A DNA stretch of 31,306 nt from positions 1 to 31,306 of IMG/VR virus record IMGVR_UViG_3300035070_002215. The stretch is one strand, 5' to 3'. Source of the DNA: a virus. The position numbers were made by a program, and so were the translations under genes. The notes beneath the pieces were generated by a model. It was given only the letters and a program-made list of their open reading frames with translations. It ran no database searches and was not told the origin of the DNA. This document shows positions 1 to 31,306 of this stretch, in pieces. Within the stretch, counting starts at the first letter, position 1. The number at the start of each line of letters is the position of its first letter.

Positions 1-231
1 GCAGCATTAGGTGTTGCAGTTTTAGCAACTAAAAAAGGTCAAAAAGCTGCAAAAAAAATGTTAAAAGGTAAAACTCAAATGAGCCCGGCTTTAAATTATT
101 TAGATAGAAATATGGGTGGATCAGCTGAATCAACAAAAGGTTATGGAGCAGCTAGAACATCAGGTATGGGATTACAAGATGAAAGTTTACCAGCAGGAAA
201 AACTTTAGACTATTATAAAGATATAATGTAA
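1..231 (+). CDS. C-terminal fragment of unknown protein upstream of tail genes
   Basis: The frame is open from base 1 to a TAA at 229-231, so this is the last 76 residues of a gene that begins outside the window. The visible part starts with an alanine/lysine-rich stretch and continues glycine/serine-rich, ending with Asp-Tyr-Tyr-Lys-Asp-Ile-Met. No domain is recognisable. It lies directly before the virion block and ends 6 nt before the next start, so it probably belongs to the same late operon; a small head or scaffold-region protein is possible but is only inference from position. Confidence 0.6.
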   Translation, partial: AALGVAVLATKKGQKAAKKMLKGKTQMSPALNYLDRNMGGSAESTKGYGAARTSGMGLQDESLPAGKTLDYYKDIM

Positions 232-237
232 TGAATT

Positions 238-1149
238 ATGGCAACGTCAGGAACTACTACATTCGATTTACAAATCGATGATATAATTGAAGAAGCATAC
301 GAGAGATGTGGTATTCGAACTAATAGTGGTTATGATTTAAGAAGTGCTAGAAGAAGTTTAAATCTTTTATTTTCGGAATGGGGAAACAGAGGTGTTCACC
401 TTTGGAAAGTGAAGCTAAATCAAATACAATTTACAGCTGGAGTTGCAACTTACTCAGTGCCTACTCAGGTCAATGATGTTTTAGAAGCTTATATTTCTTC
501 AAGTGGTGCGGTAAATGGAACTTTGAATACTGCTTTAACTGATTCTGCAACAAGCGTTGTACTTACAGATGGCACTGGATTTGCATCAAGTGGCACAATT
601 CAAATAGGATTAGAATTTATCACTTACACTGGTAAATCAACACACACATTAACTGGAGCAACAAGAGGAGCTCGTGGTTCGTTAGCCGTGGCTCATGCAG
701 CAGGTGTACCAGTACAAAACATAACTGGTTCAGGAACTGCAAGTACACAAGATGTTGCTTTAACTAAAATTGATAGATCAGCTTACTCTGCTTTACCAAA
801 TAAATTAACAACTGGACAACCATCTCAATATTATGTTGATAGACAAACACAACCAACAATAAGTTTGTACCTTGCTCCAAATGCATCTACTTATACAACA
901 TTAAAATATTATTCAATTGATAGAATTGAAGATGCTGGAGTTTATTCAAATAATCCAGATGTACCTTTTAGATTTTTACCATGTATGTGTTCTGGTCTTG
1001 CATACTATTTATCACAAAAAAAAGCACCAGATAGAATTCAATTATTAAAACAACTTTATGAGGATGAATTATTAAGAGCATTAAATGAAGATGGCTCAAG
1101 AACTTCAGTTTATATTTCTCCTCAAACATATTTTGGAGATGGTGTATAA
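238..1149 (+). CDS. Putative tail/connector structural protein with beta-rich insert
   Basis: A 303-residue protein. The N-terminus (residues 10-45: DIIEEAYERCG, then a LNLLFSEWGNRGVHLW-type helix) matches a virion protein common in marine podoviruses that sits beside the SU10-type adaptor, so a head-tail connector or tail-tube role is likely. Residues about 102-159 form a separate beta-rich insert (TGFASSGTIQIG...EFITYTG...LTGATRG) that recurs in the large protein at 7511. The rest is a C-terminal domain with FRFLPCMCSGLAYYLS and helices. The start is ATG 238; an ATG at 231 is in another, short frame. Its stop overlaps the next start as TAATG, suggesting coupled translation. Family membership rests on pattern recognition, not a search. 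Confidence 0.7.
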   Translation: MATSGTTTFDLQIDDIIEEAYERCGIRTNSGYDLRSARRSLNLLFSEWGNRGVHLWKVKLNQIQFTAGVATYSVPTQVNDVLEAYISSSGAVNGTLNTALTDSATSVVLTDGTGFASSGTIQIGLEFITYTGKSTHTLTGATRGARGSLAVAHAAGVPVQNITGSGTASTQDVALTKIDRSAYSALPNKLTTGQPSQYYVDRQTQPTISLYLAPNASTYTTLKYYSIDRIEDAGVYSNNPDVPFRFLPCMCSGLAYYLSQKKAPDRIQLLKQLYEDELLRALNEDGSRTSVYISPQTYFGDGV

Positions 1150-1604
1150 TGAGTTATGCAAGTGGTAAAAGATCATTAGCTATTTCTGATAGATCAGGTC
1201 AAGCATTTCCTTATAGAGAAATGGTAAAAGAATGGACTGGTGCATTGGTTCATATATCAGAGTTTGAACCTAAACATCCACAAATTGATCCACCATATCA
1301 TAAAGCTGATGCTGTAGCTTTACAAAATCCAAGAACTATGAAGTTTCAACAACCAACAGATATATCAACTATAAATCCACAAGCTCCTAATGATGATACT
1401 ATTGCAGACTCTGGAGGGATATTTGTAGGTGTAGCAAATTTATCTTTACCAGGAGACTTTGCATTTAGAACACAAGAATTTGAAGTTACATCTAATTTTA
1501 TTACAACCACTATACATAGTATGGTACCTGAAGATCCGTCTTTACAAAATAGAAGAAGAGAACTTTTATCATTAATAGGTTCTGTGGAGGTTAGTATAAC
1601 GTAA
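1149..1604 (+). CDS. Conserved virion-module protein, unknown function
   Basis: A 151-residue protein joined by TAATG to the genes on both sides. The N-terminal part is basic and polar (a YREMVKEWTGALVHISEFEPKHPQ segment spanning residues about 22-46); it ends in ...RRRELLSLIGSVEVSIT. I recognise it only as a type of protein often found between a connector-like and an adaptor-like protein in marine short-tailed phages. No enzymatic motif, signal peptide or membrane segment is visible. A small head-tail interface or minor virion role is inferred from its tight coupling with structural genes. The minus-strand ORF over the same DNA is a shadow. Confidence 0.6.
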   Translation: MSYASGKRSLAISDRSGQAFPYREMVKEWTGALVHISEFEPKHPQIDPPYHKADAVALQNPRTMKFQQPTDISTINPQAPNDDTIADSGGIFVGVANLSLPGDFAFRTQEFEVTSNFITTTIHSMVPEDPSLQNRRRELLSLIGSVEVSIT

Positions 1605-2275
1605 TGGCTATAACTCACGCAAATTTTTTAACACAAGTAAGAAACTATACAGAGGTTGGTAGCACTGTTTTAACTGATGCTATTATTCAAGATTTTATAA
1701 AATCTGTAGAATTAGATATTGCTGGAAAAATAGATTATGATGATCTAAGAAAATACGCTACATCAAATTTTACAGCTGGTAACAGATATGTAATTTTACC
1801 TTCAGATGCAATTGTTGTAAGATCTGTTCAGGTAATTGATAGTAGTGATAATAGGACTTTTTTAGAAAAAAGAGATACAAGTTTTATATCAGAATTTGCC
1901 CCAAATGATTCAACTACGGGAACACCAAAGTATTGGGCTAATTGGGAAGACAACGTTCAACAAGGACCAGTAATACTGGTTGCTCCAACACCAGCTACTG
2001 CAGATACTGTTCAATTAAACTACATAAAGCAACCACCTGAATTTACAAGTACAACCAATACTTATTTATCTACATATCAAGAGTCGATGCTTTTACATGG
2101 TGTATTAGCTGAGGCTTTTAGATTTTTAAAAGGACCTGACAATCTATACAACCTCTATAATTCAAAGTATAATGAAGAAACACAAAATTTTGCCCTACAA
2201 CAAATGGGTAGAAGAAGACGAGGAGAATATCAAGACGGAGTACCAAGAGTCAAAGTCGATTCTCCTAGTCCATAA
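1604..2275 (+). CDS. Head-tail adaptor-like protein (SU10 adaptor / gp6 type)
   Basis: A 223-residue protein with the layout of phage SU10-type adaptors: an N-terminal helical part (THANFLTQVRNYTE, then LTDAIIQDFIKSVELDIAGKI), a central beta part (ILPSDAIVVRSVQVID, GPVILVAPTPATADTVQLNYI) and a C-terminal helix rich in aromatic and basic residues (LLHGVLAEAFRFLKGPDN, QQMGRRRRGEY). Adaptors of this type form a ring below the portal and connect it to the tail. The basic tail at residues about 200-210 could contact DNA or the portal. The start is fixed by the TAATG overlap with the preceding gene; 18 nt and a good ribosome site separate it from the next gene. Confidence 0.75.
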   Translation: MAITHANFLTQVRNYTEVGSTVLTDAIIQDFIKSVELDIAGKIDYDDLRKYATSNFTAGNRYVILPSDAIVVRSVQVIDSSDNRTFLEKRDTSFISEFAPNDSTTGTPKYWANWEDNVQQGPVILVAPTPATADTVQLNYIKQPPEFTSTTNTYLSTYQESMLLHGVLAEAFRFLKGPDNLYNLYNSKYNEETQNFALQQMGRRRRGEYQDGVPRVKVDSPSP

Positions 2276-2293
2276 ATTTAAAGGAGAAAAATT

Positions 2294-2749
2294 ATGGCAA
2301 TAACAACTAACGCAATCTGTGATTCTTTTAAAAAAGAATTACTACAAGGGTCTCACGACTTCGATACATCAGGTGATGGTGGTGATACATTTAAATTAGC
2401 AATGTATGGAACACCAGCTACTTTAGGAAAATCAACTACAAATTATACTACAGCTGGAGAAGTTTCTTCACCCTCTGGTTATACAGCAGGTGGAAAAGCT
2501 TTGGTAAACCAAGGTGTAAAGGTTTCTTCATCTGTGGCTATTACTGATTTTGCTGATTTATCATTTGTAGGTGTAACGCTTACTGCAAGAGGTGCCTTGA
2601 TTTATAATACACAAACTAATGGTGGATCAAGTACTACTGATGCAGTTGCTGTATTAGATTTTGGTGCAGAAAAAACTGCAACGTCTGGAACTTTTACAAT
2701 TCAATTTCCAGCTTTCACAACATCTGCAGCTATATTGAGATTAGCTTAA
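2294..2749 (+). CDS. Putative virion (tail-associated) protein
   Basis: A 151-residue protein preceded by an AAAGGAGA ribosome site (about 2280-2287) with suitable spacing. After a short helix (NAICDSFKKELLQGSHDF) nearly everything is Thr/Ser/Gly/Val-rich and looks like stacked beta strands, ending in TFTIQFPAFTTSAAILRLA. This layout is common for small tail or decoration proteins in marine phages, and the gene lies between the adaptor and two fibre-like genes. No catalytic residues are visible. The exact role is unknown. Confidence 0.6.
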   Translation: MAITTNAICDSFKKELLQGSHDFDTSGDGGDTFKLAMYGTPATLGKSTTNYTTAGEVSSPSGYTAGGKALVNQGVKVSSSVAITDFADLSFVGVTLTARGALIYNTQTNGGSSTTDAVAVLDFGAEKTATSGTFTIQFPAFTTSAAILRLA

Positions 2750-2765
2750 TTTAAGGAGGAGCCTA

Positions 2766-3749
2766 GTGGCTGATATTACTGTTAAAGTTCAGTCGCCAGG
2801 CTCTGAATATTGGGGTCAATCTAATTGGGGCTCAAATGATTGGGGTGGATCAGGTCTTTCATTAACCACATCACAAAACTCAGTAACTATTTCTGCTAAT
2901 GCTGATGTTAGCGTATCAGGAATACAAATAGCTTCATCACAAGGAACTACTGTAGGAGGCACTTCTGTAGTAGTACAAGTTGTAGGTAGTCTTGAATCAA
3001 TGGCTGTAGGAAACACAGTTATTGGCATAGGAGTCCCTGTAACTGGAACAGCATTAACTTCAAGTATTGGTGCAGCTACCGTTGATGAATCTCAATTAAC
3101 TGGAATCGGTTGGGGTAGAAGAACTTGGGGTAACCTTGCTTGGGGTGGAGCTTATTCAGTTATTGCAACTGGACAAACTTTAACTTCATCTATTGGTTCT
3201 GCAATAGGTAAATCAGACGTAACTGTTTCTGTTTCTAGTGCGGGTCAATTAACTTCTACTTTTGGAAGTTTCTCATTAAAAATCGATCAAGATATAACTG
3301 TTTTTGCAGCAGAGGATCAACTTGATTTTACTATTGGTTCGTTATCTTTTGATGCCGATGCAAACGTAACTGTATCAAGCGCTGGATCATTAACTAGCTC
3401 AATAGGCTCAACAGTAGCTGGTTTAAAAACTCCAGTGGATGTAAGTGGTATTCAAGCTACATTTACTCAAGGTAATTTTACATTAGTACAAACTACAACT
3501 GAATCTCCTACTGGCCAACAAGCTACACTATCACTAGGACAACATGCTGAAATTCCAGGTCAAATAATAGGGGTTGGAGGATTACAATTATCAGGTTCAG
3601 TTGGCTCAGTAACAGTTACTGGTATTGCAAATATAAGTGTTACTGGTATAGAAATGACAGCATCTCTTGGAAATATTGGCGTAACTGCTTGGCAAGAAAT
3701 AGATCCAGGAGTTACTAATGTTTGGACTGAGGTTGATTTGGCAGCTTAA
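2766..3749 (+). CDS. Repetitive beta-structured fibre-like virion protein
   Basis: A 327-residue protein starting at GTG 2766, seven bases after a strong AAGGAGG site (2753-2759). Two Trp/Gly clusters (residues about 16-28, WGQSNWGSNDWGG, and about 113-128, GWGRRTWGNLAWGG) separate blocks of degenerate repeats built on LTSSIGS, VTVSSAGSLTSSIGS and VSGIQ units, each alternating hydrophobic and small polar residues. This is typical of shaft-like trimeric tail proteins of marine phages. The C-terminus returns to aromatic residues (TAWQEIDPGVTNVWTEVDL). No enzyme motif is visible. Position beside the following fibre gene supports a tail spike, fibre or brush role; which one cannot be told from sequence alone. 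Confidence 0.65.
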   Translation: MADITVKVQSPGSEYWGQSNWGSNDWGGSGLSLTTSQNSVTISANADVSVSGIQIASSQGTTVGGTSVVVQVVGSLESMAVGNTVIGIGVPVTGTALTSSIGAATVDESQLTGIGWGRRTWGNLAWGGAYSVIATGQTLTSSIGSAIGKSDVTVSVSSAGQLTSTFGSFSLKIDQDITVFAAEDQLDFTIGSLSFDADANVTVSSAGSLTSSIGSTVAGLKTPVDVSGIQATFTQGNFTLVQTTTESPTGQQATLSLGQHAEIPGQIIGVGGLQLSGSVGSVTVTGIANISVTGIEMTASLGNIGVTAWQEIDPGVTNVWTEVDLAA

Positions 3750-3761
3750 CATATGTATAAT
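3733..3761 (+). promoter_or_regulatory. Sigma70-type promoter candidate before tail fibre gene
   Basis: TTGATT at 3733-3738, a 17-base spacer and TATAAT at 3756-3761. The -35 lies in the end of the preceding gene and the -10 in the 37-base gap. A ribosome site (TTAGGAGAA) follows before ATG 3787, so a normal short leader fits. TATAAT is a cheap match in AT-rich DNA, but this one lies in one of the few real gaps. Confidence 0.5.
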
Positions 3762-3786
3762 TATTAATATTTAGGAGAACAAATTT

Positions 3787-5019
3787 ATGACATCAACTTA
3801 TTCATCTGATCTAAAACTAGAATTGATGGTGACTGGCGAAAACGCTGGTACATGGGGTGATAATACAAATAATAACTTAAATCTTATTCAACAAGCAATC
3901 GCAGGTTTTGAACAAGTAACATTATCAAGTGGTGGAACACTAGCACTTGTAATGACTGATAAAACTATTTCTAATGCTAGAAATATGGTAATTAAATTTG
4001 CAACAGCTACAATAGCTGCTAGTACAATTTGTACTATACCAGATAGTATAGAAAAATTTTATATTTTTGATGCAACTGCATTAACTAATCCAGAAAATTT
4101 AACAATTAAAACTGCATCAGGAACTGGTTTTACATTAGATGCTGCAAAAATTTATGCTGCTTATTCAGATGGAACTAATTTAAAAGAAATTTCATTAGAC
4201 ACTTTAGGTGGAACAATTGGTACAGCACAAATAGCAGATGATGCAGTAGACAATGATAAAATTGCTGCTAATGCTGTAAGAGCTGCACAATTATCAAACA
4301 ATGCAGTAACAACTGCTAAAATAATTGACAATGCTATTTTAACTGCAAAAATTTCAAATAAAAATGTAACCACTGCAAAAATCGCTGATGATGCTGTTGG
4401 TGCAGACCAATTAGCAAACACTGCAGTAACCGCAGGTACTTATACAGTAGCAACAATTACTGTAGACGCACAAGGAAGATTAACTGGTGCTGCTTCAGGA
4501 GCTGCTGGGGGTGGTTTTGCATTAAGAGAATATAATAGAAATCCAGGAACTTATACTACGCCATCAAATGCTTCAAAAGCAAGATTCTTTGCTGTCGGTG
4601 GCGGAGGTGGTGGTAGAGGTGTTAACCCTTCACCTGACGGAAGACCTGGTGGTCAAGGTGGAGCTGGAGAATTTTTAAAAGATGTTTCTGCTTCTACTGG
4701 ATATTCTTATACTATTGGAACTGGGGGATCTGGTGGAAACCCAGGTGGTCCTGCTGCTCCAGGTGGAAATGCTACAACTGTACCAGGTTTAAGTGTAACT
4801 GCAAATGGTGGCCAAGGGGGTCAACCAGGTAACCCAGGAAATAATGGAACTGCTCCGGGAGCACAAGTTGATGTAACTACTAATTATGCAAACGGTGGTT
4901 TGTACGTTAATCCAGATCAGGTTGGTAGACCAGGAGCTGGAAGAACGCAACCGCCTGCAATGGCTAGTACTGGACAAGGTGGTGGTAGTGGTGGTTTAAT
5001 AATTTTTGACAACGGATAA
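3787..5019 (+). CDS. Tail fibre protein with decapeptide repeats and Gly/Pro-rich tip
   Basis: A 410-residue protein. The N-terminal part (residues 1-140) begins TSTYSSDLKLELM followed by GENAGTWGDNTNNNLNLI, a signature common at the start of marine phage tail fibres. Residues 145-214 are seven 10-residue repeats (consensus x-T-A-K-I-A-D-D-A-V), expected to form an elongated trimeric shaft. Residues from about 240 to the end are glycine-rich, with runs such as GGGGGG and nine X-Pro-Gly triplets between residues 252 and 383; glycine-rich tips of this kind bind receptors in other phages (T4-type Gp38 adhesins are a known analogy). A ribosome site AGGAG precedes the ATG. Host recognition is the likely role. 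The P4H-like enzyme encoded at 6190 is a plausible modifier of the X-Pro-Gly sites. Confidence 0.82.
   Translation: MTSTYSSDLKLELMVTGENAGTWGDNTNNNLNLIQQAIAGFEQVTLSSGGTLALVMTDKTISNARNMVIKFATATIAASTICTIPDSIEKFYIFDATALTNPENLTIKTASGTGFTLDAAKIYAAYSDGTNLKEISLDTLGGTIGTAQIADDAVDNDKIAANAVRAAQLSNNAVTTAKIIDNAILTAKISNKNVTTAKIADDAVGADQLANTAVTAGTYTVATITVDAQGRLTGAASGAAGGGFALREYNRNPGTYTTPSNASKARFFAVGGGGGGRGVNPSPDGRPGGQGGAGEFLKDVSASTGYSYTIGTGGSGGNPGGPAAPGGNATTVPGLSVTANGGQGGQPGNPGNNGTAPGAQVDVTTNYANGGLYVNPDQVGRPGAGRTQPPAMASTGQGGGSGGLIIFDNG
4219..4428 (+). repeat. Seven tandem 30-bp coding repeats (decapeptide fibre shaft)
   Basis: Seven consecutive in-frame 30-base units inside the tail fibre gene. The DNA is diverged but the peptide keeps the pattern: small/polar, Ala, Lys or Gln, Ile or Leu, then Ala/Asp/Asn-rich, ending Ala-Val. 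Unit borders fall every ten residues with no insertion. Confidence 0.8.
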
Positions 5020-5024
5020 TAATT

Positions 5025-5474
5025 ATGGCTAAACATATAATTTTTAATAATGAAAATAAAAGAATTGGAATAGTCGAATCTGATGAGGCTAAAGAATGGT
5101 GGATGAATTATGGAGCATCCTCATCTGTTGAAATATCAGATACAGATTATGAAGCAGTAGCATTTACTCTAACAAAAAAATTTGAAGATATTGAAACTTC
5201 ATCTAATATAATTAACAATGATTCTATACCCACAGAAACAATAACTAAACAACATTGCCAAGATGCAATTAATGAGCTTATAAAAAATATTCGTCATTGT
5301 GAACAGAATTTTCCTAGTGTACCAAGCACTTGGAGTAATTATATATCTACTTTAGAAAGCATAAATTTAGATAGCATTTCATGGCCAGTAACTGCATCTG
5401 TTTGGCTTGACGCATTACACAAGAATGGTATAAGTGTACCCTCACCTGCTGGTGAGATACCATGCGTCACATAA
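5025..5474 (+). CDS. Possible tail fibre assembly protein, otherwise unknown
   Basis: A 149-residue protein beginning 5 nt after the fibre gene. It starts with a short beta segment (KHIIFNNENKRIGIVESDEAKEWW), has a helical middle with two His/Cys-containing stretches (KQHCQDAINELIKNIRHCEQ) and ends with SISWPVTASVWLDALHKNGI. Small proteins with a late Trp-Pro element, encoded straight after a fibre, are often fibre chaperones; that assignment rests on position and a weak resemblance. No signal peptide or membrane segment is seen. Its end overlaps the next gene by 13 nt. Confidence 0.5.
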   Translation: MAKHIIFNNENKRIGIVESDEAKEWWMNYGASSSVEISDTDYEAVAFTLTKKFEDIETSSNIINNDSIPTETITKQHCQDAINELIKNIRHCEQNFPSVPSTWSNYISTLESINLDSISWPVTASVWLDALHKNGISVPSPAGEIPCVT

Positions 5475-6199
5475 TTAAATTTAAAGCTCACAATTTTATA
5501 ACCAAAGATAAATCCCTATATCCCACACCAGGTAAGTTTAATATTCCTGATTGGTATAAAAATATTAAAGTTGGTAATTTTAATAATTTAAACATTAAGA
5601 ATTGTAAACCTTTTCTTGATAGTTTAGTAACAGGTTACATTTTAAAAAATCCAGTAGACCAAGAAATAAATTTTAATACACCTGATTCTAGAATAAATAA
5701 TAAATTAAATACTTGGATTAATATAAATGATAATGTTTCTACGCATCCAAAAGTTGATTTAATAAATGTCAATAAAGGAAATGAGATACATAACTTACAA
5801 CAAGTTGGAGGTAATACTTGTCCTTATGCAGTAACCAATAAGATGTATGAAATTTATAAAATTATGAATCCATGGATTATAGAAGTCCCTAAAAATTATA
5901 GTGTTTTATACACACCACCACTAAATAGACCTGATGATAGATTCGAAATTCTTTCAGGTATAGTTGATGGTAATCATCCAGTACAAGTTAACTTTCCATG
6001 TGTATTTAAAAAAGAAGGTACTTGGTTATTAGAAAAAGGAACACCGATTGCAACTGTCTTTCCTTTCAAAAATGAAAGTTGGGATATGAAAGTAAGTGAA
6101 ATCCCAGAAGAAGAATCCTCAAGAAGATTCTTTACACTTGGTACAAAATTAACTAAATATTATGAAAAATTATTTTGGAAAAAAAAATCATGGAACTAA
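5462..6199 (+). CDS. DUF6065-like protein of unknown function
   Basis: A 245-residue protein. The strongest stretch, residues about 139-205, has a conserved-looking order: WIIEVPKNYSVLYTPPLNRPDD, then ILSGIVDGNHPVQVNFPC, then LLEKGTPIATVFPF. This resembles DUF6065 as I remember it, a family of unknown function found in bacteria and phages next to oxygenases and sugar-modifying genes. The pattern (PP-x-N-R, I-V-D, N-F-P, G-T-P-I) suggests a compact beta fold. The N-terminal 130 residues are Asn/Lys-rich. It lies in an accessory cassette beside two Fe(II)/2OG oxygenases, so a role in the same modification pathway is possible. It overlaps the next start by about 10 nt. Confidence 0.55.
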   Translation: MRHIIKFKAHNFITKDKSLYPTPGKFNIPDWYKNIKVGNFNNLNIKNCKPFLDSLVTGYILKNPVDQEINFNTPDSRINNKLNTWININDNVSTHPKVDLINVNKGNEIHNLQQVGGNTCPYAVTNKMYEIYKIMNPWIIEVPKNYSVLYTPPLNRPDDRFEILSGIVDGNHPVQVNFPCVFKKEGTWLLEKGTPIATVFPFKNESWDMKVSEIPEEESSRRFFTLGTKLTKYYEKLFWKKKSWN

Positions 6200-6768
6200 A
6201 AGAATTTATAAAAGTGTATCCAAATTTATTATCACCTATTCAAGTTTCTGCTTTTTTAAAAACATTTAATAATTATAATTTTTTCGATACAACTATTGTT
6301 GGTGATACAAATTCAGACAGCTTTAAAACTGAAATAGATAAAACTGTTAGAAATACACAAGATTATAATTTAAATATAAATAAATCAATTACTGAAACAC
6401 ACTGGTATAATTATATATGTGCAAAGATTATGAGAGCAGTTCAAAGATACAAAAAAGATACTATTGGAGATTTTAGAATTACATACATTAAAGAAGTAAC
6501 ATTATTAAAATATGAACAAGGAGGATTTTACAAACCACACGTAGATTCTTGTAAAGAAATACATCGTGAATTATCAATTATTATTTTTTTAAATAACGAT
6601 TTTGAAGGTGGATACCTTAAATTTTATAAACCTAATGGAGATATATATTTTGAAGTAAAACCTGAACCTGGTAGTGTTGTGGTATGGCCAAGTAATTTTT
6701 TGTATCCTCATGCAGCAACCAAAGTAATAAAAGGGACAAGATTTTGTATAGTATCATGGGTAATATAA
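6190..6768 (+). CDS. Prolyl-4-hydroxylase-like Fe(II)/2-oxoglutarate oxygenase
   Basis: From ATG 6190 the protein has 192 residues. The C-terminal half is a P4H-type double-stranded beta helix: YEQGGFYKPHVDS holds the H-x-D metal pair (His117, Asp119), LSIIIFLNNDFEGGYLKFY follows, GSVVVWPSNFLYPHAATKV holds the distal His174, and KGTRFCIVSW holds Arg184, expected to bind the 2-oxoglutarate carboxylate. All catalytic positions are present, so an active dioxygenase is likely. Family members hydroxylate prolyl residues, other side chains or small molecules; the substrate here is unknown. A TTG start at 6175 would add five residues but is less likely. The gene overlaps both neighbours slightly, as in an operon. 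Confidence 0.85.
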   Translation: MELKEFIKVYPNLLSPIQVSAFLKTFNNYNFFDTTIVGDTNSDSFKTEIDKTVRNTQDYNLNINKSITETHWYNYICAKIMRAVQRYKKDTIGDFRITYIKEVTLLKYEQGGFYKPHVDSCKEIHRELSIIIFLNNDFEGGYLKFYKPNGDIYFEVKPEPGSVVVWPSNFLYPHAATKVIKGTRFCIVSWVI

Positions 6769-7289
6769 TTTACATAAAAGATTTCTTAAAAGAAGATGAA
6801 AATAATTTGATTTGGAATTATATGAAAATTTTTCATGAAGCAAATTCAAAATTGTTTGATGACAAACAAACATCTTTAGGAGAAACTTATGAATATGGTT
6901 GTCCATTAATGGATAGTCTTTTGTTATCTAAAATAAAAAAAGTTGAAAAACATTTAAAAAAAGAAGTATTACCAACCTACACTTTTTGGAGAATGTATAA
7001 CAAGTATTCAAAATTAGATAAACACACTGATAGGCCTTCATGTGAAATAACTATAAGTATAAATGTAAGAAGTGATAAAGAATGGCCTATATATATTAAT
7101 GATAAAAAATATATTATAAAACCAAAAGATGGTATTTTATATTATGGAGCAAAAGTAAAACATTGGAGATTAGAATATGAAGGTGACTATAACGGTCAGA
7201 TATTTTTACACTATGTTGAAAAGAATGGAGAATTTTCAGATTATTTGTATGATAAAAGAAAGTATTTAGGATTTAAAAATGAAATTTAA
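6756..7289 (+). CDS. Putative Fe(II)/2OG oxygenase-like protein
   Basis: From ATG 6756 the protein has 177 residues and overlaps the preceding oxygenase gene by 13 nt. The layout resembles small phage 2OG oxygenases: an N-terminal helical part, then YTFWRMYNKYSKLDKHTDRP with an H-x-D pair (His90, Asp92), CEITISINVRSD, a WPIYIN strand, KPKDGILYYGAKVKHWR with a distal His136, and GQIFLHYV as the last strand. The usual basic residue for the co-substrate is less clear than in the neighbour; Arg138 is one option. I judge it a distinct, divergent member rather than a duplicate of the gene at 6190. The substrate is unknown. A TTG at 6744 is a less likely start. Confidence 0.7.
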   Translation: MGNIIYIKDFLKEDENNLIWNYMKIFHEANSKLFDDKQTSLGETYEYGCPLMDSLLLSKIKKVEKHLKKEVLPTYTFWRMYNKYSKLDKHTDRPSCEITISINVRSDKEWPIYINDKKYIIKPKDGILYYGAKVKHWRLEYEGDYNGQIFLHYVEKNGEFSDYLYDKRKYLGFKNEI

Positions 7290-7473
7290 AAATTACAAAG
7301 ATGCATTTATTATTGAGTTTACGGATGATGAAATAAAAATTATTAATAAACAAAAAAAATTACCAATTATTTACACTGAAACTAAACCTCTTCTAGAGGC
7401 TATTTCTACTGCTTTTGTAAACGCTTGTTACGCTTTAAAAAAATATATAGATAAAAATGAGCCAAAAAGCTAA
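7279..7473 (+). CDS. Small unknown protein
   Basis: A 64-residue lysine-rich protein overlapping the preceding gene by 11 nt. It contains FIIEFTDDEIKIINKQKKLP and a more hydrophobic LLEAISTAFVNACYALKKYI helix. No family is recognised. The overlap and the in-phase position at the end of the accessory cassette support it being translated. Confidence 0.5.
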   Translation: MKFKNYKDAFIIEFTDDEIKIINKQKKLPIIYTETKPLLEAISTAFVNACYALKKYIDKNEPKS

Positions 7474-7485
7474 TAGTTTATTAGC
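7469..7485. other. Perfect 7-bp hairpin at end of accessory cassette
   Basis: GCTAATA (7469-7475), loop GTT, TATTAGC (7479-7485); the stem includes the stop codon of the small ORF. There is no T-run on the plus side, but five A's precede it, so on the minus strand it would look like a weak intrinsic terminator. It could equally stabilise the 3' end of the cassette mRNA. Confidence 0.35.
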
Positions 7486-7496
7486 CTTAGATTAAA

Positions 7497-7505
7497 TGGT
7501 ATAAT
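7497..7505 (+). promoter_or_regulatory. Extended -10 promoter candidate before nozzle gene
   Basis: TGGTATAAT at 7497-7505 is an extended -10 box (TG-N-TATAAT) in the 37-base gap before ATG 7511. The -35 region is poor (TTTATT at 7477-7482, spacer 17), as is common with extended -10 promoters. The same GGTATAAT octamer appears before the internal virion gene at 13432. Confidence 0.5.
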
Positions 7506-7510
7506 AAAAT

Positions 7511-9661
7511 ATGCCTTTGACAAATGTACAAATACAACCTGGTTTTAATAAGCAAGTTACTCAAACTGGTGCTGAAGGGCAATGGACAGATGGGGATTTT
7601 GTAAGATTTAGGTATGGCCTTCCTGAAAAAATTGGAGGTTGGGAACAAATTTTAAGTGGTACTTTAGTAGGTGCTGCAAGAGAACAATTTATCTGGGCTG
7701 ATTTAGACGGTAGAAGATATGCAGCTATAGGTACAAATAAATTATTAGTTATTTATTATGAAGGAGCATTTTATGATATTACTCCTTTAGGGGTATCTTT
7801 AACTGGTTGTACATTTGATACCGTTAATACATCTGCAACCGTAACTGTAAACAAAGCTGCACACACATTAGAACCTGGAGATTTATTTACATTTACATCT
7901 GTTACTCCACCTTCTGGAGCTGGATATAGTGCAGCAGATTTTGAGACAAATACTTTTCAAGTAATTACAGTACCTAATAGTGATTCATTTACAATTACTA
8001 TGGCATCAGCAGCTGGTACTACTGTAAACGGTAGTGGAACAGCTACAGTAAATCCATACATAAAACCAGGAACTTTAGGGTTCACTTATGGTTTTGGTTG
8101 GGGCACTGGATTATTTGGTGGAGGTCAGCAAGTTTTTGGAACTTTAAACGGAGCTTTACTAGATGATACTGCGGGAACAGGCGGTTCAGGAACATCAATT
8201 ACATTAGTTTCTACGACAGGATTTCCAACTTCAGGAACTATTAAAGTTGGCACAGAATTTATTTCTTATACTGGTATATCGTCAAATGATTTAACAGGTA
8301 TCACTAGAGGTGTTGCTGGCACAAGGACTGCGCACTTATCTGGAGCAGGTGTTGAATATTATACTGGTTGGGGTGAAGCGTCTTTATCACAAACTTTAAC
8401 AATTGATCCAGCCTCGTGGTCATTAGATAATTTTGGAGAAAAATTAATTGCAACAGTAAAAAATGGTAAATCTTTTGAATGGAATCCTATTAATTCTAAT
8501 CCAAGTGCACTGACAACTAGGGCTACAGTAATTAGTAATGCTCCAACAGCGTCTGTTATGTCTTTAGTTTCTGATAGAGACAGACACCTTTTTATGTTAG
8601 GAACTGAAACTACAATTGGTTCTCCAGGCACTCAGGATAAAATGTTTATAAGATTTTCGGATCAAGAAGATATTTCTGACTATACTCCAACCTCAGTTAA
8701 CACTGCAGGTTTTTTTAGATTAGATTCTGGCACAAAAATAGTTGGTGCAATAAAAGGTAAAGATTATACATTTGTTTTAACTGATAGCTCTGCATATGTT
8801 ATTCAATTTGTTGGTCCACCTTTTACTTTTTCAGTAAGACAAGTAGGTTCAAATTGTGGATGCATTGGTCAACATGCAATGAAATATGTAAATGGTGCAG
8901 TGTACTGGATGGGAGAATCTGGAGGATTTTTTGTTTTTGATGGTACTGTAAAAGCTTTACCATGTTTAGTAGAAGATTTTGTTTTTACAACAAAGGGAGA
9001 CAACTTGGGTGTAAATTATCAAGGGGGAGAATCTGTTTATGCTGGATTAAATCACCTTTATGAAGAGATTACTTGGTTCTATCCAAAAAGTGGATCTAGT
9101 GAAGTAGACAGATGTGTTACTTACAATTATCAAAATAATACTTGGACTACTGGTTCATTAGCAAGAACTACTTGGTCAGATGCAAGTTTGTATGATGTTC
9201 CCTACGCAACTGAATTTAATTCGACTGCAGTAGCTACATTTCCTACTGTTCAAGGGATAACAAATTTAAACGGGTCTACAACTTATTATGCACATGAAAT
9301 AGGAAATAATGAAGTTGACTCTGCGGGTAATAAAACTGCTATACCAGCTTTTATACAATCTGGAGACTTTGATTTATCACAAGGTGGAGATGGACAATTT
9401 TTTATGAGCATAAGAAGATTTATTCCTGACTTTAAATTAATTACTGGAGATGCACAAATAACTATTAACTTAAGAAGGTTTCCGTCTGACACTGCATCAT
9501 CCTCGCCTCTCGGACCTTTTACAGTGAATAGCACTACAGAAAAAGTAGACACAAGAGCAAGATCAAGATTTGCTAGTATAAAAGTAGCTAATTTATCTAC
9601 TGATCAAAATTGGAGATATGGTACTTTTAGAGCTGACGTGCAACCTGATGGAATGAGATAA
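7511..9661 (+). CDS. Large tail nozzle / DNA-stabilisation-like protein
   Basis: A 716-residue protein. Its start (residues about 8-42, QPGFNKQVTQTGAEGQW then DGDFVRFRYGLPEKIGGW) is characteristic of a marine podovirus protein that I equate with nozzle proteins (P22 gp10 and T7 gp12 type), which build the tail end as a beta-propeller. Propeller-like strands are visible, for example around residues 447-480 (CGCIGQHAMKYVNGAVYWMG, then GGFFVFDGT). Residues about 228-281 carry a beta-rich insert related to the one in the 238-1149 protein. The C-terminal part (SIRRFIPDFKLITGDAQITI) is probably another beta domain. No Shine-Dalgarno site precedes the ATG. Equivalence to P22 or T7 proteins is inferred from size, position and strand pattern. 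Confidence 0.7.
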   Translation: MPLTNVQIQPGFNKQVTQTGAEGQWTDGDFVRFRYGLPEKIGGWEQILSGTLVGAAREQFIWADLDGRRYAAIGTNKLLVIYYEGAFYDITPLGVSLTGCTFDTVNTSATVTVNKAAHTLEPGDLFTFTSVTPPSGAGYSAADFETNTFQVITVPNSDSFTITMASAAGTTVNGSGTATVNPYIKPGTLGFTYGFGWGTGLFGGGQQVFGTLNGALLDDTAGTGGSGTSITLVSTTGFPTSGTIKVGTEFISYTGISSNDLTGITRGVAGTRTAHLSGAGVEYYTGWGEASLSQTLTIDPASWSLDNFGEKLIATVKNGKSFEWNPINSNPSALTTRATVISNAPTASVMSLVSDRDRHLFMLGTETTIGSPGTQDKMFIRFSDQEDISDYTPTSVNTAGFFRLDSGTKIVGAIKGKDYTFVLTDSSAYVIQFVGPPFTFSVRQVGSNCGCIGQHAMKYVNGAVYWMGESGGFFVFDGTVKALPCLVEDFVFTTKGDNLGVNYQGGESVYAGLNHLYEEITWFYPKSGSSEVDRCVTYNYQNNTWTTGSLARTTWSDASLYDVPYATEFNSTAVATFPTVQGITNLNGSTTYYAHEIGNNEVDSAGNKTAIPAFIQSGDFDLSQGGDGQFFMSIRRFIPDFKLITGDAQITINLRRFPSDTASSSPLGPFTVNSTTEKVDTRARSRFASIKVANLSTDQNWRYGTFRADVQPDGMR

Positions 9662-9825
9662 TGGCAAGAGTAGACATAGTTATACCAGAACCAAGTACAG
9701 TTTATACTGAAGAAAATCAAAGACAAATAAATCAGTCTTTACGAACGATGCAAGATAAGTTAAATACTTCTTATCAACAAGAATTAAAAAATGAACAAGA
9801 TGCTTTCAATTACTTTTTATCATGA
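9661..9825 (+). CDS. Small helical protein, unknown
   Basis: A 54-residue ORF starting in a TAATG overlap with the nozzle gene and ending in an ATGA overlap with the next gene, which strongly supports translation. After a short proline-containing beta start (ARVDIVIPEPSTVY) it is polar and helical, Gln/Asn/Glu-rich, ending FNYFLS. This resembles a short coiled-coil. Probably a minor virion or assembly protein by position only. Confidence 0.6.
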   Translation: MARVDIVIPEPSTVYTEENQRQINQSLRTMQDKLNTSYQQELKNEQDAFNYFLS

Positions 9826-10172
9826 CAATTAGATACAAAAATCAAGGTTTTAAACAAGCAGGAACAGGTAAGACTACGGTGTTTACATGTCCTAGTGATG
9901 CAACAGTTATAGTCAAAAGTGTTTACTGTGTAAACAATGATGCTTCTTCTGCTATTTTAGTAAATATGAATTTAGTAGACTCTTCTGATTCAAGCACAGA
10001 GTATGAATTTTTCAGAGATGATTTGGCTGCAAAATCACAAGTAAATGCTACTCCACAAGGTTTAAATTTAGAAGCAGGTGATGCAATAACAGTGACAGCA
10101 GCTACGGGAAGTAATAAAATTCAAGGTGCTATAAGTTATGCTCAAATAGATAGATCACAAGAAAATGGCTAG
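9822..10172 (+). CDS. Small beta-rich virion-type protein
   Basis: A 116-residue protein. It reads as a beta sandwich: RYKNQGFKQAGTGKTTVFTC, ATVIVKSVYCVNN, AILVNMNLVDS, then GLNLEAGDAITVTAATGSNKIQ. The GTGKT-like string is not a Walker A motif: no hydrophobic strand leads into it and there is no partner motif. Such proteins are common near tail nozzle genes in marine phages and may be tail or decoration components. It overlaps neighbours at both ends (4 and 8 nt). Confidence 0.6.
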   Translation: MTIRYKNQGFKQAGTGKTTVFTCPSDATVIVKSVYCVNNDASSAILVNMNLVDSSDSSTEYEFFRDDLAAKSQVNATPQGLNLEAGDAITVTAATGSNKIQGAISYAQIDRSQENG

Positions 10173-10296
10173 ACAAAAATTTGTAAGCTATACCCCAAGA
10201 CCAAAACCTAGGAAGCGTCCCGGTAGGCATAAAAAATCGCTTTCAAAATCAGAGAAAAGGAGTTATAAAAAATATAATCGTCAAGGACGTGCATGA
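10165..10296 (+). CDS. Very basic 43-residue protein
   Basis: An ORF of 43 codons with ATG 10165 overlapping the preceding gene by 8 nt and its TGA in an ATGA overlap with the next gene. About 40% of residues are Lys or Arg, with TPRPKPRKRPGRHKKSLSKS in the middle and RSYKKYNRQGRA at the end. It resembles a small arginine/lysine-rich protein I associate with the tail region of marine phages. Binding nucleic acid, or acting as a packaged DNA-neutralising peptide, is a reasonable inference from charge. Confidence 0.65.
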   Translation: MARQKFVSYTPRPKPRKRPGRHKKSLSKSEKRSYKKYNRQGRA

Positions 10297-10862
10297 AATT
10301 AAAACTTTTTGAAGATTCTATTTTTATAAATCACTTTGATGACCAAAATTTTACTGATCAAGCTTTAGAAGTTTTAAGCAATCATAAAAAATTAAAATAT
10401 AAAATTAAAAAATCTAACGTATTAGGATTTCAAACAGAAAATTTAAATAACGAATTTATTGCAAAAAAAATATTAGATTGGAGCATACAAACATTAGGCG
10501 ATAATTTATTATTTAAAAAAAATATTAATTTAAGATTATTAAATTTTTGGATAAATGAAAATTTTAAATACTCATATAACCAAGTTCATAATCATTGTAA
10601 CTCACATTTTAGTGGTGTTTTTTATTTACAAGTTCCAAAAAACTCAGGTAATATTTTTTTTCTAAGACCAGATTTTACATCTACCATGTTAGATTTATCT
10701 GATTGGTTTTATGCTTCACCGTTAAATATTGAAGAAAAAGAAATACAAAATTATAAAAATCAATTTATTTTATTTCCCTCTACATTTATGCATGGTGTAA
10801 AGATGAATGAAACTAATCATTCAAGAATCACTATATCTTTTAATTTGGCATTACATGATTAA
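10293..10862 (+). CDS. Putative 2OG-Fe(II) oxygenase (PF13759-like)
   Basis: A 189-residue protein coupled to the preceding gene by ATGA. The core matches the short phage oxygenase family with a HNH-type metal site: SYNQVHNHCNSHFSGVFYLQ (His99, His101), SGNIFFLRP, then FILFPSTFMHGVKMN (His167), and SRITISFN (Arg178). In this family the first pair is H-x-H rather than the usual H-x-D as I recall it, so the reading here is family-normal. The N-terminal 90 residues are Lys/Asn-rich and less conserved. Substrate unknown. A similar protein is encoded at 26482, but the two are clearly diverged. Confidence 0.75.
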   Translation: MKLKLFEDSIFINHFDDQNFTDQALEVLSNHKKLKYKIKKSNVLGFQTENLNNEFIAKKILDWSIQTLGDNLLFKKNINLRLLNFWINENFKYSYNQVHNHCNSHFSGVFYLQVPKNSGNIFFLRPDFTSTMLDLSDWFYASPLNIEEKEIQNYKNQFILFPSTFMHGVKMNETNHSRITISFNLALHD

Positions 10863-11400
10863 TTTAAATTTAGTACAAGACATTGTAAGTAAAATACAAA
10901 TAGATATTAATGAAATAAATATTTTAGATGCTTTACAAAATAGAAAAAGATGGCCTCAGTATTATCCTTGGGGTCAACCATCTGTTGAGATTATAAATAA
11001 CAACGAAAACAGCACAAATTTTTTTTTCGAAATAGATGGTTATTTAGATTATGAAAAATGGAAAAACTTTTACAATCTAGGTTATACCACTATTATTTCA
11101 AATGTTTTAGACTTAAATAATGATTTAAGAAAATTAGATAAATTACTTATAGATGCGACTGGTTTAAAAATAAATGCTAATTTATATTTTTCACAACCAG
11201 GACAAATTCCAAGTTTTTCAAAACATCTTCATAATTATGATGTTATTGTAAAACAAATTTATGGTGAATCGTCTTGGGTAATAGATAACAAAGAATTTAT
11301 TATTCAAAAAAATGATACTTGCTTAATTCCTAAAAATACGTATCATCAAGTAATAAGTAAAAAAAATAAAAAACTATCATTAACTATAAATATACAATGA
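10855..11400 (+). CDS. JmjC-like cupin protein with H-x-H metal pair
   Basis: From ATG 10855, overlapping the preceding stop by 8 nt, the protein has 181 residues; an ATG at 10807 would make the overlap 56 nt and is less likely. The stretch LYFSQPGQIPSFSKHLHNYD followed by VIVKQIYGESSW is the core of JmjC/cupin_4 hydroxylases (YcfD type, where H-x-D-x-x-D-V is typical). Here the first metal pair reads His124-x-His126, with Asp129 kept. The distal ligand is His164 in IPKNTYHQV. The fold call is good; activity with the altered pair is uncertain. Relatives hydroxylate ribosomal proteins or other protein side chains. It shares its operon with an oxygenase and two glycosyltransferases. Confidence 0.65.
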   Translation: MINLNLVQDIVSKIQIDINEINILDALQNRKRWPQYYPWGQPSVEIINNNENSTNFFFEIDGYLDYEKWKNFYNLGYTTIISNVLDLNNDLRKLDKLLIDATGLKINANLYFSQPGQIPSFSKHLHNYDVIVKQIYGESSWVIDNKEFIIQKNDTCLIPKNTYHQVISKKNKKLSLTINIQ

Positions 11401-11594
11401 AAGATTTACCAAAAATTCCAGTAGAAACTAAAGAAATAATTAAAAATAAAAGAACAGGTAAGATCTATGCAAATCAAAAAGAATTTGATGATGATGTAGC
11501 AGATCCAAATACTGATACTACTAAAGAAGATTTTAGACAAGATTTAGAAGTAAAAGTTACAAAAGTATCACTAGGGGCTATGACTAGAAAATAA
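11397..11594 (+). CDS. Small acidic/lysine-rich protein, unknown
   Basis: A 65-residue protein linked by ATGA to the cupin gene and by TAATG to the glycosyltransferase gene. It contains KNKRTGKIYANQKEFDDDVA, then an acidic stretch and LEVKVTKVSLGAMTRK. The type is familiar from structural regions of marine phages, always small and of unknown function. Its position inside the modification cassette may simply reflect an older structural gene that the cassette has grown around. Confidence 0.6.
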   Translation: MKDLPKIPVETKEIIKNKRTGKIYANQKEFDDDVADPNTDTTKEDFRQDLEVKVTKVSLGAMTRK

Positions 11595-12523
11595 TGGAAC
11601 CCAGAGGCGCAACAGAATTACAAATGGAAATGTTGGAAAGACATGTTGCAAAAGAAATTCTAGATGAAGTTCAAATTTGTACTTCTATACCAGGTAAAGT
11701 TCCAATAGATTCAAATAAATTAAATTTGCTTTGGCAAAAAAATTCTTGGGACCAACCTAATCTTCAAGAGTTTTTTAGAAACAAAGAAAGACATAAAGAA
11801 TATGATTGGTATGTTTTTAACAGTCATTGGAATTATGAAAAATTTAGATATTTTTTTGATATTCCAACTGATAGATCAATAGTAATAAAAAATGGAATTG
11901 AAGAATTTCCAATAAGAAAAATATATAAAAAAGGAGAACCTATTAAATTAGTTCATCACTGCACACCGTGGAGGGGGTTAAATGTTTTATTAAGAGCAAT
12001 GCAAGAAATTAAAGATCCAAATATAACATTGGATGTTTATTCTTCTTCACAAATATATGGTAGTGAATTTAGTGAAAATCATGATGAAGAATTTTTACCT
12101 CTCTATGAACAAGCAAAAAATTTACCTAACGTAAACTATATTGGTTACAAACCAAATGAGTTTATAAAAGAAATGATGCCTAATTATGATATGTTTGTTT
12201 ATCCTTGTATTTTTGAAGAAACATCTTGTGTGTCTGCATTAGAAGCATTATCAGCTGGGGTTCATGTCATAACAAACAATTTTGGAGCTTTATATGAAAC
12301 TTGTGCTGAATGGCCAGTTTATGTAAACTATTCAACTAACTACGAACAAATGGCAATTGATACAGCTTGTGCTATTAACACTGCTGCAAATTACTTACAT
12401 GAAGAATCTGTTCAAGAACATCTAAATGAACAACAAAAATATTTTAAAAAATTTTATAACTGGGAAAAGAAAGGTCAAGAATGGACATCATTTTTGAAAG
12501 GCGCACTCAATGACAGAAAATAA
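11594..12523 (+). CDS. GT-B glycosyltransferase (family 4-like)
   Basis: A 309-residue protein. The N-terminus has PRGATELQMEML, the short form of the donor-side loop of GT4 enzymes. Residues about 96-130 (VIKNGIEEFP, LVHHCTPWRGLNVLLRAM) and FEETSCVSALEALSAGV (Glu209 and Glu217, the E-x7-E signature) make the sugar-nucleotide binding half of a GT-B fold. The N-terminal Rossmann domain looks short compared with the usual 350-400 residue enzymes. It should transfer a sugar from a nucleotide-sugar to an unknown acceptor in the cytoplasm. The ORF overlaps the next glycosyltransferase by 14 nt, so the two are probably made together. There is no membrane anchor. Confidence 0.8.
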   Translation: MEPRGATELQMEMLERHVAKEILDEVQICTSIPGKVPIDSNKLNLLWQKNSWDQPNLQEFFRNKERHKEYDWYVFNSHWNYEKFRYFFDIPTDRSIVIKNGIEEFPIRKIYKKGEPIKLVHHCTPWRGLNVLLRAMQEIKDPNITLDVYSSSQIYGSEFSENHDEEFLPLYEQAKNLPNVNYIGYKPNEFIKEMMPNYDMFVYPCIFEETSCVSALEALSAGVHVITNNFGALYETCAEWPVYVNYSTNYEQMAIDTACAINTAANYLHEESVQEHLNEQQKYFKKFYNWEKKGQEWTSFLKGALNDRK

Positions 12524-13394
12524 TCAATTTATAAATGAAGATACATACCAAACATTAACAGAATTAAAAACAGATCCACAACCTCATGAAAAAGCAGTAA
12601 TGCCTTTGTGGAAAGAAAAATCAAAACAAGATAAACCTAAAGCTCCATACTCTGTCTTTGTAGCTACACCAGTTCATAGCGATTGCTCAATACATTATGC
12701 ACAAGCTTTATTAGAGTTTCAAAAACTAGCTTTAGATAAAGGAGTTGAAACACAATTTTGTTTGTTAAAATCTTCTCTTATTACTCAAGGTCGAAACTTA
12801 TGTGTTTCAAGTTTTTTAGAAAGTAAACATACTCACATGTTATTTATAGACTCTGATATTTATTTTCATTCGCCATCTATATTTAAAATGATTGAAAAAG
12901 ACAAAGACTTAATTTCTATTCCTTATCCTTTAAAAGTTATGATGTGGGATAAATTATTTACAAAAATTCAACAAGGTAAAGTTAAGCATCCTAAAGATTT
13001 AAAAAAATGGCTTAACACATATCCCATGAGAGTAGATAATCCAGATAGTATAAAGTTAGATAATGGAGTCATGGAAGTAACACATAGTCCGACTGGATGT
13101 ATGTTAATTAAAAGATCAGTTTTTGAAAAAATGATTGAAAAATATCCAGATAAGGGAATTGTGCAAAAAACAGTAATTAACGGGGAGTATGTCGATAGAC
13201 CACATATGTGGAACTTCTTTGATTGTCTACACGATCCAGTGACTAAATCATATTTAGGAGAAGACTTTAGTTTTTGTAAACTTTGGAAAGACATAGGTGG
13301 CAAATGTTATGCTTATGTTGAGTCTGGAATAGTGCATATTGGGGAACATGCTTATGAAGGTCGTTTTGTTGATGAGTTGATAACCAAGACTTAA
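12510..13394 (+). CDS. GT-A glycosyltransferase-like protein
   Basis: A 294-residue protein. After about 45 polar residues comes YSVFVATPVHSDCSIHYAQA, a GT-A beginning, then ITQGRNLCVSSFL, HMLFIDSDIYF with Asp114-x-Asp116 (metal/nucleotide-sugar binding), SPTGCMLIKRSVF, and GEDFSFCKLWKDIGG (Glu251, Asp252 as candidate catalytic acids) followed by IVHIGEHAYEG. This is the standard order of strand, DxD, acceptor loop and ED motif. No transmembrane segment is seen. With the preceding gene it forms a two-enzyme glycosylation cassette inside the virion region. The sugar and acceptor cannot be read from the sequence. Confidence 0.8.
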   Translation: MTENNQFINEDTYQTLTELKTDPQPHEKAVMPLWKEKSKQDKPKAPYSVFVATPVHSDCSIHYAQALLEFQKLALDKGVETQFCLLKSSLITQGRNLCVSSFLESKHTHMLFIDSDIYFHSPSIFKMIEKDKDLISIPYPLKVMMWDKLFTKIQQGKVKHPKDLKKWLNTYPMRVDNPDSIKLDNGVMEVTHSPTGCMLIKRSVFEKMIEKYPDKGIVQKTVINGEYVDRPHMWNFFDCLHDPVTKSYLGEDFSFCKLWKDIGGKCYAYVESGIVHIGEHAYEGRFVDELITKT

Positions 13395-13417
13395 AAAGGT
13401 ATAATGTATGCTATAAT
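13377..13417 (+). promoter_or_regulatory. Strong sigma70-type promoter region for internal virion genes
   Basis: TTGATA (13377-13382), a 17-base spacer and TATAAT (13400-13405) make a near-consensus promoter. A second box, TGCTATAAT (13409-13417), is an extended -10 nine bases further on. Both precede a ribosome site (AGGAAAA, 13419-13425) and ATG 13432. The gap is only 37 bases, so nearly all of it is promoter and leader. Confidence 0.6.
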
Positions 13418-13431
13418 TAGGAAAATAGTAT

Positions 13432-14325
13432 ATGGATCCATTCACATTAGCATTAGCCACATTTGGCGTACAAAAACTTAGAGGTAAATCTACAAAAAGA
13501 GCATTAAGAGATGCTGCCATTATTGGTGGTGGTTCTTATGCGTTAGGAGCTGCAGGAGTAGGAGGTTCAACTTTTACAGGTGCTCCATTATCAAGTGCAA
13601 GAAATTTTTTAGGAATGGGACAAACAACATCTGGTCTTCCACAATTACCTTTTGAAGCTACACAAGGTGCACAGTTTAGAAATCCAGGATATCAAAAAGC
13701 ATTATCAGTTGGAGCAGAAACTCCTCAAGAACCAGGTGGTATTACAAAACTTTTAACAAAAGCAAAAAAGAATCCTTTAGAAACTGCTTTGATTGCTAGT
13801 TCTGTTATTCCATTGTTAGAAGGAGAAGGTGAAGATCCAAAACCAGTTTTTACTGAAGAAGATTATAAACAAGCATACAAAGAACAATCAGGAAAATTAG
13901 AAGGAGCATTTCAACCAGTAGAAAATGCTATGCCATCAAGGTCAGAAGTATTTGGCTCAAATATGTTTTATGCAAATAGTGGAGGTCTTGCAACAGCAAT
14001 ACCAAAATATAATCAAGGTGGTATAAACTATCTTCCATCAAAAATAGATCACAACGAAAATGATGTTAATAATTATGTTAGAGCTGAGGGTTATGTCGAA
14101 GATGGAGCTGGAGCTGGTGACAAGGATGAAGATACAATGTTAGCACAATTAGCTGACGGAGAATTTGTGTCACGTGCAGATGCAGTTTTAGGGGCTGGTA
14201 TTTTATCTGGTGCAGATCCAAAAAGTTTTAAGGGTATGAGAAAAGCTGGTGCAGATTTTTTCTATGATCAACAAAAAAAATTTAAAAGAATTTACGATAT
14301 AGTCAATGCAAGTAAACCAAACTAA
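13432..14325 (+). CDS. Putative internal virion protein
   Basis: A 297-residue protein. Gly/Ala-rich segments near the start (residues 27-52, DAAIIGGGSYALGAAGVGGS) and a helix LLTKAKKNPLETALIASSVI are followed by two GG elements (FYANSGGLATAI and KYNQGGINYLPS, residues 179-202). Residues 233-256 hold EDTMLAQLADGEFVSRADAV, a motif seen in many phage tail or internal virion proteins, then AGADFFYDQQKKFKRIY. It opens the internal-protein block and has its own promoter. A role in the ejected inner core is inferred; no lysozyme or protease motif is visible. Confidence 0.65.
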   Translation: MDPFTLALATFGVQKLRGKSTKRALRDAAIIGGGSYALGAAGVGGSTFTGAPLSSARNFLGMGQTTSGLPQLPFEATQGAQFRNPGYQKALSVGAETPQEPGGITKLLTKAKKNPLETALIASSVIPLLEGEGEDPKPVFTEEDYKQAYKEQSGKLEGAFQPVENAMPSRSEVFGSNMFYANSGGLATAIPKYNQGGINYLPSKIDHNENDVNNYVRAEGYVEDGAGAGDKDEDTMLAQLADGEFVSRADAVLGAGILSGADPKSFKGMRKAGADFFYDQQKKFKRIYDIVNASKPN

Positions 14326-14767
14326 AATAAAAAAACAAGTAGAGGTACTTGAAATTTTTCCAAGGATGCTCAATGAGTATTGGAACTTGGTAGACTTTAT
14401 GTTGAGAGAAGGTTTAAAATATGATGGTGATCCTATGGATATAAGTGATTTGAAAAAATTAATTAAAGAAGGCCAAATGCAATTATTTGTTATGTTTGGT
14501 TCTGATGACGGTATTCAATACAAAGTATTCGGTGTATGTGTTACACGAATCACGGCTCTTCCTAACTTTAATCAATGTGAAGTAATTTTATTAAAAGGAG
14601 AGAAAAGAGATTTATGGCAAGATGATCTTGCAAATACAATAGAAAGACTTGCTAAGACAGCTTCTTGTAAAAGAATTGCTGTTCATGCAAGACCTGGATG
14701 GCAACCTTTTTTAAAAACTAAAGGTTGGGGTGTTAAAAGATATCTATATACAAAGGAGATTAAGTAA
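14306..14767 (+). CDS. GNAT-like protein, possible T7 gp13-type internal protein
   Basis: A 153-residue protein overlapping the previous gene by 20 nt. Alternating strands and helices fit a GNAT fold: LEIFPRMLNEYWNLVDFML, QLFVMFGSDD, YKVFGVCVTRITAL, QCEVILLKGEK, DDLANTIERLAKTASCKRIA and HARPGWQPFLKTKGWGVKRY. The acetyl-CoA binding Q/R-x-x-G-x-G/A loop is not clear, so catalytic activity is doubtful. T7 gp13 is a small GNAT-like protein in a similar gene position, and that comparison is the basis for the call. It is joined by TAATG to the next gene. Confidence 0.6.
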   Translation: MQVNQTKIKKQVEVLEIFPRMLNEYWNLVDFMLREGLKYDGDPMDISDLKKLIKEGQMQLFVMFGSDDGIQYKVFGVCVTRITALPNFNQCEVILLKGEKRDLWQDDLANTIERLAKTASCKRIAVHARPGWQPFLKTKGWGVKRYLYTKEIK

Positions 14768-15609
14768 TGAGTTTTATATTTGGTGGAGGTGGTGGTGGAG
14801 CCCCAACTGAATCTGGTTCTTCAGTTGTAACACAAAGAGAAGCTCCAGGAGTTGAAGCAAGAAAACTTTCACTTTACGATCAAGCTGCAAAATTAGCTGC
14901 TCAACCTGTTTCATTACCAGCAGTACAAGTAGCTCCTTTATCTGGTATTGAACAAGCTGCTATTACACAAGCTGGTCAGGTTGGTGTTGGTGCTGGAACT
15001 GTTGGTCAGGGAATAACTGCTTTACAAGGTGCACAAGCTGCTCCAAACATATCTTCTTTTTTAAATCCTTTTCAATCATATGTTACGGATGAAATAACAA
15101 GACAAGCACAAATGGCAACTAATAGATTAGGAGCACAAGCTGTAGGAGCTGGTGCATTTGGTGGAGCTAGACAAGGTATTGCTGAAGCTGAAATTGAAAG
15201 AGCAAGACTAGCTAATATTGGTCAAGCACAAGCACAAGGGTTTCAAACTGCGTTAGGTGCAGCACAAACTCAAAGACAACAACAATTAGCTGCTGGTGCT
15301 ACGTTAGGATCTTTAGGAGCTCAACAACAAGCTATGTCTCTTGCAGACATACAAGCTCAATTACAAGCTGGTGGAGTCCAAAGAGGACTTGGTCAAGCTG
15401 GATTAGATGCACAAAGACAAACTGCATTACAAAGATCATATGAACCATTCCAAAGAATTGAATTTTTAAAAGGTATTATGACAAATTTACCAACAACACA
15501 GAGTACACTTACAGCAACCACGGCTCCCGGTGCTAACCCAGTTGGACAAGCAATAGGTGCAGGACTAGGTGCATACTCTGCTTACAACTTGATGCAACCG
15601 AGGCAGTAA
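14767..15609 (+). CDS. Gln/Ala-rich internal (ejection) protein
   Basis: A 280-residue protein beginning SFIFGGGGGG. From residue about 30 it is a long, almost uninterrupted Ala/Gln-rich helical region (for example AQAQGFQTALGAAQTQRQQQ), then a short tail ending AYSAYNLMQPRQ. Composition and length match internal core proteins of short-tailed phages such as the T7 gp14 class, which leave the capsid and form part of a channel across the cell envelope. There is no sequence-level proof of that. TAATG overlaps on both sides fix the start and suggest equal production with neighbours. Confidence 0.65.
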   Translation: MSFIFGGGGGGAPTESGSSVVTQREAPGVEARKLSLYDQAAKLAAQPVSLPAVQVAPLSGIEQAAITQAGQVGVGAGTVGQGITALQGAQAAPNISSFLNPFQSYVTDEITRQAQMATNRLGAQAVGAGAFGGARQGIAEAEIERARLANIGQAQAQGFQTALGAAQTQRQQQLAAGATLGSLGAQQQAMSLADIQAQLQAGGVQRGLGQAGLDAQRQTALQRSYEPFQRIEFLKGIMTNLPTTQSTLTATTAPGANPVGQAIGAGLGAYSAYNLMQPRQ

Positions 15610-16469
15610 TGGATAAAGTATTAACTAGAAAATTATTTAAAGATAGATATTTTAAAAATTTAAAACCTACTATTAAACATTTTCAAACTGGTGGTATAAG
15701 TGCATTATCTCCAAAAGAAAAAGCTATATATGCTGCAACACTTGCTGCTCCATTATTACAAGCTAAAGGAAAAGGAACTGCTCCCGTATTTAGTGCTTTA
15801 GGAGAGGGTCTTGCAAAATTACCAGCTACTATTCTATCTGTAGAAAAAGCTAAAGGTACAGGAAAAGGTGTAAGAACATTATCAAATGACGAATTAAAAT
15901 CTTACAACTTACCAAAAGGAACTGTAGCTCAAGTTGATGGAACTGGAAAAATTACTGTTGTATCTAAACCCTCTGCTGAATCTATAAAACAAATTCAAGG
16001 AAGTAAAAGAGTAAGAACTATTCTATCAAGAATCGGTGATGATTATTATAAGTTAGGGAAGCCAGTAGGATTTGGTGATTTTTCTAGAATAAGAGCATCA
16101 CTTGGTAAAGTAGGTGGATCACAATTTTCAAAAGATTATGGTGCTTTTAAAAGTAGAATTCAACAAGCAACTTCATTTGTAACTCAAGCGATTTCTGGTG
16201 CAGCAGTATCAGAACAAGAAGCAGAAAGAATTACAAAACTAATTCCACAAGTAGGAGATACTGAAGCTACATTTGAAGCAAAGCTACAAGCATTAGATAG
16301 TTATTTTGCAGACGCAATTGCAATAGCAGAAGATAACAATGCAGATTTTACTACTGCTTTGGAAATTATGGAGGCTTCAGGAAAAGGTGCTTCAAACTAT
16401 ATTGATTTAAGTGAAGGTGTTACCATCAAACAATATGATGGTAATAAATATGATGTAAGTGCAAATTAA
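15609..16469 (+). CDS. Putative internal virion protein
   Basis: A 286-residue protein. It begins MDKVLTRKLFKDRYFKNLKP, followed by HFQTGGISALSPKEKAIYAA, an [FY]-x-x-GGI element shared with two other proteins of this block. An Ala-rich helix (ATLAAPLLQAK) and a helical middle (residues 120-230) follow; the end is acidic (FADAIAIAEDNNADFTTALE). There is no catalytic motif. Coupled to the previous gene by TAATG and followed after 8 nt by the largest gene of the block, so a core component is likely. Confidence 0.6.
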   Translation: MDKVLTRKLFKDRYFKNLKPTIKHFQTGGISALSPKEKAIYAATLAAPLLQAKGKGTAPVFSALGEGLAKLPATILSVEKAKGTGKGVRTLSNDELKSYNLPKGTVAQVDGTGKITVVSKPSAESIKQIQGSKRVRTILSRIGDDYYKLGKPVGFGDFSRIRASLGKVGGSQFSKDYGAFKSRIQQATSFVTQAISGAAVSEQEAERITKLIPQVGDTEATFEAKLQALDSYFADAIAIAEDNNADFTTALEIMEASGKGASNYIDLSEGVTIKQYDGNKYDVSAN

Positions 16470-16477
16470 GGATTCTT

Positions 16478-19159
16478 ATGGGAGAAATAGTAGTACAAAA
16501 CGAAACATTCAAAATAAAAGGCTCCTCGCCTACACCTAAAGAACAATTAGCCATTGATTCTGTATTGGCTGCAAAAAGTAATACTAAAGGTGGTGGTTTA
16601 AGTTTTGATGATGAGATGAAACTAATGATTACACCTGAAGAAGTTTTATCAGATGCTGCTAAAGGTAAATATAATAAAGATACAGAAAGTTTTTTATCTA
16701 GTCCAGAATTTATGAGAATAGTGACAGAGGTTGGATTATCAATAGCTGGAGGTATTGCTGGTGTAGCTGCAGCTCCATTTACTGGAGGCTCATCTTTAGT
16801 TGGTACATCTATCGCTGCTGCAAGAATAGCTAGAATTGCAAGACCACTTTTAAATTTAAGTAAAAATAAACAAAAAATTTTAGCAGGTGTAACTGGTGCT
16901 GGAGTTGGAGGTGGAGCTGGTGCAGCTATATCTCAAACATTTGATCCAAGAGAAAGTATTGTAAGAGAGGTCGCAAGAGGAACAGCTCAAGGTGCTTTTG
17001 GTGAAATACTTGGTTTTGGTATGGCTGGTGCATTAGCTAAAATATCTAATAAAGTAACTGGGTCTTCTATTAAAACAATTGAAGGTGCTAGAGATGTCGT
17101 TAAAGGATTAGATGCAGATAAATTATTTTATAAAGAAATAGCAAAAATTAAAGAAACTGGAAAATTACCATCTAAAGAAGTTTTAGACAAATTAGTTGGT
17201 AAAGGTTTAACTGAAGAAGCATTAAAAACTACAGTTACAATTAGCCCACAACAAAGAGTTGTTTTAGAAAGTTTAGAATTAAGTGATGATGCATATAAAA
17301 GTGCACAACAAGCAAGACCAGATTTTTTTGAAAAAAAGAAAAGATTATTAGGCAAAGGAGAAGAATTTGTTTTTGAAAGAGGTAATATTGTAGCTGGTAA
17401 ATTAACAGACCAATCTGGAGTAGAGTTAGCTTCTTCTCTTGCTGCTGCTTCTATTGGTGGTGGTGCATTTATAAGAAATGCAGAAGGACTAGGAAGAATT
17501 ACAACAATTGAATCTATTGATCAATTTACAAAAGTATTAACAAAAGATTTACCAAAAATAGATTATGATGCTGCTAAGGATGGAGTAACCCAATTTTTAA
17601 ACGCACAAATAAAAGGTAATTATACTGATATCTATCAAGGAACTAAAAATAAATTATGGAATGATCTTACTGCTGATATAAACGCAACAGTAAGAAGAGC
17701 AGATGGATCAATGGATCCAGCTTATGATGTTTTAATTAGAGGTGATGAAGTATCTAAAACAATAAGAGTAAGAGAAAGACAACCTAATGGTCAGTATGTA
17801 AATAAAGATGTTACAAAATTAGATGACTATGTTTATGAGGCAATGGGGGACAACGCTATTGTAAAAAATGGAGACATTACAGAAATGTTATCTATGGTTG
17901 GAAGATTAGGAGATAGAATTGATTATAATCAATTTAAAAATGTATACACTGCTATTGGAGACATGAAAGGCCTTACTGGTAAAGCATCTTCGGTAAGAGC
18001 AGAACTTCTAAAAAGAATGGAATCTATGTTAGCTAATTCTCCTTTACCAGCTGCACTAAATGCAAAAAGAGTAATTGCTTCAGGTTTTACTAATTTAGGT
18101 GCAAAACCTTTTCAACAAGAAACAATTAAAAAATTATTAAACTCACAGATGGGGCAAGAAACTTTATATAAAAATATTATAGGTGCAGGTAAACCAAGTT
18201 ACTTCAGAGCATTTAATCAAAGTTTAGAAGATGCAAAATTTAAAGTTGCTGGAAAAGAGTTTGATGTCTTTCCAAATAGATTGGCAATTAGAGGTGCATT
18301 ACAAGGTCAATTTTTAAAAGATTTTTTAAATAGCAGTGTAGATAAAGCGGGTCAATATTTTAAATTAGATAAAGGTAAAGCTGAAAAATTTTTAAAAGAT
18401 TATGATTGGTTATTAAAAGATGATGTAGGTTTCTTAAACCCACAACAAATAAAAGGAATAAGAGACTACACAAGAAGAATTCAAATGGTTGAAGGTAAAA
18501 TTAAACCACCAGGGTCTGCTGGTACAAGTGGAGAAATGTTAGTACAAATGAAACAAGCTGGAGCTATTTCACAGATTGTAGGTGTAGTAGGTTTTTCAAC
18601 TGGAACAATTGATCCAGGTGCTGCAACATTTTTTGTATTAGGCCCTACTGCTTTAGCTTATGCTTTATCAAGACCTTCTACTACAAAAGCTTTAATAGAT
18701 GGTTTAGGGGGTGCAGCTAAAGGTGTTGGTAAAGTTGGTAAAATTGATAGCTTTCCAAAATTAGAAAGATATATAGGACAACTTGGAAGTGCGTTAGTTG
18801 CTGAAGGAATAATAGGTCCACAGGAAGCAGAAGCAGCAATCAATCAACTTAACGGTAATAAAGAAGCTTTTGAAAAATATTTTAAAACTGGAGTTATGCC
18901 TAATGCACCAGCAACAAGACAGTTTGATCCAGAAAATGCACCAGCTATACAAATAGATCCTTACATACAATCTGGAATACAAAACCAAGGCTCTGGCCAA
19001 AGAGTTGGTTCTATTGTAGGCTCCGACACTAGTAACATACCTTTACCAAATGTTACACCATCTAACCTACCAATGGGTGGACAACCTAATACTGAATTAG
19101 CACAAGCCCTTAACCTTTTCAATAAGGGAGGAATAGTAAGTGCCAAGAAAAACTTCTAG
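16478..19159 (+). CDS. Large internal virion / DNA ejection protein
   Basis: An 893-residue protein, the largest in the window. Hydrophobic Gly/Ala-rich stretches at residues about 80-118 (VGLSIAGGIAGVAAAPFTGG) and 131-150 (KILAGVTGAGVGGGAGAAIS), and another near 694-730 (ISQIVGVVGFSTGT then FFVLGPTALAYALS), could insert in a membrane. The middle 450 residues are charged and helical. The tail ends LNLFNKGGIVSAKK, the GGI element again. Size, position and membrane-active segments fit the T7 gp16 / P22 gp16-20 class of ejection proteins, but I see no lytic transglycosylase (E-S-x-F type) or other wall-hydrolase motif. Confidence 0.65.
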   Translation: MGEIVVQNETFKIKGSSPTPKEQLAIDSVLAAKSNTKGGGLSFDDEMKLMITPEEVLSDAAKGKYNKDTESFLSSPEFMRIVTEVGLSIAGGIAGVAAAPFTGGSSLVGTSIAAARIARIARPLLNLSKNKQKILAGVTGAGVGGGAGAAISQTFDPRESIVREVARGTAQGAFGEILGFGMAGALAKISNKVTGSSIKTIEGARDVVKGLDADKLFYKEIAKIKETGKLPSKEVLDKLVGKGLTEEALKTTVTISPQQRVVLESLELSDDAYKSAQQARPDFFEKKKRLLGKGEEFVFERGNIVAGKLTDQSGVELASSLAAASIGGGAFIRNAEGLGRITTIESIDQFTKVLTKDLPKIDYDAAKDGVTQFLNAQIKGNYTDIYQGTKNKLWNDLTADINATVRRADGSMDPAYDVLIRGDEVSKTIRVRERQPNGQYVNKDVTKLDDYVYEAMGDNAIVKNGDITEMLSMVGRLGDRIDYNQFKNVYTAIGDMKGLTGKASSVRAELLKRMESMLANSPLPAALNAKRVIASGFTNLGAKPFQQETIKKLLNSQMGQETLYKNIIGAGKPSYFRAFNQSLEDAKFKVAGKEFDVFPNRLAIRGALQGQFLKDFLNSSVDKAGQYFKLDKGKAEKFLKDYDWLLKDDVGFLNPQQIKGIRDYTRRIQMVEGKIKPPGSAGTSGEMLVQMKQAGAISQIVGVVGFSTGTIDPGAATFFVLGPTALAYALSRPSTTKALIDGLGGAAKGVGKVGKIDSFPKLERYIGQLGSALVAEGIIGPQEAEAAINQLNGNKEAFEKYFKTGVMPNAPATRQFDPENAPAIQIDPYIQSGIQNQGSGQRVGSIVGSDTSNIPLPNVTPSNLPMGGQPNTELAQALNLFNKGGIVSAKKNF

Positions 19160-19355
19160 TAAAGATAATTTAGCTCATCAAAGAATTGATGACCACGAGA
19201 AGTTGTGCAGAATCATGCAAGAACAAACTAATAAACAGATAAAAGATTTACATACAGATGTACATAGAATCGAAAAAATTCTTATCTCTTCTACTGCATT
19301 TTTAATGACATCAATGATTGGAATAATAGTTGCTCTTCTATTCAAAGTATTCTAA
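19140..19355 (+). CDS. XhlA-like small membrane protein, holin candidate
   Basis: A 71-residue protein starting at GTG 19140 behind AAGGGAGG (19123-19130), overlapping the preceding gene by 20 nt. Residues 1-46 are polar and coiled-coil-like (HEKLCRIMQEQTNKQIKDLH). Residues about 48-70 form one transmembrane helix (ISSTAFLMTSMIGIIVALLF) followed by Lys-Val-Phe. This matches the XhlA / single-TM holin layout as known from phage lysis modules. No endolysin or spanin gene is recognised beside it, so its role in lysis is unproven; a membrane-anchored accessory protein is the alternative. Confidence 0.55.
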   Translation: MPRKTSSKDNLAHQRIDDHEKLCRIMQEQTNKQIKDLHTDVHRIEKILISSTAFLMTSMIGIIVALLFKVF

Positions 19356-19363
19356 AAGACCAT

Positions 19364-20104
19364 GTGCGACTAATCAAAGATAATAACAAATTTCAAATTA
19401 CCGATCTCAAGTTAGTAAATAAATACAATTATAAGAAGTATACTAGACAAGAGGAAGACGGCTCACGGACTTATAATGTAGGTAACAAAAAAATACCAAG
19501 TGTTACAACCATACTATCTGCTACTCAATCAGAGGAAAAGAAAGCTGGACTTGATAGATGGCGTGAGAGAGTCGGATACCAAGAAGCAGCTAGAATTACC
19601 TCTCAGGCAGCCCTCAGAGGCACGGAGATGCACTATGTCCTTGAAAACTACATAGATGGTCGTGGCTACATAAATCTCTCTGAGGATGGAGCTAAAGCAA
19701 GACTTATGGCTCATGAGATAGTAAACAATCTTGACCTATTGAAAGAGGTATGGGGTAATGAAGTAAGCCTAGCTTATGAAGATAGATGGGCAGGAGCCAC
19801 AGATGTGGTTGGTTTTTATGATGATAAGCCTACAATTATTGACTTTAAACAAAGCAACAAACCAAAGAGAGAAGAGTTTGTAGAAGATTATTATTATCAG
19901 ATAGCTGCATATTCATTAGCACATAAAGAACAATATGGTCCTATAACACAAGGCCTTATATGTATTTGTACAAAAGATGTTTTGTATCAAGAGTTTAAAA
20001 TGAATGAATCTAAATTAAAAGAGTATGAAGATAAATGGTTAGAAAGAGTAGATAGATATCATAAATCTAAAGCCACTTCTGAACCTGTTCCCCAAGAGTC
20101 TTAG
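19364..20104 (+). CDS. PD-(D/E)XK exonuclease (RecB/MGME1-like)
   Basis: A 246-residue protein starting at GTG 19364 (the overlapping ATG at 19362 ends after three codons). The RecB-type nuclease motifs appear in order: ALRGTEMH (His90), AYEDRWAGATDVVG (Asp147), TIIDFKQS (Asp160-x-Lys162) and YYYQIAAYSLA (Gln179...Tyr183). Residues 44-52 (IPSVTTILS) form the usual N-terminal strand of MGME1-like enzymes. It should cut single-stranded DNA ends in replication or recombination, and lies beside helicase, primase and polymerase genes. Its last 38 bases overlap the end of the minus-strand SNF2 gene. Confidence 0.85.
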   Translation: MRLIKDNNKFQITDLKLVNKYNYKKYTRQEEDGSRTYNVGNKKIPSVTTILSATQSEEKKAGLDRWRERVGYQEAARITSQAALRGTEMHYVLENYIDGRGYINLSEDGAKARLMAHEIVNNLDLLKEVWGNEVSLAYEDRWAGATDVVGFYDDKPTIIDFKQSNKPKREEFVEDYYYQIAAYSLAHKEQYGPITQGLICICTKDVLYQEFKMNESKLKEYEDKWLERVDRYHKSKATSEPVPQES

Positions 20105-21473
20105 CAGATAATTCTATTTTATTTTCTAAATTGTGTAATACCATTTCATCAATGGTATCTGTTGCAATAAGATCTATATATGTAACTTGAGAAGTTTGAC
20201 CATATCTATGAGCACGATCTTCGCTTTGTTGACGGACTTCCAAGTTGTAAGAATTACTAAAATATATAACATACTTAGCAGCAGTAAGGGTAAGACCATA
20301 ACCACCAACAGTAGGGTTCCCAACAAGGAAACGGCATCTGTCATCAGACTGAAAACTTTCAACAGCTTTGTTACGAAGATCCACTGAATCTTTTCCGTAT
20401 ATTGAAACCACCGAATCTTTTCCATAGGTCTCTCCTAGTTTTTTTTTAATCATTTCTATATTATGTACATAATTAGCCCATATAATACACTTGTCTTCAC
20501 TCTCTTCCAAGATACTCATTAACTCTTTTAATTTTGCATTGCTTTTAAAATCAACAATTTTTCCATCATTAGTTTTAACAAAACCATTAGCTACTTGTTG
20601 TAATTTAAGTAATTCTGTCAGTTTATTATTGTAGGATACTTCATCATTTTGGAGTAATATAATTGCAGTAGCCTTAAGTTTTTCATAAGCAATTCTCTGT
20701 TCATCAGGTAATTCAATGTTTCTTTGTACATACATTTTTTCTGGAAGATCTAAACAATCTTTTTTTCTAACCCTATATGAAAATGTTTTAATTTTATATT
20801 CTAGCTCTTCAAGATTTACATAATACTTAGGTATTTGTATATTGTAGCCACCTCTTTCAATACTATACATTACTGCATATTTTGATTTAAATACTGTAAA
20901 GTTTTCATACCCCAATAATTTTTTATCTAAAAAAGCACACTGAGAAAACAAATCTAGTGGTGACTTAGTTATAGGTGAACCAGTAAGTATTCTCTTATAT
21001 CTAGCTAATTGACCAAGTTTTATAATAGCTTTTGTTCTTGAAGCTTTAAGATTTTTTATAGATGTGCTTTCATCTAAGATAATCATACTTCTCATTCCAT
21101 GTTTAAGAAGTTTATATTCAAGCCATTTCTTACCAGATGCATGGGATAAGGCTTCTACATTCATTAAAATAAACGTTAATTTTTTAGGGTCTAGTTTAAA
21201 TGTTTTATCTTTAGTAACTTTCCAGATGTAAATATTAGTTTCTTCAGGACAATGAAAGTCTATTTCTTTTTTCCAATTTTGATAAACTGAATTAGGCGCA
21301 ATAACAAAAGCAAAATCAATTCTTTGTTCTTGGTATAAGTATGCTGCATTATCAATAGCTACTTTAGTCTTACCAGTTCCCATCTCCATAAAATAAGCAA
21401 AGTTAAAAGGCTTGGCTCCTTCAATTAATGATTGTCTTTGATGTTTGAAAGGTTTTGTTTTATAATTATACAC
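20067..21473 (-). CDS. SNF2-family DNA helicase
   Basis: A 468-residue protein on the opposite strand to its neighbours. Helicase motifs run in order: FKHQRQSLIEG (Q-like), MEMGTGKTKVAI (Walker A, residues 30-40, Lys35), VIAPNSVYQNWKKE (Ia), ILDESTSIKN (Walker B, Asp134-Glu135), KRILTGSPI (III), CIIWANYVHNIEMI (IV), VGGYGLTLTAA (V) and QQSEDRAHRYGQ (VI, arginine fingers). It is short for the family but both RecA-like lobes are complete. It would use ATP to move on duplex DNA in replication, repair or fork remodelling. The GTG start at 21473 has no clear ribosome site. Its transcription must come from the 21474-21546 gap, in competition with the plus-strand operon. Confidence 0.9.
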   Translation of the reverse strand: MYNYKTKPFKHQRQSLIEGAKPFNFAYFMEMGTGKTKVAIDNAAYLYQEQRIDFAFVIAPNSVYQNWKKEIDFHCPEETNIYIWKVTKDKTFKLDPKKLTFILMNVEALSHASGKKWLEYKLLKHGMRSMIILDESTSIKNLKASRTKAIIKLGQLARYKRILTGSPITKSPLDLFSQCAFLDKKLLGYENFTVFKSKYAVMYSIERGGYNIQIPKYYVNLEELEYKIKTFSYRVRKKDCLDLPEKMYVQRNIELPDEQRIAYEKLKATAIILLQNDEVSYNNKLTELLKLQQVANGFVKTNDGKIVDFKSNAKLKELMSILEESEDKCIIWANYVHNIEMIKKKLGETYGKDSVVSIYGKDSVDLRNKAVESFQSDDRCRFLVGNPTVGGYGLTLTAAKYVIYFSNSYNLEVRQQSEDRAHRYGQTSQVTYIDLIATDTIDEMVLHNLENKIELSAKTLGEQVQKWL

Positions 21474-21492
21474 GCAGAATTATTTAAATTAT

Positions 21493-21523
21493 TTGTTTGC
21501 AAAAATCAATTAGATAATATATT
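21493..21523 (+). promoter_or_regulatory. Promoter candidate for replication operon
   Basis: In the 73-base gap between the divergent SNF2 gene and the gene at 21547 there is TTGTTT (21493-21498), 16 bases, TAATAT (21515-21520); an overlapping pair is TTGCAA (21497-21502), 15 bases, TATATT (21518-21523). AAGGAGG (21535-21541) follows before ATG 21547. The minus-strand gene must also start here but I find no convincing box for it. Confidence 0.4.
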
Positions 21524-21546
21524 GATTCTCGCACAAGGAGGTTCTT

Positions 21547-22098
21547 ATGGACTTAGAGGCAGAATCTATCATATCGGTAGATACTGGCATGTCGACAGAC
21601 ATTGCTAAATCTTGCAATAAGTTATTGGAAACTCAGAAAAAAATAATGACGGCTGAAGAAGAACTTAAAAAGTTAAAGGAAGTCGAAACTACTCTTTCTG
21701 AGCAAACAATTCCAAACTTAATGCAACAAGCTGGTTTATCTCTGCTAAAATTAGCAGATGGTTCATCCGTTGAGGTTAAACCATTCTATTCAGCTAGAAT
21801 ACCAGCGTCTAAAAGTGATGAAGCTTTTGAATGGCTTAGAGACAATGGACATGGAGACTTGATTAAAAACCAAGTGTCTTTGGAATTTGGAATGAAGCAA
21901 GACAATGAAGCTAAATCAATTATAGAAGAGTTGAAAGCAAAAGGTCTACCAGTGAAGCAGAAAACTTCTGTTCATCCAAGTAGTCTAAGAGGATTTGTTA
22001 GAGAACAAATTCAAGATCTTGGTAAAGATGTACCTGCTGAACTGTTTGGAACTTATGTTGCAAATAAAACTAAAATAACCACGAAGGAACAATCATGA
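21547..22098 (+). CDS. Conserved replication-module protein, unknown
   Basis: A 183-residue protein with a strong ribosome site. Residues about 20-60 form a coiled-coil (LLETQKKIMTAEEELKKLKE, then TTLSEQTIPNLMQQAGL). A compact alpha/beta part follows (SLLKLADGSSVEVKPFYSAR, DEAFEWLRDNGHGDLI, VSLEFGM, EAKSIIEELKAKGLPVKQ, HPSSLRGFVREQIQ). I recognise the layout from marine phages but no assigned function. First gene of the replication operon and coupled by ATGA to a possible DNA-binding protein, so an accessory role at the replication fork is a fair guess. Confidence 0.6.
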   Translation: MDLEAESIISVDTGMSTDIAKSCNKLLETQKKIMTAEEELKKLKEVETTLSEQTIPNLMQQAGLSLLKLADGSSVEVKPFYSARIPASKSDEAFEWLRDNGHGDLIKNQVSLEFGMKQDNEAKSIIEELKAKGLPVKQKTSVHPSSLRGFVREQIQDLGKDVPAELFGTYVANKTKITTKEQS

Positions 22099-22910
22099 TC
22101 GAAAAAAAAGCGATGACGACAAAAAAAGATAACCTTCCAGCTGCTATAAATTTAGAGCAGATGGCAGGTCAAGGTCAAGAGTATGTAACAGCTCGAGATC
22201 AAAAACTACCAATCCTAAAAATACTATATGCTAACTCTCCTGTCTTAGATGAGACAGATGGTAAACATGTTGAAACTGCTAAGCAGGGAGATATATGGAG
22301 TGAAACATCTGGTACAGTTTGGAAAGGTAAACAAGGATTAATAGTAGTGCCTTGTCTTTACATTAATACATTCAATGAGTGGAAAGACAAAGGGGATAGT
22401 CCAGGAAGACCAGTAGGTATTCATACTGATCCAGCTATTATGTCCCAAACAACTAGAGGTGCCGACAACAAAGACCGATTAGAAAACGGAAACTATGTTG
22501 AAGATACTGGTAATCATTTTGTTTACATTTTGGATGAAAATTACAATCCATTAGAACAAGCTTTGATTACTATGAAATCTACTCAAAAGAAAAAATCAAA
22601 GACATGGAATTCAATGATTATGTCTAGAAGAGCACAAGGTAAGGGAGGTATGTTCAATCCACCATCATGGTCGACTGCTTATAAACTTAGCACGACTAAA
22701 GAGTCTAATTCACAAAACTCTTGGTATGGATGGGTTGTTGAGTTTGATAAATTTTTAAATACTCAAGAACATTTAAAAGTTTTAGAAACGACTCAAGCCT
22801 TTTATCAAAGTGCTATGAAGAGTGATATTTTTGGTAAGGTAGATTTTACTCAAGATAATCAGGCTCAAGGAAATAATAGTAGCGAAGCAAAAACTGGTGT
22901 TCCGTTTTAA
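22095..22910 (+). CDS. Possible single-stranded DNA-binding protein
   Basis: A 271-residue protein. Residues 34-115 contain the pattern TARDQKLPILKILYANSPVL, AKQGDIWSETSG and GLIVVPCLYINTFNEW, familiar from a phage family encoded next to primases and helicases. The middle is beta-rich, then YGWVVEFDKFLNTQEH. The last 20 residues are disordered and polar, ending in Gly-Val-Pro-Phe, similar to the Pro-Phe tip that SSB proteins use to bind partners, although acidic residues are few. This makes an SSB-like role attractive but not certain; the OB fold is not obvious. A ribosome site (AAGGAA) precedes ATG 22095. Confidence 0.5.
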   Translation: MIEKKAMTTKKDNLPAAINLEQMAGQGQEYVTARDQKLPILKILYANSPVLDETDGKHVETAKQGDIWSETSGTVWKGKQGLIVVPCLYINTFNEWKDKGDSPGRPVGIHTDPAIMSQTTRGADNKDRLENGNYVEDTGNHFVYILDENYNPLEQALITMKSTQKKKSKTWNSMIMSRRAQGKGGMFNPPSWSTAYKLSTTKESNSQNSWYGWVVEFDKFLNTQEHLKVLETTQAFYQSAMKSDIFGKVDFTQDNQAQGNNSSEAKTGVPF

Positions 22911-22918
22911 TATTTTTT

Positions 22919-24472
22919 ATGGAGGAGCAACTCTTAAAAATATTTGAGGGAAATTCTGAACTGTTCATCACTACCTCTCTTACTGGAGAGGTAGATGAAC
23001 GGGGCAAGACAGTAGGCCAAACACTCACGGTCCACGAACCAGTTACTCTCAAAATTTGGAAAGATCATTTAGATGGAACGAAACGTATAGGTATCAAACC
23101 TGAAAAGGATGATATGTGTAAATGGGGATGTATTGATATAGACCCACAAAGTTATAAAGATTATTCACAAAAAAAAGTTATAGATATTCTAAGAGATAAT
23201 CAATTACCCTTAATACCAGTCAGATCAAAATCAGGTGGTCTACATTTGTTTTTGTTTTTAGATAATTGGTATCCAGTAAAAGATGTTTTAAAAAAATTAA
23301 ATGAATGGAATAAAAATTTCTTTCAAGCGTTAGAAGTATTTCCTATGAATAAGTGCATGAACATGCCTTACTTTAATATGAATGCTACTACTGAATTTGC
23401 ATATAATGAATCTAACACTCCAGTAATGATAGGAACATTTGTTGAAATAATTAGAAATAAAACGTTATCATTAGATCAATTGCAAAATATTAAAGTTAAA
23501 GAATATGAGCCAGAAGAAGATTGGAAGCATTATCCACCGTGTGTTCAAAAGATGATTATGGACAAATGGTCTGGTAATCACCGTAACGATTTACTTTACA
23601 ATGTTGGTGTGCTTGAGATGAAAAAGTCAGATGGCAAAATTACAATAGATGAGATGAGAACTATTTTGCAAAAGAGAAATCAAGAAATATTTGTTACACC
23701 TATGGATACAAGAGAAGTAGAAAACTCTGTTGCAAGATCTGTAATTAAAAAAGATTACAATTATAAGTGTCCACCAAAGCTTGGTGCAATTACACCCATA
23801 TGTAATAAAGATTTATGTAAATTTAGAAAATTAGGTATAGGTTCACAAGTACCAGATTTAATAGATGACTTTGAAGATATAGAATTTATACGAAGTACAA
23901 AATCTATTGAATACTCATTTGTGTTTCAAGGAGAGAAAATTATTATTGGTCCAGAAGATATGAAAGATGAAAAATCTTTTAGAGTAAAATTACTTAGATA
24001 TGGAATCTATTGGATAACACTTCCTAGACCTAGAAGTGGACCATCTCCTTTTGAAATGCTTATGTCAACTATTGTAAAGAAAGCAGTTGAGAATGAGAAG
24101 ATGAAATTTGAAGATACACTTGGGGAAGAAAAATATAACTTTCTTAAAAAATTCTTTGAGAGCCATATTGAAGAAGATGACTTTGATAAGTTACAAGATA
24201 ATTATGTTGTCTTAGATTCTAAAACAAATGTATGTTATTTTAAAAAAATTACTTTTGAAAAATTTTTAGGTAATGATAAAACATTTAAAAGTGCAGCAGA
24301 AGCAATGCATTTGTTAGGTTGTGATCGAATAGATTACCATGAGGGAGTAAAAAATGTATGGTCAGTAGAGATGCCTAAATTTGTAGATTACAAAAAGGCA
24401 ACTAAACCAAAACAAACTAAAGCAGTATCGGAGATGGATGACGAATTCCACACAGGAAAGTTTAGAACTTAA
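22919..24472 (+). CDS. AEP-type DNA primase
   Basis: A 517-residue protein. WGCIDIDPQSY (Asp73-x-Asp75) and PVRSKSGGLHLFLFL (residues 100-114, S-x-S-G-G-x-H with His109) are the two signature motifs of archaeo-eukaryotic primases. NMPYFN and a Pro-Cys-Val segment follow, then a helical C-terminal primase domain (HRNDLLYNVGVLEMKK, ENSVARSVIKK) and a Cys cluster at 284, 295 and 300 that may bind zinc. The last 190 residues are charged and of unclear fold. It should make primers for the polymerase encoded at 27063. No ribosome site precedes ATG 22919; a purine-rich GGAGGAG follows directly after it. A strong hairpin lies in codons 15-28. Confidence 0.82.
   Translation: MEEQLLKIFEGNSELFITTSLTGEVDERGKTVGQTLTVHEPVTLKIWKDHLDGTKRIGIKPEKDDMCKWGCIDIDPQSYKDYSQKKVIDILRDNQLPLIPVRSKSGGLHLFLFLDNWYPVKDVLKKLNEWNKNFFQALEVFPMNKCMNMPYFNMNATTEFAYNESNTPVMIGTFVEIIRNKTLSLDQLQNIKVKEYEPEEDWKHYPPCVQKMIMDKWSGNHRNDLLYNVGVLEMKKSDGKITIDEMRTILQKRNQEIFVTPMDTREVENSVARSVIKKDYNYKCPPKLGAITPICNKDLCKFRKLGIGSQVPDLIDDFEDIEFIRSTKSIEYSFVFQGEKIIIGPEDMKDEKSFRVKLLRYGIYWITLPRPRSGPSPFEMLMSTIVKKAVENEKMKFEDTLGEEKYNFLKKFFESHIEEDDFDKLQDNYVVLDSKTNVCYFKKITFEKFLGNDKTFKSAAEAMHLLGCDRIDYHEGVKNVWSVEMPKFVDYKKATKPKQTKAVSEMDDEFHTGKFRT
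22961..23002. other. Long inverted repeat inside primase gene
   Basis: CTACCTCTC (22971-22979), a six-base loop, GAGAGGTAG (22986-22994) is a perfect 9-bp stem. It is extended by GTTCAT / ATGAAC (22963-22968 / 22995-23000) across a two-base bulge and by one further C-G and one T-G pair. There is no T-run, so this is not a normal terminator. Confidence 0.7.
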
Positions 24473-26081
24473 AATACTAAAAGAACTTTACCATAAGACA
24501 ATAAAAATCTTTGGTCCCCCCGGTACAGGTAAAACATATACCTTAATAGAAAAAGTTTTAAAAAGATATTTAAGAAGAGGTATTAGACCACAAGAAATAG
24601 CTTATTTATCTTTTACAAACAAAGCTGTTAACACTGCAGTAAAAAGAGCTATGGAGTCTTTTCCTAATTATACAACTGAAGATTTTTCTAGATTTAAAAC
24701 ATTACATACTTATTGTAGAAGATATTTTCCTGAAGAAGTATTTGATCCAAAAGATTGTACGATTGATTTTGCATTACAAACAAAAGTAATTAAGACTAGT
24801 GATAAAAGATTAGCTGATGATAACTTCATGTATAAAGATTGGTCACTTGGTGTTTATAGTAAAGCTAGGAATTTATTAATTAAACCAGAAGAAGCCTATA
24901 AATTAGAAAGTTATAAAAGAGATTCACTAACTGTATTTCTTAGAAAGATAAGCACCTATGAGCATTATAAAACTGGTGGGGGAGAAAGATCTTTTATTGA
25001 CTTTGATGATATGATTGAAAGGGCAATAAGAGAAATAGATTTTCCTCCATTAAAAGTTTTAATATTAGATGAAGCCCAAGATTGTACTCCATTGCAATGG
25101 TCAGTCATATATAAGATGGCACCTAAGGTAGATAGGATTTATTTAGCAGGAGATGATGATCAAGCTATATACAAATGGAATGGAGCTGATCCAAAATATT
25201 TTACAAAATTTTTTCCTGGTCGTAAGGTAAAACTTAGAAGGACTCAAAGATTTGGAGAAGCCATACATAGATTCTCACAAGTAATTAGAAGAGGAATAAA
25301 TGATAGTGAAGAAAAAGAATATTTACCTGGTGGTACAAAAGGATATGTTAAAGCTTATCTATCATTTAAAGAAATACCTTTTGAAAATTTTAATGAGGAT
25401 TGGTACATACTTGGCAGAATTAATGAGACTGTAAATGAATTAAGAATGTTAGCTAAAGATGCTGGACTATATTACAAAGACAATAAGGGTACAAAATGTT
25501 TTGATCAAAGACAATGGGAATCAATTAAAGCATGGACAACAATTTCAAAAGGTAAAAAAATAGATAAGAAAGCAGCTCGTAATATGTATAAGCATATAAG
25601 AGAACTTGAAGACCCGGCTTATAGATTAGATAAATTTTGGAGAGCAGAGCCTGATTTAAAAGAATATGATTTTCAAACATTAAAAGAATGGTGTGGCCTT
25701 ACATTAGAAGATAATCAAAAAACTAAACCATGGTATTGGATATTGAGAAGAAATTTTAAACCAAGACAAGTAAGACATTTTATAAGGTTACTTAGAAGAT
25801 ATGGTCAAAAAGAATTAGATAAAGATCCACTTATAACTATAGATACAATTCATTCTGTTAAAGGTGGAGAGGCGAATCATGTTGTATTATATAGTAAAGG
25901 TAATTATCCATCTGATTACAAAAATAAGAATAAACAAGAAAAAAGTGATGAACGTAAGGTTTGGTATACTGGAGTTACAAGAGCAAGAAAAACTTTACAT
26001 TTGTTAAGAACTGATTATAAGTTTAACTATCCTATTGGACAAGATTATTTAATTTATGTGCAAGAAAAAAATGACAAATAA
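24438..26081 (+). CDS. UvrD/Rep-type superfamily 1 DNA helicase
   Basis: A 547-residue protein overlapping the primase gene by 35 nt. Motifs: IFGPPGTGKTYTLI (Walker A, Lys32), IAYLSFTNKAV (Ia), SFIDFDDMI, VLILDEAQDCTPLQW (Walker B, Asp211-Glu212), LAGDDDQAIYKWNGAD (III), LRRTQRFG (IV), ITIDTIHSVKGGEANHVVL (V) and VWYTGVTRARKTLHLL (VI). All SF1A motifs are intact; the 1B/2B domains are short compared with UvrD (about 720 residues). It should unwind DNA 3' to 5' at the phage fork. Tight overlap with the primase suggests the two are made in fixed proportion. Confidence 0.9.
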   Translation: MTNSTQESLELKILKELYHKTIKIFGPPGTGKTYTLIEKVLKRYLRRGIRPQEIAYLSFTNKAVNTAVKRAMESFPNYTTEDFSRFKTLHTYCRRYFPEEVFDPKDCTIDFALQTKVIKTSDKRLADDNFMYKDWSLGVYSKARNLLIKPEEAYKLESYKRDSLTVFLRKISTYEHYKTGGGERSFIDFDDMIERAIREIDFPPLKVLILDEAQDCTPLQWSVIYKMAPKVDRIYLAGDDDQAIYKWNGADPKYFTKFFPGRKVKLRRTQRFGEAIHRFSQVIRRGINDSEEKEYLPGGTKGYVKAYLSFKEIPFENFNEDWYILGRINETVNELRMLAKDAGLYYKDNKGTKCFDQRQWESIKAWTTISKGKKIDKKAARNMYKHIRELEDPAYRLDKFWRAEPDLKEYDFQTLKEWCGLTLEDNQKTKPWYWILRRNFKPRQVRHFIRLLRRYGQKELDKDPLITIDTIHSVKGGEANHVVLYSKGNYPSDYKNKNKQEKSDERKVWYTGVTRARKTLHLLRTDYKFNYPIGQDYLIYVQEKNDK

Positions 26082-26334
26082 AAATATCTTTGATGAAAGT
26101 TTTCCAGATGACAAACAAGTAGGAGGATCACATTATAAGCAATTTGTAATTCAACCTTGGACATTTATAAGAAAAAATAATTTAAACCCACTACAAGCAA
26201 ATATAATTAAATATGTATGTAGATATTTATTAAAAGGAGATCCTTTGCAAGATTTAGAAAAAATCAAACATTATTGCGATTTAGAAATAAAACATCTCAA
26301 AGATAGATTGGATGATAAAAAAACAAAAAATTAA
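26071..26334 (+). CDS. DUF3310 protein
   Basis: From ATG 26071 the protein has 87 residues; an ATG at 26056 would add five. VGGSHYKQFVIQPWTFIRKN, LQANIIKYVCRYLLKGDPLQ and DLEKIKHYCDLEI are the hallmarks of DUF3310, a family common in phages and sometimes labelled nucleotide kinase-like; it is usually found among replication and nucleotide genes. No function is established. It overlaps the helicase gene by 11 nt. Confidence 0.85.
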   Translation: MTNKNIFDESFPDDKQVGGSHYKQFVIQPWTFIRKNNLNPLQANIIKYVCRYLLKGDPLQDLEKIKHYCDLEIKHLKDRLDDKKTKN

Positions 26335-26485
26335 ATGTTCAAAGTGTAAAAAGAATGCAGTTATTATTGAAAACAAAATTTATTATTGTGGTCGTTGTGC
26401 TGTCGACCATTTTATTGCAAGGGTGCACAAGAGACTTAGATCTAAACCCATATTCAACAATAGTAAGGATGATGTTAAAACATGA
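26312..26485 (+). CDS. Small zinc-ribbon protein
   Basis: A 57-residue ORF. KCSKCKKNAVIIENKIYYCG followed by RCA has two C-x-x-C pairs (Cys9/12, Cys26/29) spaced as in a single zinc ribbon, followed by a basic helix (IARVHKRLRSK). It overlaps the DUF3310 gene by 23 nt and its TGA is shared with the next start as ATGA, which supports expression. Such small ribbons bind DNA, RNA or a protein partner such as RNA polymerase; which applies here is unknown. Confidence 0.7.
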   Translation: MIKKQKIKCSKCKKNAVIIENKIYYCGRCAVDHFIARVHKRLRSKPIFNNSKDDVKT

Positions 26486-27063
26486 GTAAATTTTATTATT
26501 TTGGTCCGTTGCTTTATCATACAAAAATTAATAAGGAAGATTTAGTCCATATGGAAAAACTATGTCAAAAAGATCCTAAAAAACATCATGTAAAAGAATT
26601 AGCAGGTCATATTGATGATGAGTTTAGAATAGATGCATTTAAGTTATCAAGTATTTTAAATGAATATTTTTTCGACTATTCATCTACTTATCAAAATTTT
26701 TATGGTGAGGGATTGCCAAATTTTAGAATCAAAACTGCTTGGGTAAACTTTATGAAAGCTGGTGATTTTAACCCTCCTCATGTACATACAGGTGATCTTT
26801 CAGCTGTAATTTTTTTAAATGTCCCAGACAAATTAAAAGAAGAAAATAAAATTCATCAACAAAAAGGTGTAAATAGTAAGGGTCCTGGATCTTTAATTTT
26901 TAGAACTGGTTTACACAGACCATTCTATCATACTGGTGCAGAATTTTTTCCTGAAGAAGGAGACATGTTTATTTTTCCTGCAAGTTTAACTCATTGGGTT
27001 TTTCCTTTTAAAAGTGATTCAGAAAGAATATCAATTGCTTTCAATGTGGAGTTTGAAAGATAA
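26482..27063 (+). CDS. Putative 2OG-Fe(II) oxygenase (PF13759-like)
   Basis: A 193-residue protein between ATGA and TAATG overlaps. AWVNFMKAGDFNPPHVHTGD holds His100-x-His102; LSAVIFLNVP and GPGSLIFRTG follow; EEGDMFIFPASLTHWVFPF holds His171; RISIAFN holds Arg182. This is the same family order as the gene at 10293, but sequence identity is low outside these motifs, so it was probably acquired separately or is an old duplicate. It lies directly before the DNA polymerase gene. T4-like cyanophages also carry such oxygenases in replication regions. Substrate unknown. Confidence 0.8.
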   Translation: MSKFYYFGPLLYHTKINKEDLVHMEKLCQKDPKKHHVKELAGHIDDEFRIDAFKLSSILNEYFFDYSSTYQNFYGEGLPNFRIKTAWVNFMKAGDFNPPHVHTGDLSAVIFLNVPDKLKEENKIHQQKGVNSKGPGSLIFRTGLHRPFYHTGAEFFPEEGDMFIFPASLTHWVFPFKSDSERISIAFNVEFER

Positions 27064-28934
27064 TGAACGGTTTACAACTTACATTAACTTTTAAAAAATC
27101 TATGTGGAATACACCTAGTGAATATAAAGATTTATCACATTACAAAGAAATAGCTATTGACCTAGAAACTAGAGACGATGGTATTAATCAAAGACTTGGA
27201 GCTGGTTGGGCTTTAGGTAAAGGAGAGATTGTAGGCTTTGCAGTAGCAGTGGATGGTTGGAAAGGTTATTTTCCTTTTGGACATTTAGGTGGTGGCAACA
27301 TGATACCTGAACAAGTAAAAAAATATATGAAGGATGTGTGTGCATTACCATCAACTAAAATTTTTCACAATGCCCAGTACGATGTAGGTTGGTTAGAAGC
27401 ATCTGGTATCACGGTCAACGGACCTATTGTAGATACTATGATAGCAGCAGCACTGATAGATGAGAATAGGTTTTCATATTCTTTAAATGCATTATCAGTG
27501 GATTATCTAAATGAAATAAAAGCAGAAACAGAATTAAGAGAAGCTGCAGCAGCTCATGGTATAGATCCTAAAGCAGAGATGTGGAAATTACCAGCAGAAC
27601 ATGTTGGATATTATGCAGAGCAAGATGCAGAATTAACTTTAAAATTATGGCAAAGATTTAAACATGAAATAGCTCAACAGAGCTTAACTACTGTATGGGA
27701 AATGGAACAGCAATTGCTTCCGATGTTAATAAAGATGCGTCAGCGAGGTGTGAAAGTGCAAGTGGAAAAAGCTGAATCATTACAAAAAGAAATGAAGATC
27801 CAAGAAAAAGAAATACTACTGGCCATAAAAAAAGAATCAGGAATAGAAGTAGACATTTGGGCATCACGCCAGATTGCCAAAGCTTTTGACAAGTTGAAGT
27901 TAGAATACCCAAGAACTGAAAAAACAAAAGAACCTTCCTTTACACAAAATTGGTTGATTAATAATAAAAACAAAATAGCACAATTGATTGTAAGTGCAAG
28001 AGAAGTGAATAAATTTCATGGAACTTTTTTATCTTCAATCATGAAGTACCAAGTCAAAGGTAGGATTCATGGAGAGATAAATCAATTAAGAGGAGACAAT
28101 GGTGGTACAGTATCTGGAAGACTATCAATGAGTAATCCAAATTTACAACAAGTACCAGCTAGAAATAAAGATTTCGGACCTAAGATAAGAAGCTTATTTA
28201 TACCAGAAGAGGGCTATAAATGGGGAAGTTTTGATTATTCTCAACAAGAACCCAGAATGACTGTGCATTATGCAGCATCTATTGGTGATGGTTATGAAGG
28301 ATCAAATGAATTAGTTGAAGCATATCAAAATGCTAGTGCCGACTTTCATCAAACTGTTGCAGATCTGGTTGGTATTGAAAGGACTCAAGCAAAAACAATT
28401 GGCTTAGGTTTAATGTATGGAATGGGTAAAAATAAATTAGCTATTTCACTGGGAGTATCTAAACAAGAAGCCGATGAATTAATAATTAAATATAATAAAA
28501 AAGTCCCTTTTGTAAAAAAATTATCTGATAGATGTAAATACGCAGCAGATGAAAAAGGAGTTATAAGAACTAAAAAGGGTAGAAAATGTAGATTTGATAT
28601 GTGGGAAACAAGAGACTTTGGTTTACATATTGCAGAAAAATATGAAGATGCAGTTGCTAAATATGGTAAAGATAATATCAAAAGAGCTTACACATACAAA
28701 GCTTTAAATAGATTAATTCAAGGATCTTCTGCAGATCAAACAAAACAATCAATGTTAGATTGTTTTAAAGCTGGTCACTTACCAATGTTACAAATACATG
28801 ATGAATTGTGTTTTAACATTAAGGACGACAACCATGCAAAAGAAATACAAAAAATTATGCAGAATGCTATAGAATTTAAAGTACCGAGTGTAGTTGATTA
28901 TGGTTTAGGAAAGAGTTGGGGTGATGCTAAGTAG
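27063..28934 (+). CDS. polA: Family A DNA polymerase with 3'-5' exonuclease
   Basis: A 623-residue replicative polymerase. Exonuclease: Exo I IAIDLETRDDG (Asp33, Glu35), Exo II FHNAQYDVGWL (Asn103, Asp107) and Exo III YYAEQDAELT (Tyr184, Asp188) are intact, so proofreading is expected. Polymerase: motif A WGSFDYSQQEPRMTVHYA (Asp391), motif B RTQAKTIGLGLMYGMG (Lys444, Leu448, Tyr452) and motif C LQIHDELCF (Asp580). There is no N-terminal 5' nuclease domain, as usual for phages. The residue matching E. coli Phe762 is Leu448, a known variable position in viral polymerases. It starts in a TAATG overlap with the oxygenase gene. The last residues run into a homing endonuclease gene, but the polymerase ends normally. 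Confidence 0.95.
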   Translation: MNGLQLTLTFKKSMWNTPSEYKDLSHYKEIAIDLETRDDGINQRLGAGWALGKGEIVGFAVAVDGWKGYFPFGHLGGGNMIPEQVKKYMKDVCALPSTKIFHNAQYDVGWLEASGITVNGPIVDTMIAAALIDENRFSYSLNALSVDYLNEIKAETELREAAAAHGIDPKAEMWKLPAEHVGYYAEQDAELTLKLWQRFKHEIAQQSLTTVWEMEQQLLPMLIKMRQRGVKVQVEKAESLQKEMKIQEKEILLAIKKESGIEVDIWASRQIAKAFDKLKLEYPRTEKTKEPSFTQNWLINNKNKIAQLIVSAREVNKFHGTFLSSIMKYQVKGRIHGEINQLRGDNGGTVSGRLSMSNPNLQQVPARNKDFGPKIRSLFIPEEGYKWGSFDYSQQEPRMTVHYAASIGDGYEGSNELVEAYQNASADFHQTVADLVGIERTQAKTIGLGLMYGMGKNKLAISLGVSKQEADELIIKYNKKVPFVKKLSDRCKYAADEKGVIRTKKGRKCRFDMWETRDFGLHIAEKYEDAVAKYGKDNIKRAYTYKALNRLIQGSSADQTKQSMLDCFKAGHLPMLQIHDELCFNIKDDNHAKEIQKIMQNAIEFKVPSVVDYGLGKSWGDAK

Positions 28935-29352
28935 TAATAAACCACATACAAACCAAGATATGATTGGATATGCAGCAGGACTTTTTGATGGAGAAGGTAA
29001 TATAAATTATGCACAATATAATTGTAAAAATCAATCAGGTAAAATTTATAAAAAATGGAATATAGCTATGGAAATAGCAATGACTGATTTAGATTGTATA
29101 AAAAATTTTTATGATATTGTTAAAGTTGGGTCTATACACTTTAAGGGTATAGGTAAAGGTTCATTAGGTAAGAAAGATCAATGGAGATGGAGATGTTCTC
29201 ATCAGAAAGCACTGTACCTTGCTAAATTATTTTTACCTTATGCAGTAGCTAAAAGAAAAAAGTTGTTTAAAATAATAAATCATTATGAGTTTAAAAAGCC
29301 GACAGATGCCCTAAGTAAAAAGTTTCCTTTTATAAAATTTAAGAAAAATTAA
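28924..29352 (+). CDS. LAGLIDADG homing endonuclease (single motif)
   Basis: From ATG 28924 the protein has 142 residues (GTG 28921 is the alternative) and overlaps the polymerase stop by 11 nt. MIGYAAGLFDGEGNINYAQY is a classic LAGLIDADG helix with its catalytic acidic residue in FDGEG. The pattern AMEIAMTDLDCIKNFYDIV, WRWRCSHQKALYLAKLFLPY and KRKKLFKIINHYEF fits the rest of a single-motif enzyme, which acts as a dimer. It cuts a specific DNA site and spreads by copying itself. It is free-standing, not inside an intron or intein: the polymerase frame is intact. Confidence 0.85.
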   Translation: MLSSNKPHTNQDMIGYAAGLFDGEGNINYAQYNCKNQSGKIYKKWNIAMEIAMTDLDCIKNFYDIVKVGSIHFKGIGKGSLGKKDQWRWRCSHQKALYLAKLFLPYAVAKRKKLFKIINHYEFKKPTDALSKKFPFIKFKKN

Positions 29353-29374
29353 CTAGCAGCAGCTAAATTTTCTT
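29341..29374. terminator. Weak bidirectional terminator candidate
   Basis: At the meeting point of the convergent homing endonuclease and minus-strand operon, AAGAAAAATT and AATTTTCTT (nearly complementary arms) flank TAGC-AGCA-GCTA. Each strand has a T-rich arm after the core. The pairing is imperfect and mostly A-T. Confidence 0.28.
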
Positions 29375-29531
29375 GTACATCTTGATATTTGATCGCATTT
29401 CTTTTTGATCTAATATCACTTTCTATTTTAAGCATATCAACTGTACATAACCCATTAGTCATAAGATCAGCTGACCACTTATTTTCAAGTTCTTGAAGTT
29501 CTTTCAATAACTTTATTTTTTCAGGACTCAT
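29349..29531 (-). CDS. Small helical protein, unknown (minus-strand operon)
   Basis: A 60-residue protein, last of four minus-strand genes, starting in an ATGA overlap with its upstream neighbour. It is almost entirely helical and charged (EKIKLLKELQELENKWSADL, then MLKIESDIRSKRNAI), consistent with a short coiled-coil, and ends NLAAAS. No family recognised. It ends within 4 nt of the convergent homing endonuclease gene. Confidence 0.6.
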   Translation of the reverse strand: MSPEKIKLLKELQELENKWSADLMTNGLCTVDMLKIESDIRSKRNAIKYQDVQENLAAAS

Positions 29532-29713
29532 TTAAGTTCCTCATAAGTTATGTGAACCCTAGCATTCCCGGTGAAACCATCTTCGATTATTTCAACCTTA
29601 CCTTGGTCCACTTGTTCTGACAAATTCAATATCGCTTCATTACAGTTTGCAGCTTTAACAACTTGGTCTATTTGCTGCCCTCCCATACTTGCTCTGATAC
29701 GATAAGCCGTCAT
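29528..29713 (-). CDS. Small unknown protein (minus-strand operon)
   Basis: A 61-residue protein between two 4-nt ATGA overlaps. It begins TAYRIRASMGGQQIDQVVKA, then a helix (CNEAILNLSEQVDQ), a strand (KVEIIEDG) and ends RVHITYEELK; a small alpha/beta fold of the kind used by regulatory or inhibitor proteins. No match recognised and no secretion signal. Confidence 0.6.
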   Translation of the reverse strand: MTAYRIRASMGGQQIDQVVKAANCNEAILNLSEQVDQGKVEIIEDGFTGNARVHITYEELK

Positions 29714-29970
29714 AAGATATTATAAGATATTTCAAAGGAATGGTCAACATTGTACCCCTCACTGTCAATAGCCATACAATGTACTCTATAATGGTCCATA
29801 AAGCCCCCTAATTCTTCAATCTTATCTCTGTTAGACCTTCCTACACTAATAGCCTTTTCTCTGCATATGGTGGCATCTGAGAGATTATCTACAAGATATT
29901 GTGTGCACTGAGTACCAACATCATGAAAATTCCAACACATACTACCTAATAATATAAATTTAATTATCAT
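29710..29970 (-). CDS. Probable exported small Cys protein (minus-strand operon)
   Basis: An 86-residue protein. It begins MIIKFILLGSMCW, a short hydrophobic start that could be a signal peptide, though short. The mature part has cysteines at 22, 36 and 65 and the pattern C...NLSDATIC......KIEELG.....YRVHC. The gene upstream (29967-30179) has the same pattern and cysteine spacing, so the two are probably related. Function unknown; three or four cysteines in an exported protein suggest disulfides in the periplasm. Confidence 0.55.
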   Translation of the reverse strand: MIIKFILLGSMCWNFHDVGTQCTQYLVDNLSDATICREKAISVGRSNRDKIEELGGFMDHYRVHCMAIDSEGYNVDHSFEISYNIL

Positions 29971-30179
29971 ATTGTGTTAAGAGGTTTACAAGCAAAAGTA
30001 GTATAGATTTTAAATTCATTAATTTTATCGATACCTATTTCTTCAATTTTTTCAATAGCTTTATTATAACCCATGATTTGACAAGAATATAAATCATCGA
30101 ATTCATAAGGAAAAGTATATGGTGGCACACATACACTATCCATCATAGAGCACAAGGTTATTGTTAATAAATATTTCAT
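29967..30179 (-). CDS. Probable exported small Cys protein (minus-strand operon)
   Basis: A 70-residue protein, first of the minus-strand set. MKYLLTITLCSMMDS is a short basic-then-hydrophobic leader; the mature part has cysteines at 17, 33 and 64, with FDDLYSCQIMGYNKAIEKIE and IYTTFACKPL. The arrangement resembles the next gene. No lipobox of the usual L-A-G-C type is clear. Start ATG 30179 has no strong ribosome site. Export to the host periplasm, perhaps to alter the envelope or block other phages, is a hypothesis from the leader and cysteines only. Confidence 0.55.
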   Translation of the reverse strand: MKYLLTITLCSMMDSVCVPPYTFPYEFDDLYSCQIMGYNKAIEKIEEIGIDKINEFKIYTTFACKPLNTI

Positions 30180-30186
30180 AATTTAT

Positions 30187-30215
30187 TTGACTTTACTTTT
30201 TATCCCATATATTTA
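30187..30215 (+). promoter_or_regulatory. Sigma70-type promoter candidate for small-gene operon
   Basis: TTGACT (30187-30192) is a near-consensus -35. A TATATT at 30208-30213 gives a 15-base spacer and TATTTA at 30210-30215 gives 17. It lies in the 43-base gap between divergent genes. The -10 is so close to ATG 30223 that the transcript would have almost no leader. Confidence 0.5.
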
Positions 30216-30222
30216 AGAGTTT

Positions 30223-30513
30223 ATGAAAAACAAAAAGAGCAAAAGTCTTATACTTGATAATATCATGACGGAAGTTGATGAACAATTAGGAGCAGTGCCA
30301 ACAGCTGATTTCGATGGCAGCCCTATTGAAGATTCTCTTCATATGGATATGTTAGTCGATGGTATTTCAGCAATACATTTTGTTGATGGTATAGGCAGAA
30401 AACATTATCCATTTAATAAAACTGTTGCGACAATTTTAGTTGAAGATGAATTAGAATGTCGTAATTTAGAACCAACATTGGAGGATATAAATGTCGATAA
30501 AAAAAACAATTAA
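30223..30513 (+). CDS. Unknown protein, first gene of right-hand operon
   Basis: A 96-residue acidic protein. KKSKSLILDNIMTEVDEQLG, then AVPTADFDGSPIEDSLHMDM, LVDGISAIHFVDGIGRKHYP and ATILVEDELECRNLEPTLED. No family recognised; the many Asp/Glu residues and short strands suggest a small soluble protein. It has a promoter candidate immediately upstream, no ribosome site, and overlaps the next gene by 23 nt. Confidence 0.55.
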   Translation: MKNKKSKSLILDNIMTEVDEQLGAVPTADFDGSPIEDSLHMDMLVDGISAIHFVDGIGRKHYPFNKTVATILVEDELECRNLEPTLEDINVDKKNN

Positions 30514-30748
30514 ATTTATGACTGGTAATATAACTACACCACCTACAAGCAGCGCATATATATTACCAATAGGAGAACAACCTGAAGGTAACTTAGATTC
30601 TTTAGGTAAACTAGAAGCAGCTACAAAAAGTTTGTTTAAAAATTTAGACTTACTAAAAGAAAATATAGATAAACTTAAAGCAGAAAACCAAAAACTAAAA
30701 GATGCTTTAGGTATCGTAACTACGGAGGAAAACTCACATGGACATTAA
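30491..30748 (+). CDS. Small coiled-coil protein, unknown
   Basis: An 85-residue protein with a GGAGG ribosome site (30480-30484). The N-terminal 35 residues are Thr/Pro-rich and probably unstructured; residues about 40-72 form a coiled-coil (LEAATKSLFKNLDLLKENID, KLKAENQKLKDALG). It ends His-Gly-His. No function known. Confidence 0.6.
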   Translation: MSIKKTIKFMTGNITTPPTSSAYILPIGEQPEGNLDSLGKLEAATKSLFKNLDLLKENIDKLKAENQKLKDALGIVTTEENSHGH

Positions 30749-30962
30749 CAAATGGAAATCTGTTGCAATTAAAAAAACTGATTACGATTTACTTAAAGGT
30801 TTATGTAAAGAGAAGTTTAGAGCTCCTGGTGCTATGATATCAAAAATACTAAGTGATTATATAGATCATCAAGCTAGAAAACATAAAGTACCTAATGCAG
30901 TCTTTCGTACAAAACTTATTAATGGAGAAGCAAATGTCGGATCCAAAAAAAATAAAAGCTAA
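30738..30962 (+). CDS. Possible ribbon-helix-helix DNA-binding protein
   Basis: A 74-residue protein behind GGAGG (30724-30728), overlapping the preceding gene by 11 nt. KWKSVAIKKTDYDLLKGLCK followed by EKFRAPGAMISKILSDYI has the strand-helix-turn-helix rhythm of CopG/Arc-type repressors. The C-terminus is basic (ARKHKVPNAVFRTKL). A phage regulator, perhaps of the nearby promoter, is possible. The call is structural, not family-level. Confidence 0.5.
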   Translation: MDINKWKSVAIKKTDYDLLKGLCKEKFRAPGAMISKILSDYIDHQARKHKVPNAVFRTKLINGEANVGSKKNKS

Positions 30963-31131
30963 AGAGTTTTTTACAATTGAGTTAGATCATCAAACTAATA
31001 ATATTACTTTATATGTAAATGGAGAACTTAGAAATAAAATCCATACAGTAAAAGCAGAGCCATTATTTGATCGTATGTTAAAAATAGCAAAACAAAAGTT
31101 CTTGAAGATGAGAGAACAAATTGAACAATAA
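30934..31131 (+). CDS. Small unknown protein
   Basis: From ATG 30934, with GGAG at 30924-30927, the protein has 65 residues; a start at 30895 has no ribosome site. It reads KEFFTIELDHQTNNITLYVN, GELRNKIHTVKAEPLFDRML, then a basic helix KIAKQKFLKMREQIEQ. No family recognised. It overlaps the preceding gene by 29 nt and the methyltransferase by 11 nt. Confidence 0.6.
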   Translation: MSDPKKIKAKEFFTIELDHQTNNITLYVNGELRNKIHTVKAEPLFDRMLKIAKQKFLKMREQIEQ

Positions 31132-31306
31132 ACTTAAAGTATTAGATTTATTCAGTGGGATTGGAGGTTTTAGTTTAGGTCTTCATTCCACTGGTATATT
31201 TGATACAGTAAAGTTTGTAGAGTTTGATAAATTTTGTCAGAAAGTTTTACAAAAAAATTTTCCTGATGTACCAATAGAAGGAGATATAAGAAATGTCAAA
31301 GGAGAA
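31121..31306 (+). CDS. C5-cytosine DNA methyltransferase, N-terminal fragment
   Basis: The reading frame starts at TTG 31121, overlapping the previous gene by 11 nt, and runs off the window after 62 codons. VLDLFSGIGGFSLGL is motif I (the D-x-F-x-G-x-G-G S-adenosylmethionine loop) and VKFVEFDKFCQKVL is motif II with its acidic residue, then FPDVPIEGDIRNV leads toward motif III. This is enough to name a Dcm-type cytosine-5 methyltransferase. The catalytic Pro-Cys motif IV lies outside. Phage copies usually protect phage DNA from host restriction. No restriction gene is visible in the window. Confidence 0.88.
   Translation, partial: MNNKLKVLDLFSGIGGFSLGLHSTGIFDTVKFVEFDKFCQKVLQKNFPDVPIEGDIRNVKGE

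Follow-up and report, generated by a model that had tools for sequence, protein, structure and literature searches.

In the window (the whole stretch of DNA analysed, 31,306 nucleotides of IMG/VR virus record IMGVR_UViG_3300035070_002215), the gene for a tail fibre with a glycine-rich tip is followed by genes for two predicted 2OG-Fe(II) oxygenases, an arrangement that recurs in HTVC023P-type pelagiphages, very abundant ocean viruses that infect SAR11 bacteria. The linkage of the oxygenase to the glycine-rich module is strong, and the adjacency of tip and oxygenase suggests that these phages may chemically modify their own attachment fibres. From the genome architecture, we infer a fibre-maturation cassette of tip, probable chaperone and oxygenases, in which the oxygenases would hydroxylate the receptor-binding tip; we regard the chances of this reading as evenly balanced. 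The features are:

3787..5019, plus strand: tail-fibre protein, 410 aa (phrog_31104 and tail-fibre PHROGs)
5025..5474, plus strand: orf149, probable tip-specific fibre chaperone (from position and co-variation with the tip)
5462..6199, plus strand: phrog_7084 protein (phrog_7084, E = 2e-32; weak DUF6065)
6190..6768, plus strand: prolyl-hydroxylase-like 2OG-Fe(II) oxygenase, phrog_61, 192 aa (PF13640)
6756..7289, plus strand: predicted second 2OG-Fe(II) oxygenase of prolyl-hydroxylase fold, phrog_2954 (AF2 model, Foldseek)
7279..7473, plus strand: small accessory ORF, 64 aa (close relatives only, 9 loci)
11594..12523, plus strand: group 1 glycosyltransferase (PF00534, E = 2e-13)

The true start of the first oxygenase is the ATG at 6190 (the mechanical ORF list has the TTG at 6175). 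With this start, His117, Asp119, His174 and Arg184 fall where the earlier note had placed them, and the gene begins 1.17 kb after the fibre stop at 5019, in agreement with the 1.2 kb and the location within the virion module given there. The protein matches Pfam 2OG-FeII_Oxy_3 (PF13640) with E = 9e-19 and 68.7 bits against a cut-off of 27. Across 40 orthologues, the invariant columns are His117, Asp119, Arg126, Ser129, His174 and Trp190, while residue 184 is Arg in 36, as in the window protein, and Lys in 4. Judged by its sequence, the protein is a member of the 2OG-Fe(II) oxygenase superfamily, with the iron triad and a basic 2OG anchor kept. Collagen-type prolyl 4-hydroxylases anchor the C5-carboxylate of 2OG with a Lys approximately 10 residues past the distal His. 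The predominance of Arg instead of Lys at the anchor, together with a fibre whose longest Gly-X-Y run is 5, argues against a collagen-type enzyme. The oxygenase profile ranks protein prolyl hydroxylases first among its matches, and EGLN1 aligns over its full length (profile positions 7-189; E = 8e-10, the best match being an EGLN1 variant) with matching R and W columns: the invariant Arg126 and Trp190 align at the spacing of EGLN1 residues that we take to be substrate-pocket residues. P3H1 and PKHD/PiuC match as well, scoring equally over the core. With EGLN/PHD and PKHD/PiuC the window enzyme shares the H-x-D...H...R triad plus 2OG anchor and the fold class, but sequence identity is low and the window enzyme is located in a phage late operon. 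By these comparisons, EGLN/PHD and PKHD are closer to it than collagen P4H is, without one branch standing out. Of the earlier reading of the enzyme as P4H-like, with X-Pro-Gly as a collagen-type site, the likeness to prolyl hydroxylases is retained; the collagen type is not, given the closer relation to EGLN/PHD and PKHD and a tip that is modelled as an adhesin domain without a collagen helix.

For the phrog_2954 product, mislabelled 'ferrochelatase', structure prediction points to another oxygenase with the prolyl-hydroxylase fold. Its AF2 model (pLDDT 95) is a 2OG-Fe(II) double-stranded beta-helix and not a ferrochelatase fold, so that this label can already be dropped. The top Foldseek matches are PHD/P4H enzymes (E = 5e-8), a VIA structure search gives Z of about 15, and of 458 PDB matches with E < 0.001, the 50 listed are all 2OG-superfamily enzymes. 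The active-site residues are His90, Asp92, His136 and Arg138, and H-x-D...H is kept in 33 of 34 orthologues. The phrog_2954 profile has no sequence match in the PDB, and since profile-profile comparison of the two oxygenases gives no match, their common fold is seen structurally only. In some cyanophages both are fused (phrog_3531).

The fibre consists of a conserved N-terminal part (residues 1 to approximately 240) and a variable, glycine-rich tip (approximately 241-410), which probably grips the host. Pfam Gly_rich_2 (PF21722) matches residues 255-403 above its cut-off (E = 7e-6). The predicted tip structure has pLDDT mostly 84-98 over residues 250-370, and among PDB structures the fibre of cyanophage Pam3 (7ypx) fits it best, at Z 16.7 with 27% identity along 158 aa. 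The model makes the tip an adhesin domain rich in glycine, of the Pam3 gp24 type; a collagen triple helix is ruled out by this fold and by a longest Gly-X-Y run of 5. A recount of the ORF bears out the nine X-Pro-Gly triplets noted earlier for residues 252-383 (Pro 253, 287, 319, 325, 333, 347, 350, 357 and 382), with zero in residues 1-240. Shuffling the 170-residue C-terminus gives a mean of 4.5, and at least nine at p of approximately 0.009. Over 70 distinct related tips, X-Pro-Gly occurs 318 times versus 237 expected from composition (1.34x), and Pro is followed by Gly as often as Gly is (35% each), making the signature weak on its own. As a discriminating feature, X-Pro-Gly, the starting point of the earlier note, does not hold up: the excess is small, the Pam3 fibre has four such triplets with no oxygenase found in the 36 of 54.5 kb covered, and in unrelated phages oxygenases in general show no significant proximity to Pro-Gly-rich genes.

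Pam3 encodes fibre gp24 and chaperone gp25 (PDB 7ypx, 7yfw; PMC9608196) and resembles the window, as does Salmonella phage S16 with gp38, in having a variable, glycine-rich distal tip. In Pam3 a small variable gene also comes right after the fibre, as orf149 does here. The N-terminal part of the window fibre, however, is unrelated in sequence, and homology between orf149 and gp25 is undetectable by sequence; orf149 shows no sequence match to the TFA/TAC chaperones, and its profile matches no solved chaperone and nothing in the PDB. Given its location directly 3' of the fibre, orf149 is probably the chaperone of the fibre tip. No other cassette gene is as variable, and after control for the other genes orf149 alone diverges in step with the tip (partial Mantel 0.21, p = 0.005). 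The phrog_7084 protein belongs to the cassette in most loci, and its profile found no match in a PDB sequence search.

The co-occurrence across relatives that the earlier note had called for is present. Among distinct HTVC023P-type loci with a Gly-rich-tip fibre and at least 2 kb of downstream sequence, the oxygenase is downstream in 85 of 85 and the phrog_2954 gene in 81. None of the 47 such loci with at least 4 kb of upstream sequence carries an oxygenase or Gly-rich gene upstream. In relatives with tipless fibres, the oxygenase is located upstream in 14 of 17, and all 39 of 39 loci have a Gly-rich gene (>18% Gly) no more than 5 kb upstream of the oxygenase, 36 of these genes reaching 4 or more Pro-Gly per 150 aa; the oxygenase thus moves with Gly-rich proteins elsewhere. 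In one locus (L009) the tip is a separate ORF, yet still precedes the cassette. The tip and cassette genes have diverged much further (mean distance 0.53-0.78) than the sequences that flank them, the N-terminal part of the fibre and a virion gene (0.22-0.23). Specific co-evolution of tip and oxygenase is unsupported, with a correlation of 0.044 (p = 0.2) after control for other genes, and an apparent module swap between loci L141 and L162 vanished, both being 98% identical throughout. Megablast of the window against phages returned HTVC023P and HTVC027P fragments only. Linkage inside a single phage group may stem from common descent and from closely packed genes. The Gly-rich proteins of HTVC023P are gp59-62 and gp70. 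HTVC027P has an oxygenase relative with H-x-E (gp73), and no Pro-Gly-rich (Gly-rich) protein was found in its genome.

Outside the pelagiphages, the clearest cases are cyanophages ACG-2014f and S-CAM7, in which a collagen-repeat fibre, a glycosyltransferase, an oxygenase and a short tail fibre are grouped together. As in the window, an oxygenase of the same subfamily ('PiuC'/P4H) accompanies a Gly/Pro-rich fibre, together with a group 1 glycosyltransferase (PF00534, here between fibre and oxygenase), but the fibres have true collagen repeats (30-49 consecutive Gly-X-Y) and not a glycine-rich adhesin domain. In 11 cyanophages, 24 of 75 oxygenases have a fibre gene no more than 3 kb away versus 5.3 expected, although the fibre set was partly made up of fibres known beforehand to adjoin an oxygenase and gene order is common to these phages, so that the p value overstates independence. 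Across 18 whole phage genomes, 9 of 19 PF13640 genes are within 5 kb of a Pro-Gly-rich gene (4.9 expected, p = 0.047), with no enrichment when pelagiphages are left out (p = 0.24). An exploratory test, chosen after this negative general result, took from each genome the P4H relative with the highest score; it is near such a gene in 5 of 12 cases (1.5 expected, p = 0.0075), or 3 of 10 without pelagiphages (1.0 expected, p = 0.07). About half of the relatives of the AG-345-O18 oxygenase have no Pro-Gly-rich neighbour. The lack of a general link and the situation in HTVC027P count against the narrow claim.

The oxygenases could instead serve an auxiliary metabolic function or host takeover, with host proteins (a translation factor, for instance) or metabolites as substrates, their place in the late operon being historical. 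Bacterial PPHD acts on the translation factor EF-Tu, and the EF-Tu-binding P. putida P4H is a weak match of the oxygenase profile (4iw3, E = 7e-6). In a Roseobacter phage and some cyanophages (S-CRM01, syn9), relatives adjoin genes for replication or recombination, and HTVC027P retains its oxygenase without a Gly-rich protein. Published studies of pelagiphages and of seasonal viromes (PMC9599517, PMC11561400) have counted phrog_61 and phrog_2954 among the auxiliary metabolic genes; in the available portions of these papers 'ferrochelatase' is taken at face value and the link to Gly-rich fibres is not made. However, a host target leaves unexplained why the oxygenase relocates with the Gly-rich module and shares hypervariability with the tip, and should favour conservation, whereas orthologues differ by 64% on average. 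We consider this reading unlikely. Slightly further down the scale, and improbable in our view, is that the enzyme acts on the tip or another virion protein at Asn, Asp or Lys, X-Pro-Gly being a by-product of composition. The modest Pro-Gly excess and the Pam3 tip fit this, as do tips that have 0-1 Pro-Gly and still keep the oxygenase; moreover, with two oxygenases differing in sequence, one or both may lack specificity for proline. Against it, both enzymes find their best matches, by sequence and structure, among prolyl hydroxylases, and in the two clearest cyanophage cases the fibre beside the relative has collagen repeats that contain Pro-Gly. AlkB/TET-like hydroxylation of DNA or RNA is very improbable: the superfamily contains such enzymes, ALKBH6 and ABH8 appear in the phrog_2954 fold search and some relatives adjoin recombination genes, but these two rank lower, protein-hydroxylase profiles come first, the genes lie beside the fibre in the late virion module, and the alignment puts Arg126 and Trp190 at the presumed substrate-pocket spacing of EGLN1.

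If the oxygenases do hydroxylate the tip, then fibre tip, orf149 and oxygenases would together make up a cassette for host recognition, variable between phages and located in the late virion module. Orf149 would hold the nascent Gly/Pro-rich tip unfolded or part-folded, and the P4H/EGLN-like oxygenase and its phrog_2954 partner would hydroxylate it using O2, Fe(II) and 2-oxoglutarate, most plausibly at prolines, including some in X-Pro-Gly, before it folds into the glycine-rich lattice. The modification may make the receptor-binding loops stiffer, decorate them or provide acceptors for a phage glycosyltransferase; the enzyme encoded at 11594..12523 is a speculative partner acting after hydroxylation. 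More tentatively, and with somewhat less than even confidence, the cassette could be a swappable adhesin-hydroxylation module dedicated to this role in HTVC023P-type pelagiphages, with the same principle applied to cyanophage collagen-repeat fibres and the 'AMGs' being virion-maturation enzymes. If so, many 'metabolic' genes of marine viruses, a large class, would have to be counted as virion-maturation genes, a modification that needs O2 and iron would help to set host range, and recombinant fibres produced without the enzymes would be the wrong reagents.

A virus-encoded prolyl 4-hydroxylase, proposed to hydroxylate viral proteins, has been described for PBCV-1 (Eriksson 1999 via PMC9301287); it differs in coming from an algal virus, in having been tested in vitro and in having no known tail-fibre link. 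Its structure (5c5t) is among the matches of both window oxygenases.

The closest named relative of the window, whose source record is a 31-kb viral contig, is the Pelagibacter phage HTVC023P. The genes concerned are arranged in the following order:

3787-5019, fibre (410 residues), with a glycine-rich C-terminal tip
5025-5474, orf149
5462-6199, phrog_7084 protein
6190-6768, + strand, P4H-like 2OG-Fe(II) oxygenase (phrog_61)
6756-7289, phrog_2954 protein
then a small ORF
then a large virion protein

All nine X-Pro-Gly triplets that the earlier note counted in the tip are present, within fibre residues 252-383, and the oxygenase (ATG at 6190, 192 residues), 1.2 kb downstream of the fibre, does have the active-site residues named there (His117, Asp119, His174, and Arg184). 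The virion module also holds a pair of adjoining glycosyltransferase-like genes (11594-13394; PF00534, weak Anp1), and a glycosyltransferase-annotated gene lies downstream in HTVC023P and HTVC027P too.

We surveyed 103 distinct fibres with glycine-rich tips, gathered by fibre and not by oxygenase, save a few found both ways. The co-occurrence that the earlier note had proposed to check is borne out: the oxygenase lies downstream in all 85 fibres with at least 2 kb of downstream sequence, and the phrog_2954 gene in 81 of them. Neither an oxygenase nor a glycine-rich gene was found upstream in any of the 47 with at least 4 kb of upstream sequence. In the other architecture (that of HTVC023P itself) the fibre is tipless and the oxygenase is upstream in 14/17. 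Among 39 loci gathered by the oxygenase of this architecture, every one has a glycine-rich gene within 5 kb upstream of it, most often three or four of them in tandem, and 36 reach at least 4 Pro-Gly per 150 residues. In one locus (L009) an ORF of its own encodes the tip and precedes the cassette; in two others (L426 and L446) a glycine-rich gene stands just before an oxygenase sited downstream of the fibre. The oxygenase is therefore located wherever the glycine-rich module is, and this linkage is a direct observation. Tip and cassette form a single divergence island (mean distance 0.53-0.78, versus 0.22-0.23 in the conserved flanks). The counterexample is HTVC027P: its genome encodes no Pro-Gly-rich protein, yet carries an oxygenase (gp73, L002:12584-13174, - strand) in which H-x-E replaces H-x-D. 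This gene runs in the reverse orientation, with the fibre on one side and the large virion gene on the other. The four tandem glycine-rich proteins of HTVC023P (gp59-62, L001:6242-11935), which have the same layout as one another and lie upstream of a tipless fibre, are probably multiple alternative adhesins.

Pfam Gly_rich_2 matches fibre residues 241-410, and this part of the fibre model is confident. Its best solved relatives are the fibre of cyanophage Pam3 (Z 16.7, rmsd 2.5, 158 residues, 27% identity), the tail tip of Bxb1, and the glycine-rich domain of ALK/LTK. In Pam3, the variable loops that bind the receptor belong to the glycine-rich domain, and the gene after the fibre encodes a chaperone (PMC9608196). 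The gene orf149 occupies that same position, varies more than any other in the cassette, and alone among them diverges in step with the tip after control; it is probably a tip chaperone, although no sequence match of orf149 to a solved chaperone was found. In contrast to the window, no such oxygenase was found in the 36 kb of Pam3 examined, although its similar tip contains four X-Pro-Gly.

The oxygenase belongs to family 2OG-FeII_Oxy_3. The profile built from 40 orthologues aligns with EGLN1 over the entire catalytic domain of the latter; it also matches PKHD hydroxylases and prolyl 3-hydroxylase 1 and, more weakly, collagen-type and algal P4Hs. No variation is seen at H117, D119, R126, S129, H174, or W190. 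At position 184, 36 orthologues have Arg and four have Lys, whereas collagen P4Hs have Lys there, so the protein would be better called EGLN/PKHD-like than a collagen P4H. Similarity of phrog_61 proteins to human EGLN3 has been noted (PMC12774648).

The adjoining phrog_2954 gene is labelled 'ferrochelatase' in PHROGs and in papers. Its AlphaFold2 model (pLDDT 95) is a 2OG-Fe(II) double-stranded beta-helix, the top Foldseek matches are prolyl hydroxylases (E 5e-8), the VIA Z is ~15, and H-x-D...H is kept in 33/34 orthologues. The label, which concerns phrog_2954 and phrog_3531 and recurs in work on pelagiphages and seasonal viromes, is thus most likely wrong, the predicted fold being that of a 2OG-Fe(II) oxygenase. 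One orthologue (L147:9016-9603) lacks H-x-D and the distal His and is possibly an inactive copy. In cyanophages both oxygenases are fused into a single protein (phrog_3531), an independent sign that the two act jointly.

Of the readings considered, a cassette for fibre maturation is the best supported: the chaperone would keep hold of the nascent tip while the two oxygenases would hydroxylate tip residues, most likely prolines, prior to folding. The class of the enzymes, like their linkage, is observed; substrate, residue, and effect are what we infer. Passages in earlier papers count these gene families of HTVC023P-type phages among auxiliary metabolic genes (PMC9599517), report their enrichment in seasonal viruses (PMC11561400), and mention viral P4H along with collagen in tail fibres, terming its use cryptic and citing an algal-virus enzyme (PMC9301287). 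No link of these enzymes to glycine-rich fibres was found in the open-access literature. The auxiliary-gene description is in keeping with host-directed oxygenases, a reading that we consider doubtful beside the co-location with the tip.

That a phage hydroxylates its own fibre, as the earlier note suggested, is partly supported in a more general form: the link is between a glycine-rich adhesin module and two oxygenases, not one. The X-Pro-Gly signal alone is weak evidence. Shuffling the 170-residue C-terminus of the window fibre gives a mean of 4.5 triplets versus the nine observed (p ~0.009); in a set of 70 distinct related tips, Pro-Gly occurs at just 1.34x the frequency that composition predicts, and the triplets are therefore largely what a tip containing glycine and proline yields. 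Action on the tip elsewhere than at X-Pro-Gly prolines would fit this modest excess, yet we think it unlikely; nucleic-acid modification by oxygenases that sit with an adhesin module is very improbable. Fibre maturation remains our preferred reading.

In a wider sample of 18 whole phage genomes, pelagiphages among them, the PF13640 oxygenases taken together show no convincing proximity to Pro-Gly-rich genes. In a follow-up test, the best P4H relative per genome was closer to such genes than chance (5/12 versus 1.5, p 0.0075), more weakly so without pelagiphages (p 0.07). Oxygenases cluster at tail-fibre genes in 11 cyanophages (24/75 within 3 kb versus 5.3), a count in which gene order is common to the genomes and fibre queries were picked partly beside oxygenases. 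In the two most striking cases, ACG-2014f and S-CAM7, successive genes encode a fibre with collagen repeats (unbroken runs of 30 and 49 Gly-X-Y, respectively), a group 1 glycosyltransferase, the oxygenase, and a short tail fibre. In S-SCSM1 (L349:5681-14703), seven 2OG-Fe(II) oxygenase genes flank short tail-fibre genes, four before and three after. In IMGVR_UViG_3300005662_000343 (L029), a virion-like protein whose sequence repeats (P)PGFFx in tandem (5183-6493) is adjoined by five consecutive P4H-like oxygenases in the genes that follow, to 12611.
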